Shown here in pieces: positions 1 through 64,000 of a DNA stretch of 64,000 nucleotides. The position numbers and the translations under genes were made by a program. Under the pieces are notes generated by a model. The model was not told the origin of the DNA and did no database searches. It worked only from the letters and a program-made list of their open reading frames with translations. The DNA is taken from the NCBI GenBank assembly GCA_949130485.1, contig OX422193.1, positions 1,309,501 to 1,373,500 on the forward strand, read 5' to 3'. Within the stretch, counting starts at the first letter, position 1; each line of letters begins with the position of its first letter. Source of the stretch: Agelas oroides (taxonomy: Eukaryota > Porifera > Demospongiae > Agelasida > Agelasidae).

Positions 1-32
1 CCGCCAGTGCTCTGCCACTGAGCCATGACAGC
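1..32 (-). ncRNA. 5' half of a tRNA or tRNA-derived SINE, cut by the window edge
   Basis: Read on the minus strand this is GCTGTCATGGCTCAGTGGCAG followed by AGCACTGGCGG, a good A-box (TGGCTCAGTGG) with D-arm. The rest lies outside the window, so a true tRNA cannot be told from a SINE head. Confidence 0.35.
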
Positions 33-1090
33 TGGACAACCACCAACCTCTATCTGTACTGTATTTTCGCCTCATAACATCTAAATTCCTTTATTTCCAG
101 CGTGATGCTCTTAGCACTTTCAGTTCACGTCCACAATAATACACAAAGGCAGAAGAGTGGCGAAAACTGGAGGCCGAAATGTTCGCAAGGGAGCGTCAAT
201 ACAGCTTGTTATTCAGTACACTTGGAATTGATCAACGCAAAGTTTGTGAAATGTTATACTCAGGTGCTGCCCTCCTGTGTGTCTACCCTCTGCCTACCTG
301 ATCACACATCCGGTTGAGTTATAGCAAGTGTGCGGGTGAAGCGTGAGTAAAATTAGCTGCAAAACAATCGAGTTAGAGGCTTATCGGTTGGATAAGGACC
401 GTGCGTTACCCAAGGAGAAGCTCAAGAGTTTGACTGAAAGGCTACACGGCCCTCTTCAACTGTCAGGTGTGGATAGCATCGTAACACAAAGTTAAGAAGG
501 GCCGACAACCATTGCTGTGTAGCTAGAACTTGCCAGGTAAGTTTGGAGCGTTCATATCTTGTTGACTACAAGGGTAACACTGCATTGTGAGGTCGTAGAT
601 TGTGGAACTGTGAACTGGTGGGAAGGTGTGTTCTATTTTTAGTACACGCGGGAGATTCTGCCTGTTTCAAATTTTTTGGCAGTTACACGCTCTTCCTCCT
701 CCCTCAGCAATAAAAAATGATGTCATCATGCACTCCTGTCACACATGCCGAGACCTCCCAGGCATTCTCCCTCTGTGTTTGCATGCTGTTAGAGATCAAA
801 CACTGGAGGCAGACTGGGAGACTAGGGTTGAATCACCAGTGATAACTTTATTTTCGCCTCTTTCACATGATATCATTAGGAAGAGGAAGGGAGTAGACCT
901 ACATGAAACAGCTGTCTTTGTGTGTTCTGAAGTTCTACGTGTGGGTAAGCACCACACACCACTGTGTGACAACAATCACCCACCCACCAGAAACATGACC
1001 ATCACTGTCATACATCTTGTTACCTAGGCAACATACACTAACAATCACATGCTTACATGTATGTATGTTCACATGTACCATAGGAAAGGA

Positions 1091-1127
1091 AGGAGGGAGG
1101 GAGGGAGGGAGGGAGGGAGGGAGGGAG
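1091..1127. repeat. GGGA microsatellite
   Basis: Uninterrupted run of GGGA units beside the last visible IKK-like exon; intronic. Confidence 0.9.
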
Positions 1128-1136
1128 TGATTGTAC

Positions 1137-1184
1137 CTCGTGTAGCAACAGTTCCCAGACATCTTTCCTCCGCTTCTCATTAAT
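1137..1184 (-). CDS. IKK-like exon: NEKRRKDVWELL tail segment
   Basis: A 48-nt phase-0 exon (ATCATCAG acceptor, GTACAA donor) coding INEKRRKDVWELLLHE. IKKbeta carries LQEKRQKELWNLLK at the corresponding position near its C-terminus, which supports the gene call. No later exon with a LDWSWL-type NEMO-binding motif was seen down to position 1. Confidence 0.6.
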
Positions 1185-4100
1185 CTGATGATGAAGACAA
1201 CAGACAATTTCATGGAGTACAGCTGCAGGTCAACCCCACACCTCACCCCCTCCATTCCCTCCCATCCTCCTCTCCCCCACACACTCCCCCACCACGCCCC
1301 CCCTTGTATATATACCTCCTGTCCCTTTCTCTATTCCCTCCCTCATCCCCCCACCCACTCTCCCTATACTCCACATATCTCCATCTTTTCTGCCAATCCC
1401 TCAGTCTCTCCCTCCCACTCTCCCTATACCCCTCATCCCCCGACCCCTCCCCATAACTCCCACCCTCACATATCCCACCATCTCTCCCTCCCACTCTCCC
1501 TACACCCCTCACCCCCCGACCCCTCCCCATAACTCCCTCCCTCACACATCCCACCATCCCTCCCTCACACTCCCCTCACCCCCTCCCCCTCTTACCTCCG
1601 TCACTTCTCTCTCAGCTGCCAAAATGTTATTTCTTTTGTTGCCTAGCAACAGAAGGTGGCTGTGTAATGCCACAAACTGTTGACCAAAGTTGCGGCCATT
1701 CAGCCACTTTCTGATGATAGTCTCTGCATCCTGTGTTGCCCCTAGCAACACATCCTGCATCCGCCCCACTGTGGAGTAACCTGTGTTCGTGTGTGCACGT
1801 GCATGTACACACACACAATAAGGTACCTGTCCCCCTTTTCCCTTACTCCTCATCCCCCCTCCCCCCACCACTAACTCTCTCCCACCCAACACTTCCACAC
1901 ACCCCTTTCTCCTCTCCTCATGTCCTCCTGCCCCGCCCACACCCTTACCTCATGTCCTCCTGCCCCATCCACACCTAGTCTCGCGAGCCAGCCGTATTTT
2001 TCTTTATTTCCGGTGGGAGGAGCGAGAGGGAGAGAAAAATACGTCTGGACACTCTGGCCAGCTTCCCGTGGACATCCGCACTGATGCATGAGGTTCAAAT
2101 CTGATTGGTCCGTTCTAAATTAAGCACATGACTTCCTGCATGCCAACCCGTATACTACTCGCTTACGATGGCATTCTACGATACTGACTTTGCTTTGGGC
2201 TTTATACTCCACAGGCGCGTGATGGGGACCTCGCGAGTGCAAGAACAGCATCAAGACGACTTGCTTGAATTCTCAAGACGCCGGAAGCCGCGGGTGTGGC
2301 CGCTCTTCCAGTAGGTGAAATTACAGACCGCGTCCACTCTCAAGACGACTCTTTTTTCAACGTGTGCTAGCGGGATCAGGCGTTCTGAATGAGCTCTCTG
2401 TCGCGACAGTTTCCCAGTGTGGGCACAAGCTTCACAAAACAACACATAGCTGGATAAATGTTTTAATTTGCATACTATCCGCGTGACCTGCAGCAATTAT
2501 TACATTCCTTCGTGGCACGGGAAGCTGGCCAGAGTGTCCAGACGTATTTTTCTCTCCCTCTCGCTCCTCCCACCGGAAATAAAGAAAAATACGGCTGGCT
2601 CGCGAGACTAATCCACACCCTTATCCCATGTCTTCCTGCCCCACCCATACCCTTACCTCATGTCCTCCTGTCCCACCCACACCCTTACCTCATGTCCTCC
2701 TGCCCCGCCCACACCCTTACCCCATGTCCTCCTGCCCACCCACACTCTTACCCCATGTCCTCCTGTCCCACCCACACTCTTACCCCATGTCCTCCTGTCC
2801 CACCCACACTCTTACCCCATGTCCTCCTGCCCCACCCACACTCTTACCCCATGTCCTCCTTCCACGCCCACTCTTACCCCATGTCCTCCTGCCCCGCCCA
2901 CACTCTTATCCCATGTCCTCCTGCCCCACCCACACTCTTACCCCATGTCCTCCTGCCCCACCCACACTCTTACCTCGGTTTAGTTTGGTGTCCTGGTAGA
3001 TATCACGTGCCTTGACAACACTGCATGAGAACAAACAGCCAACAAACACTTCGAGTTAACTGTACAAAGAAGGGTGAGTCAATTCTCAACTAACTCTCTG
3101 CATTAATTAAGTCTCTGCGTGGATTTCAGTGCTAGCCCCTACAAAGTGCTGGTTTGTGCAAAGGAGAGAAATGGCCCATTAAGCACTGACTGTAGGCTTT
3201 ATACTGCCAGCCACAACAGCCACCACGTATTGGTCACCTGTGCCTCGTTCCCAGGCTCTCTGCCCACACACGAGAGCCTGGGAACGAGACTATGGTCATC
3301 TGTTCCTAAACCCACGCGTCTCTCCCTGTTCCACCCTTTCTACTGGCATCTCAAAAACACATCGTGAAGCTGAATGTCTACCGACTTCAAAGGAATTTAT
3401 TAAAGGGTTAAAAAATTGTTACTAAGCAATACTACGTGTTGTTGAATGTATTATAAAAAATTATTGGTCACATGTAGTGTGTGGTATATTTCGTGATTCA
3501 ATTTCCTGGTGGTTGTTGTGAGTTGCACCAGCAAGAGAACCTGCTGTCGTGCTGTCTGACTGTTCGCCACAGCTTCTTTTTAAATTGTAATTAATAGCAT
3601 GATTTCCTGAGTGAGGCATGAGGGTGCACTTGTAGAAACAAATGTGGGACGATTTCCTGGGTACAAAGACTCAATCACTCGATCTACACAAACCATAACT
3701 GGGTGCAGCTTACCCTCACACTTAATTTCATCACATGTGCACGATATTAAGATTATATATAACTATTTCATGCTACAATTTCCTGAATGACGCTTGAGTA
3801 CTTACATTCCATCCAAACAAATCACTACATGCTGCAGTATACCGCGGATTGCAGTTTCCTCTGAATGTCACGTGGTCTGTGCGGTCTGTGAGTTTTGCGT
3901 CAACTTGGTTCCGCAAGGAAGGACTCATCTAAACTGTACGACATAGATTACACTGAGATTTGAAACTTAACAACTTTGCGTGAGTCCTTGAAGAACAGTT
4001 TCTGTCAAAACCGACGGAATACACGCAACGTTCAAACAGAACTGAAACCCGTGGTAGCAGCACAGCCAATCGTATCCCAAGGTTTTTCGTGGTACAAGTT

Positions 4101-7100
4101 CCTGGGCACATCTTGAGCATTTGCTCACACGTTAATTTCATTGCTTGTACATACATGTATATAGAGATTACCTACAATTTCCTGGATGAAGCTTGAGTAC
4201 ATATATTTCAATTACATTCCATCAAAACAAATCATTTAATACATACTGCATTATAGCAACACTGCCAATGACATTGAGTTGTGGTATGATTTTCTGAGGG
4301 CTTGCTCTGCACAACAATTTCAACCTTATCCATTTGTGTAATAATAGCCTAGCCTTGTTCCCAGCAGTGTTGTTTTAGTATAGCAAACTTCTTATAGTTT
4401 TTGTTCTAGTTAGTTGTGGCACCTTACTTCCAATTCTGATTTGGTTATGGTTATTACACAACTGTAAGTGATAGTTATAGTTTAGTTTCCAAGTGATAAT
4501 GCACTTTAAGTTATAGTTTTGATTATAGTTGTAGTTACAGTTACAGTTACTCACACAATATACAAGACAATGAGCCATTGCTGCAGCAACTAAGTCATGA
4601 GGTATAATACAAAGACACAGCGCACAATAACTTCTCCATTCTACGTATGCGCAAAATAAGTTATTATCCTAACCTTTGTACTACTGAAGCAGCTTCAGTC
4701 TATATAAGACTAAAACAATACTGCAACTACAACTATATACTAGAACTAAAACACTATTGCAAAAACATGGTAGTTTAGTTGTAGTTACAGGGTAAATCTA
4801 AAAGTTTTAGTTAGCTGTAGTTTAGTTTATGAATCCTGAGATAATATCTAGTTAGTTACAGTTACAGTTAATTAAAAATTTTTGAGGCCTACTAAAACAG
4901 ATTTAGTTATAGTTTTGATTAACTAAAACAACACTGGTTCCCAGGTCCCTGCCATTCATGCTGTGAAATGAATTGTTTTGTGGTGCAATTTCCTCGGTGC
5001 AGCTTGAGTGTGTGCTTGCACAGTGAGTGGTCTCATAATTGTAATAACAACCTAGCGAGCTTTATGTTCCTCCCGCTTTGTTCGTGAGCGAAGAGAGGCT
5101 GAGAGGAACGCTAATAACAACCAGATTCCATGGTACGATTTCCTGGATAAACCTGGGTGTGCATTGGTTACAATTGCTTGCTTCATACTTTTTTAAAATA
5201 GCTCTCAAACATGTTGCGTGGTATGTTTCATGATGCAACGTCCTGATTGGTTGTGAGTTGCACGAGTAGACAACCTGTTGTCACACTGTCTGAGGTCCTG
5301 ATTGGTTGTGAGTTGCACAAGGAGACAACATGTTGTCACACTGTCTGCCACAGCTTCAGCTACCCACAGCTTCCTGTGTTTACAAATAATGCAGGCAGAC
5401 TGGCCACAGAAGAAGGTTGCAAGCAGTGGCAGGACAAAAGTAGCAGCTAAAATAGATACGCATATAAATAACATAATTGGATAGACTGCAGTGAAATTAT
5501 GTAGCCTTTTATTCATTTGTGTATAAAACTTGTTCAGTGGATACAGCCAGGCAAGTTCTAGCCTCGTTCCCAGGCCACTCCCAGATTTTGTCTCACAGCT
5601 ATATGGAGAAAGATTTTTCTCCACGGCTACAAGATAAAATCTGGGAGTGGCATGGGAATGAGACTAGGCAAGTTCTAGATGGACATCTATAGATCTCCCT
5701 TCTTAGCGAAGCATTTGCATGATCGTCACTTCATGTCAGGCATCATGAATCAGCACATTTGGCATGTAGGCTTCAATTCAGTACTGCAAGTGACAAGTAC
5801 TTGTGGGGGGGAGGGGGGGGGGGTTAGAATGAGGTGACTACCTGTTGTCATGCTGTCAGCAACCCACAGCTTCCTGTGTGTACAATAACATAGACAGATT
5901 GGCTACAGAGGTCAAGTAGTGGCACACACAAGGTAGCTACTAAAAATAGCATGTATGTAAAATAACATGGTCATAAAGACTGTCATGGGGTCAGTAGTGA
6001 ATGGGGTTTACAAAATATGTATTGTTTGGGTACAAAACTTTAGTGGATATTTTAAGGCATGTTCTAGCTACAAGATGTCCCTGATTAGCAAAGCACTTGA
6101 GTCTCATTCCTAGGCTAGTTGGCCTCATTCCCAGGCTAGTTGGCCTCATTCCCAGGCTAGCTGTCACATTCCCAGGCTAGTTAGCCTCATTCCCAGGCTA
6201 GTTAGCCTCATTCCCAGGCTAGTTAGCCTCATTCCCAGGCTAGTTAGCCTCATTCCCAGGCCTTCTGGACCAATTTCATACTACAAGAGACAAAAGGATG
6301 AGCACTAGTGAATGAAGCTATGTTGAGTGGTTCTGTGAGAATGTCGACAAAACGTTTCTGTACAATCACCTCACCTGGTAGTGTTTACTGAGCAAGTTGC
6401 ATTGGAACCAACTAGAGCTGCTGGTATTGTACAGTATGTGTTAAAAATGACGCCATTGTTCAGAATGTTTTCCTTACATAGGTTTGCAGTGTAGCTTTGC
6501 CACAAATCAGAGGTTTGTTCAGAGAATTAGAGGCTTCCTCAGAGAGTCAGAAGACCTTTTCCGAAGCAAACGGCTGTACATAGCAAAAGGCTTCTTCCTA
6601 AGCTGCAGAAGGCTGTGTATGTGTACACACACTAATAAACACAAAGTCTCTCTTCAGTCCCTTAGGAAGCCTTCTGAAGCTTTGTTGACATAGTAAGTAA
6701 GGCTGCATTTCTGGTGCAGTAGCGGAAATGGTTTCCAAAGCATGACATTGTAAAGATACATACCACAACTGACAGACAATTGGTCGCTACAGTAGACCAT
6801 ACTAATCAAACCTTGTACCAGTATTTAACAACAAAAACTTGTCTGGACTAGGGAATTGATTAATGAAATATAATGCGAGCAGCTGCAATTTCTATTTAAT
6901 TCAGAGCAAAATAGCCATAAATATCATCGTTTGGGTGCCAAGGTTCAGATTAGTGCAGTCGGATTAGTTAGAGTCCAGTGTATAGCAGTCAGTTTCACAT
7001 ACATGTTACATGTACGTCACAATGATTGTGTAGCCTCGTTCCCAGGCCTCCCCTGTTTTTACCTTCCATTTGCGTTCACAATAATGCACGGGAGCGGAAG

Positions 7101-10100
7101 ACTGTTTTTAATTTTTTCACCAATCTTCCGATTCCGTGTATTATTGTGAACGGAAAAGGAGGATAAAACGGGGGAGACCTGGGAACAAGGCTAATGATTG
7201 TGTACTCTTTAAGACCCGAATTATTTTTACTTGAGACTACTTTTAGCCTCAATGCACCACATTTTCAGTTCTGTCTGAACTCTGACTCGAAAACTGAACC
7301 CAAGTGCACTTTCAGTCACAATAAGCAGACTTGTGACTTTAACCATGCCCACTCATTAGCGAGCATGCAGCATTCTCGGCTAGCAAACACCCACTGAGAC
7401 CCAAACAGCCTTCCCTGCCAGAAATGAACCCACTACAAGGTGAGAATAGCATTTGCTAAACCCATTCACATAGCCAGGGAGAGAATTGGCCCACCCGGTG
7501 CCAACCAAGGACCTCTTTACAGAGAAGCCTAGCAGCCGCTATGTGCACAGCACGCTGTGGGTCAACTAACCCACCTCCCCCTGCCCCACCTTTCTGCTGA
7601 AGCAGAACCCACATGCCAGGGCACAGAGATTAATATCTTTTCTATGCAGTGCACAGAATGATGTAACCAAAAGTGTACGGGGGTTAATTTAAACTTGACT
7701 CTGAAAAAACCCACAAATCATACAACTGTCTCCTTGTATTCTGCAGTGCTACTATAAATACTGCAATCAGTGCTATAATTAACAATTTAGCACATGCTCA
7801 CCATGCTTAGACATGCAGACTCGCGCACGTAAACACAAACACATTCAACAAAACTCCCTCAGTGATTAACAAGGAATATGATACTACAAACAGAGCAATA
7901 ACAGGCTTATTTACTAGCATTCTTCAGTAACAACTCCGATTATAACTTCCGCTTTCTATAATACTACAAGTGCTAGGTCAGCAGAACCATAAAAGAAGCC
8001 ATCAATCCAGGCATTACGGACTTCTGGAGCCTAAAAACAAACTCACTCCCTCACAACTAGCAAGGAGTATGACACCATAACAGAGCAATGCCAGGCTTAG
8101 TACTACCTTTGCATTCTTAATGATTCCTTATTACAACTTCCGCTTTCTATAATACTAAAAGCATTATTCATCTCAATTCCTTATTACAACTTGCGCTTTG
8201 TGCGATGTTAAAAGTGCTATATAGGATCAGAAGAACGATAAATAAAGTAACCAATACCAGAGTCTGAAAAACAAACTCAACACAAAACATGCAATAAACT
8301 CCCTCGCAATTACCGATGGGGTAAACATAGCGGCTTATTACTTAGCACTATTAACAACTCCAATTATGATATCCGCTTTCTAAACACATTTAATTACCAT
8401 AAATGAGGCAGCATGGAGCCTGAAAAACAAACTTTGTAACATTAACTAACATAAACATTCCTTCGTCCATCATTACTAGTATGAAATTGTTGCTATTATG
8501 GTCAATACCACATGTAGAGTTGCGGCCAGCATTTTTTATTCTTAATAACTCCAAATACGGTAACTCCAATATCGTCATGAATTTCACTTTCAAAAAATAT
8601 AAAAAGTGCTAGTAACCAATCGGTACCATGCGTAAATCAAGCAGTATGGAGCCTGAAAACCAAATTCTACAAACTAATACAGAGTCAAGTCACGTGATTA
8701 GAGTCAAGATGCCGGCCAGCTCGGTATCTCAAACTTCCTTGCAACTGGCGTCAGCTGCTGGTGTTGACGGTTCAAACTGGCTGCTTTTTGCCTTGCAAAG
8801 CTCTTCCCCTCGGAAGCCACCTTGCGTCCTAGGCTGTCTTCAACATTTGTACATATATGATAGCTTGTCTTTGTACTTACCTCATGTACCCATATACATG
8901 ATGGTATTTCTGTCCCCTAACTATAGTGCAAAAAATATTCCCCTGCTACCAGTATGGAATTTGGTGCCAGTGTGGTTAATACCACAGTCATAGTCAGCTG
9001 TCTTCAGACTCAATTATGAATTCCGCTTTCTAAAAGTTGTACAAAACCTCAAAATCATGTAACCTTGTATCTTGCTAATTAGTAATTATGTTATCCTAAT
9101 AACAGTAATACCATGGTATTGAAAACTATGTAACACAATACTATTGTACAAAATATTCCCTCGTTACTAGAACAGAAGTTGTTGCCCATTACTGGCATTA
9201 TCCTTCATTCTTAACAACTACCATTATGAATTCCACTTTCTAAAAGTGAAACAAATTAAACCACAAAACCTTCAACAATGTTTTCCTCAATCTTGCTAAT
9301 TAGTAAGAAACATGTTATCCTAATAACAGTAATACCATGGTGTTGTAAAACTATGTAACACAATACTATTGTACAAAATATTCCCTCGTTACCAGAACGG
9401 AAGTTGTAGCCCATTACTGACAGTATTCTTAATTTTGCTCCCATTATGAATTCCACTTTCTAAAAATTTGAAACAAGTACTACACACATAGCCAGTCAGG
9501 CAAGATGACGGCTTTTGACCATGATTTCTGCTAGACAGAGGATGCGGTGGCCCTCACAATCTTCTATTGGTGCTGCACAGGTGGTATTCAGTTGCACACT
9601 TAACTACTGTGTGCTGTTAGGGGCTAATAGAAAATGATGGGCTAATAGAAAATGGTGGGCTAATAGAAAATGGTGGGCAAATAGAAAATGGTGGGTTAAT
9701 AGAAAACGATGGGCTAATAGAAAATGATGGGCTAATAGAAAATGATGGGCTAATAGAAAATGATGGGCTAATAGAAAATGATGGGCTAATAGAAAATGAT
9801 GGGCTAATAGAAAATGATGGGCTAATAGAAAATGATGGGCTAATAGAAAATGATGGGCTAATAGAAAATGGTGGGCTAATAGAAAATGATGGGCTAATAG
9901 AAAATGATGGGCTAATAGAAAATGATGGGCTAATAGAAAATGATGGGCTAATAGAAAATGATGGGCTAATAGAAAATAATGGGCTAATAGAAAATGGTGG
10001 GCTACCAGGGTTTCACACAGAGGGGGGGCACTGGGTTCCCCCCAAAAATTGGGGGAAAATTATGGTGTCATAACTGCCTCAACAGCTACAATAGGGAGTA

Positions 10101-13100
10101 TAATTTACTACATTATAGCTGAAAGAATCTGACGTTTCTTGTCCTGAAATATGTCCAGAATTTCACTGAAATCTAGCGGGTGCACCAACGCGCATGCACC
10201 CTTTGCACGCATCTACATTCTCCCCCCAAGGAAAAAAATACTGTATGAAACCCTGACAACCATTGCTCCGACCCCTGAGCTGACAACCATTGCTCCGACC
10301 CCTGACCATTGCTCCGACCCCTGAGCTGACTACCATTGCTCCGACCCCTGAGCTGACTACCATTGCTCCGACCCCTGAGCTGACTACCATTGCTCCGACC
10401 CCTGAGCTGACAACCATTGCTCCGACCCCTGAGCTGACTACCATTGCTCCGACCCCTGAGCTGACTACCATTGCTCCGACCCCTGAGCTGACTACCATTG
10501 CTCCGACCCCTGAGCTACGACCATCAAGCAACTACCAGCCCTCATAACCCTCCATACTTACTATAGTTTGTAGTAGTCATGAAATCTCTGCTCATTTTCA
10601 GTGTGACAGGTTTGAAGATCCGTTGATAACTGAAGCAGCGTGTCTGCTTCCAGTCTGATGTTAGCAATCTCACTGTGGAGAGAGCGAAGGAACTAAGGGA
10701 GGGAGGGAGGGAGGGAGGGAGGGAGGGAGGGAGGGAGGGAGGGAGGGAGGGAGGGAGGGAGGGAGGGGAGAGACAAAGGAGAGGAGATGAGGAAGAGATA
10801 GAGAGAGGGAGAGAAGGACAGAGGGAGCAAGAGAGAAGAAAATGGAGGATTGAGGGATAATTTGCTGAACATTTAACAACTATACACAAGTCTATGAACA
10901 GGTACAGCATACCCGTGTCTTCTGCTCAAGTTGTTCCTGATTTTTGTCCCACATGATCAGGGTGCGGCTGAGAATGGCTGGGGGGAGGGCTCGATGTTCA
11001 GCATGTATCGCTCTCATCCTCTCACTGTCTCCAGCATGCCTGTATAGGAAGAAGGGAGAAAGGGAGAGGGAGGAAACAGGTGGAAAATGGAAAGGGAGGA
11101 GGAGGGAGGATGAGGAGAAGTAGAGAGTGAAAATCGGAGGAAAAGAGGAAGGGAGAAAAGGAGGGAGGGAGGGAGGGAGGGAGGGAGGGAGGGAGGGAGG
11201 GAGGGAGGGAGGGAGGGAGGGAGGGAGGGAGGGAGGGAGGGGGGGAGGAGGGAGGAGAAGGGAGGAGAGGGAAGGGGATGGAGGAGGAGGAGGAGGAGGA
11301 GGAGGAGTAGGAGGAGTAGGAGGAGGAGGAGGAGGGAGAGGGAGGAGGAGGGAGGGAGGAGGAGGAGGGAGGGAGAAGAGGGCAAGGAGCACAATGGACA
11401 GGGACAGGTCAGGAAGTGGGACACATTATCAGAGGAAGAGGAAGCAGGCTCCTATCTGAGCAAGAGACCATGTGTCCAGGGAGGTAGTCTAGACACGGCC
11501 GTGTTTCCAAACACATCATCATCACCCAATGTACCAGCAGTTAAACAATTACACAATATTAATTGTTGTAATTATTGTGTACAAGTGGATGACAATACTG
11601 TCATATGGTGCTCTGACAGTTGTTTGTGCTCTCATTTCCTGAAGTTTACTATTTCCTGTAGCCTATGGGTTGCAGGCCTATCAGGACTCTTCATCCACAA
11701 TTTGGGCCCCAGGGGATCTTACTCAATACTAACATAGTACTATAATTATTGTACATGTATGTACTGTGTGACTGGTCAGGAAGCAAGGCAGATAACAGTT
11801 GCATTTTCCCAAATGGAGCACCATGTGACGTGACCCAAGAGAATCTCATCTGGAGGACAACAATATTGTTCTAATGTGACGGCTGTAATGCGGTCCTTTT
11901 CCTAATCAAGACTGTTTAGTTTCATCAGCCTACAGATACATTTGGACTGCTGTCCCATTTTAGGTAGGGCACTGGTTAGCCTCGTTCGCAGCCCAGAAGA
12001 GGAGAAGGAGAAAGGGCCTGGTTTCAGCCGTTCACGCATGTGCTTAATTATCTGTAATTTAAGCATGTTAGATCAGTGGGAGGGTGCTAATGATGCCTTC
12101 AAAGTCACATGGTCGATTGCATGATGTTGCTATTTACTGTATCAAACCAGCCTAGCTACATGTAGCTAGCCTGAATAGCTTTATATCTCAGTGCCTTGGC
12201 CAACAGCATTGCGGTGGTGGGGCACTGATGTATACTAGTGTGACAGATCAGCAAGCAAGCAAATAATAGATGTGTTCCTCACTGACAAAGAAGCATGTGA
12301 TCAAAGGGCAAATGCTGTTCTGTCTGGGAAATGCATATTTACATTGTTTACATTATCATTAACTAACGAAGTGTTGGATGTGCTCCCATTTCCTGTAATA
12401 ATCACTTCCTGTTTCCTGTTCTAACGAGCCTATTCTATTTGCTTCTATGGTGAACACACACAATGAATACACGTTCTGAATGTGCTCCAATTTCCTAAAA
12501 ACCACTTCCTATTCAATGAACTCGTTATTAAGAAAATAGGAATACAAGGCCAAGCTAATTTGATTAGCAGTTTCTTATTTATTAAACAATATTTACATTC
12601 TCCAGATGGAGCAGCATGAGCCCCCAAAGGATCAATGCCGTTCTGTCTGGGAACATAACCTATTTGTTGGATGTTACCCCTAGCAACCCACTGCCACATC
12701 CAATACCACCATTCCACTTTGTAGCCTCGTTCCCAGGCCACTCCCAGATTTCATCTCGCAGACAGAAAGCTGGGCGGGGACTGGGAACGAAGCTATCCAC
12801 TTTGTGTTATCCAAGTTCAAAGATTTGGTTGCTAAGCAACATCCAAACCACTACACACACTAGTAGTGATTTCTGTTTGGTAAGTAACAATGCCATAATA
12901 TTTTCCAGAGAAAATTTCCCCAAACGTAGTATGTGATGTAGCCCTAATTTGACTGTTCTGAAGCCCCGCCCACCAATAGTGGTGCACAAAAGAAACTTCA
13001 CATGGACCAGTTAAAATCAGCACGGATGGTGGTGAGAAACTAACTGAGAGAAGCAGGAACCAGAAGCATGGCACTCTAGACCAGCCACAATAATTATACA

Positions 13101-16100
13101 GATTTCTTTCTTTTTTCACAAGAATAGGGATGTTGACATTAGGTTTGAATCCTCAAATTCATCTTTCTTGAGAATGTACGGATGTTGGATTGTTGAATAT
13201 AAGTGCTTCCTATATCCTGCTACAATGAAGACTACTGTGAATGGGCCATGAGAGAAGCAGGGACCTGGAATCCCAGCTTGAGTTCAAGGCCAGCCACAAC
13301 AGCCACTGTATACAACACAGCACTCACACATGACCAGGGTGGGACTGCTGCTACCTGGAGATCAGGACAGCTGAAGCCACACACTCTCACCCCAAACCAG
13401 GACATCCAGACATCTTCTGAAGTCCCAATGGTGAATGCACACGTGCCAGTGTGTATGTTGTCCCTTGGTGGACACACAATGTTACTATGACAACAATAAA
13501 ATATTACCCTGTACGAAGTGCCCACTATTGGTATCCTAGAATCCATTCCAGATTTAGCCTAAAAATAAAATCGAATTTTTCTCTAAATTGGACTCTCTTA
13601 TCCAAAGCTGAGAGACATAATCTAGAATGGAAAGCTTGGATTCAAGGCTAAGAGCCTGAACCCAGGCTTTCCGCTCCAGATTTATCTCAAAGCCTTTTTT
13701 TCCAAAACATAACTTTTCTTCAAAGCTACGACAAAATAGGTCCAGGAAAGCTTGGGTTCGATTCTAAGTTCCCTTCCTCCCAAGTTTTGGCCGTTCTGTA
13801 GCTACATGTACGTACCTCTGTGGGGTTCCACCCATTTTTGCTTAACGACATTCCACGACAACTTGTGCATGGTGAACAGTAAGCTAGTAGCACTGCATGA
13901 GAATTGTTGGCACAGTGACCATTCTGATGTAATCGAGGTGCCACGACATTCGTGACTGTAAATTTCAGCATTGATATTGCTGTACTCAGCACACACAGAC
14001 ACAGACAGATAGACAAACAGACAGACAGTCAGACAGACACACACACGCGCAGACACACAGTCAGACAGACACACTGACAGACAGTAATGGTCTACTATTC
14101 CTCACATTTCTTTGATGAATGAGGTGAGAGCCTCGACTCTGAGATGTGCGTGTGAGAGCACTTCTTGCTCTTGTGTCACCTCCCTGCACTGCTGAGTGAG
14201 CTGAGTGCTGTGGTGAGGATGTGAGGGTGTGAGGATGTGTGGGTGTGGGGTGTGAGGGTGTGTAGGAGAGGGTGCATGTGAGAGTGTATGGGTAACAATG
14301 TGTACAGGTGTGTGGTGAGAGTGCATGTGCAAGGGATGGCCGGTGTACATGCAGTTTGTGCAAGAACAGTAAACTAGAGAGTGTGAGGATATGGATGTGG
14401 GGGTACAGATGTGGGGGTGGTAGGGTGGGAGTGTGGAGGGATGCAGGTGTGGAAGTGGAAGTGGAAGTGTGCATGGAGGGGTGCAGGTGTGAAGGTGAAG
14501 TGTGGAGGGATGCAGGTGTGAAGTGTGGAAGGGTGCAGGTGTGGAAGTGGGAGAGTGGGGGATGCAGGTTAGCCTCGTTCCCAGGCCCTGCGCGTTCGTC
14601 GCTTGCAGTATGAAATTCGCGCAGAGGGCCTGGGCTCGTTCATCACGTAATGTGTGCCGCAGCTTACGTCACGACCATTCTACTGGAATCAATGATGTCA
14701 TAGATGAGCTAGAGCCCAGTTTAGCGTTGAAAGAGGCCCCCAGAGATCACAGTAATGGTTCGTGTACAAACTTACCTAAGTGTTAAAAGTCTTGGCAGCG
14801 AAAGAGCACAAGCTGCCATGTTTAGCTGCATAGTAGACGTCTATATTCAGATACCTTGGCCACATCATGTTACTAGGTCGAACCTGGATTTCGGCTCTTC
14901 GTCTTCTTCAGAGTTTACTGTTGTAGTCTATCGTACGCGCGTGACCTGTTTTAGGTTCTTCCAACTCCATTTGTACATGTAGTTATCTCTGCAACCAATG
15001 CTGCAACACGGCGCGGCCATATCTGGTGTGACGTACTGCAAGCGATGAACGCGCAGGGCCTGGGAACGAGGCTAGATGCAGGTATGGGGGGGATGGGGTG
15101 CAAGTGTGGAGGGATGCAGGTGTGGAGTGGAGGGGTGCAGGTGGGAATGTGGAAGGGTGCAGGTGTGAAGGTGGGAGTGTGGAAGGGTACAGTATGGAGG
15201 TGGGAGTGTGGAAGGGTGTAGGTGGGGGTGGAAGTGTGGAAGGGTGTAGGTGGGGGTGGAAGTGTGGAAGGGTGCAGTATGGAGGTGGGAGTGTGGAGGG
15301 GTGTAGGTGTGGGGGTGGAAGTGTGAAAGCTGTCTTACAGCATGGCTTCATGTGCACAGTGGAGGTGATGAAAGAGAGAGTATTGCTCCCTGATGTGAAA
15401 GAACACATGGGAGTAGACGTCCTTTCGATCCTGGTGGGAAATAGGAGAACAGAGAAGGGGAGGGAGAAGGGGAGAGTGGAGGAGGGGAGGGAGAAGGGGA
15501 GAATGGAGGAGGGGAGGGAGGAGGGGAGAATGGAGGAGGGGAGGGAGAAGGGGACAATGGAGGAGGGGAGGGAGAGAGGGAGAACGGAGGAGGGGAAGGA
15601 GAAAGGGAGAACAGAATGGAGGAGGGGAGGGAGAAGGGGAGAACGAAAGAAGCAGTATATAGTGAAAGGTAGAAGGGGAGAATGGAGGAGGGGAGGGAGA
15701 AGGGGAGAATGGAGGAGGGGAGGGAGAAGGGGAGAATAGAGGAGGGGAGGGAGAAGGGGACAATGGAGGAGGGGAGGGAGAAGGGGAGAATGGAGGAGGG
15801 GAGGGAGAAGGGGACAATGGAGGAGGGGAGGAAGAAGGAGAGAATGGAGGAGGGGAGGGAGAAGGGGAGAATGGAGGAGGGGAGGGAGAAGGGGAGAATG
15901 GAGGAGGGGAGGGAGAAGAGGAAGAACGGAGGAGGGGAGGGAGAAGAGGGAGGGAGAAGGGGAGAACGAAAGAAGCAGTATATAGTGAAAGGGAGAAGGG
16001 GTAAAGAAGATGATAAAGGGGAGGATGGGAGAGTGAGGGAGAGAAAGATGAAGGGAAAGGGAGGAGAAAAGGGGGAGGGAGCGGAGAGGAACATGCACTC

Positions 16101-19100
16101 ATATACAAGTCACCCCTCTACGCAGAATGCAATGTGCTTACATCTTGCTTGATCTGTTCATCTCCATATGCAGCTGTGAAATTAAACAACATACAGTAAC
16201 ACAGTCCCTTACTGCATCTCCCTAAGAGCTCCAGTTTTGTAACTTAATTGCAGCACTGAAGCAGGAAAGAGCCTGGTAAAACTTGAACATGCAATGGTTT
16301 CGCAAACACGTACATTTTTTACAAGTATGCGTACTACATGTTGTATCTGAGCATCATGCGGATGTCTAGAGGTATGGGAAAATCCCCAAGCAGTCCTTCC
16401 TGGGTATTGACAGCAATCAACGAAGACAAAGGTTATTTGTTACCAACTTGAGCTCGGAAAATAACTTATCAACATTTCAACTGAATGCTCCAGTCGTCAT
16501 CAGGGCGAAACTGAAGAAGTACAAACAAACACTGCTATGCACTACTGAGGATACACGTCGTTGGAGGTCAAAGGTCGGTGAGGATTGCCCCTCCCTCCCT
16601 GCCTCTTCATCACAGCGGTCCAACAACCAGGGACTTCTCAAGTTGGTAACAGATAACCTTCCTCTTCGTTTATGCAGGAACCAACTGAGAAGCCACTGAA
16701 AACTGTAGCAATCACTTGAAACTCTGTCAACTAACATGTACTAACCTACGTACGACTATCCTAAGAACGGTCAGAAAACCGGTAGGTATTGTGTGGAAGT
16801 GATAGTGTAGGGTTTGCTGTCGTTCTTGCGTGTTGTCAGCAACGATACACAACAGACACTAGCTCTGACTTACATGTACTCTCACTAACAGAATACTTGT
16901 GTACACTCTGCAACTCTACGTGAGGCATGTCCATACTACGCTTCATAATAACGGTACGGATTTATAGTCTGATACTGCTATGGTGCGAATACGCTACAGT
17001 TAGCACCGTACTACATGCGTAGTACGATTAGCACGTAGTACGATTACGACACGGGAACGTTTTATTGACGCCTACTGTACTGTACATGTACGTAGCTAGC
17101 CTACATCTACAAGACAAGATTAGCCTCGTTCCTAGGCTCTCCCCACATGAGAACAAAAATCATACTGCAAGGATGGGGCCTGAATGGGGCCTGGGAACAA
17201 GGCTAAGACAAACTGACAGTGATGGTGATGACATCAGCTAGTGGCTCACTGAGAGTGCTGACGGCATGGCTGGTGCTGTGCATCATCTTGAAGGAGGGCT
17301 CCAGAGCAGTGGTGAACACGTACACCTCACCAAGATTGTAGTCTCCCTCCTGTTGGACAAGTCAGACATCATACATCATCCCACCCACCCTCCTTCCTCT
17401 TGTCCCCCTTCCTCCTCCTCCTCCTTCTCCCTTTCCTATTTCTCCTCCCTTTCTCTCCTCCCCACACTTTCCCTCCCTCTGTCTCCTTCTCCTCTCTTCC
17501 TTCCCCATACCCCCCTCCCTCTCTCCTCTCTTCTCCTTTTCTCTTGTCTTCCCTCCCCTTCCCACAACACACAGTCACACAACACACACACGACAACTTG
17601 TATTGGCATGCTCAATTTTCAGCCTGAAAACTTGCTGAATGTAAAGAACAAAATTAATGTTACAGTCTGTCCGGTCACATGACTAAACCTCATGAGACAG
17701 TCTGTCCGGTCACATGACTAAACCTCATGAGACAGTCTGTCCGGTCACATGACTAAACCTCACGAGACAGTCTGTCCGGTCACATGACTAAACCTCACGA
17801 GACAGTCTGTCCGGTCACATGACTAAACCTCACGAGACAGTCTGTCCGGTCACATGACTAAATCTCACGAGACAATCTGTCCGGTCACACAACTAAACCT
17901 CACGAGACAATCTGTCCGGTCACACGACTAAACCTCACGAGACAATCTGTCCTGTCACACGACTAAACCTCACAAGACAATCTGTCTGGTCACATGACTA
18001 AACCTTACCCAGATGCACATGGAGACGGGGTCAGAGGGGAGTGGCATATGTCCGTTACGTAGCACCAGATATTGTTCAGAGGGAGGTACAGAGGTGGAAC
18101 ATTGGATGCTCTGGCGAAGATCCTCCATCCTGTGGAGAAGAGAGGGTTAGGAAGTTAGGGAGGCGAGAAAGGAGAGAAAGTGAAAGAGGGGAAAGGGGCG
18201 AGGGGAAAGGAGGGAGGGAGAAGAAGAGAGAGGAGGGAGAGGGGGGAGGGAGGGGGAGGGAGGAAAGGGAGGGAGAGAGAGGGGAGGGAGGGGGAGGGGA
18301 GAGAGGGGGAGGGGGAGAGAGGGAGGGGGAGGGGGAAGGGAGAGGGAGGAGGGGGAGGGAGGAGAGAGGGAGGGGAGGGAGGAGAGAGGGAGGGGGAGGG
18401 AGGGAGAGGGAGAGGGAAAGGGAGGAGAGAGGGACGGGGGGGGGGAGGGCAAGGGAGAAGGTGAAGGGGGAGGGAGGAGAGAGGGAGAGGAGGGAGGAGA
18501 GAGGGAGGGGAAGGGAAGAGAGAGGGAGGGGGAGGGAGGGCGAGGGAGAGGGAGAAGGGAAGGGAGGAGAGAGGGAGGGGGAGGGAGGAGAGAGGGAAGG
18601 GGAGGGAGGGCAAGGGAGAAGGGGAAGGGAGGAGAGAGGGAGGGGGAGGGAGGAGAGAGGGAGGGGGAGGGAGGAGAGAGGGAAGGGGAGGGAGGGCAAG
18701 GGAGAAGGGGAAGGGAGGAGAGAGGGAGGGGGAGGGAGGAGAGAGGGAGGGGGAGGGAGGAGAGAGGGAGGGGGAGGGAGGAGAGAGGGAAGGGGAGGGA
18801 GGGCAAGGGAGAAGGAGGAGGGAGGAGAGAGGGAGAGGAGGGAGGAGAGAGGGAGGGGGAGGGGGAGGGAGGAGAGAGGGAGGGGGAGGGGGAGGGAGGG
18901 CGAGGGAGAGGGAGAAGGGAAGGGAGGAGAGAGGGAGGGGGAGGGAGGAGAGAGGGAAGGGGAGGGAGGGCAAGGGAGAAGGGGAAGGGAGGAGAGAGGG
19001 AGGGGAGGGAGGAGAAAGGGAGGGGGAGAAGGGAAGGGAGGAGAGAGGGAGGGGGAGGGAGGAGAGAGGGAAGGGGAGGGAGGGCAAGGGAGAAGGGGAA

Positions 19101-21398
19101 GGGAGGAGAGAGGGAGGGGGAGGGAGGAGAGAGGGAAGGGGAGGGAGGGCAAGGGAGAAGGGGAAGGGAGGAGAGAGGGAGGGGGAGGGAGGAGAGAGGG
19201 AGGGGAAGGGAAGAGAGAGGGAGGGGGAGGGAGGGCGAGGGAGAGGGAGAAGGGAAGGGAGGAGAGAGGGAGGGGGAGGGAGGAGAGAGGGAAGGGGAGG
19301 GAGGGCAAGGGAGAAGGGGAAGGGAGGAGAGAGGGAGGGGGAGGGAGGAGAGAGGGAGGGGGAGGGAGGAGAGAGGGAAGGGGAGGGAGGGCAAGGGAGA
19401 AGGGGAAGGGAGGAGAGAGGGAGGGGAGGGAGGAGAGAGGGAGGGGGAGGGAGGAGAGAGGGAGGGGGAGGGAGGAGAGAGGGAAGGGGAGGGAGGGCAA
19501 GGGAGAAGGAGGAGGGAGGAGAGAGGGAGAGGAGGGAGGAGAGAGGGAGGGGGAGGGGGAGGGAGGAGAGAGGGAGGGGGAGGGGGAGGGAGGGCGAGGG
19601 AGAGGGAGAAGGGAAGGGAGGAGAGAGGGAGGGGGAGGGAGGAGAGAGGGAAGGGGAGGGAGGGCAAGGGAGAAGGGGAAGGGAGGAGAGAGGGAGGGGA
19701 GGGAGGAGAAAGGGAGGGGGAGAAGGGAAGGGAGGAGAGAGGGAGGGGGAGGGAGGAGAGAGGGAAGGGGAGGGAGGGCAAGGGAGAAGGGGAAGGGAGG
19801 AGAGAGGGAGGGGGAGGGAGGAGAGAGGGAAGGGGAGGGAGGGCAAGGGAGAAGGGGAAGGGAGGAGAGAGGGAGGGGGAGGGAGGAGAGAGGGAGGGGG
19901 AGGGAGGAGAGAGGGAGGGGGAGGGAGGAGAGAGGGAAGGGGAGGGAGGGCAAGGGAGAAGGAGGAGGGAGGAGAGAGGGAGAGGAGGGAGGAGAGAGGG
20001 AGGGGGAGGGAGGAGAGAGGGAGGGGGAGGGGGAGGGAGGGCGAGGGAGAGGGAGAAGGGAAGGGAGGAGAGAGGGAGGGGGAGGGAGGAGAGAGGGAAG
20101 GGGAGGGAGGGCAAGGGAGAAGGGGAAGGGAGGAGAGAGGGAGGGGAGGGAGGAGAGAGGGAGGGGGAGAAGGGAAGGGAGGAGAGAAGGAGGGGGAGGG
20201 AGGAGAGAGGGAAGGGGAGGGAGGGCAAGGGAGAAGGGGAAGGGAGGAGAGAGGGAGGGGGAGGGAGGAGAGAGGGAGGGGGAGAGAGGAGAGAGGGAGG
20301 GGGAAGAGAGGGAGAGGAAGGGGGGAGGGAGGAGAGAGGGAGGGGGAGAGAGGAGAGAGGGAGGGGGAAGAGAGAGGGGGGGAGGGGGAGAGAAGGAAGA
20401 GAGGAGGGAAGTTGGTACTCTATACACACATACGTCAGAGAGCTGTTGGTGATGACGAAGGAGTTAACATCTCCAGTGGAAGTGCACACTGCGTTCACCA
20501 TCTGCAGGGAAGTCAGAGGTCACAAGTTAGAAACAGAATAGGAGAGATGGGAGAGAGGAGAATAGTAGTAGGATGAGATGGAGAAGGGTGGAAGAGAGGG
20601 GAGAGAGAAGAAAAGGCGAAGGGAGATAGAGGAGAGGAAGGAGGAACAGAGGAAGGAGGGGGGGATGCAGAAGGAGACGAAAGAGAAGGAGAGGAAGGAG
20701 GAGGATGAAAGGAATGGGAGGTGTTGAGGAAAGGGGAGGACGATAGGAAGGAAGGTAAGGAAGGAGAGAGAGGTGGAACTGTGAAAGAGAAGGGAGGGGT
20801 GAAGGAGGGCAGGCGGAAGGAGTTGACCTGTGTGTTGAGGATGTGGTCCATGTTGGTGAGGCATGGAGCATCCTCAGTGGCTACCCTCCTTCCTCCCCGC
20901 ATGTCTGGGTTGTAGTGCAGCGCTGTCTGCAGCCAGGAGGTGATGTGGCCCTCAAATGGCCTGCACATGAGCGTGTACGTGTGTGAGGTGGGGTAAGGTA
21001 TATGTATGGATACAGGGTTAGGAAGCAGGGTCAAACAGTCAAAGTTTTATTTGCAATATGTTCAAGTGGACAAGAGAGCTCTCCACCTGAAGAGGTAGCA
21101 ACAGCTGCGACAATGGGTAAAAAAGCAAGGAGTCAAACAGTCTCATTTGCATTAGGACACAATTCTAGAGCATTGTGAGGCTACCCTCAAGCAAGCTGCC
21201 TGAGAATGGTCAAATGGTCAAGGCTGGCTTGCAGTGTGGTAAGGTGGTTGAGCATCAATGACTAAAGTACAGTGTCTCTGGGAGTGACCAGCCTGTGATT
21301 AGTACATGTACATGATTTACATGTTCATTAATACAAACTCACTCACTTGCATAGTCTGTGTGGCTGGGGTAGCTTACTAGAGTAGACCGGCTTAAACT
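1137..21398 (-). CDS. IkB kinase-like gene (IKKalpha/beta type), C-terminal part, multi-exon
   Basis: Eleven minus-strand exons can be chained, most with GT-AG borders and matching phases: about 21398-21347, 20960-20828, 20501-20434, 18129-18009, 17349-17218, 15430-15339, 14183-14106, 11039-10913, 10692-10562, then (with at least one exon missing between) 1780-1596 and 1184-1137. In order they encode the end of a kinase C-lobe (WLQTALHYNPDMRGG, like the WLQ...W.P..RGG of IKKs), a ubiquitin-like domain (MVNAVCTSTGDVNSF onward to PLPSDPVSMCIW), a helical scaffold/dimerisation region, and a tail NEKRRKDVWELL resembling the EKRQKELWNLL of IKKbeta. IKKs phosphorylate IkB in NF-kB signalling. The kinase domain should lie above 21.4 kb, where the sequence breaks at a gap; the NEMO-binding tail was not found below 1.1 kb. 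The family call rests on remembered motifs, so a TBK1/IKKepsilon relative is less likely but possible. Confidence 0.72.
1596..1780 (-). CDS. IKK-like exon: C-terminal helix
   Basis: Sixty-one open codons between acceptor ACACAG and donor GTAAGA, encoding GRMQDVLLGATQDAETIIRK onward to LHSHLLLLGNKRNNILAAER. Phase at the 5' side (needs one preceding base) does not match the exon ending at 10562, so at least one exon between 1.8 and 10.5 kb was not found. Phase at the 3' side matches the next exon. Confidence 0.55.
1862..2985. repeat. 33-bp C-rich minisatellite, split by a transposon
   Basis: Units of the type CCTTACCCCATGTCCTCCTG plus CCCCACCCACACT repeat imperfectly at 1910-1975 and again from 2612 to about 2980. 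The array is interrupted by the 636-bp element at 1976-2611, whose target duplication is itself part of a repeat unit. Open frames here are composition artefacts. Confidence 0.85.
1976..2611. mobile_element. 636-bp inverted-repeat element with ~100-bp TIRs and 9-bp TSD
   Basis: It starts TAGTCTCGCGAGCCAGCCG and ends with the reverse complement. The TIRs are about 100 bp and near perfect (1976-2075 against 2515-2611). ATCCACACC flanks both sides (1967-1975 and 2612-2620). The interior has no transposase. Nine-base duplications and long TIRs are typical of Mutator-like non-autonomous elements. Confidence 0.85.
3241..3292. mobile_element. Short MITE, CCTCGTTCCCAGGC family
   Basis: A 52-bp near-palindrome, GCCTCGTTCCCAGGCTCTC ... 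GAGAGCCTGGGAACGAGAC, of the MITE family found more than a dozen times in the window. Confidence 0.7.
3420..5550. other. No gene seen; AT-rich intronic or intergenic DNA
   Basis: Repeated short motifs (ATTTCCTGG; TAGTTATAGTT/ACAGTTACAG around 4370-4930) and scattered short ORFs without family resemblance. If the IKK-like chain is right this is inside its largest intron. Confidence 0.5.
5559..5666. mobile_element. MITE, CCTCGTTCCCAGGC family, 9-bp TSD
   Basis: TAGCCTCGTTCCCAGGCC...GGGAATGAGACTA with GGCAAGTTC on both sides (5550-5558 and 5667-5675). Confidence 0.85.
6105..6265. repeat. ~22-bp tandem array built from the MITE end
   Basis: Seven to eight copies of GTTAGCCTCATTCCCAGGCTA, the same sequence as the terminal inverted repeat of the local MITE family, suggesting tandem expansion of a MITE end. 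Confidence 0.8.
7031..7193. mobile_element. MITE, CCTCGTTCCCAGGC family, 9-bp TSD
   Basis: 163-bp element with TAGCCTCGTTCCCAGG / CCTGGGAACAAGGCTA ends and ATGATTGTG duplicated (7022-7030 and 7194-7202). Confidence 0.85.
7900..9470. repeat. Degenerate repeats ending in TTATGAATTCCACTTTCTAAAA
   Basis: The phrase ATTATGAATTCC(G/A)CTTTCTA recurs near 7940, 8130, 8190, 8360, 9015, 9220 and 9445, with neighbouring TATTCCCTCGTTACTAGAAC-like text. The two best units (around 9090-9240 and 9310-9465) are clearly related to each other. No gene is supported here. Confidence 0.6.
9626..10006. repeat. 18-bp minisatellite (GGGCTAATAGAAAATGAT)
   Basis: About 21 copies with a few G/A variants, ending at the sequence GGGCTACCAGGG. 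Confidence 0.95.
10256..10522. repeat. 27-bp minisatellite (CTACCATTGCTCCGACCCCTGAGCTGA)
   Basis: About ten near-identical units. It lies just downstream of the IKK-like exon at 10562-10692 and is intronic on the minus strand. Open frames in both directions are due to the unit length being a multiple of three. Confidence 0.93.
10562..10692 (-). CDS. IKK-like exon: scaffold coiled coil
   Basis: The phase-0 acceptor CCCTTAG (10693-10694) gives FLRSLHSEIANIRLEADTLL and onward to HDYYKL, then a GTAAGT donor in phase 2. The nearer CCACAG acceptor would put a stop first, so the longer exon is chosen. The start overlaps the edge of a GGGA microsatellite. Confidence 0.55.
10694..10767. repeat. GGGA microsatellite
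   Basis: About 18 GGGA units directly against an IKK-like splice acceptor on the minus strand. Confidence 0.9.
10913..11039 (-). CDS. IKK-like exon: scaffold helix (WDK...QL region)
   Basis: Acceptor TATACAG, donor GTATGC, phase 2 in and phase 0 out. The peptide AILSRTLIMWDKNQEQLEQK resembles the SDKLLLAWREMEQAVEL helix of IKKbeta in spacing and in the W-x-x-x-x-x-x-L pattern. Confidence 0.55.
11150..11380. repeat. GGGA / GGA microsatellite
   Basis: About 20 GGGA units (11159-11241) followed by GGAGGA runs to about 11370; intronic. Confidence 0.9.
12722..12795. mobile_element. 74-bp MITE, CCTCGTTCCCAGGC family, 9-bp TSD
   Basis: TAGCCTCGTTCCCAGGCC...CTGGGAACGAAGCTA with TCCACTTTG on both sides (12713-12721 and 12796-12804). 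Confidence 0.88.
12805..14100. other. Intronic stretch, no exon recognised
   Basis: Holds a foldback segment around 13540-13760 (AATCCATTCCAGATTTAGCC ... AATCTAGAATGGAAAGC) and an ACAGACAGACACAC run near 13990-14090. Open frames do not resemble known proteins. Confidence 0.4.
14106..14183 (-). CDS. IKK-like exon: scaffold helix
   Basis: Using the acceptor ...CAGTGCAG, the exon continues in frame from the previous one as L-EVTQEQEVLSHAHLRVEAL and ends at GTGAGG in phase 2. An acceptor eight bases upstream would break the frame, which decides the start. Helical and charged, with weak family similarity. Confidence 0.5.
14570..15074. mobile_element. 505-bp MITE, CCTCGTTCCCAGGC family, 9-bp TSD
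   Basis: The ends read TAGCCTCGTTCCCAGGCC and its reverse complement, with GATGCAGGT duplicated (14561-14569 and 15075-15083). It sits inside a GTGGAGG-rich intronic minisatellite between two IKK-like exons. A longer relative of the short MITEs, without coding capacity. Confidence 0.88.
15339..15430 (-). CDS. IKK-like exon: scaffold/dimerisation helix
   Basis: Acceptor CACCAG, donor GTAAGA. It encodes DRKDVYSHVFFHIREQYSLF and HHLHCAHEAML in the expected phase. The helical pattern and position match the first long helix after the ubiquitin-like domain of IKKs; sequence similarity is weak. Confidence 0.55.
15455..15990. repeat. 27-bp GA-rich minisatellite
   Basis: Units of GGAGGAGGGGAGGGAGAAGG plus GGAGAAT, about 18 copies, interrupted once by a GAACGAAAGAAGCAGTATAT segment that recurs at the far end. 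Intronic. Confidence 0.9.
16419..16670. mobile_element. 252-bp MITE with ~34-bp TIRs
   Basis: AACGAAGACAAAGGTTATTT then GTTACCAACTTGAG at the left is matched by the reverse complement at the right (16637-16670), with three mismatches. No clear target duplication. The interior ORFs are not conserved. It does not share ends with the other families here. Confidence 0.7.
17121..17205. mobile_element. 85-bp MITE, CCTCGTTCCCAGGC family
   Basis: TAGCCTCGTTCCTAGGC...GCCTGGGAACAAGGCTA; flanks AGACAAGAT and AGACAAACT look like an eroded 9-bp duplication. Confidence 0.75.
17218..17349 (-). CDS. IKK-like exon: ubiquitin-like domain end / start of scaffold region
   Basis: Forty-four open codons in phase 0 on both sides; acceptor CAACAG, donor GTCAGT (a weak donor). 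EGDYNLGEVYVFTTALEPSF lines up with the EG..LDM.LVFLFDNS region of IKKbeta. Confidence 0.62.
17662..18003. repeat. 35-bp minisatellite with repeated TCACATGA E-box
   Basis: About ten units of ACAGTCTGTCCGGTCACATG plus ACTAAACCTCATGAG. The first six keep GTCACATGAC; later ones decay to CACAC. It lies in an IKK-like intron just downstream of the exon at 18009-18129. Confidence 0.93.
18009..18129 (-). CDS. IKK-like exon: core of ubiquitin-like domain
   Basis: Acceptor CCACAG and donor GTAAGG bracket 121 nt in the phase set by the previous exon. The peptide MEDLRQSIQCSTSVPPSEQY then LVLRNGHMPLPSDP follows the SLQSLKARI...G.P...Q.LL...G..L.PD.P pattern of IKK ubiquitin-like domains. Confidence 0.72.
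18135..20410. repeat. 2.3-kb GA-rich satellite
   Basis: Built from GGGAGGGGGAGGGAGGAGAGA-like units arranged in higher-order blocks of roughly 130-170 bp (GAAGGGGAGGGAGGGCAAGG marks the block start). All six frames are long and open, but only Arg/Gly/Glu or Pro/Ser/Leu would be encoded. It is an intron between two IKK-like exons. Confidence 0.93.
20434..20501 (-). CDS. IKK-like exon: start of ubiquitin-like domain
   Basis: Phase-0 acceptor CTGCAG, donor GTATGT in phase 2. It encodes MVNAVCTSTGDVNSFVITN, aligning with the VHILNM..G.IH.Y.V beta-strand start of the IKK ubiquitin-like domain. It is separated from the next exon by the 2.3-kb GA-rich satellite. Confidence 0.7.
20828..20960 (-). 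CDS. IKK-like exon: kinase C-lobe end / WLQ helix
   Basis: Acceptor GTGCAG and donor GTCAAC flank 44 open codons. The peptide contains HITSWLQTALHYNPDMRGG and ends CLTNMDHILNTQ, matching the WLQ.ML.W.P..RGG...ML..IL pattern of IKKalpha/beta just before the ubiquitin-like domain. This is the most diagnostic exon of the gene. Confidence 0.75.
21347..21398 (-). CDS. IKK-like exon: end of kinase domain (partial gene edge)
   Basis: The exon reads FKPVYSSKLPQPHRLC in the frame that leaves phase 2 at a GTGAGT donor and joins the next exon in frame as K-PFEGHITSWLQ. IKKbeta has a comparable SSSLPYP...WLQ stretch at the end of its kinase domain. Upstream of the acceptor lies a GGAGGGA satellite and then the 200-N gap, so all earlier kinase exons are absent from this window. 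Confidence 0.6.
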
Positions 21399-21400
21399 CT

Positions 21401-21595
21401 GGAGGGAGGAGGGAGGAGGGAGGAGGGAGGAGGGAGGAGGGAGAGGGAGGAGGGAGGAGGGAGGAGGGAGGAGGGAGGGGAGGAGGAGGGAGGAGGGAGG
21501 AGGGAGGAGGGAGGAGGGAGGAGGGAGGAGGGAGGAGGGAGGAGGGAGGAGGGAGGAGGGAGGAGGGAGGAGGGAGGAAGGGGGGGAGAGGAAAG
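21401..21595. repeat. GGAGGGA satellite next to the scaffold gap
   Basis: Seven-base GGAGGGA units fill the sequence up to 75 bases before the N run, a likely cause of the assembly break. Confidence 0.92.
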
Positions 21596-21670
21596 AAGGG
21601 TACGAGAAAGGGAAGAGAGGACCCTTAAATAATGCATTGCAATGAAGAAGGCTCTTGTCTACTGTAGCCG

Positions 21671-21870
21671 NNNNNNNNNNNNNNNNNNNNNNNNNNNNNN
21701 NNNNNNNNNNNNNNNNNNNNNNNNNNNNNNNNNNNNNNNNNNNNNNNNNNNNNNNNNNNNNNNNNNNNNNNNNNNNNNNNNNNNNNNNNNNNNNNNNNNN
21801 NNNNNNNNNNNNNNNNNNNNNNNNNNNNNNNNNNNNNNNNNNNNNNNNNNNNNNNNNNNNNNNNNNNNNN
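21671..21870. other. Assembly gap (200 N)
   Basis: A fixed-length run of 200 Ns. The IKK-like gene is cut on its left and the bacterial-like ORF on its right, so the two sides need not be neighbours. Confidence 0.98.
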
Positions 21871-22617
21871 CCCATGCTCGATCGTCGATGGGCGCATGTG
21901 CGCCGAGGCAAATGGATCATCGCGTTCTCAAGTGCGCCAGATGACGTTCCGCTTGCTGAAGCAAATCCGCAAGAATACATATGGCGTAGGTGCTACAATT
22001 GCTACGACTTGAAGTCAGATAACTTGGTAAAGATGCTGGTCAAGCGGTCGCTTTTTGTGGCGTGTTACGAAGCGGGATTTCAGTGGTGTGATGACCGCAT
22101 GACTTTCTACCTTGATGATGAGCCGCGTCGGAGACACGGCTATCAACACGTCGATGGAGTGTACACGCACGTCTCCTTTACCGGCGAACGTACCTGGGGC
22201 AGCGGGGAGCGGACGTCCAAGTTTCGCTATCAGCTCGGGCCGATATTTCGCGTTACCGTCGATGACAAGGGTTCAGTGTCGGTTACGGTGCGATTCTATG
22301 TGCGCGTCACAGACCACGAAGGCCACCCGCTCGATAAAAAGATGATCCCGTCACGCCGCAAACGTGTAACTAGGAATTGGTGGAATCGCCAATGGCTGCA
22401 GCGCACTCTCGGCGTGATGCAGTTTATTGCTGGAAAGGGATCGGATATCAACGGCCGAATCATCATCGGGAGCGGGACACAAATGGTGAGCGTCGATGTT
22501 GCGCCACTATCTTGGGATTGCCCAAGATCCATCGATGTAGAGGCGCTCGATCGCGTCGGGAACTTCCAGGACGAACTTGCGGTAGCCCGCAAGATTGCTG
22601 ACGAGGAAGGCTTCTAA
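21871..22617 (+). CDS. Bacterial-like ORF, 5' end lost in the gap; function unknown
   Basis: An uninterrupted 249-codon frame runs from the gap to TAA at 22615-22617 without introns. Base composition and codon choice (CGC, GTC, ATC, GCG) differ from the AT-richer host exons. The protein is mixed alpha/beta, rich in Arg and Trp (MPSRRKR-like IPSRRKRVTRNWWNRQWLQR, then LGVMQFIAGKGSDINGRIII), and ends NFQDELAVARKIADEEGF. I do not recognise the family. The host repeat resumes within a few bases of the stop: CTAAGCTGTGGTCTTGTC corresponds to CTAAACTGTGGTCTTGTC upstream of NLR unit C. It could be a symbiont contig joined by error, or transferred DNA. Confidence 0.55.
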   Translation, partial: PMLDRRWAHVRRGKWIIAFSSAPDDVPLAEANPQEYIWRRCYNCYDLKSDNLVKMLVKRSLFVACYEAGFQWCDDRMTFYLDDEPRRRHGYQHVDGVYTHVSFTGERTWGSGERTSKFRYQLGPIFRVTVDDKGSVSVTVRFYVRVTDHEGHPLDKKMIPSRRKRVTRNWWNRQWLQRTLGVMQFIAGKGSDINGRIIIGSGTQMVSVDVAPLSWDCPRSIDVEALDRVGNFQDELAVARKIADEEGF

Positions 22618-22631
22618 GCTGTGGTCTTGTC

Positions 22632-22762
22632 TAGCCTCGTTCCCAGGTTCTGCCCAACTTTCCGTCGCATGCAGCCTCAGGTTTTGTCCAGCTTTCTGTA
22701 CTTGCAGTACGAAAAAGTGAGATTTTTTGTTCGTGCGTAGGAAGAACCTGGGAATGAGGCTA
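22632..22762. mobile_element. MITE, CCTCGTTCCCAGGC family, shared by all three NLR units
   Basis: TAGCCTCGTTCCCAGG...CCTGGGAATGAGGCTA. It sits at the same place upstream of the NACHT exon as the copies at 34087-34182 and 56653-56749, so it predates the duplication. Confidence 0.82.
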
Positions 22763-23171
22763 TAGGTCTTGTCAGTGAACCAATAGCTTAATGACCTATG
22801 ATCCCATGTTCTTGGAGTTGGCCGTGGCCGTTAAGTTGGTCTATCATGAGCAAAATGACAAAAATGATCAGTTAATTTGTACTCATACACATGCTCAAGA
22901 AAACATTTTGTTGCCAGTTGTCATGCTAAACTGAGTGGAAAGTACAAAACCACACCCCATTACTCCAGACTTCCTCCTTCCTCACAAGTTCGATAATCAG
23001 ACATGCACTGCTCAAATTTTATTGCAATGTTTTGATGATGCTGTGATCACCTTCATCAGGCAAGAATCATCGAAACATCTTGAGTGAACATCGAACCAGT
23101 GAGATTATGAACCATGCTACCATGACCCTCAAGTCATACATAACAAATTCCTCCTCTCTCTTCCCACACAG

Positions 23172-25833
23172 GAGGACTCTTGAGCGCAACCTCAGGTGTA
23201 CATGGAGGAGGTGTGTCAGTTAAATCAAGAGATGGTGGTGAGGAACTAAGTACCCCAGCAACGAAGCGTAAATGTGTGCGTGAGGAAAACAGTATGTCTC
23301 TTGTTCCTGATACCCCTCTTGAAAAGTATGCAGATTTTCTTCGAGCATACTACACAGAACATGAGCTAACTTCCGCAAAGTGGCCACATTTAGATGCCAG
23401 AAAGTATGTGAAGCTAGCCGTGATCAGTAATGAGTATGCTAACAGGGAAGATCTGGTAAAATTCAGACAACAAACAATTCATGGTTCCATTGATGATATT
23501 TTAGAGTGGAAAGCTCCTATTAAAATGAAGAATATACTCAAACCAAACTATGTGTATGACGATAAGAACAACAAACAAGCAAAATACCGGGTAACCCAAC
23601 TTTTAATTGAAGGTGCCCCAGGCATCGGCAAATCTACATTTGCATGGGAGGTGTGTCAGAAGTGGGGCCAGCACCAGCTTTTTAAAAAGTATTCCCTAGT
23701 TGTCCTGTTCAAATTTCGAGATAAGAGAGTGCAGGAAGCCAAGAGTGTTTCTGAATTGTTTTACCATCCCAATTCCAACTTGCAGCCTAAAATTGTTGAT
23801 GAAATTACCACAACTGGTGGCCATGGGATTGTACTAATTCTTGAGGGATTTGATGAGGCTCCTGCCTCAAAACGAACAATGGATTCTATTTTTGTTAGGT
23901 TGTTTATTGGCCAAGAACTTCCCAAGGCCACTGTGATCTTGACCACCAGACCCAGTGCTAGTGGAGAGCTTCGTGAACGTTGTAAAGGTAATCATTCCCG
24001 CAGAATTGAGATAGTAGGCTTTGGTAAGAAGGAGATAGATGAGTACATTCAATGTGCTTTCTCAGATGAGCCGTCACAATCAGATTTCAAGGAGTACCTC
24101 TCCCTCTATCCTCACATCCACAGCATGATGTATGTACCACTCAACTCAGCTATAGTAACTCATGTTTATGAGTCTTGTAAGTCAAGTGGTGCAGTTGTTC
24201 CCAAAACCATGACCCAGCTTTACTCATCCCTGATTAGAACCCTACTGCTCCGCTATTTGAAAGATAAAGAGGAGTACAAGGATACATGTACAAATATCAA
24301 CAGTTTCAAAGATCTTCCTCAACCCACGTATGATCAGTTTTGTGAGATTTGTAAAATAGCATACACAGGAATCATGAGTGCTAAGACTCAGCTTATCTTC
24401 CAAGACCTTCCCAGTGACTTTGACCCCCTGGGATTGATGCAGAGCTGTCCAGAGCTATATGTGGACAGGGGGGCTTCTGTTTCGTATAACTTTCTTCACT
24501 TAACGGTCCAAGAGTATTTAGCAGCCTACCACATTTCTCAGCAGAGCATAGATAAGCAGGTAGCATTTATGAGAAAGCAAATTAAAGGTAAGAAGTTGGA
24601 AGTAGTGGTGAGATTTCTAGCAGGCCTCAGTGACTTAGGAAGAGACTTGTGGGATGTTGTGAGAGGATTTGCAAGTAAGGACAAACCACGTGGTTCATGG
24701 TTAGAGGAAGAAACAAACTTTATCAATCTCAAAATCCTTCACTGGCTCTTTGAGTCTCAAGATCCTGCAGCAATCACTAGTGTCCTTGGTTCAGAATGTG
24801 TGTGCTTTAGTCTTCAATGTCGTTTAACTGTTATGGTGCACTGCCATTTGATTGGTACGTTCTGGGATATTGCATTACCCACAGCAGTTGTGACTGGAAG
24901 CTTGAGTTGAAGGACTGTAAGCTGGAATCAGTTGAACTATTTCTGAGAGCATTAAGCCTCCAGCAGGACCAGTGTCAGTTGCCGTCAACAGGGAAGATCA
25001 AGGGGGTGTGGTTTCAGGTGCCAGACCCAGCTGCTGTCCGTTTGTTAGTGGAAAACATGCCACAAATGTTTGTGTTTCGCAACCTGACACATCTTAGTTT
25101 GAGGGGTAATAACCTTACATCAGAAACCTGCAACCTCTTGTCCAAACATACTGAACATCTTGAGTACCTGGACATTAGTATCAACCGCACCATTGGCAGA
25201 GGAGGTGCAGTGAATCTCATCACATCTCTCACTAAGTTTAGTACCATCAGAGAACTGAACTTGTGGCACACTGATATTGGTTTTGAGGACTGCAAGGCCT
25301 TGAGTGAGTTGCTGGCTAGCTCCAAGTGCATAGAAGTGCTTAATATCAGTGGTAATAAGTTATCGCCTGATAGCATTCAGTTGATTGTTGGCAATACTTC
25401 CTTTGAGAAACTGCAAATGTACAACATTAAGTTCAGTTCAGAGAATGTACTCCACCTTGCATCAGTATTGAGAGTGAACACCAGGTTTAAGGAGTTGGAC
25501 ATTGAGTATTGCAATATTCAGAGTAGTGATTCTGTCCACCTAGCAAAGGCACTAGAAGCAAACAGCACTACCCAACTACAAACACTGGAGTTGGGGCGTA
25601 ATCCAATTGGATCAGAAGGTGCAGTTGCTTTTGCTAGTATGCTTAAGAAGAATCAGAGTCTAAAGACACTAGACCTCCATGATGACAGTGTTGGTGTTGA
25701 GGGTGCCTTAGAACTGATTGAGAGTCTGAAACACAATACAACACTGGAGAAACTTGTGCTTTCAAAGAAATGCAAACCACCCTCATTTTCTACACTAGAC
25801 AAGACACTGCAAGATCGTGTCACATTTTCTTAG
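23172..25833 (+). pseudogene. NLR unit A: NACHT-LRR exon with a frameshift
   Basis: The exon begins after CCCACACAG in the same phase as units B and C. The first frame runs to a stop at 24910, and the LRR half is in another frame ending at 25833. Against the paralogues, a 17-base insertion at about 24809-24826 (between CTTTA and ACTGTTATGG) shifts the frame. The NACHT core looks intact: P-loop GAPGIGKST (23612-23638), Walker B ILEGFDEAP and TTRPSAS. The LRR part has ribonuclease-inhibitor-like repeats. Unit A lacks the roughly 220-residue His/Pro/Gln-rich insertion of B and C. No N-terminal Death-fold exon is visible, since upstream lies the bacterial-like ORF and gap. It may yield a truncated NACHT-only protein rather than nothing. 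Confidence 0.82.
24809..24826 (+). other. 17-bp insertion that breaks unit A
   Basis: Unit C reads TGTGTGCTTCAACTGTTATTG; unit A reads TGTGTGCTTTA, then GTCTTCAATGTCGTTTA, then ACTGTTATGG. The short repeat TTTA bounds the extra bases. Both flanks align with B and C in consecutive frames. Confidence 0.8.
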
Positions 25834-25999
25834 TTATTATTTCCTTAAGTTGACTCACTTACTTCACAGCACATTATCACCACAAGAACATTCTCCCGTT
25901 GGTTTCCATGACGACAACAGTAGCTGAACATTTCTTTATGACCCCCAACTTAACCCACGATGAGATTGTTGCGACAGTCATGTAAGTTGCCTTTGCAAT

Positions 26000-26262
26000 T
26001 TATGCAAGACACTGTACCTCCATGATGACAGTGTTGGTGTTGAGGGTGCCTTAGAACTCACAATACAACATTGGAGAAACTCAAGCTTTCAGAGCAATGT
26101 GAACCATCTCATTTTCCACACTAGACAAAACACTGCAAGATCGTGTCACATTTTGGTAACTATTCCTTAGCCCAAGTTGACTTACTTCTTAGCACATCAC
26201 CACACAAACACAAGGGAGAACTCTCTCCAGTTGGTTTCCATAGCAACAGTAGGAGCTGCACA
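26000..26262 (+). pseudogene. Orphan duplicate of the NLR 3' end (unit A)
   Basis: CTCCATGATGACAGTGTTGG ... CACTAGACAAAACACTGCAAGATCGTGTCACATTTTGG repeats the last LRR codons and stop of the preceding exon, with an internal deletion, followed by a second copy of the CACAAGGGAGAACTCTCTCC downstream block. Confidence 0.75.
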
Positions 26263-27351
26263 TCAAAACGTCTCTTAATGACCCAATGAGATTGTTGTGA
26301 TGGTCATGTGATTTACCTTTGGTGTGTTATTTGGGGAGTATGAGCAAGCTCCACACTGACGAGAAGTGTATGTTTGTAAGTTGATATTACATCTAATTCA
26401 TTTATGATAATCTCCAGCAGCATGATAAGTCTTAAATCACCCAAATACTGTGTATGTGCTTCTTCTCTTTTGTACAGTGTAGTGAGTATCCACCGCACTA
26501 CATGTGTGATGATTACTCATCACACAATTAAATCACTCGCTACATATGCAAATGTGTTACATGTCATGTAGCTTGCATGTGATCTTGGGCATGTGTCACT
26601 CTGTTGAGGTGATGAGTCATACACATTGTTTCCAGCAGTTTGAAGTTGAACTCTGAGGTCTGCTACTAGCTGCTTCTCCTTCCCTCTCCTCCCCAGATGA
26701 ACCTTGTCAATGTGCTGGCAAAGGAGGATTTGCGCTGAGTAGTGGACAGCTACAGAACTAGTGACAAGAACAGTGACAGCAAGTGTGTGAGTACATGTGT
26801 GTGTATATTGTGTGTGTGTATGTTGCGTGTGTGTATGTTGCATGTGTGTGTGTGCATGTGTGTGTGCAAGTGTATGTGAGAATTTGTGTGTATGTACATT
26901 ATGCCATTCATTTCAAATTTTCTTGTGTCTACACAGTTGTGGCATAGCTGATATTGTGGAGTCTCTTCCCTCTCTTCCCCAGATGAACCTCATCCATGCT
27001 GTGGGTGGTGCATATCATATGTGTAGTTTGTGCAGAGTAGTGCACTACTACACTCTGTGATGAAATATTTGTGAGTATGTGTGTGTATATAGTGTAAATG
27101 CATGTGTATGGTGTGTTTACGAATTTGCGTCTCAATGTGTGTGCACACGTTTTGTTTGAGGATCTTCATCATCGTGTGCATGTATTTTTGTGTTAATTAG
27201 TATGAATAACGTGTGTGTGTATAGCATTTGAGTGTGCGCATGTCTGTGATACATGTACATGTATGTGTTTATGTTGCATGTACATATCACACGCATTCCA
27301 ATTAATGCACTTGCTTTGAAGTGTGTACACAGACACACAGACACACAGCTG

Positions 27352-27446
27352 TTCAGACATTGCTGCTAGCTATCCAGATTCCACAGACCTATGGAGCTGA
27401 CTTTAGTACATGGAGCCACACCCATGCACAAAGCAGCTACCAGTGG
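27352..27446 (+). pseudogene. Ankyrin-like exon remnant, unit A
   Basis: It corresponds to the intact exon at 61912-62037 but has small deletions (ATCCAGATTCCACAGACCTATG...CATGCACAAAGCAGCTACCAGTGG then GTATGT). The TPMHKAAxSG ankyrin signature is readable. Confidence 0.55.
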
Positions 27447-27499
27447 GTATGTAGGTCCATCTGTCCATCTCTGTACGTTTGACTTGTGGATTTTAGTTT

Positions 27500-27676
27500 G
27501 TGATAGAGCCATCCCGGGACAATCTTAGAACAATCCCATGATGTTATTCTCACCAATGTGATAGAGTCATCCCGGGACAATCTTAGAACAATCCCATGAT
27601 GTTATTCTCACCAATGTGATAGAGCCATCCCGGGACAATCTTAGAACAATCTCATGATGTTATTCTCACCAATGTG
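27500..27676. repeat. 58-bp minisatellite between ankyrin exons, unit A (3 copies)
   Basis: Units GTGATAGAGCCATCCCGGGA CAATCTTAGAACAATCCCAT GATGTTATTCTCACCAAT. The same unit occurs about 17 times in unit B and about 19 times in unit C. Confidence 0.93.
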
Positions 27677-27872
27677 TGTATGCATGTGGGAGTTGGGGGG
27701 AGTGGAGTGAGTGTAAATTTGAGAAACAGAATTGTTTAGAAGACAGCTGCCATTCATTGACACTCTCCCTGCTTATAGGCCTTGACATGACATGTCCTGG
27801 TATTCTCCCTCCACCCCACAATTGAAGAGAGTGCTATAAAGTGTTCCATGACAACCCTCTGATTCCTCCCAG

Positions 27873-28013
27873 AGAGATCCTAGAAATCCCTGACTCTCAG
27901 CTTCCAGTTCTTCTTGTGCATGCAGTGCAAGCCAACAACCTCAAGACTTGTCATACTCTCATCCAGGGAGGAGCTGTGTCGACTCATGCATACTTGTATT
28001 CTTGACAATGAAG
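27873..28013 (+). pseudogene. Second ankyrin-like exon, unit A
   Basis: Acceptor CCTCCCAG, donor GTAGTG. The phase that continues from the first ankyrin exon reads EILEIPDSQLPVLLVHAVQA then NNLKTCHTLIQGGAVSTHA and stops at TGA just before the donor. The LL.HAVQANNLKTCHTLIQGGA stretch is a typical ankyrin helix pair. It may be a true C-terminus or a decayed exon. Confidence 0.5.
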
Positions 28014-28259
28014 GTAGTGAGTGTTTAGTTGCTCCTCAACTTCCTCTAGCACTTTGTGGTTACCAGCCAGGCCATACAGAATGTTCCTGTGTCAACTTTA
28101 CTGGTGTCCAAAAACACATGGTGCATACAGCCATTAGTGTTGTGAGCTCACGTGGTTATGTTGTGTGTGTATACATGCACACAGACACACAGCTGTACTA
28201 TATTATATCCAGTAGTGATGTCTAATATTGGTACCAATCTGTATGGTGGAAATACTCCT

Positions 28260-28440
28260 TTCCCTCCCCCTGCTCCTCTGCCTTCTCTCCTCCCTTTTTT
28301 CCCTTCCTCTCCTCTCCTCTCCTCCCTTTCCCTCCTCTCCCACCTCTCCCTCCTCTCCCTCCTCTCCCTCCTCCCCCTCCTCCCCCTCCTCCCCCTCCTC
28401 TCCCTCCTTTCCCTCCTCTCCTTCCTCTCCCTCTCCCCCA
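28260..28440. repeat. CTCCCTCCT-rich low-complexity tract
   Basis: Polypyrimidine run with CCTCTCCCT and CCTCCCCCT repeats; no coding support. Confidence 0.85.
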
Positions 28441-28604
28441 TCCCCACACTACTCATACCTTTGTCTGAACAGCACCACACACACAAACAGAACTCCTGGA
28501 GTTCTTCAGTTCCCCCAATTCTCCATACTTCTTTCTGCTCTCATCATAGAGTGGTGGTCTGGTTCCCAATCTCCGGTCTCCCGACACTGCCATTATCACC
28601 AGGT

Positions 28605-29300
28605 AGGGAGGCAGGAGGGACGATAATTTACTTTTGTGTTGTGTGTGTGTGCGTGCGTGTGTGGGAGGCAGGAGGGACGATAATTTACTTTTATGTTGTG
28701 TGTGTGTGCGTGCGTGTGTGGGAGGCAGGAGGGACGATAATTTACTTTTATGTTGTGTGTGTGTGCGTGCGTGTGTGGGAGGCAGGAGGGACGATAATTT
28801 ACTTTTATGTTGTGTGTGTGTGCGTGCGTGTGTGGGAGGCAGGAGGGACGATAATTTACTTTTATGTTGTGTGTGTGTGCGTGCGTGTGTGGGAGGCAGG
28901 AGGGACGATAATTTACTTTTATGTTGTGTGTGTGCGTGCATGTGTGGGAGGCAGGAGGGACGATAATTTACTTTTATGTTGTGTGTGTGTGCGTGTGTAC
29001 ATATGTGTGTACATGTGTGTGCGTGTGTGTGTGTGTGTGTGTACATATGTGTGTGCGTGCATGTGTGGGAGGCAGGAGGGACGATAATTTACTTTTATGT
29101 TGTGTGTGTGTGTGTGTGTGTGGGAGGCAGGAGGGACGATAATTTACTTTTATGTTGTGTGTGTGTGCGTGTGTGTGTGTACATATGTGTGTGCGTGCGT
29201 GTGTGTGTACATGTGTGTGCGTGTGTGTGTGCGTGTGTGTGTGTGTGCGTGTGTGTGTGTGCGTGTGTGTGCGTGCGTGTGTGTGTGTGTGCGTGTGTGC
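28605..29300. repeat. 58-bp minisatellite plus GT-rich satellite
   Basis: Eight copies of GGGAGGCAGGAGGGACGATA ATTTACTTTTATG followed by (GT)n with GC variants; after 29160 only GTGTGCGTGTGT remains. Confidence 0.93.
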
Positions 29301-29437
29301 AAGTGTGGCAAAAGAATTCAAGGTAGTGCAGGTCTCTCAAGTGGTGATTTCCTTTTACCTTCCCCATTTACTTTCTCCTCTTCATATTCTCCTCGACCTC
29401 TGCTTCCTGCTCTTCACTTCCTCCCTCCCTCCTTAAG

Positions 29438-29593
29438 AGCAAAATCCTAAAGCATAATTACCACAGGCTGGCTGACATGGAAGATGACATGATGCTCCTC
29501 TATCAGAACACATGCACCTACAGCCAAAAAGTTCCCAGACATTAAGAAGCCTGTGTCTTCCCTCTCTGACTTCCCCACCTCCAAAGTTACTGG
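29438..29593 (+). pseudogene. SMARCA4/BRG1-like bromodomain exon, decayed copy 1
   Basis: Reads SKILKHNYHRLADMEDDMML LYQNTCTYSQK and then a stop. BRG1 has [32 protein letters not shown] here. The acetyl-lysine-binding Asn of the FN pair is replaced by Ser (TYS). It lies upstream of remnants that should precede it, so the order is scrambled. Confidence 0.65.
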
Positions 29594-29741
29594 GTAAGTG
29601 TGTCACACGTAGTAGGAGGTTCACGTGAGTGGGTGAGTCTGGTGGATAGGTTACGGGATACCGGGCGTAAAATTTGCCCTCCCATCCCTGCATAGAAGTT
29701 TATGCTAGCAAAACACAACCCACTTCTTGTGTGTCCTACAG

Positions 29742-30060
29742 AACATCCAAGCTCAGGACAGGGCCTACTGCATTGGTCAGACAAAGGGGGTCTGATATTG
29801 TGCACTGTGCACTATGAACAGTGTGGAAGATCCTAGCCACAGCAGGGTACAAGCTGAACGTAGACGAGAAGGTGAGGCAGGGATGTTCAACCATAAGTCA
29901 ACAGACAGTGAGCAGAAAGCTTTCCTTGAGGCCATACTAGAGGGGGAGGTAATGACGATAAAGAGTAGGGGGAGTCCCTGATGATGAGCAGCTTAACGAT
30001 ATGATTGCCAGGAATGAGGAAGAACTAAAGATATTTATCTGTAACATCTCTAGTAAGGAC
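29742..30060 (+). pseudogene. SMARCA4/BRG1-like helicase end and SnAC region, frameshifted
   Basis: After acceptor CCTACAG the reading is NIQAQDRAYCIGQTKGV, stop, then CTMNSV, KILATAGYKLNVDEKVRQ, a frameshift, MFNHKST..EQKAFLEAILE, another shift, and VPDDEQLNDMIARNEEELKI. These correspond in order to LQAQDRAHRIGQ, LCTVNSVEEKIL, YKLNVDQKV, GMFDQKS, AFLQAILE and VPDDETVNQMIARHEEEF of SMARCA4 (Snf2 helicase motif VI end and SnAC). One stop and at least two frameshifts make this a pseudogene fragment. Confidence 0.8.
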
Positions 30061-30074
30061 CTTAATAGAGATGT

Positions 30075-30290
30075 TACAGTGAAGGATGTCATAGCGTTGT
30101 GATGGGGTGGGGCTTGTGACAGTGCATGATATAGTGTTGTAATGGGGCGGGGCTTGTGACAGTGCATGATATAGTGTTGTAATGGGGCGGGGCTTGTGAC
30201 AGTGCATGATATAGTGTTGTAATGGGGAGGGGCTTGTGACAGTGCATGATATAGTGTTGTAATAGGGTGAGGCTTGCATGATATGGTCGT
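30075..30290. repeat. 40-bp minisatellite inside the SMARCA4-like remnant
   Basis: About five units of GTGTTGTAATGGGGCGGGGC TTGTGACAGTGCATGATATA between two SMARCA4-like exons. Confidence 0.93.
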
Positions 30291-30389
30291 GTGTGGGGCG
30301 GAGCTTATTGGTGTGATAAATGTAATGGGTGGAGGATATTGCAGTTACATGTATGACAATGTGTAAATGAACGGACTTTCTCACAGCAG

Positions 30390-30494
30390 ATTAACATGGA
30401 GTGTGCAAGTCGGGAAACGCTGGACCCAAGACCCATTTCTCAACTGCTCTCTGAGGAGGAACTACCCTCATGGACGCTGAAGAATGTGAATGAG
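30390..30494 (+). pseudogene. SMARCA4/BRG1-like exon (ELPSW region)
   Basis: Open exon reading RPISQLLSEEELPSWTLKNV NE, matching [20 protein letters not shown] of SMARCA4, followed by a GTGTGTGT microsatellite where the donor should be. It is in the right order after the SnAC remnant. Confidence 0.72.
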
Positions 30495-30516
30495 GTGTGT
30501 GTGTGTGTGTGTGCAT

Positions 30517-30598
<82 letters not shown>

Positions 30599-30604
30599 AT
30601 GTCA
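30495..30604. repeat. GT microsatellite
   Basis: (GT)n with few GC interruptions starting at the exon border. Confidence 0.9.
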
Positions 30605-30715
30605 GTAGTGCAGGTCTCTCTGGTGGTGATTCCTTTGTGCTTTCCAGTTTACTCTTCATTTCCTAACCCCCTCACTCCTCTCTCTTTACATGCACTTCCT
30701 CCCTCCCTCCTTAAG

Positions 30716-30862
30716 AGCAAGATCTGGAAACGTAATGACCACAGTCTGGCTGACAAGGAAGACAACCTCTGTCAGAACACATGCACCTACAGCCAGAAGG
30801 GTTCCCAGGCACTGAGAAGCACGTGTCTTCCCTCTCTGATTTTCCAGCTCCAAAATTGCTGG
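30716..30862 (+). pseudogene. SMARCA4/BRG1-like bromodomain exon, decayed copy 2
   Basis: Open frame SKIWKRNDHSLADKEDNLCQ NTCTYSQKGSQ with GTAAGT donor. It is homologous to copies at 29438 and 45355 and to [28 protein letters not shown] of BRG1. Residues of the D-V-M-L helix are deleted and the binding Asn is Ser. Confidence 0.65.
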
Positions 30863-31525
30863 GTAAGTGCATCACACATAGTAGTAGGTTCATGTGAGTG
30901 AGTGAGTGAGTCTGGTGGGTTCATCCTTCAGCTCTTTGAGTTCTGTTAACTGCTGAAAACACCTCAGTCGGAGCATTGTACTAGATATGATCTTTAGATT
31001 ATGATTTAATATAGCTCCACCCAGGCCACCTGCCCACATGCACCCCTGGTTTCATATTTGTCATGACACACTGACCATGCATGTAGCATGTTTGAATTGT
31101 GATTTCATGTAGCTCCACCTACACCTCATTTTGGTTTCCTTCCAGACAAATGTCTCCGCTCACAACTGCTCAACTCTCTGCAGTCTCTCAGTCCATGACC
31201 CAGATACCCCTGTCTCCCCTTCAGCCACACAGGAAGACTTCCACAGGGGGGCACACTGCAGTCTCTCAGACTACAACCCAGCTACCACTGTCTCAGCAGT
31301 CTCTCTCAGGGCACACTGCAGAACGAGGGGAATGATGATTCGAAAGACAAAATGGTGTGTAGGTTGGCCCATGAGGACTGCAATATGTGTAGAGTAGATG
31401 TGTACCACCTCCCTCCATCCTTCCGTTCTCTCTCTGCTTTATTTTTCCTCTTTCCATCTCCCTCCTTCCTCTCTCCCTTTCTCCTTCCAGCTCCTGTTTT
31501 TCCTTTCTTCTTTTCTGGCAGCAAT

Positions 31526-31774
31526 CAGTCTCTTTCCCAGACCCTCTCACGTTCGAGAAAGAGGTTCTGGTGTTCTGAGCAACTTTTCTTGCCACATGGG
31601 GTAGGGTCATTCTCCAATTTGAGAGTGTGTACTCTGTCAGAAAGCTTGAGTGCCGGATGTAAAATACAATTATTTTAATTTTTATGCAGTAGACCCCGGC
31701 CCATGTGACAAGGAGTGTCGCTCAGAACACCAGATCCTCCTTCCACTTTTCAGGAGGATCTGGGGACGAGACTA
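31526..31774. mobile_element. 249-bp MITE, related TAGTCTCGTCCCCAG ends, ~9-bp TSD
   Basis: Inverted arms pair about 75 bases (TCTGGTGTTCTGAGC against GCTCAGAACACCAGA). Flanks GGCAGCAAT and GGTAGCAAT differ at one base. Confidence 0.75.
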
Positions 31775-32384
31775 GGTAGCAATAGACAATATCGTTGTTG
31801 CCAAGTGTATTGTCAATAACTCCTCCCTCCTTCCAATATTTTGTTGTCTACACGTAGTATAGTTGTATAACTCCTCCCTCCTTCCAATATTTTGGTGTTG
31901 GAAATGTATTATAATGTTAGTTACCTGATTGAAGCTGGTAAAATAGGTCAAACAATTTTTGCCACTTGAATAGCCTGACCAGTGGCCCTGACACTCACAC
32001 ACACGCACACACACACACACACACGTCACACACAATCACATACCATGTCCCACATCTTCCAATAACCTACAGTTGAACAAAGAAGCTGTCAAAGAGAAAG
32101 AAGAAGAGGAGGTTCTCATTTGGAGGGACCACTATACAGCAGCTGTGTTGCAGTGTGGACACCAGTAACAGTGCTATCCCTGGTGCTTCAAAGAGTGCTG
32201 CTAGCCTGACTATTTTAGCCTTCATGTTTCTCTGTTCATTTTTGCCATCTAATGCCTTTTTCATGTGCTTTTGCAACAAGCTACAGCATGTTGCTAGCAG
32301 TGTCTTGGCTTCCAGGTGGGTGGGGCTGCTTCAATCATGTGACACTTTAAATTATTTGCTGAACAGACAAATTTTGATTATCGA

Positions 32385-32431
32385 ATCGAGGCCGGAAGTG
32401 CGCGCCCATGTTAGACCTACCTAGTGGATCC
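32385..32431 (+). promoter_or_regulatory. Candidate promoter of NLR unit B (ETS-like site)
   Basis: GGCCGGAAGTGCGCGCC is a GC-rich ETS-type core (CCGGAAGT) in otherwise AT-rich DNA, some 40 bases before a short candidate first exon and 240 before the unit B start codon. Inferred from motif and position only. Confidence 0.35.
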
Positions 32432-32488
32432 ATGGAGCCAGTACCTTTGTACAAGAACAGGAGGAGAAGAAAACTCTGGCCTGAAGTG
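32432..32488 (+). CDS. Possible short first exon upstream of NLR unit B
   Basis: ATG at 32432 opens 19 codons, MEPVPLYKNRRRRKLWPEV, to a GTAAGG donor in phase 0. A diverged copy of the surrounding text occurs near 47440-47510. Whether it belongs to unit B or another transcript is unclear. Confidence 0.25.
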
Positions 32489-32631
32489 GTAAGGCGTTTT
32501 TCTTTATTTTGGTAATAACCTCAAGCATCAATGTTCACTGTAAGTTGTACTTCTGATCTCATCACTCAGGATCAACAGATAGAATGCAACCTCTGAGTGT
32601 TAGAGGATACGTGTTCATTCCTTCATGAATC

Positions 32632-32935
32632 ATGGCGACTAACTCACAACATCAAGAGACTCCAGAATGCAGTACCTTCAGAGAGCACTATAGTAGCCTG
32701 TATCATGCCATCCAGGACCCTCTCTCCCTGGCAGCACGGCTGTATTCACAAGGCATTATTGCTCCTGCAGTGAAGGAGCAAATGAGCGTGTTGGGTGTTT
32801 CCAGATTGGAGAAGAACAATGTGTTATTGAGTGCTGTTGAGATGCAGATACAAACTGATGCGAGTGTTCTTCATATGTTTTTGGCGACTTTGAATGAAGA
32901 CCCTTCAATGGCGTCACTGGTGGAAAGTATGCAAA
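32632..32935 (+). CDS. Unit B exon 1: CARD-like domain
   Basis: MATNSQHQETPECSTFREHY then SSLYHAIQDPLSLAARLYSQ and so on to ASLVESMQ, ending at GTAAGT in phase 1. Six amphipathic helices are suggested (LLSAVEMQIQTDASVLHMFL is the most regular), in the style of CARDs. The subfamily within the Death-fold superfamily is not certain. Confidence 0.72.
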
Positions 32936-35900
32936 GTAAGTGTTTAGTGTCTAGAATGAGTCACTGTTGTCTTTATAAAGTACCTTATACTAGAAAATGT
33001 AGAACGTTGTGGGGGTGAGCCTGAGCAAGCAGCTACTATGGCTACACATGAATAGACTAAGCTTCACGCTGAAATCATGAGGTGAATCACTAGCGTTTAT
33101 GAGTGTCGTTTATGCATGACGCTTACCTGAAGCAATCTCAACCCCGCATGTCATTTTGTACGGTCTGCGAGCAGCCTGCCGTTGATGCCGGGTCGGTCCG
33201 TAGCTGCTGTGACAAAAAATAAAAGAAGTAAGGTGCCATGCGTGCTTCAACTTGAGCCGTCTCTGCTATGGTTGCCGACGCTGCACTCTGGCAGTAGCCT
33301 AGCATTGCCCTTCACCTATTGAGGCTACCTATTGTTCAATTTTCAGGAAATATTTAAATGCGAATTTAAAATATACGCAAGCAAGCATAGATAGCTAGCT
33401 AGATACACACACACTTCCGCAATGCAGTCCCACTAGTGTGGGGCTCGCTCAGGCTCGTCCCAATAAGAATTCAGTCCCCCTACATGAATAGTGTAATTCA
33501 ATTTGAGTTCAAAAAAGAAACAAAGCTTGCGGAGCTGATAATTACGACCCATTAACTGTGATTCTCTGTTGCCAGAGTCACAGTCTCGGGGACAGTAGAT
33601 AAAGTTGCAAGAATTTTTGTGTTGTTGTGATAGCCTCAAACTTAGGTAATTTTTGGGTGTTGGGGGGAAGGGGTGGGAGGACGCGGAATGAACCAGCTGA
33701 CTGTTATCAAGAGCGCATAAGAACGGGCAGCTAGAGTAAGAACGTGTAATTACGTAAAATTCGAAACCGGGCGGAATTTACTGCAAACACTATATAAAAA
33801 TAGTAACACGTATACGCAGCTGTGCATAGACATAAGCCATTGTTGCTAAGCACGTGATCGGGTGTTCTATTTTTAGTACGGTTCAATAATTTTGCCCAGA
33901 CTACGGCCTTCTATTGGAGTTACACACTCTTACTCTAGCCGCCCGTTCTTATATGCTCTTGCTGTTATGCATAGCACTTCAGCACCCATTCATTGTTTTC
34001 TTGAGCTCCCTGTGAGTTTCCTTCTCAGCAACTTTCGTTCTGACTAACCAGACTCTGGACAAATATGTCACTAAACTGTGCTTGTCTAGCCTCATTCCCG
34101 GGCTCTGCCCAGCTTTCCGTCGCTTGCAGTACAAAAAGTGAGATTTTTGTTCGTGCATAGGAAGAACCTGAGAATGAGGCTAGGTCTTGTCAGTGGACCA
34201 ACAGCTTGATGACCTATGATCCCATGTTCTTGGAGTTGGGCGTGGCCGTTAAGTTGGTCTATCATGAGCAAAATGACAAAAATGGTCTGATCATACACAT
34301 GCTCAAGGGAACATTTTGTTTCCAGTTGTCGTAGTGAACTGAGTGGAAAGTACAAAACCACACCCCATTACTCCAGACTTCCTCTTTTCTCTCCCCACAC
34401 AGGAGGACTCTTGAGCACAACCTCAGGTGCACATGGAGGAGGTGGGTCAGTTGAATCAAGAGATGGTGGTGAGGAACTAAGTACCCCAGCAGTGAAACGT
34501 AAATGTGTGCATGAGGAAAACGGTGTGTCCCTTGTGTCAGGTTTAGGACCATCAATATATGGTGAATCAGTGACCCTACCTAGAGTTGTTACCCATCAAC
34601 ACTATCATCATCCTCAACATCATCTGGTTCAACATTCTAACTCTCAACCTCCTCTCCAAACTTTGTACCACCCACTATTTCATCCTCTCACTCAAGTTGT
34701 GCACCCACCTCCCTACCAACCTCAACCTCCTGTTCAGTCACTTACCTATCAACCTTCACACTGCCCTCCCTTCCAACCACCACTGGGGCAACCTAGTTAC
34801 CAACACACTGAGCCTATCCAGCCTCCATACCACCATCCTTCCTACCACTCTCCCAACCCACCATCCCTTCAACACTCCAACCCACCTACTAGTGAAACTC
34901 CACACCAGCAACCTCATTATCAACTTCATCAAAAGCCGTATCAACCTCCTTACCAATATCCTTTTTCCCATCGTTCACCTGTTCCACTGGGTAAACGTAC
35001 CTACCAACAACTTGGGTACCACCAACCTCCCGCCTTTCAAGCTTTCCAGTTACCTCCCCTTCAACTTCACCAAATACCCTCCCTGCCTTTTTGGCAAACC
35101 TCTTTCCAAGCCCCTGTTCAGCTTCAGCCTGTCGACTCGTATCAATCTTCTCCCTCCCAACATCCCCCTCCCCCTCACCCTGATAGCCCACTTGGAAAGT
35201 ATGCCTTATTTCTTAGAGGATATTACACACAACACCATGCACCCTGTACCAAGTGGCCTCAACTGCACACAAGAAATTACATCAACTTAGCAGTGATCAG
35301 CAATGAGTATGCTAACAGAGCAGATCTGGTGCAGTTCAGGGAGCAAACTATTCGTGGTTGTATTGATGATATTTTAGAGTGGAAGGCACCAATTAGAATG
35401 AAGGATATACTCAAACCAAACCGTATTAAAGAGAATAAGGATAAAGAACAGATTAGAGAATACCCGGTAACCCAACTTCTTATGGAAGGTGCCCCTGGCA
35501 TCGGCAAGTCCACCTTTGCATGGGAGGTGTGTCAGAAGTGGGGCCAGCACCAGCTTTTCAATGGGTATTCCCTAGTGGTCCTGTTGAAGTTTCGAGACAA
35601 GAGAGTGCACGAAGCCAGGAGTGTTTTTGAACTGTTTTACCACCCCAACCTGAAGTTGCAGTCTGATATTGTTGATCTCATTACCACAACTGGAGGCCAT
35701 GGGCTTTTACTAATCCTTGAGGGATTTGATGAGGCTCCTGCCTCAAAACGAACCATGAATTCCATTTTTGTTAGGCTGTTTAGGGGGCAAGAGCTTCCCA
35801 GGGCCACTGTGATCTTGACCACCAGACCCAGTGCTAGTGCAGAGCTTCATCAATTCTGTAATAGTGTGAATTCCCGCAGAATTGAGATAGTAGGCTTTGG

Positions 35901-37872
35901 TAAGAAGGAGATAGATGAGTACATTCGGTGTGCTTTCTCAGATGAGCAGTCACAATCAGATTTCAGTGAGTACCTCTCCCTCTATCCCCACATCCACAGC
36001 ATGATGTATGTACCACTCAACTCAGCTATAGTAACTCATGTTTATGAGTCTTGTAAGTCAAGTGGTACAGTTGTTCCCAAAACCATGACCCAGCTTTACT
36101 CATCCCTGATTAGAACCCTACTGCTCCGCTATTTGAAAGATAAAGAGGAGTACAAGGATACATGTACAAATATCAACAGTTTCAAAGATCTTCCTCAACC
36201 TGTGAGTGATCAGTTTTGTGAGATTTGTAAAATAGCACACACGGGAATCATGAGTGCCGAGACTGAGCTTATCTTCCAAGATCTTCGCAGTGACTTTGAC
36301 CCCCTGGGACTGATGCAGAGCTGTCCAGAGCTGTATGTGGACAGGGGAGCTTCTGTTTCGTATAACTTCCTTCACTTAACCATCCAAGAGTATTTAGCAG
36401 CCTACCACATTTCCCAGCAGAGCATTGATGACCAGGTAGCATTCATGAGAGAACATCTTGAAAGTGAGAAGTTGGAAGTAGTAGTGAGATTTCTAGCAGG
36501 TCTCAGTGAATTAGGAAGAGACTTGTGGGATGTCGTGAGAGGGTTTGCAACTTATGAACACTACATTAGACTTGAAATCCTGCACTGGCTCTTTGAGTCT
36601 CAAGATTCTTCAGCAATCACCAGTGTCCTTGGTTCTGGCTGTGTGAGCTTTGCCTGTTATAGTAAACTGCCATTTGATTGGTATGTTCTGGGGCATTGCA
36701 TTGCTCACAGCAGTTGTGAGTGGAAGCTTGAGTTGCAGGACTGTGAGCTGGAATCAGTTGAACTATTTCTGAGAGCATTAAACCTCCAGCAGGGCCAGTG
36801 TCAGTTGTCATCAACAGGGAAGATCAAGGAGATGTGCTTGAGTTATGAAGATGAGCCTGACCCAGCTGTTGCTCATTTGTTAGTAGATAACATGGCACAA
36901 ATGTCAGTGTTTCACAACCTCACTCATCTTAGTTTGAGCTTATGTGACCTTACATCAGAAACCTGCAACCTCTTGTCCAGACACACTGACTTGTTACTAC
37001 ACCTTGAGTACCTGAACCTTAGTGACTTTGGCAGAGGAGGTGCAGTGAATCTCATCACATCTCTCACTAAGTTTAGTACCATCAGAGAACTGAACTTGAG
37101 AGAGACTGATATTGGTTTTGAGGACTGCAAGGCCTTGAGTGAGTTGCTGGCTAGTTCCAAGTACATAGAAGTGCTTGATATTCAGGATTATGAAGATGAC
37201 ATTGATGATGCATTTAAATTATCACCTGATAGTGTTAGTTTCATTGTTGATGGTCTTTCTCACAATACCTCTCTTGAGAAACTGTACATGAGTCAGACCA
37301 ACTTCAGTTCAGAGAATGTATTCCACCTTGCATCAGTGCTGAGAGCAAACACCAGGTTGAAGGAGTTGTACATTGGGTGGTGCAAAATTCAGAGTAGTGA
37401 TTCTGTCCACCTAGCAAAGGCACTAGAAGAAAACACCACTACCCAACTACAAACCCTGTTGCTGGAGGGTAATTCAATTGGATCAGAAGGTGCAGTTGCT
37501 TTTGCCGACATGTTAGCTACAAACAAGAGCTTGGCTGAACTCAACATGAGTAAGTGCAGCATCCAAGGTGAAGGTGTTGTCTGTCTGGCAGAGGCATTGG
37601 AAAAAAATTTCACTGTGAGGGAGTTTTACATTAGTAACAATCTAATTGGATCAGAAGGTGCAGTTGCTTTTGCTAGTATGCTTAAGAAGAATCAGTGTCT
37701 AAAGACACTAGGCCTCGGTGATGACAGTGTTGGTGTTGATGGTGCCTTAGAACTGATTGAGAGTCTGAAACACAATACAACACTGGAGAAACTCGGGCTT
37801 TCAAAGAAATGCAAACCACCCTCATTTTCTACACTAGACAAAACACTGCAAGACCGTGTCAAGTTCTGGTAA
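32632..37872 (+). CDS. NLR unit B: CARD-like Death-fold, NACHT, LRR receptor (2 exons, about 1257 aa)
   Basis: Exons 32632-32935 and 34403-37872 join in phase 1 (A|GA) to a complete frame. Residues about 13-100 form a CARD/Death-fold-like helical domain (REHYSSLYHAIQDPLSLAAR onward). Then follow a Gly/Ser linker, a His/Pro/Gln/Tyr-rich low-complexity region (about residues 148-365), and a NACHT with P-loop GAPGIGKST at about 464, Walker B ILEGFDEAP and TTRPSAS. The C-terminus has roughly eight ribonuclease-inhibitor-like LRRs, including two IGSEGAVAFA modules. Family knowledge: such NLRs are cytosolic STAND ATPases that oligomerise on sensing ligand and signal through homotypic Death-fold contacts. 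The start ATG sits in CATGGCGA context. All domains are open, so it is probably functional. Confidence 0.85.
33708..33961. mobile_element. 254-bp palindromic MITE (CAAGAGCGCATAAGAACGGG family)
   Basis: The ends CAAGAGCGCATAAGAACGGG and its near reverse complement are flanked by CTGTTAT on both sides. Other copies are at 56270-56523 (same duplication block) and 42787-43043. Confidence 0.82.
34087..34182. mobile_element. MITE, CCTCGTTCCCAGGC family (unit B copy)
   Basis: TAGCCTCATTCCCGGGC...ACCTGAGAATGAGGCTA, shared by position with units A and C; GTCTTGTC lies on both sides. Confidence 0.8.
34403..37872 (+). CDS. Unit B exon 2: His/Pro/Gln-rich region, NACHT and LRRs
   Basis: One 3.47-kb exon from CCACACAG to TAA. 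P-loop at 35488-35514; LRRs from about 36.9 kb. Compared with unit C it has a different loop after PNR (IKENKDKEQIREYP) and small changes in nearly every LRR loop, while the NACHT core between 35.9 and 36.4 kb is almost identical. Confidence 0.88.
34560..35210 (+). repeat. His/Pro/Gln-rich low-complexity coding region, unit B
   Basis: Degenerate CAACCTCCTTACCAACC-type repeats encode YQPP/HPPP/QPPY runs. It is absent from unit A, where the flanking residues (SLV...DTPLEKYADFL) are directly joined. Confidence 0.8.
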
Positions 37873-37899
37873 CTATTCCTCCGCCATGCAAGTTGACTT

Positions 37900-38260
37900 T
37901 TGGTGTACATAACTAGTTCTCAGTTGACTCATTCACTTCACAGCACATCACCGCACGAACACAAGGGAGAACTCTCTCCTGTTGGTTTCCATGACAACAA
38001 CAGGAACAGCACACTGAAAGATCTCTTTATGACCCCCAAGTTAACCAATGAGATTGTTGTGATGGTGACTACAAGCGTTATTTGAGTGAGTGTGATCAAG
38101 CCCCACACTGACGAGAAGTGTACATAACTTTGTAAGTGGAAGTGACTCACTACCATCTGATTTAGACGACAGCACATCCCCATCTAGAAGATAATCTCGG
38201 AATTTGTCCTGATAGTGAACTACAGTGTACCACTAACCAATCACAGTAAGTGACAACAAG
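37900..38260 (+). other. Conserved block downstream of the NLR stop, unit B
   Basis: Almost base-for-base identical with 61236-61595 after unit C, and related to 25858-26300 after unit A. A short frame STSPHEHKGELSPVGFHDNN lies behind a CTTCACAG acceptor-like site. It may be a 3' UTR or an alternative last exon; the near identity only shows recent duplication. Confidence 0.45.
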
Positions 38261-38557
38261 TATGTGAGGCTGTATGTTTGCAAGAGTATATGTGCATGGT
38301 TTCTGCATATCAGTAGGTACACGTTTTTGCGTGTGTGTGTTCATGCTTGTGTATGTGTGGTGTATGTGTTTATGTGTGTTTGTGTGCGTGTGCATGCTGA
38401 GTGAGTACGTGTGTGCGTGTGTGCGTGCATGCATGTGTATGTATGTGTGATAACCATTGAATGTCACTGCTGTGTACATGTCTGCATGTACGTATATATG
38501 CATGCGTTCTACTTACTGCACACATACATTCCAATTAATGCACACACACACACACAG

Positions 38558-38669
38558 TAATGTTCTGACATTGCTGCTAGTGTATCCAGATTCTACAGAC
38601 CTATGGAGCCAACTTTGGAGTGAAGAGTGTACATGGGGCCACACCCATGCACAAAGCAGCTGCCAGTGG
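38558..38669 (+). pseudogene. Ankyrin-like exon, unit B (small deletion)
   Basis: Homologous to 61912-62037 but missing TGGAGTCTCTGCAGTG before TATCCAGATT. The end CATGCACAAAGCAGCTGCCAG TGG|GTACGT is intact. Confidence 0.55.
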
Positions 38670-38720
38670 GTACGTAGGTCCATCAGTCCATCTCTGTACG
38701 TTGACTTGTGGATTTTAGTT

Positions 38721-39700
38721 TGTGATAGAGCCATCCCAGGACAATCTTAGAACAATCCCAGGATGTTATTCTCACCAATGTGTGTATGTGATAGAGCCAT
38801 CCCGGGACAATCTTAGAACAATCCCACGATGTTATTCTCAACAATGTGATAGAGTCATCCCGGGACAATCTTAGAACAATCCCAGGATGTTATTCTCACC
38901 AATGTGTGTAGGTGATAGAGCCATCCCGGGACAATCTTAGAACAATCTCATGATGTTATTCTCACCAATGTGATAGAGCCATCCCGGGACAATCTTAGAA
39001 CAATCCCATGATGTTATTCTCACCAATGTGATAGAGCCATCCCGGGACAATCTTAGAACAATCCCATGATGTTATTCTCACCAATGTGATAGAGCCATCC
39101 CGGGACAATCTTAGAACAATCCCATGATGTTATTCTCACCAATGTGATAGAGCCATCCCGGGACAATCTTAGAACAATCCCATGATGTTATTCTCACCAA
39201 TGTGATAGAGCCATCCCAGGACAATCTTAGAACAATCCCATGATGTACGTTATTCTCACCAATGTGATAAAGCCATCCCGGGACAATCTTAAAACAATCC
39301 CATGATGTTATTCTCACCAATGTGATAGAGCCATCCCGGAACAATCTTAGAACAATCCCATGATGTTATTCTCACCAATGTGATAGAGCCATCCCGGAAC
39401 AATCTTAGAACAATCCCATGATGTTATTCTCACCAATGTGATAGAGCCATCCCGGGACAATCTTAGAACAATCTCATGATGTTATTCTCACCAATGTGTG
39501 TGTATGTGATAGAGTCATCCCGGGACAATCTTAGAACAATCCCATGATGTTATTCTCACCAATGTGTGTATGTGATAGAGCCATCCCGGGACAATCTTAG
39601 AACAATCCCATGATGTTATTCTCACCAATGTGTGTATGTGATAGAGCCATCCCGGGACAATCTTAGAACAATCTCATGATGTTATTCTTACCAATGTGTG
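38721..39700. repeat. 58/66-bp minisatellite between ankyrin exons, unit B
   Basis: About 17 copies of GTGATAGAGCCATCCCGGGA... with length variants carrying GTGTGTAT. It fills the intron between the two ankyrin-like exons. Confidence 0.95.
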
Positions 39701-39894
39701 TATGCATATGGGAGTTGGGGGGAGTGAAGTGAGTGTAAATTTGAGAAACAGAACTGTTTAGAAGACAGCTGCCATTCATTGACACTCTCCCTGCTTATAG
39801 GCCTTGACATGACATGTCCTGGTATTCTCCCTCCACCCCACAATTGAAGAGAGTGCTATAAAGTGTCCCACGACAACCCTCTGATTCCTCCCAG

Positions 39895-40035
39895 AGAGAT
39901 CCTAGAAATCCCTGACTCTCAGCTTCCAGTTATTCTTGTGCGTGCAGTGCAAGCCAACAACCTCAAGACCTGTCATACTCTCATCCAGGGAGGAGCCGTG
40001 TCGACTCATGCATACTTGTATTCTTGACAATGAAG
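39895..40035 (+). pseudogene. Second ankyrin-like exon, unit B
   Basis: Same structure as in unit A: CCTCCCAG acceptor, EILEIPDSQLPVILVRAVQA NNLKTCHTLIQGGAVSTHA, stop, GTAGTG donor. Confidence 0.5.
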
Positions 40036-40366
40036 GTAGTGAGTGTTTAGTTGCTCCTCAACTTCCTCTAGCACTTTGTGGTTACCAGCCAGGCCATACA
40101 GAATGTTCTTGTGTCAACTTTACTGGTGTCCACAAACACTCCTCGTTCCCTTTTCTGTCCCTCTCCTCTATTTATCGAGTAAATTTTGTGCAGTTCAAGT
40201 ACTAAAAATTTGTCTGCTTTTACTAGTGACTGATACTTAGGGAACGTCACTGACTACTTGAAGGCAAAGCTACATGACAGATCAAGAGAACAGGTCTGAT
40301 AATTGCATTCTTGGCACAGTAATTGTACATTTGCTGAAGTGACGTTTGCTACTAGCTTCTCTCCCT

Positions 40367-40945
40367 CTCCTTCCCAGATGAACCTCGTCCACATCGTGCT
40401 CCCCTCCCCAGATGAACCTCATCCACGTGGTGCTCTCCTCCCCAGATGAACCTCGTCCGTGTGGTGCTCTCCTCCCCAGATGAACCTGGTCTGCATGGTG
40501 CTCTCCTCCCCGGATGAACCTGGCCCGCGTGGTGCTCTCCTCCCCGGATGAACCTGGTCCGCATGGTGCTCTCCTCCCCAGATGAACCTTGTCCACGTGG
40601 TGCTCTCCTCCCCGGATGAACCTCGTCCACGTGGTGCTCTCCTCCCCAGATGAACCTCGTCCGTGTGGTGCTCTCCTCCCCAGATGAACCTGGCCCGCGT
40701 GGTGCTCTCCTCCCCGGATGAACCTGGTCCACGTGGTGCTCTCCTCCCCAGATGAACCTTGTCCACGTGGTGCTCTCCTCCCCGGATGAACCTCGTCCAC
40801 GTGGTGCTCTCCTCCCCAGATGAACCTCGTCTGTGTGGTGCTCTCCTCCCCAGATGAACCTCGTCCATGTGGTGCTCTCCTCCCCAGATGAACCTTGTCC
40901 ACGTGGTGCTCTCCTCCCCAGATGAACCTCGTCCGTGTGGTGGTG
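40367..40945. repeat. 33-bp minisatellite (CCAGATGAACCTCGTCCACG family)
   Basis: About 17 units of CCCAGATGAACCTCGTCCAC GTGGTGCTCTCCT. A single ancestral unit is recognisable at 26690-26715 and 26980-26996 (CCCCAGATGAACCT), so the array is private to unit B. Minus-strand open frames are a unit-length artefact. Confidence 0.93.
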
Positions 40946-41418
40946 GGTGCATATGTGGAATTTGTGTGGAGTAGTGGACTGCTACATACATGTTTGTAAC
41001 TGATCACAGCAACAGTGATGGCGAATGTGTGAGTGTACATGTGTATGTGTGCATGGTGTGTGCATATGTACGCGTGTGCATGATAGTATATGCTTGTCTG
41101 TAGATATATTGATGTCTGTTTGAATATGTCCATACTGCAAGCGATGAAAAACTGGATGGTGGGAAGGCCTGAGAACGAGGCTATATGCTTGGTACTTTGC
41201 CCTCATCCAGGCCCAGGCTGTGCGCCCATCCCACCTTTGGTACTGTTTATGGTTTTATCCCTTGTCTGGTCAGTATTCCAACAAACATGAACAGTTCCTA
41301 TAGCGTATGTAACAACACATGAATATTGCTTTATAGTTCAATACATGAATATAACCAGAGTTCCACCCCTTGTCTTGCACAAAAATGCAATTACTATAAT
41401 ACCATAGGACATGAATAT

Positions 41419-41620
41419 TGCTGATACGGTAGTAAGACCACCATAGGAGAGCAACAACAACCTGTAGCTTGCACTGGTACAGTAGCAGCACCACCAGGAG
41501 AGCAACAACAACCTGTAGCTTGCACTGGTACAGTAGCAGCACCACCAGGAGAGCAACAACAACCTGTAGCTTGCACTGGTACAGTAGTAGCACCACTAGG
41601 AGAGCAACAAGCTTGTCAGA
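41419..41620. repeat. 51-bp minisatellite
   Basis: Three to four units of GCACTGGTACAGTAGCAGCA CCACCAGGAGAGCAACAACA ACCTGTAGCTT. Confidence 0.92.
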
Positions 41621-41754
41621 CCTCCTCTGGTTTGCGTGTGTGCAAGTGTGTGAGTGTGTGTAGTAGGAAACGTGCATGTGTGTGAACATGTAAGTTCAAA
41701 CATGTTTGAACTTACACTATAAATAGGAGATGTCATTTGCCACTTCTTCTACCA

Positions 41755-41945
41755 TTTGTGCTTAGGCCGTGACCTGACATGACCTGACTGTTTTCCACTT
41801 GGCAATTGAAATCTGACTCTCAGCTTCCAGTTCTTCTTGTGCATGCAGTACAAACCAACAACCTCAAGACCTGTCACACTCTCATCCAGGGAGGAGCCGT
41901 GTTGACTCATGCATACTTGCATTCTTGACAATGAAGGTAGTGAGT
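41755..41945 (+). pseudogene. Extra partial copy of the second ankyrin-like exon
   Basis: GAAATCTGACTCTCAGCTTCC ... ACTCTCATCCAGGGAGGAGC CGTGTTGACTCATGCATACTTG ... GAAGGTAGTGAG repeats the exon at 39895-40035 with deletions, 1.8 kb further on. Confidence 0.55.
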
Positions 41946-42786
41946 TATATTTGTTATTTTCTCTTCATGCTCACTCTGTGGTTACCAGCTAGCTAGACTA
42001 TGCTGTTCTTGCATCAGCTCAAATGTGACAGTCCCCGGTAGGAATCAAAGATTGTTCCATCACGTGTTACATCACCTGGCTGTGTTTAATTGAAATGCTT
42101 TTAATCACTGAATTCCTATTAAGGACGGGGATAATGCATAATTGCTGAGCGCATTAGTCCGAGGCTCTGAATGAGGGATATATTCTCAGGATCTACATAT
42201 GTATGTACGTACATAGCGGTCACGGAATGTCAATTTGCGGTCACGTTTGGAATGTCGATTTGTGCTCATGCTCAGGAACTCTGGCATCACTGATATGTGC
42301 ATTACACGATGACGTCGATGGAGGATGGAGTTGGGAGGGACAACGTTTCGTGGTGATTGAGGACGGGGAGGACAGCACGGCTAGGCCTTCGCAACATACC
42401 TATTTGGCGTAGTCAATTGCAGAAACGAGTACTGAACACAGCCGACGGCTGGCGACTCTGGGACCAAAAAAAGCACAGAGGTCAGTCCACTGTAGAAGCC
42501 AAGAGAGCAAGAAGAGAACGAGAAAGAGTTCAAAAGTAGAAAGCACGTACTGGAGAGTCTTTACAAGCCAGGTATTGTTCTTTTGGCTCCCACTAAACCA
42601 GCAGCAGACAATTTCTAGCTGACACGTACCTGCCCCCCCCCCACCCACCCGCATGCACAATGTGCATATGCACTGGCGCATGGCGCAGCGCGAGGCATCA
42701 TACGCATGCATACTCCTAGTATTAACACATCTTTGTCGCACATATGAGCTCAATCTCCCCACCCATACATCTGTACTGTATGCTTG

Positions 42787-43043
42787 CAAGAGTGCATAAG
42801 AACAGGCAGCTTGAGTAAGAGTGTCTAACTCAATAGAATTTGGAATTTACTGCCAGTACTAAAGATAGTAACACGTACTGTGCAGTTGTGTATAGACATG
42901 AGTGATTGTTGCTAAGCACATGACCCGGTTTTCTATTTTAATTTAGCATAGTTCAATATAATTTTGACTGGACTATGGGCTTCTATTGGAGTTACACGCT
43001 CTTACTCGAGCCGCCCGTTCGTATGCGCTCTTATGCACTCTTG
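42787..43043. mobile_element. 257-bp palindromic MITE (CAAGAGTGCATAAGAAC family)
   Basis: Diverged third copy of the element at 33708-33961; TGCTTG flanks both ends. Confidence 0.75.
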
Positions 43044-44042
43044 TGCTTGTTATTTATTGATGTCTAATATTGCATGTGTATGATGGAAATAGCTTCCAGA
43101 CACTTGATACTCCATTTAGTGCTCACTTCACCTCCACCTACAGTTGCATTGCACCATTGGAGCCTGATTGTGTCTCCATCACGGGACTTTCCCTTCCCTT
43201 TCAAGTGGCTCCAGGAGAGGGTGTGAGCAGTCACTGGATACTGGCCTGGGTCATGTGATCCCTCCACAGAGACATATGCCAGGAGATCTGTAGACTCGGC
43301 TGACTGAAACCAAGGTGCTTCACAATGTGATATACTGTATGACTGAGATTCATGTGTGTTCACTGCATGTAGCTATATCGGTGCATCTCCCCAAGGTTTA
43401 TGAAAGATGTAACTATCACCGTAGGGCATGGCGGGGAATACTATGCACACTTAGAGCACAGTTGTTTGCAACCATATACTGCATTAAGAAAATTTCCAAA
43501 TGTAAGTGCTGAAGAGTTTCTCTAATCAGTGTGCATCCATGTTGCTGTTGAGAAGTGCCACATCATGCACATACATGTAATATAGAACTTGTATGGTATG
43601 AGTCTGTCCCATACTCTCCTGTTCTTCACACATTCTCTCACATGTATCTACCTCTCTGCCTCTTTCTCATGCTCCCGTACACAACAAGTGAACGAGGAGA
43701 GGGACCACCTCCTCTCACATGCCCTCCCTCCATCCACTCAGGAACAGTTGTGATGCCACCATTCTCCTCTAAGAGATCACCACCTCTCAGAGGGTCATCC
43801 AACACACATCATGGGGAGCACCAGAAAGAAGATACACACAGATCCCTGAAGGACGCCAGTGCCCTTATAATGGAAAGTTCAGGTATGTAAGAACTCCTCA
43901 AACATAATCATTATGTAAGCTGCTTGATTTATGGTCTTTTCCAATCAGACCATCTTGATGGTGGTCTGATTGGATGTACATGTACCTTCAAACCTTATCC
44001 TGGGGGTGTTATCATGGATGTTCTCTCTCACATACTGTACAG

Positions 44043-44191
44043 GTGGAGCAGACAGAATTTGAGGATGAGAAGGAATGTTTATTGGTTGTGGGTTGTACGA
44101 AGGCAATTGATGAGAGTACTCTGGAGGAGGCGAAAGAACTGAACAAGAGTAGGAATATGTCGGTGTTTCTTGGAGACAAGCTTCCCAATAT
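44043..44191 (+). pseudogene. SMARCA4/BRG1-like exon before the bromodomain
   Basis: After TGTACAG: VEQTEFEDEKE, then AIDESTLEEAKELNKSRN, ending at GTGAGT. This parallels VERLTCEEEEEK and AIEEGTLEEIEEEVRQKK of SMARCA4 with a deletion between. It would follow directly on the exon at 30390-30494 of the other block. Open throughout, but no complete gene surrounds it. Confidence 0.6.
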
Positions 44192-44486
44192 GTGAGTGAG
44201 AGAGGGAATGCTGGGGAGTGGGTGAGTGTTGTGTAGTGAGGGGGAGATGGGATGTGAGGGGATGCTGTGTGGTGGTGAGGGAGGTGTGCAGGGGAAATGA
44301 GTGAGGGTGACAGTGAGGTATGTATTAGAGTGTACAAGGGTAAGGGGTATATAGTTGGGAGTGTGTGTGTGTGTGAGGGGGGGGGGGGGGGTGCAAGAGA
44401 GGGAGAGGGAGTATAGGCTGGTGGAGGGTATGTAGGGGAGAGGGAGTACAGTGTGGTATGCACACATACATGTTCTTTGTGCCCAG

Positions 44487-44694
44487 TTACTGAAGCGTCC
44501 CTGGCCAGTGGTAGTGCAGAACCCTCGCAAGTTGACACACATGATACTCAAGCTCTGGGAGTTGAGCGTAGAGGTCAAGAACAGTTCTGGGATCAGTGGT
44601 ATCTTCATGGTGTTGTTGACGAGGAGGGAGCTGCCAGAGTATTACCAGATCATCAAGAAATCCATCGACCTCAAGAAGATAAAGGTTTGTAGAT
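44487..44694 (+). pseudogene. SMARCA4/BRG1-like bromodomain exon (helix Z and ZA loop)
   Basis: Open exon between GTGCCCAG and GTTTGT: KLTHMILKLWELSVEVKNSS then FMVLLTRRELPEYYQIIKKS and IDLKKIK. SMARCA4 reads [27 protein letters not shown], so the family is clear. The conserved Pro in KP(V/I)D is Ser here. Possibly expressed as a fragment, but the following exon is damaged. Confidence 0.75.
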
Positions 44695-45204
44695 GTGTGT
44701 GTGTGTCAGTGCATGCATACAGGTTTGCGTGTGTGAGTATAGGGTATGAGTACATGTGTATTGTGAGTAAGTGGATTTCCCCGTTTTTTGTTCTTCAGTT
44801 TGCATTCAGTATTAATACATGGAAGCGGCAGATCGTCAAAAAAAAAACAGCTAGGGAAGGCCTCGGAACACTTATCACATGAATGATGTCAGGTAGACGC
44901 AAGGTGGACATAGGGATGAGTGGTCCACATTCAAAGAACGTACTAGACTTCATCATTGAGCACTCTGTCGTTAGACCCAGACGTTCACAAGATCAAGAGT
45001 ATTCTGCCAGTAAGAAACCTGCTCTCAGGTTTATTGCACACAAATTTGTAGTTGGGCACTGCCCCCCATGTCCACCTTGCATCATGTCAGGTGGTAAGTG
45101 TTCCCAGGCCTTTCCCATTTATTGTGCTCTTCCGCTTCTGTGTACTACACTGAACGCAAATAAAAAAAACTGGGGGAGCTAGGCCTGGGAACAAGGCTAC
45201 ATGT

Positions 45205-45260
45205 ATGTTGCTCAGTGGTAAGAGAAAATGAAGGTCGGTAGTTCAATTCTCTCAAAAGTG
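45205..45260 (+). ncRNA. tRNA-derived SINE-like fragment
   Basis: TTGCTCAGTGGTAAGAG (A-box-like) followed after 21 bases by GGTAGTTCAATTCTC (B-box-like). No full cloverleaf is possible; probably a SINE remnant. Confidence 0.3.
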
Positions 45261-45354
45261 GCTTGTGGTTTCCCCCCTTCACTTCTTCTGCTTCCTTTAC
45301 CTTCCCTCTCTCCCTTTCTCTTTCCCTCCCATCATATCATTCCTCCCTTCTCAG

Positions 45355-45496
45355 GAGCAAATCCTGAAGCACAAGTACCACAGTCTGACTGACATGGAAG
45401 ACGAACATAACACACGCACCTACAGCCACAAGGGTTCCCAGACATGGAGAAGCCTGCGTCTTCCTCCCTCCCACTCCCCACCTCCAAAATTGCTGG
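45355..45496 (+). pseudogene. SMARCA4/BRG1-like bromodomain exon (helices B and C), damaged
   Basis: EQILKHKYHSLTDMEDEHNT RTYSHKGSQ parallels RIRNHKYRSLNDLEKD...QNAQTFNLEGS with four to five codons deleted from the B helix and the acetyl-lysine-binding Asn replaced (TYS). It is the third copy of this exon in the window and the only one in order behind a ZA-loop exon. Confidence 0.65.
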
Positions 45497-45580
45497 GTAA
45501 GTGTGCATGAAGAATAATGCATACAGTAATTCTTTGTTAGGGGTAAGTTCATGTGAATGTGTTCAGGTCTGGTGGGTGTG

Positions 45581-45652
45581 TAGCCTCGTACCAAGGCCGC
45601 GTGGGAGGAGAGAAACATTTCACTCCTCCCATGCGGCCTGGGTATGAGGCTA
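45581..45652. mobile_element. 72-bp MITE, CCTCGTTCCCAGGC family, 9-bp TSD
   Basis: TAGCCTCGTACCAAGGCC...GGCCTGGGTATGAGGCTA with GTGGGTGTG duplicated (45572-45580 and 45653-45661). Confidence 0.88.
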
Positions 45653-45824
45653 GTGGGTGTGTTCAAGTCTGACGAGTTAGCCCTTCCATTGTTTATGTTC
45701 TGTGAAAACATCTCAGAACAGCATATGTAAACTTAAATTACGATTTCATGTTGCTCCACTTACCTCATTTTTCTCCTTCCAGACAAATGTCTCCCCTCAA
45801 ACACACCTCGCACAACTGCTCAAC

Positions 45825-46650
45825 TCTCTGCAGTCTATCAGACCACAACCTTCGGCCTCACAGGAGGAGTCCCACAGGGGGCCACTGTGCAGTGAGAGGG
45901 AGGAGTGGTTCAAAAGGTGAAGCTGTTCACCACAATGGTATGTATGTAGGCTGGTCATGATGACTGCAGTCTATCAGACCACAACCTTCGGCCTCACAGG
46001 AGGAGTCCCACAGGGGGCCACTGTGCAGTGAGAGGGAGGAGTGGTTCAAAAGGTGAAGCTGTTCACCACAATGGTATGTATGTAGGCTGGTCATGATGAC
46101 TGCAGTCTATCAGACCACAACCTTCGGCCTCACAGGAGGAGTCCCACAGGGGGCCACTGTGCAGTGAGAGGGAGGAGTGGTTCAAAAGGTGAAGCTGTTC
46201 ACCACAATGGTATGTATGTAGGCTGGTCATGATGACTGCAGTCTATCAGACCACAACCTTCGGCCTCACAGGAGGAGTCCCACAGGGGGCCACTGTGTAG
46301 TGAGAGGGAGGAGTGGTTCAAAAGGTGAAGCTGTTCACCACAATGGTATGTATGTAGGCTGGTCATGATGACTGCAGTCTATCAGACCACAACCTTCGGC
46401 CTCACAGGAGGAGTCCCACAGGGGGCCACTGTGCAGTGAGAGGGAGGAGTGGTTCAAAAGGTGAAGCTATTCACCACAATGGTATGTATGTAGGCTGGTC
46501 ATGATGACTGCAGTCTATCAGACCACAACCTTCGGCCTCACAGGAGGAGTCCCACAGGGGGCCACTGTGCAGTGAGAGGGAGGAGTGGTTCAAAAGGTGA
46601 AGCTGTTCACCACAATGGTATGTATGTAGGCTGGTCATGATGACTGCAGT
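45825..46650. repeat. 137-bp tandem repeat, six copies
   Basis: Unit starts CAGTCTATCAGACCACAACC and ends GTATGTATGTAGGCTGGTCA TGATGACTG, nearly identical between copies. A single diverged unit exists at 31160-31390 in the unit A block. Each unit contains a CTGCAG acceptor-like site and GGTATGTATG donor-like site, so it resembles an amplified exon. Confidence 0.93.
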
Positions 46651-47129
46651 ATGTGTGCCACCTTCCTCTCTGCTTTATGCTTTGTTGTTGCCAAGTGTCG
46701 TCTGTAGCCCCTCCCTTCCTTCATCGCTCCTTCCCTTCCTCTCCCTTATCACAATGGACAATACCTTGGTTGTTGTTGTCGTTGACGATACTTAGTATAG
46801 ATAACTTATTATAGAGCTCATGAGAATCCAACGACAGAGGGAACTGAACAAAAACATAAATACGTGCCTTAAATACTACCACACATACATGCGTAATTTT
46901 ACATCAGAGGATATTACACAGTCATTAGTGTCAGTGCACAGTATTGTAACATATGCCACAGTTGTGACTGAGCATGGTTGCATATGGAGGTTGTTGGAAA
47001 ATCATTTTAATGGTAGCTACCTCTTTGAAGTTGACAAAATAGGTCCAAAAATTTATGCTCCTTGAATAGGCTGACCATTCACATCCAGTGGCCTTGACGC
47101 ACACACACACACGCACCAAGTCCCACGTC

Positions 47130-47275
47130 TTCTTGTACCCTATACAGTTGAACACAGAAGCTGTCAAGAAGAAGGAGGAAGTCCTTGTTAGAAGGGTCCA
47201 CTGTACAGTGTTGCTGTGTCTTGTGGACAAGTATGAGGCTAGGACACCAGAAACAGTACTACATTATTAATTCAT
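47130..47275 (+). pseudogene. Conserved exon-like block of unknown origin (also at 32070-32165)
   Basis: Behind CTATACAG it reads LNTEAVKKKEEVLVRR; the copy at 32072 reads LNKEAVKEKEEEEVLIWR behind CCTACAG. I do not recognise it; it marks the end of the duplicated block in units A and B. Confidence 0.35.
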
Positions 47276-47571
47276 CATTTGGCCATTATGTTTTCATGTA
47301 CTGATTTTTCAAGTGTTTTGGATCAACAAGTTGCTAGCAGTGTCTAACAACGTGGGTGTGTCATGAAAGTGGGTGTAGCTGCTTTAATCACGTGACAAAA
47401 AAGTGCTGAATTGCAGTTGAGTGCACTACTGTAGTACTGAACAAGAGACCTGCTTAGAGCGGTTTTTCAGAACAATCTGAGAAAGACCTAGTAACGTCTG
47501 GAATGGTGAGAAATTAATTAAGTTTTATTCTGTTGACACTGCATTTATGGGAAATACATGTTGTGTATGGC

Positions 47572-49903
47572 TAGTCTCGCAAGCCAGACCCCACCAACCT
47601 CAGCGCGGATCGCTTTCAGTGCCTTTCCCCGTGCGTAAGTTGGGCGGATCATGGATAATAAAGTCACAAAAAAGTTTGCCAAACGCAAACAAGCACATGT
47701 AGGGATGAAATCCTCAAAAACCAACCAAACAAGACGGGAACGACACCACAATACTTTTACACCATCCCTACATCTTGTGCCATTTTGCCAAAACTGTGTG
47801 TTTGTATTTGTTTTTTAGTTGTGTGTAGAAGAGGGTTGTCTTGTAGATGGAAGGGTGTGGCATGGGTGTGTTGTGCATAGTGAGTATGTTGTGTTGTTGG
47901 TGGTTGCTACTGAGTGTAGCAGGTATGGTCCAAGTTGTGTGTGGAAGGTGTGGAGTGAGTGAGGAGTGGTGAGTGTGTGTGGTATGTTGGAATGTGCATT
48001 ATGTTGTTAAGTTTTATGCCTGTTTAGCATGATAGATATGGATTGTCTTGTATACAGGTGGCTGTGAAGTGAGTAGTGGTAATTTTGTAATGCTTTGTGA
48101 AGGATGGGTTATTTTGTGAGATAGTTGAATGGAGTGAAGTACTATGTTTGTTTGTGGTTGGTGTGGGCTAATAATTACAAATGTAGAGGGTTTTGTGTTG
48201 TGTACAGGTGGCAAAATGGCACAAGATGTAGGGATGGTGTAAAAGTATTGTGGTGTCGTTCCCGTCTTGTTTGGTTGGTTTTTGAGGATTTCATCCCTAC
48301 ATGTGCTTGTTTGCGTTTGGCAAACTTTTTTGTGACTTGTTTCTGTTGTTTTTTTGTTGTTGTTGTGTAACCACACCCCAAGTGAAATGACTTGTTATGT
48401 AGTTTATTGTTGATGTTGATGGATTTCTGGAGGATGTTAGCTGTTTGCACTTATCCACTTGACAATGGAATCATGGGTGTAACTGTTGTCTAATTGGGTA
48501 TGTGCATGTGTGTGTGAGTGGTTGTTCTAAGGCACTGTGGTCTCGGGGTCCTCCCAATAACGGGTATGGGAAGATGCCCTTTTCTTTTCAGGGTTCTTCC
48601 AATAACTAGTAAGAGAGTACGCCCGGGAAGATGCCCTTTGTTTTTCCGGTTTCTTCCAGTACTTGTTACGGGACGCTTGCCTTTTGCTTTCTTTGTTTCG
48701 CAGATAGTTCTGCTTATCCCGCGCCCGTTTCTTGTGGACGTTACGCATACTGCGTTCCTTGTCAAATCCAGCACAAGTACGTCAACTGCTGTATGAAAGT
48801 AGCAACATATGCAATCGTTTGGGAATCAATCGATCGTCAAGTTCTCTACGGAAGTAGAATAACCGCAGCTGCATGCCAACTTCACGTGCTGTAGCTGTTG
48901 AACTTCTGTTGACGTAATCGCTATGAATATTCTATTCTAACAAAATGGCGTATAGCAGCAAGCATAAGCGTGGGGTTACCTGAGAATCGCCGATTAATTC
49001 GACTTCTTTCTTTGAGAACGATGAGTGGTGGGTACAATACCCAGTAATTTATGCTGATCTTTCGCGTTTGAATCGTTGTAATAGCTTCAGCCGTTGTCGT
49101 GCTATCGTGGTGAGCAAAAGAAGTCAGAAGGTAGACGATTTGCCTTTTTTAGCGACTTGATGTCAGGTATACTTAGCGATGCTTTCCAGCAAATTTAACG
49201 ATCCTGTTGCCCATGGAAGCACTCGATAATGTCTGATATGGCTCATGGAGGCCGTTGACTTATCTAACGCGGACATTTCGAGCGTGTCATTTGTGCACTT
49301 TGAATGTGGCCGCCATTTTTTTTCGGGGTCATCCCTACATATGGCGTACTACCGTACGCCATGATAGTACGCGTACTATATTATCCATGGGCGGATTATG
49401 CTCAATTTTGTGCCATTATGCTATTCCAATATGCTCAAAATTGTACAAATTATGCCATAAATTTGCCTATTATGCTCAAACTATGCCCATGCATTATTTC
49501 TGGAAGGAGCAAACTTGTATGTTCAAATAATTATTTTACACTGTACAGAAAAAGTAAATTGAAACAGGATGGCAGTTCGTCGACCATTGAACTGCAACAT
49601 CATGGAAAGTTCAATGTAGTCCACCAGACTCTGTGATTGCTGATCATTGCTCCCTTACTTCGCCCGCTTACCAACAGGGCATGGGACGAGATACTTCACA
49701 GTCTGGGACTGGGACACGGTCTGAGGACAAGACTACCAGTCTACCACAGACACATTATGCTCAAAATGTACCCGCATAATGCTCAATGCTTTCTGGTACC
49801 TATTATTCCCAAAATTATGCCAGCATAATCCGCCCAACCCTAGTGTGATACCATACTGAAAGTGATCCACGCTGGGGTTGGTTGGGTCTGGCTTGCGAGA
49901 CTA
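47572..49903. mobile_element. 2.33-kb inverted-repeat element with 9-bp TSD and nested hairpins
   Basis: The ends TAGTCTCGCAAGCCAGACCC and reverse complement pair over about 50 bases, and GTGTATGGC flanks both sides (47563-47571 and 49904-49912). Inside are a perfect-looking 128-bp inverted repeat (47663-47790 and 48209-48336) and a third inverted pair starting GGGCGGATTATGCT (about 49388 and 49835). No transposase; the only repeated coding-like text is the minus-strand ORF at 48527-48748. Confidence 0.85.
48527..48748 (-). CDS. Short basic repeat ORF inside the transposon
   Basis: About 73 codons on the minus strand with internal repeats: SRNKYWKKPEKQRASSRAYS then LTSYWKNPEKKRASSHTRYW EDPE. 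Tandem YW(x)NPEKKRASS units of this kind occur at the N-termini of proteins of some invertebrate mobile elements, but the exact family is not recalled. Probably a captured fragment. Confidence 0.35.
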   Translation of the reverse strand: MRNVHKKRARDKQNYLRNKESKRQASRNKYWKKPEKQRASSRAYSLTSYWKNPEKKRASSHTRYWEDPETTVP

Positions 49904-50511
49904 GTGTATGGCATGATTGTCCATGGTGTAGCTGCCTGGTGTGTGCCCAGACCTAAGGCTAAGCTCTACAAATTTAGCTCGATATAAGGCATTTGAGCTA
50001 TTCCTTCTTGTGTTGTTGCTGTGACACTGAGGCTTCCTCTCCCTGTGTCTGCCGTGTAGAACTAGGGTACATGCATGCAAAAAGCCTCGCGCGCAGAGCC
50101 TGCATGGCCACTATTGCCGAGACACTAATAGTAGAGTAGTAGAAGAGGGACCAGCCTGTTCAATGTAGCACGATAGAGATACCAATATTGTACATGATGA
50201 TACAAGGGGTTGTCATTATATGTCCCGTGTAGAAGCGTTGCGACTGGGATCAAAATTGAATCAAGCAATCAAAGCCCTTTTTTGGGGGGCCGATCAAGGG
50301 ATCAAGGTGACCTCCAAACTGCTAAAATCAACAGATCAAGAATGCGCGGCTGCAATTTGACCTTTAGCCCTTGAAAATCAAACGATCAAGAGCCTTAGAA
50401 GGGAACGATCAAGCACACTTTTTGCCGATCAAGAAACTTATCGCGGTTGCAAACACTTCAACAGGCGACATGACTACCCCTTGTGATAGGCATATACGTA
50501 GTTCAGTGAGC

Positions 50512-51184
50512 CAGCCAGTTTTTGTTTATTTCCAGTGGGAGCGAGAGGGAGAGAAAAAATATGTCTTGACACTCTGGCCAGCTTTCCGTGCCACAAAGGA
50601 ATGTAATAATTGCACTCAAAGGCTACAGGTCATGTGGATGGCATACAAATTAACATCCTATCTCGTTCATCCAGCTGTTTGGTGCAGGTTGTGCCCATGC
50701 TGGCATACTGTAACGACAGAAAGCACATTCAGAACGATCCCGCTAGGCACGCATTGAAAAAGAGTCGTCTCAAGAGTGTACACAGTCTGTAATTTCTCCT
50801 ACTGGGAGAGTGATCATAATTATAGGCATGGCTTCCAGCGACTTGAGATAGCTAGTCATCTTGTAGCCTCATTCCCAGGCTCGTGTATGGCATGAGCCTG
50901 GGAACGAGGCTAGTCATCTTGATGCTGTGCTTGTATTCTCATCATGCCCGTGGAGTATAAAGCCTTAAGGCAAATTTGTATCATAGAATGCCATTAGGAT
51001 TAAAAAGTATACGGGTTGGTGCGCAGGAAGTCATGTGTTTAATTTTGAATGAATCAATCAGATTTAAACCTCATACATTACTCCAGATATCCACGGAAAG
51101 CTGGGCAGTGTCTAGAATTGTTTTTCTCTCCCTCTCGCTCCTCCCACTGGAAATAAAGGAAAATACGGCTGGCTCGCGAGGCTA
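50512..51184. mobile_element. ~670-bp inverted-repeat element, diverged copy of 1976-2611
   Basis: Arms carry CGAGAGGGAGAGAAAAAATA and TTTCTCTCCCTCTCGCTCCTCC with GGCTGGCTCGCGAGGCTAG at the right end. The interior matches that of the 1976-2611 element in reverse orientation. A small MITE (50864-50912) is nested in it. Confidence 0.75.
50864..50912. mobile_element. 49-bp MITE, 9-bp TSD
   Basis: TAGCCTCATTCCCAGGCTC...GAGCCTGGGAACGAGGCTA; GTCATCTTG on both sides. Confidence 0.88.
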
Positions 51185-51841
51185 GTGTTTATGTAGGCAC
51201 CAAAGAGTTCATTATGATAGACAAATAGTGTGAGGTACAGTACATGGTCAAGGGGTTATCTAAAGCCAGTGTTGACCGATAGTTTGACACCTATTTAACA
51301 CTTACAAAGGACGCTAAAAGCCTAACCAGATGGTTAACCATAGGCACTCTATAGAATATAAAAAATACAAAGGATATGACTGAGTTTCCTATACCTATCC
51401 TACTGCTCTACTGTCTATGCACTAAATGATAGACTACAATAGCTACCTGAGCCTCGTACCTATGCTATTCATTGGCCTGGGTACGAGGCTAGACAGTCCT
51501 TGAACAGTAGCTGTTGAAGTCGAAAGCCAGTGCTCAGCTTTTCTTCCGTCAGTCCAGAACTGCTGAGCAAGGGAGTTCAGTTAGGGCAGACAAATGGCAA
51601 TACACTGCCCATAAGAGGAGTGTAGAAACTGTTGAGGGATGTAGATCGAGCTGGGTGCGTGCGTCGAATTTGCCAGATGAAAGCTGAGCTGGAAGCTCAC
51701 GCTGAGCTCGCTCGCTTGCTCAGTAGTGTATCCACGATCATGATCATGAGCTATGGAAGTTGAGGTTCACGCCGAACTCGCTTGCTGCTTTGTAGCAGGA
51801 GCTAGTTTGACCACTTACTCAGCAGTGATGGAGATCACGTG

Positions 51842-51990
51842 TGCCTGTATATTGCGGGGACGCTCCCTGGGGGGCCAAAAGCGTGACATACATTTGACAT
51901 CACATGTGGCCGAGACTGCAACGCAACTACCAAGCCTCGCTACACTTAGGCCACACCTCCTGCTCCTAGCGCCTATGTCACAATTACCAT
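51842..51990. repeat. Dispersed repeat, inverted copy at 54680-54835
   Basis: GGGGGCCAAAAGCGTGACATACATTT...GCCGAGACTGCAACGC matches the reverse complement of 54680-54835, placing inverted copies on both sides of the unit C N-terminal exons. Confidence 0.65.
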
Positions 51991-52221
51991 TCCTCGCCGC
52001 ACACGGCAATTATTACTACTGGTGGTATGTATCATAGGTAGTAGAGTAGTAGGTCCTACTACTGTACACTATCTACATTTATGATACTGTTTGTGTGCTA
52101 TGCGTGTGCAAGGTAAAGCTCACTTTTACTAAAATGGAAGGGAAGGCTTGGGACACATTTTGTGCATGCATTCTTTGCTCTGAAAAACAAGCTGTACATT
52201 TTTAGAAGAGATGCCATCTTG

Positions 52222-52717
52222 TAGCCTCATTCCCAGGCTCTCCCCACTTAGGAGGGGGAGAGCCTGGTACATTGAGCCATGCACCTGCCACATCACATGC
52301 GTGACGTCAAGGATAGACATGACTCCAGGGGTAGACTAAGCTGGGCGCCCACGCACGTTCAAGTGCAAGTGTTTTCAAGACTACTACAGTACAGTCTTCT
52401 TTTGGGGTAAATAGCTTATAACACACAACAGATCATGAAATTTCTTGCCATTCAGCCCGTCTGGTGCCGTGTCTGACACTCTGAGAATCTACTACACCGG
52501 TCTACCTTGTGATTTATGGCCAGTGGTTTTTGTGCCATCTACATGTGTAGCTACGCGTGTACTTGCCTCGATCACAAACTCTGAACTACATGTACGTGTG
52601 TGGGATTCCGTGCATGCCCACACGCAATTAGGTTGTGTCTACCCTTGAGGTCACGCACATGGTAAAATGTACCATGCTCTCCCCCTCCTTAGCGGTGAGA
52701 GCCTGGGAATGAGGCTA
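52222..52717. mobile_element. 496-bp MITE, CCTCGTTCCCAGGC family, 9-bp TSD
   Basis: TAGCCTCATTCCCAGGCTCT...GAGCCTGGGAATGAGGCTA with GCCATCTTG on both sides (52213-52221 and 52718-52726), 140 bases upstream of the unit C exon with the 2A motif. Confidence 0.87.
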
Positions 52718-52855
52718 GCCATCTTGTACAACTAGTTCTTAGACTAGGCAGATGCTTCATCATGGTGAGATGAACTGTTTAGCATGATACATCTGACTAC
52801 AGCAGTATCAGAGGTAGCTTTCAGCCCATAATCTCCCCCTGCTGCTCCCCTACAG

Positions 52856-53273
52856 ATGCAGACCAGAAACTGGAAGAGCTACCAGAAGGCTTCTCTAAGG
52901 CCACACATCTGCCACTTTTATCAACTCACTCGTGTAGTGCCCAGCTACGTCCTTCCTTTGGCTGTGTGTATTTTGATTCTACCAATGTTAGAACATGTGC
53001 AGCTAGCAGCCACAGACCACATGAACCTCATTGGCCGATGTGGTCACATGCCCTTCAGTTTAGTGCTGTCATCTCTCAACAATGTACTACCAGCCATGGT
53101 CCTTCAGAACAGAGTAGTGAGGCTGAACATTGGATATGCGTCATGTTCCTCATCCCACTTCAGTGTCCGGCATGCTTCTCCCAGTCTTGGTGTCAGGGTA
53201 TACTCCAGAACGGTGGTGATAGTTCTCCTGCTGTTGTTGAGCGGAGACATTGAGGTGAATCCAGGGCCATTAG
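52856..53273 (+). CDS. Unit C exon 1: leader with 2A-like motif
   Basis: Open from ATG 52856 to GTAAGT. Hydrophobic segments VPSYVLPLAVCILILPMLEH and VVIVLLLLL precede the 2A core. Some APE-type non-LTR retrotransposons carry the same aliphatic run plus NPGP, so the exon could descend from such an element. It nevertheless splices in frame (NPGPLG|LHDLS) to the Death exon. Confidence 0.7.
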
Positions 53274-56200
53274 GTAAGTTAGCGTAAGATCTATTATTTG
53301 AAGAACCTTCAACTACCCAGCAGCTTATCTGATTATGGAATAATGTACTGAGTTTCTGGCAGTCATGGTAATAGTTATCAGAACAATTTTTCGACTTTAC
53401 ACTTACTTAGTTATATGTATCATGTATTGCACACTTACACCGAGTTATACATGGTACTCTCATTTGTCCACTCTCTGTATAGGCCTGCATGACTTGAGTG
53501 TCCTGCACCGTGAGCTGCATCCAGTCTCTCACAAGTGGTATTCTCTCGGAATACAGTTGCAAATTCCCGTTGGAACTCTGAAACGTATTGAAATCGAAAA
53601 TCGTCAGCTAACCAATTGTTTGTTAGAAATGTTGACTGTCTGGTTGCAGTGTAGCAATCCCCCACCCACTTTGAGCGTTCTCATTGAAGCACTTGAGAGT
53701 TCTCCTGTGGAGGAGAGGCGCTTGGCCCAACAGCTGAGAGACATGTACAGTCCAGGACGAGAGAGACAGATAACCATTGACTTCCACACACAAGGACCAC
53801 CACCCTCTGGAGTTCTCCCCACTTCACAAGGTAACTAACTCAGTGTACCTAGTACTGTCATGATATGTGGATGTGTTATGTGTGTTGATGTCACAGTATG
53901 CTGTTTGGTGGTAGACATTTGTATATGTCATTTTGTCCACATGCTCCGTTCTCCTGCAGTGCAACTTGGCAGGAGTCAAGGCCACTTTCTTCCATCACAA
54001 GTTCAGACGGCTCCGCTACATCAGTCTACTCAGTCTACTGTCTCCCTCACACAACCACCAGTCACTGCCTGCACAATCTCCACTCACCTCACTCCTCCAG
54101 AGATGACCACACCTCCTCACCCTCACATGGTAGCACACACAGGTATGTCACTTGTAACTGAGTTGCCAATTAGCCTTGTACCCAGGCCCCACCCAGCTTC
54201 CTATTTCAGCAAGAGATGAGAAGCTGGGTAGGACCTGGGAATAAGGCTACCGCAAAGCTGTTTAATCTTATGGTACACTTTGTTTGTGTCATACTGTGCA
54301 CTTGTGCGTGGGTTCTGCGCAGGCACATGGCAGCTGCTGGGCTTGGCTGTAAAGGGGCTGTGTTTGGCATCAGGAAGGCCGATTCTTGCCCTGGCTGCAT
54401 AAATGCGCTTAAAAAACGCTACTCTCACTTTGTAGGGGGTTTATTTCTGACAGGGAAGGCTGTTTGGGTTCTGAATGGGTGTTTGCTAGCCAAGAATACC
54501 AACTATTGCATGCTCGTTAATGAGTGGGCATGGTTAAAGTCATGAATCTGCTTATTGTACCTTAAAGTGCACTTTGGTTCAGTTTTGGAGTCAGGGATCC
54601 GACAGAAATGAAAATATGGTGCATTGAAGGGATGTCTGTGCTAAAAGTAGTCTCAAGGAGAAAAATTTAGGTGGTAAGGGTTAATTGCCGAGCGCAGCGA
54701 GGCTTGGTAATCGTGACGTGGCACCTCGGTGGTGACGTCACGCGGTGATACTGCGTTGCAGTCTCGGCCCCGGGAACGTCAAATGTATGTCACGGTTTTG
54801 GCCTCCGGGGCCCCCCCCCCCCCGCAAGTTTGGCATACGTGATCTTCATCTGTTACTGGGCGTGAGTAAATACGTAAGTGATCGAGTGAGGTATTTTTAC
54901 CTCGACGTCCATCGCTCTTGACCTCGAGGCTAGATGGCGATAGCAAGCAAACGAGTTCGTAGTGAACATCCAGTCAAGCTTCTGTCGGTCGGTTAATGGT
55001 ATTGAGCGAGCTCCGCATAGCAATCTAGCTCAACTTCCAGCGATCAGCGCAGCTTCTGGACTCTATTTGTGGGGATTTACGCTACTGAAAGAAAGTCATG
55101 CACTGTTCCATGAAGGCCATTCAACTGCTGCTGTTCAAAGACTCTCGGGTATTGCAGTCTGTCACTTAGTCATTGAAGCATAGATAATACAGTACTGATT
55201 ATCTATGAATGAAGTTAGTGTCTACCCCACTCAGTATAGTGGCAATGCAAAGTAAATGAATATAAAACTCAACACTTCTTATCCAACCTATGTCATTTCA
55301 ACGGTTGGAATCAATTTCTCGAACACGGCGCCTACATGAGAGACTTTTAGGATTACATGAACTTCAATAAACACACAGTAACACCTACATTTGCTACTTC
55401 ATTTATATTTGACAATTTCATTCCTACATATCATTCACTGCATGTTTGTAGTCGCCAGGCTCTGCTTTGTGCGAGGCTTGCTGCATGTCATGTACCCCTA
55501 GTTAATAAGGGTGGTGTAGTTAGCCTCATGTTAGCCTTGTCCCCTGGCCCTGCCCAGAAAATTGGGAAAGGAGCCTGGTCACACTTGCAAAATGTCTTGT
55601 ATGTGCTGAGTCAGTGTATTATGTAACAGCACATTATGCAATAGCACATGCCTTATGTAAGATCACATGGTAGCCAGTTACAGTTGACAATGGCATTACA
55701 GAATAAGTGAACAGATCTTGCCAAGAAGCGACTAGGGACTAATCAGGGAAGAAAGAATAGTAGCCTATCAAATGTAAATGTTTCTGAATTTCGAGACCGA
55801 CGAAAAGTAAAGCAGCCTCGTTCCCATTTTTAAACAGTCGTGGAATGAGGCTACTAAGTTCACATGTCCAAGAATTAATGGACAAACGTATTCTTGAACA
55901 CGAAACAAAGACTGCTATTAAAATTTACGGTATATGGCCACAAGCAAGCATAGCTAGCTAGCTAGATACACACACACTTCCGCAATGCAGTCCCGCTAGT
56001 GTGGGGCTCGCTCAGGCTCGTCCCAATAAGAATTTAGTCCCCCTACAAACGCACTGAATAGTGTACTTCAATTTGAGTTCAAAAAAGCTTGCGGAGCTGA
56101 TAATTACGACCCATTAACTGTTATTCTCTGTTGCCAGAGTCATAGTCTCGGGGACAGTAGATAAGGTTGCAAGAATTTTTGTGTTGTTGTGATAGCCTCA

Positions 56201-59200
56201 AACTTAGGTAATTTTCGGGTGTTGGGGGGAAGGGGTGGGAGGATGCGGAATGAACCAGCTGACTGTTATCAAGAGCGCATAAGAACGGGCAGCTAGAGTA
56301 AGAACGTGTAATTACGTAAAATTCGAAACCAGGCATAATTTACTGCGAACACTATATAAAAATAGTAACACGTATATGCAGCTGTGCATAGACATAAGCC
56401 ATTGTTGCTAAGCACGTGATCGGGTGTTCTATTTTTAGTACGGTTCAATAATTTTGCCCGGACTACGGCCTTCTATTGGAGTTACACACTCTTACTCTAG
56501 CCGCCCGTTCTTATATGCTCTTGCTGTTATGCATAGCACTTCAGCACCCATTCATTGTTTTCTTGAGCCATCCCTGTGAGTTTCCTTCCCAGTAATTTTC
56601 ATTCTGACTAACCAGACTCTGGACAAATATGTCACTAAACTGTGGTCTTGTCTAGCCTCATTCCCGGGCTCTGCCCAGCTTTCCGTTGCTTGCAGTGCAA
56701 AAAGGGAGATTTTTGTTCGTGCATAGGAAGAACCTGAGAATGAGGCTAGGTCTTGTCAGTGGACCAACAGCTTGACGACCTATGATCCTAGCCTCGTTCC
56801 CAGGCCCCGCCCAGCTTTCCGTCGCTTGCAGTACGGAAAAGCCATGGAGAGCCTGGTATCTTTTCTCACGTGAGCATGACGTAATCGGAAAATGGCGAAA
56901 TTTTGCAGAACTACCAGGCTGCGTTTCGCGTATTTTAAACCGACTACACACTCAACGCTTGGTGTGTAAGACAGTCGCCTCCCGCTAGCTAGATACGTGT
57001 GGTAAGTTACCTGGTACCTTGACTCTTTTCGCTGTTCTGGGCCCGGTGCGCCCACGCACAATTAAACCCTTTCTACCATCCTTTCTATCCTGACGTCACT
57101 CACGTGAGAAAAGATACCAGGCCCTCTCCCGCTTTACTGTACTAATAAGCGATGGAAAGCTGGGCGGGGCCTGGGAACGAGGCTACTATGATCCCATGTT
57201 CTTGGAGTTGGGTGTGGCCGTTAAGTTGGTCTATCATGAGCAAAATGACAAAAATGGTCTGATCATACACATGCTCAAGGGAACATTTTGTTGCCAGTTG
57301 TCGTGTTGAACTGAGTGGAAAGTACAAAACCACACCCCATTACTCCAGACTTCCTCCCTTCTCTCCCCACACAGGAGGACTCTTGAGCACAACCTCAGGT
57401 GCACATGAAGGAGGTTGGTCAGTTGAATCAAGAGATGGTGGTGAGGAACTAAGTACCCCAGCAGTGAAACGTAAATGTGTGCATGAGGAAAACGGTGTGT
57501 CCCTTGTGTCAGGTTTAGGACCATCAATATATGGTGAATCAGTGACCCTACCTAGAGTTGTTACCCATCAACACTATCAGAATCAACATCCTCCTCACCA
57601 TCATCATCCTCAACATCATCTGGTTCAACATTCTAACTCTCAACCTCCTCTCCAAACTTTGTACCACCCACTATTTCATCCTCTCACTCAAGTTGTGCAC
57701 CCACCTCCCTACCAACCTCAACCTCCTGTTCAGTCACTTACCTATCAACCTTCACACTGCCCTCCCTTCCAACCACCACTGGGGCAACCTAGTTACCAAC
57801 ACACTGAGCCTATCCAGCCTCCATACCACCATCCTTCCTACCACTCTCCCAACCCACCATCCCTTCAACACTCCAACCCACCTACTAGTGAAACTCCACA
57901 CCAGCAACCTCATTATCAACTTCATCATCAGCCTGTGTATCAACCTCCTTACCAATATCCTTTTTCCCATCGTTCACCTGTTCCACTGGGTAAACGTACC
58001 TACCAACATCTTCGGTACCACCAACCTCCCGCCTTTCAAGCTTTCCAGTTACCTCCCCTTCAACTTCACCAAATACCCTCCCTGCCTTTTTGGAAAACCT
58101 CTTTCCAAGCCCCTGTTCAGCTTCAGCCTGTCGACTCGTATCAATCTTCTCCCTCCCAACATCCCCCTCCCCCTCACCCTGATAGCCCACTCGGAAATTA
58201 TGCCATATTTCTTAGAGGATATTACACACAACACCATGCACCTTGCACCAAGTGGCCTCAACTGGACGCAAGAAATTACATCAACTTAGCAGTGATCAGC
58301 AATGAGTATGCTAACAGAGCAGATCTGGTGCAGTTCAGGGAGCAAACTGCTCGTGGTTGTATTGATGATATTTTAGAGTGGAAGGCTCCAATTAGAATGA
58401 AGAACATCCTCAGACCAAACTGTGTATATGATATTCATGATGATGAGAAACATGAACACCACCCAGTAACACAACTTCTAATTGAAGGTGCCCCAGGTAT
58501 TGGCAAATCAACATTTGCATGGGAGGTGTGTCAGAAGTGGGGCCAGCACCAGCTTTTCAATGAGTATTCCCTAGTGGTGCTGTTGAAGTTTCGAGATAAG
58601 AGGGTGCAGGAAACCAAGAGTGTTACTGATCTGTTTTACCACCCCAACCTGAAGTTGCAGTCTGAAATTATTGATTACATTACCACAACTGGTGGCCATG
58701 GGCTTTTACTAATTCTTGAGGGATTTGATGAGGCTCCTGCCTCAAAACGAACAATGGATTCCATTTTTGTTAGGCTGTTTACAGGACAAGAACTTCCCAA
58801 GGCCACTGTGATCTTGACCACCAGGCCCAGCACTAGTGCAGAGCTTCGTCAACTTTGTAATAGTGTGAATTCCCGCAGAATTGAGATAGTAGGCTTTGGT
58901 AAGAAGGAGATAGATGAGTACATTCAATGTGCTTTCTCAGATGAGCAGTTACAATCAGATTTCAAGGAGTACCTCTCCCTCTATCCCCACATCCACAGCA
59001 TGATGTATGTACCACTCAACTCAGCTATAGTAACTCATGTTTATGAGTCTTGTAAGTCAAGTTGCACAGTTGTTCCCAAAACCATGACACAGCTTTACTC
59101 ATCCCTGATTAGAACCCTACTGCTCCGCTATTTGAAAGATAAAGAGGAGTACAAGGATACATGTACAAATATCAACAGTTTCAAAGATCTTCCTCAACCT

Positions 59201-60904
59201 GTGAGTGATCAGTTTTGTGAGATTTGTAAAATAGCACACACGGGAATCATGAGTGCCGAGACTGAGCTTATCTTCCAAGATCTTCACAGTGACTTTGACC
59301 CCCTGGGACTGATGCAGAGCTGTCCAGAGCTGTATGTGGACAGGGGAGCTTCTGTTTCGTATAACTTCCTTCACTTAACCATCCAAGAGTATTTAGCAGC
59401 CTACCACATTTCTCGGCAAAGTAGGGACGAGCAGGTAGCATTCATGAGAGAACATCTTGAAAGTGAGAAGTTGGAAGTAGTAGTGAGATTTCTAGCAGGC
59501 CTCAGTGAATTAGGAACAGACTTGTGGGATGTTGTGCGAGAGTTTGCATATAAGGATAACTCTATTAGACTTGAAATCTTGCACTTGCTCTTTGAGTCTC
59601 AAGATGCTCCAGCAATCACTCGTGTCCTTGGTTCTGACTGTGTGTGCTTCAACTGTTATTGTAAACTGCCATTTGATTGGTATGTTCTGGGGTATTGCAT
59701 TGCTCACAGCAGTTGTGAGTGGAAGCTTCAGTTGGAGGGCTGTAAGCTGGAATCAGTTGAACTATTTCTGAGAGCATTAAACCTCCAGCAGGACCAGTGT
59801 CAGTTGTCATCAACAGGGAAGATCAAGGAGATGGGGTTGAGTTATGATGGTGAGCTTGACCCAGCTGTTCATTTATTAGTAAACAACATGTCTCAAATGT
59901 CAGTGTTTCACAACCTGACACATCTTAGTTTGATAGCTTGTGACCTTACATCAGAAACCTGCAACCTCTTGTCCAAACACACTAACTTGCTACAACACCT
60001 TGAATACCTGGACCTTTGTCTCAACTACAACATTGGCAGAGGAGGTGCAGTGAATCTCATCACATCTCTCACTAAGTTTAGTACCATCAGAGAACTGCAC
60101 TTGAATGACACTTGTATTGGTTTTGATGACTGCAATGCCTTGAGTGAGTTGCTGGCTAGCTCCAAGTACATAGAAGTGCTTGACATTGGTGGCAATGAAG
60201 AAGTACTAGGTGGTCGTGGATTATCACCTGGCAGCATTCAGTTGATTGTTGATGGTCTTTCTCACAATACCTCCCTTGAGAAACTGTACATGAGGGGGTC
60301 ATACTTCAGTTCAGAGAATGTACTCCACCTTGCATCAGTGCTGAGGGTGAACACCAGGTTGAAGGAATTGAACATTATGTCGTGCAATATTCAGAGCAGT
60401 GATTCTGTCCACCTAGCAAAGGCACTAGAAGAGAACACCACTACCCAACTACAAACACTGATACTGGAAGATAATTCCACTCTGAGAGAGTTTGACATTA
60501 GTGACAATCCAATTGGATCAGAAGGTGCAGTTGCTTTTGCTAGTATGTTAGCTACGAACAAGAGCTTAGCTAAACTCAACATGAGATGGTGCAGTATTCA
60601 GGGAGAAGGTGCCATCTGTCTGGCAAAGGCATTGGAAAATAACTCCACTCTGAAAGAGTTACACATTTCAATTGGATCAGAAGGTGCAGTTGCTTTTGCT
60701 AGTATGCTTAAGAAGAATCAGTGTCTAAAGACACTAGACCTCCGTCATGACAGTGTTGGTGTTGAGGGTGCCTTAGAACTGATTGAGAGTCTGAAACACA
60801 ATACAACACTGGAGAAACTTGAGCTTTTGGAGAAATGCAAACCATCCTCATTTTCTACACTAGACAAAACACTGCAAGATCGTGTCAAGTTCAGCTACTT
60901 CTAA
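52856..60904 (+). CDS. NLR unit C: 2A-like peptide, Death domain, NACHT, LRR receptor (4 exons, about 1492 aa)
   Basis: Exons 52856-53273, 53483-53830, 53960-54142 and 57375-60904 have GT-AG borders, all introns are phase 1, and the joined frame is complete (1493 codons with stop). Order: 139-residue leader with hydrophobic stretches ending LLLLLSGDIEVNPGP, Death domain (about 141-235), Ser/Thr/Pro/Gln linker (256-316), His/Pro/Gln-rich region (363-587), NACHT with P-loop GAPGIGKST at about 688, and LRRs (about 1130-1470). DxExNPGP is the full 2A consensus, at which ribosomes can release the upstream peptide and continue. N-terminal 2A sequences acting also as signal peptides are known from sea urchin NLRs. 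The exact start is unsure: ATG directly follows CCCCTACAG, so a 5' UTR exon may exist. Confidence 0.83.
53240..53269 (+). other. 2A-like translational recoding motif SGDIEVNPGP
   Basis: Codons AGC GGA GAC ATT GAG GTG AAT CCA GGG CCA encode S-G-D-I-E-V-N-P-G-P, an exact fit to D(V/I)ExNPGP. The release point would be between Gly137 and Pro138 of the protein. The motif is the only NPGP seen in the window. Confidence 0.85.
53483..53830 (+). CDS. Unit C exon 2: Death domain
   Basis: LHDLSVLHRELHPVSHKWYS then LGIQLQIPVGTLKRIEIENR, and further LLEMLTVWLQCSNPPPTLSV LIEALESSPVEERRLAQQL. The W..LG..L.....L..IE pattern and WL......PT...L..AL end are diagnostic of Death domains. Phase 1 at both ends, so the exon is a symmetric, shuffling-competent module. 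Confidence 0.85.
53960..54142 (+). CDS. Unit C exon 3: Ser/Thr/Pro/Gln linker
   Basis: Open, phase 1 on both sides, CTCCTGCAG acceptor and GTATGT donor. Encodes VQLGRSQGHFLPSQVQTAPL onward, disordered in character; no domain recognised. Confidence 0.65.
54680..54835. repeat. Dispersed repeat, inverted relative to 51842-51990
   Basis: AGCGAGGCTTGGTAAT...GCAGTCTCGGCC...GTATGTCACGGTTTTGGCC; intron 3 of unit C. Confidence 0.65.
56270..56523. mobile_element. 254-bp palindromic MITE (unit C copy of 33708-33961)
   Basis: Nearly identical to the unit B copy and in the same relative place, so it was co-duplicated. Confidence 0.82.
56653..56749. mobile_element. MITE, CCTCGTTCCCAGGC family (unit C copy)
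   Basis: TAGCCTCATTCCCGGGC...AGAATGAGGCTA with GGTCTTGTC on both sides; orthologous position to 34087-34182. Confidence 0.82.
56789..57185. mobile_element. 397-bp MITE inserted only in unit C, 9-bp TSD
   Basis: TAGCCTCGTTCCCAGGCCCC ... and reverse complement, with CTATGATCC on both sides (56780-56788 and 57186-57194). Unit B has a single CTATGATCC at the same place, so this is a clean post-duplication insertion with a visible empty site. Confidence 0.93.
57375..60904 (+). CDS. Unit C exon 4: His/Pro/Gln-rich region, NACHT and LRRs
   Basis: Open from CCACACAG to TAA. P-loop at 58487-58513, Walker B ILEGFDEAP, TTRPSTS. LRR loops differ from unit B; one LRR (after LKELHIS) has lost about four residues, running straight into IGSEGAVAFA. 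The P-loop neighbourhood is nearly invariant between the three units. Confidence 0.88.
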
Positions 60905-61057
60905 CTACTAATGGTGTTTAACAGCCTAAGTTGACTTTCAGTATACATAACTGCATGTAGTTCTCCGTTGACTCACTCACTTCGCAGCACATCACAAGGG
61001 AGAACTCTCTCCTGTTGGTTTCTGTGACAACAACAGGAGCTACACACTGAATCATCT

Positions 61058-61203
61058 CTCTGGTGTTGAGGGTGCCTTAGAACTGATTGAGAGTCTGAAA
61101 CACAATACAACACTGGAGAAACTCTGCCTTTCCAAGAAATGCGAACCACCCTCATTTTCTACAGTAGACAAAACACTGCAAGATCGTGTCAATTTCGTGT
61201 AAC
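61058..61203 (+). pseudogene. Orphan duplicate of the NLR 3' end (unit C)
   Basis: GGTGTTGAGGGTGCCTTAGAAC ... CAAGATCGTGTCAATTTCGTG TAA repeats the last LRR and stop of the exon ending at 60904, together with the following block. Parallel to 26000-26262 in unit A; unit B has none. Confidence 0.78.
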
Positions 61204-61911
61204 TATTCCTCCACTCTGCCATTGCAAGTTGACTTTTGGTGTACATAACTAGTTCTCAGTTGACTCATTCACTTCACAGCACATCACCGCACGAACACAA
61301 GGGAGAACTCTCTCCTGTTGGTTTCCATGACAACAACAGGAACAGCACACTGAAAGATCTCTTTATGACCCCCAAGTTAACCAATGAGATTGTTGTGATG
61401 GTGACTACAAGCGTTATTTGAGTGAGTGTGATCAAGCCCCACACTGACGAGAAGTGTACATAACTTTGTAAGTGGAAGTGACTCACTACCATCTGATTTA
61501 GACGACAGCACATCCCCATCTAGAAGATAATCTCGGAATTTGTCCTGATAGTGAACTACAGTGTACCACTAACCAATCACAGTAAGTGACAACAAGTATG
61601 TGAGGCTGTATGTTTGCAAGAGTATATGTGCATGGTTTCTGCACATCAGTAGGTACACGTTTTTGTGTGTGTGTGTTCATGCTTGTGTATGTGTGGTGTA
61701 TGTGTTTATGTGTGTTTGTGTGCGTGTGCATGCTGAGTGAGTGTGTGCGTGTGTGCGTGTGTGTGTGTGTGTGTGCGTGCGTGCATGTGTATGTATGTGT
61801 GATAACCATTGAATGTCACTGCTGTGTACATGTCTACATGTATGTATGTATGCATGCGTTCTACTTACTGCACACATACATTCCAATTAATGCACACACA
61901 CACATACACAG

Positions 61912-62037
61912 CTCTTCAGACAATGCTGCTAGTGTGGAGTCTCTGCAGTGTATCCAGATTCTACAGACCTATGGAGCCAACTTTGGAGTGAAGAGTGTAC
62001 ATGGGGCCACACCCATGCACAAAGCAGCTGCCAGTGG
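61912..62037 (+). CDS. Ankyrin-repeat exon, unit C (most complete copy)
   Basis: Between TACACAG and GTACGT it reads SSDNAASVESLQCIQILQTY GANFGVKSVHGATPMHKAAASG. The G.TPMHKAAASGY signature is a canonical ankyrin repeat (usually G.TPLH.AA..G). It leaves phase 2 and continues in frame into the exon at 63520. No start codon exon is visible, so the parent gene is unknown. Confidence 0.6.
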
Positions 62038-62086
62038 GTACGTAGGTCCATCAGTCCATCTCTGTACGTTGACTTGTGGATTTTAG

Positions 62087-63335
62087 TTTGTGATAGAGTC
62101 ATCCCGGGACAATCTTAGAACAATCTCATGATGTTATTCTCACCAATGTGTGTATGTGATAGAGCCATCCTGGGACAATCTTAGAACAATCCCATGATGT
62201 TATTCTCACCAATGTGTGTATGTGATAGAGTCATCCCGGGACAATCTTAGAACAATCCCATGATGTTATTCTCACCAATGTGTGTATGTGATAGAGTCAT
62301 CCCGGGACAATCTTAGAACAATCTCATGATGTTATTCTCACCAATGTGTGTATGTAATAGAGTCATCCCAGGACAATCTTAGAACAATCTCATGATGTTA
62401 TTCTCACCAATGTGATAGAGTCATCCCGGGACAATCTTAGAACAATCCCATGATGTTATTCTCACCAATGTGTGTATGTGATAGAGTCATCCCGGGACAA
62501 TCTTAGAACAATCTCATGATGTTATTCTCACCAATGTGTGTATGTGATAGAGCCATCCCGGGACAATCTTAGAACAATCCCATGATGTTATTCTCACCAA
62601 TGTGTGTATGTGATAGAGTCATCCCGGGACAATCTTAGAACAATCTCATGATGTTATTCTCACCAATGTGTGTATGTGATAGAGCCATCCCGGGACAATC
62701 TTAGAACAATCCCATGATGTTATTCTCACCAATGTGTGTATGTGATAGAGTCATCCCGGGACAATCTTAGAACAATCTCATGATGTTATTCTCACCAATG
62801 TGTGTATGTAATAGAGTCATCCCAGGACAATCTTAGAACAATCTCATGATGTTATTCTCACCAATGTGATAGAGTCATCCCGGGACAATCTTAGAACAAT
62901 CCCATGATGTTATTCTCACCAATGTGTGTATGTGATAGAGTCATCCCGGGACAATCTTAGAACAATCTCATGATGTTATTCTCACCAATGTGTGTATGTG
63001 ATAGAGTCATCCCGGGACAATCTTAGAACAATCCCATGATGTTATTCTCACCAATGTGTGTATGTGATAGAGTCATCCCGGGACAATCTTAGAACAATAT
63101 ATATCCCATGATGTTATCTCACCAATGTGTGTATGTGATAGAGTCATCCCGGGACAATCTTAGAACAATCCCATGATGTTATTCTCACCAATGTGTGTAT
63201 GTAATAGAGTCATCCCAGGACAATCTTAGAACAATCTCATGATGTTATTCTCACCAATGTGATAGATCGAGTCATCCCGGGACAATCTTAGAACAATCTC
63301 ATGATGTTATTCTCACCAATGTGTGTATGCATATG
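62087..63335. repeat. 58/66-bp minisatellite between ankyrin exons, unit C
   Basis: About 19 copies, mostly the 66-bp form with GTGTGTAT, including a higher-order duplication (two- and three-unit blocks repeat between 62.4 and 63.0 kb). Confidence 0.95.
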
Positions 63336-63519
63336 GGAGTTGGGGGGAGTGAAGTGAGTGTAAATTTGAGAAACAGAACTGTTTAGAAGACAGCTGCCAT
63401 TCATTGACACTCTCCCTGCTTATAGGCCTTGACATGACATGTCCTGGTATTCTCCCTCCACCCCACAATTGAAGAGAGTGCTATAAAGTGTCCCACAACA
63501 ACCCTGTGATTCCTCCCAG

Positions 63520-63660
63520 AGAGATCCTAGAAATCCCTGACTCTCAGCTTCCAGTTCTTCTTGTGCATGCAGTGCAAGCCAACAACCTCAAGACCTGTCA
63601 TACTCTCATCCAGGGAGGAGCCGTGTCGACTCATGCATACTTGTGTTCTTGACAATGAAG
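63520..63660 (+). CDS. Second ankyrin-like exon, unit C
   Basis: Continues in phase from 61912-62037: EILEIPDSQLPVLLVHAVQA NNLKTCHTLIQGGAVSTHA, then a stop before the GTAGTG donor-like site. Either the real C-terminus of a short ankyrin protein or a fossil. Confidence 0.45.
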
Positions 63661-63749
63661 GTAGTGAGTGTTTAGTTGCTCCTCAACTTCCTCCAGCACT
63701 TTGTGGTTACCAGCCAGGCCATACAGAATGTTCTTGTGTCCACAAACAC

Positions 63750-63989
63750 CAGAGGAGGTCGGACACAGTTGAACTTTACTAATTAAAATGGCTGAGGTCA
63801 CACTAATTGATCTTGGATATTGCAAGGTAGAAAGCTTTTATGACTTGCCCCAGCCTTGAATCTTGATTTGAAAACTGGGGCCCCCCTCAGTAAAAGTCGA
63901 GAGAGCTAGTCTGTTGAGATACGAAAAATCAATTAGTGTGACCTCAGCCATTTTGCTTAGCAAAGTTCAACCGTGTCCGACCTCCTCTG
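63750..63989. mobile_element. 240-bp MITE with ~65-bp TIRs and 9-bp TSD
   Basis: CAGAGGAGGTCGGACAC(A/G)GTTGAACTTT and reverse complement; CACAAACAC on both sides (63741-63749 and 63990-63998). Units A and B lack it at the homologous place. A stray end (GTCAGACCTCCTCTG) lies at 41615-41630. Confidence 0.9.
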
Positions 63990-64000
63990 CACAAACACAT

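Follow-up and report, generated by a model that had tools for sequence, protein, structure and literature searches.

The window analysed here, a stretch of 64,000 nucleotides of sponge DNA, carries on its plus strand a gene model for an NLR-type receptor in which a leader ending in a 2A-type (StopGo) peptide precedes Death, NACHT and LRR domains. The features of the locus, in window coordinates, are as follows.

52841 to 52855, plus strand: splice acceptor, a pyrimidine-rich tract plus CAG directly 5′ of the leader ATG (from sequence; layout shared by 16 class A copies)
52856 to 53273, plus strand: leader exon of 139 codons plus 1 nt, with two hydrophobic segments and a C-terminal 2A; class A family
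52934 to 52990, plus strand: hydrophobic segment 1, residues 27-45, candidate ER signal or anchor
53186 to 53269, plus strand: hydrophobic segment 2 and 2A core, ...LLLLLSGDIEVNPGP (from sequence, hydropathy and dN/dS)
53274 to 53482, plus strand: intron, phase 1, GTAAGT...TATAG (from sequence; donor position conserved in copies)
53483 to 53830, plus strand: Death exon, entered and left in phase 1 (PF00531, E 1.2e-6)
53960 to 54142, plus strand: Ser/Thr/Pro-rich linker exon (open frame with a donor at 54143; the next GT tried closes the frame)
57375 to 60904, plus strand: NACHT-LRR exon including the stop codon (PF05729, E 4.8e-22; PF13516 (LRR_6), E 7.9e-14)

Joined, the four exons form a single open frame of 1492 residues with its stop codon at 60902-60904, and all three exon junctions are phase 1; the acceptor of the NACHT-LRR exon lies at 57375 or 57378, the frame being open with either. 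Death, NACHT and LRR domains within one gene model, here at the DNA level, are what characterizes an NLRD gene. From this arrangement the four exons are predicted to be spliced together in RNA. A first-pass annotation had proposed a 2A-type recoding peptide in frame ahead of a Death-NACHT-LRR receptor, and both the four-exon open frame and the Pfam matches agree with that proposal; its coordinates, motif, donor (GTAAGT at 53274), acceptor (TATAG followed by GC at 53483) and phase were all correct.

The leader begins MQTRN and ends ...VVIVLLLLLSGDIEVNPGPL, where the GTAAGT donor follows, so that the C-terminus of the 139-residue peptide reads LLLLLSGDIEVNPGP-L. The ATG at 52856 is the likely start codon, and a later in-frame Met is also possible. 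The sequence DIEVNPGP conforms to the 2A core D(V/I)ExNPGP, and LLLLSG conforms to the upstream hexapeptide of 2A/StopGo elements. NPGP, which occupies residues 135-138 in the leader frame, occurs only once in the six frames of the window, and the predicted skip separates Gly (53264-53266) from the last Pro (53267-53269). Segment 1 has a 19-residue mean Kyte-Doolittle hydropathy of 2.32 and is preceded by five K/R and zero D/E residues. The leader had zero matches in Pfam at E values up to 0.1; a search of about 5.8 billion predicted proteins from public genomes and metagenomes with residues 1-330 returned 3378 candidates, with zero at E 0.001.

Two further NACHT-LRR exons, at 34291-37869 and 23144-25830, lie in the window on the same strand as the receptor exon and are about 83% and 81% identical, respectively, to its NACHT part. 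The exon at 23144-25830 spans two frames, the continuation in the other frame being 65% identical. Neither a leader nor a Death exon was detected in the window at these two exons, which offers a natural control for whether the 2A leader was lost or was acquired late. Just 3′ of the receptor stop codon, a short repeat of its last LRR and tail (61062-61196) is 84% identical.

Recurrence of the 2A-Death arrangement

The survey covered the whole genome assembly (259 Mb, 141 contigs). The exact core pattern was found at 161 places and its GTG-codon variant at 120, and the reversed control gave 0 for both; chance is therefore not a fair explanation of the motif. Because the pattern searches listed 100 of the 161 and 100 of the 120 places, and the scored searches the best 150 of 229 candidates for the 2A query and the best 150 of 715 for the Death domain of the window, the tallies are lower bounds. 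The merged lists contain at least 254 distinct 2A-like sites, at least 64 of which are followed on their own strand by a listed Death match no more than 5 kb away; the genome search for NPGP ahead of other Death exons that the first-pass annotation had suggested thus reveals a recurrent arrangement. Viewed from the Death side, at least 66 of the 150 listed matches have a listed 2A upstream. Pairs in other orientations were absent among the listed matches (254 sites and 150 Death matches). With the first 2A list alone, 53 of 150 sites were followed by such a Death match, with 0 upstream and 0 on the opposite strand, at 2A-to-Death distances from 10 to 3,910 nt; loci L002 and L004 were tallied as unpaired with this list, yet a Death domain lies downstream of each.

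For a closer reading we used 38 distinct 2A sites (40 rows, including two duplicates). A Death frame followed within the stretch examined at 35 of the 38, the three without one being L006, where a listed Death match lies 1.5 kb beyond that stretch, L034 and L039. The stretch examined at L052 likewise held no Death frame. A NACHT match was present further along the same strand at 15 of the 17 loci for which ten kb were taken (not at L029 or L030), and in one of six shorter stretches (L038). Two Death frames stand about 0.5-1.3 kb apart at L024 and L028, and at L015 a second one lies about 6 kb on and may belong to another gene.

The exon junction after the 2A is conserved. At 32 of the 38 sites a GT occurs exactly 4 nt past the last Pro codon, in keeping with a phase-1 intron, and the donors at these sites are GTGAGT (24), GTGAGG (2), GTAAGT (2), GTAAGC (2), GTGAGA (1) and GTAAAT (1). 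An apparent GC donor, CTTG followed by GCAAGT, occupies the conserved place after NPGP at L028 (C4:7934000-7943900), and at L041 the donor is absent from its usual place. At L007, L032 and L040 the Death domain continues in the same uninterrupted exon as the 2A; L007 and L032 are close relatives, and L040 is not closely related to either. The fusion of 2A and Death is therefore independent of the predicted splicing. L037 is also open into the Death domain, but because the usual donor is present this is probably an open intron. These observations bear on the idea that the leader is a separate gene whose exon is never spliced to the Death exon, an account that we hold to be very improbable in view of the single-exon fusions, the phase-1 donor conserved right after NPGP and the strict orientation.

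The first-pass annotation had also raised the concern that the upstream exon might come from a retrotransposon. We reject this reading in view of orientation, phase, the single-exon fusions and selection; with its orientation, its phase and NACHT downstream, the exon behaves as part of a host-gene architecture.

Leader families

The leaders fall into three families, which together occupy 181 loci (not 184, as three loci fall in two classes) and take in 159 of the at least 254 listed 2A sites. A listed 2A stands at the leader end at 64 of 64 class A, 69 of 81 class B and 29 of 39 class C loci, and is thus missing at 12 class B and 10 class C loci; as the class A query excluded the 2A and the class B and C queries included it, retention in B and C is biased. 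The class A query gave 65 matches at 64 loci, and a listed 2A match lay at most 400 nt downstream in all 65. On contigs C1-C4, where the exact-core lists are complete, the exact core was present for 30 of 31 class A matches, a count free of any choice based on NPGP. On contigs with complete lists, eight class B loci (C1/C3), two of them full-length, and one class C locus (C2) have no listed 2A. Leader matches are mostly free of stop codons (183 of 192; 62/65, 80/85 and 41/42 by class).

Class B leaders start MGIDLATW.ARIG and class C leaders contain WRARIG, and the two classes match each other weakly (E ~1e-4); one class A copy matches class B (E 9e-4), and L040 carries a further type of leader outside classes A-C. 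Leader-2A units of class C form clusters at 9.3-10.1 Mb on C8 and 2.9-3.3 Mb on C7; in the cluster example L054, the 1.4 kb examined downstream contained no Death domain.

In class A, the acceptor layout, CCCTCCAG directly followed by AT, is shared by 16 copies, with ATG in 14 and ATT in two; a 17th row, L003, was excluded from the count because it represents a different place. In class B, five distinct copies extend far enough 5′ to be read, and in these the ATG lies 13-16 nt 3′ of an AG. Because 52856 marks a conserved splice acceptor, a 5′ exon must exist upstream of the leader exon, and it is probably untranslated. A comparison of eight upstream stretches did not reveal it: distant copies have the acceptor alone in common, the window had no match at E 1e-4, and close copies align throughout and are hence uninformative on this point.

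Selection on the 2A core

We estimated dN/dS by Nei-Gojobori counts, all pairs pooled, from 29 class A leaders chosen for containing NPGP. In this set the ratio was 0.525 for the leader body, 0.452 for the hydrophobic stretch and 0.063 for the nine-codon core, falling to 0.013 when the free x position was left out of the core. The residues G, D, E, N, P, G and P are invariant over the 29 leaders while their codons vary. Two of eight slices of the leader body have ratios near 1 (0.95 and 1.14); parts of the leader therefore drift, and constraint does not extend throughout. The strongest argument for skipping as the function of the element is that constraint falls on exactly the residues it would require.

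The same data weigh on whether a mobile element was captured beside NLR genes and is now decaying, with the 2A and its leader as functionless remains of it. Such an origin has a precedent in this genome, where other 2A sites lie in open frames resembling mobile elements: in L053 (65-1399) the 2A is followed by a PHD finger and DUF6570, and in L039 (288-2000) by a PHD finger. We take these frames to be Helitron-like. At the window, by contrast, the 2A frame continues into Death/NACHT and not into mobile-element domains. A decaying sequence would hardly combine a core dN/dS of 0.013 with abundant synonymous change, keep a listed 2A at every class A locus or remain stop-free in nearly all leader matches, so that this account is largely contradicted and we give it very little credence.

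Hydrophobic segments and predicted products

Segment 1 was scored with a cut-off of mean hydropathy ≥1.6, which is the usual cut. It reached or exceeded this value in 26 of 39 leader rows, 60-108 residues ahead of the skip site; the other 13 rows had no clear segment 1 (12 under the cut and one too short), and three of these (L004, L025 and L031) do show it, but 5′ of the Met picked by the script. In class B rows the end of the segment lies 60-65 residues ahead of the skip site. For the window the distance to the skip Gly is 92 residues from the end of segment 1 and 8 from the end of the best segment-2 stretch. With room for roughly 30-40 residues in the ribosome tunnel, segment 2 would still be hidden at the moment of the skip decision, and segment 1 would already be exposed.

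A hydrophobic run adjoining the motif is by itself no evidence of a signal peptide, because such a tract belongs to known 2A elements: StopGo elements with sequences like LLLLSG upstream of the core have been given a class name of their own (PMC12846837), and in the sea-urchin element mutation of the hydrophobic tract reduces recoding (PMC4981915). Since segment 2 resembles the LLLLSG class and mutation of such a tract reduces recoding, we suggest two jobs, with segment 2 serving recoding and segment 1 ER targeting of the leader; the separate upstream segment is the better candidate for ER targeting than the run beside the motif.

With moderate confidence, we favour reading the locus as a sponge NLR gene with a functional 2A at the end of its leader, the predicted products being an ER-directed leader and a cytosolic receptor; the two-product model is favoured because segment 1 lies upstream in 26 of 39 rows. 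The ribosome would make the leader of about 139 residues, fail to form the Gly-Pro bond at NPG/P, free the leader and continue, so that most receptor would begin Pro-Leu-Gly-[Death] and remain cytosolic. The leader would be a product in its own right, probably directed to the ER membrane by its basic N-terminus and segment 1, and with segment 1 already outside the tunnel when skipping occurs it would go to the ER even after successful skipping. In an unskipped minority the receptor would be tethered to the ER or passed into it; alternatively, a translocon opened by the leader might let the receptor in as well. What the DNA establishes is the gene structure, its recurrence, the orientation and the selection on the 2A core, whereas splicing in RNA, skipping and its efficiency, ER targeting and the site of each product are what we infer.

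A rather unlikely, though still credible, alternative is dual targeting of the receptor, as the first-pass annotation proposed: skipping would yield the cytosolic form, chains that escape skipping would carry the receptor into the secretory pathway, and the division between the two forms would be the purpose of the arrangement. This was demonstrated on reporters for SpNLR2A6, with about 80% recoding and the unskipped form entering the exocytic pathway (PMC4981915); the order Death-NACHT-LRR is as in the sea urchin, and segment 2 is present here. However, segment 2 is accounted for by the requirements of the 2A itself, segment 1 would meet the ER ahead of the skip decision, and full leaders are about 130-170 residues long here, whereas the sea-urchin N-terminus, which combines signal and 2A, has 26 (PMC4981915, in part).

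It is improbable, in our estimate, that the leader serves as a signal anchor for a receptor made mainly as an unskipped membrane protein, NPGP skipping being inefficient in this animal. The two hydrophobic segments of the leader would suit such a role, and the suggestion of membrane-bound NLRs in sponges is on record (PMC12909245), but the skip-critical residues are near-invariant while the leader body varies.

Comparison with known systems

NLRs of Strongylocentrotus purpuratus with N-terminal 2A-like signal sequences were described by Roulston et al. 2016 (PMC4981915), who count 2A copies in 85 of 241 NLRs (introduction) and 14 of 87 (later count). The two systems share D(V/I)ExNPGP with an upstream leucine tract before a Death-NACHT-LRR receptor, and many genomic copies. 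The 2A thus stands ahead of the Death domain of an NLR in both. By contrast, the 2A of the window is not within about 26 residues of the (presumed) N-terminus of the open leader, where it could double as a signal. Further differences from the sea urchin are a separate upstream hydrophobic segment in most rows, at least three leader families, the number of leader loci, the conserved phase-1 boundary after the 2A and the host, a sponge.

With the LLLLSG-like StopGo class (PMC12846837) the window element shares the GDIExNPGP core and an L-rich hexapeptide ending in SG, but the elements of that survey are viral, and the activity of the one in the window is predicted from its sequence. Sponge NLRD genes, for example those of Dysidea avara (PMC12909245), have the same domain order and a large copy number; the available text of that paper leaves 2A or a leader unmentioned, with 'leader' and 'signal peptide' occurring 0 times. 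NLRs, and not sponges, are named among cellular 2A sequences in the portion of PMC11512398 at hand. Among the literature matches listed, no title or abstract opening describes 2A at sponge NLRs. A survey of eukaryotic and viral 2A by Rao et al. 2025 (Cell Reports) could overlap with the present finding, as could Odon et al. 2013. The latter reportedly described 2A in mobile elements; there, too, a 2A peptide lies in an open frame, but the downstream domain here is Death/NACHT.

N-terminal 2A sequences of sea-urchin NLRs are already in print, and what is new here is the scale, the anatomy of the leader and the phylum. The at least 254 listed 2A-like sites in one animal genome contrast with the reputation of StopGo, used 'only rarely in cellular genes' according to a 2026 paper (PMC12846837). 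If skipping works, synthesis of the cytosolic sensor would be coupled in fixed proportion to that of a membrane peptide, and one class of receptor would be subject to the same translational device in sponges and in sea urchins, whether by ancient inheritance or by two independent inventions. More tentatively, and as a possibility that we rate below even, the sponge may use 2A skipping as a standing device throughout its immune-receptor repertoire, by which several distinct families of membrane leaders are co-produced one-to-one with cytosolic Death-NACHT-LRR receptors from single mRNAs; the leader would be a partner or a membrane sensor, and the share of receptor tied to the membrane would depend on the skip ratio, which might itself respond to translational stress.

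Mitochondrial contig and cox1 matches

Contig 141 of the assembly is a 22.4-kb mitochondrial genome. It carries 23 tRNA genes (ARAGORN, run on three pieces), including two for tRNA-Arg and one with the anticodon UCA, and encodes ATP synthase subunit c (PF00137, E 7.4e-12). Demosponge mitochondria are marked by numerous tRNA genes and by atp9, and this contig accordingly points to a demosponge as the likely host. On the same contig (L012-L014) the cox1 match is split in two, and a 397-codon frame lies between the halves and overlaps them, which suggests an intron with its own ORF. Another cox1 match lies on a separate contig (C107:16176-16808; L011), has no in-frame TGA and is perhaps of bacterial symbiont origin.
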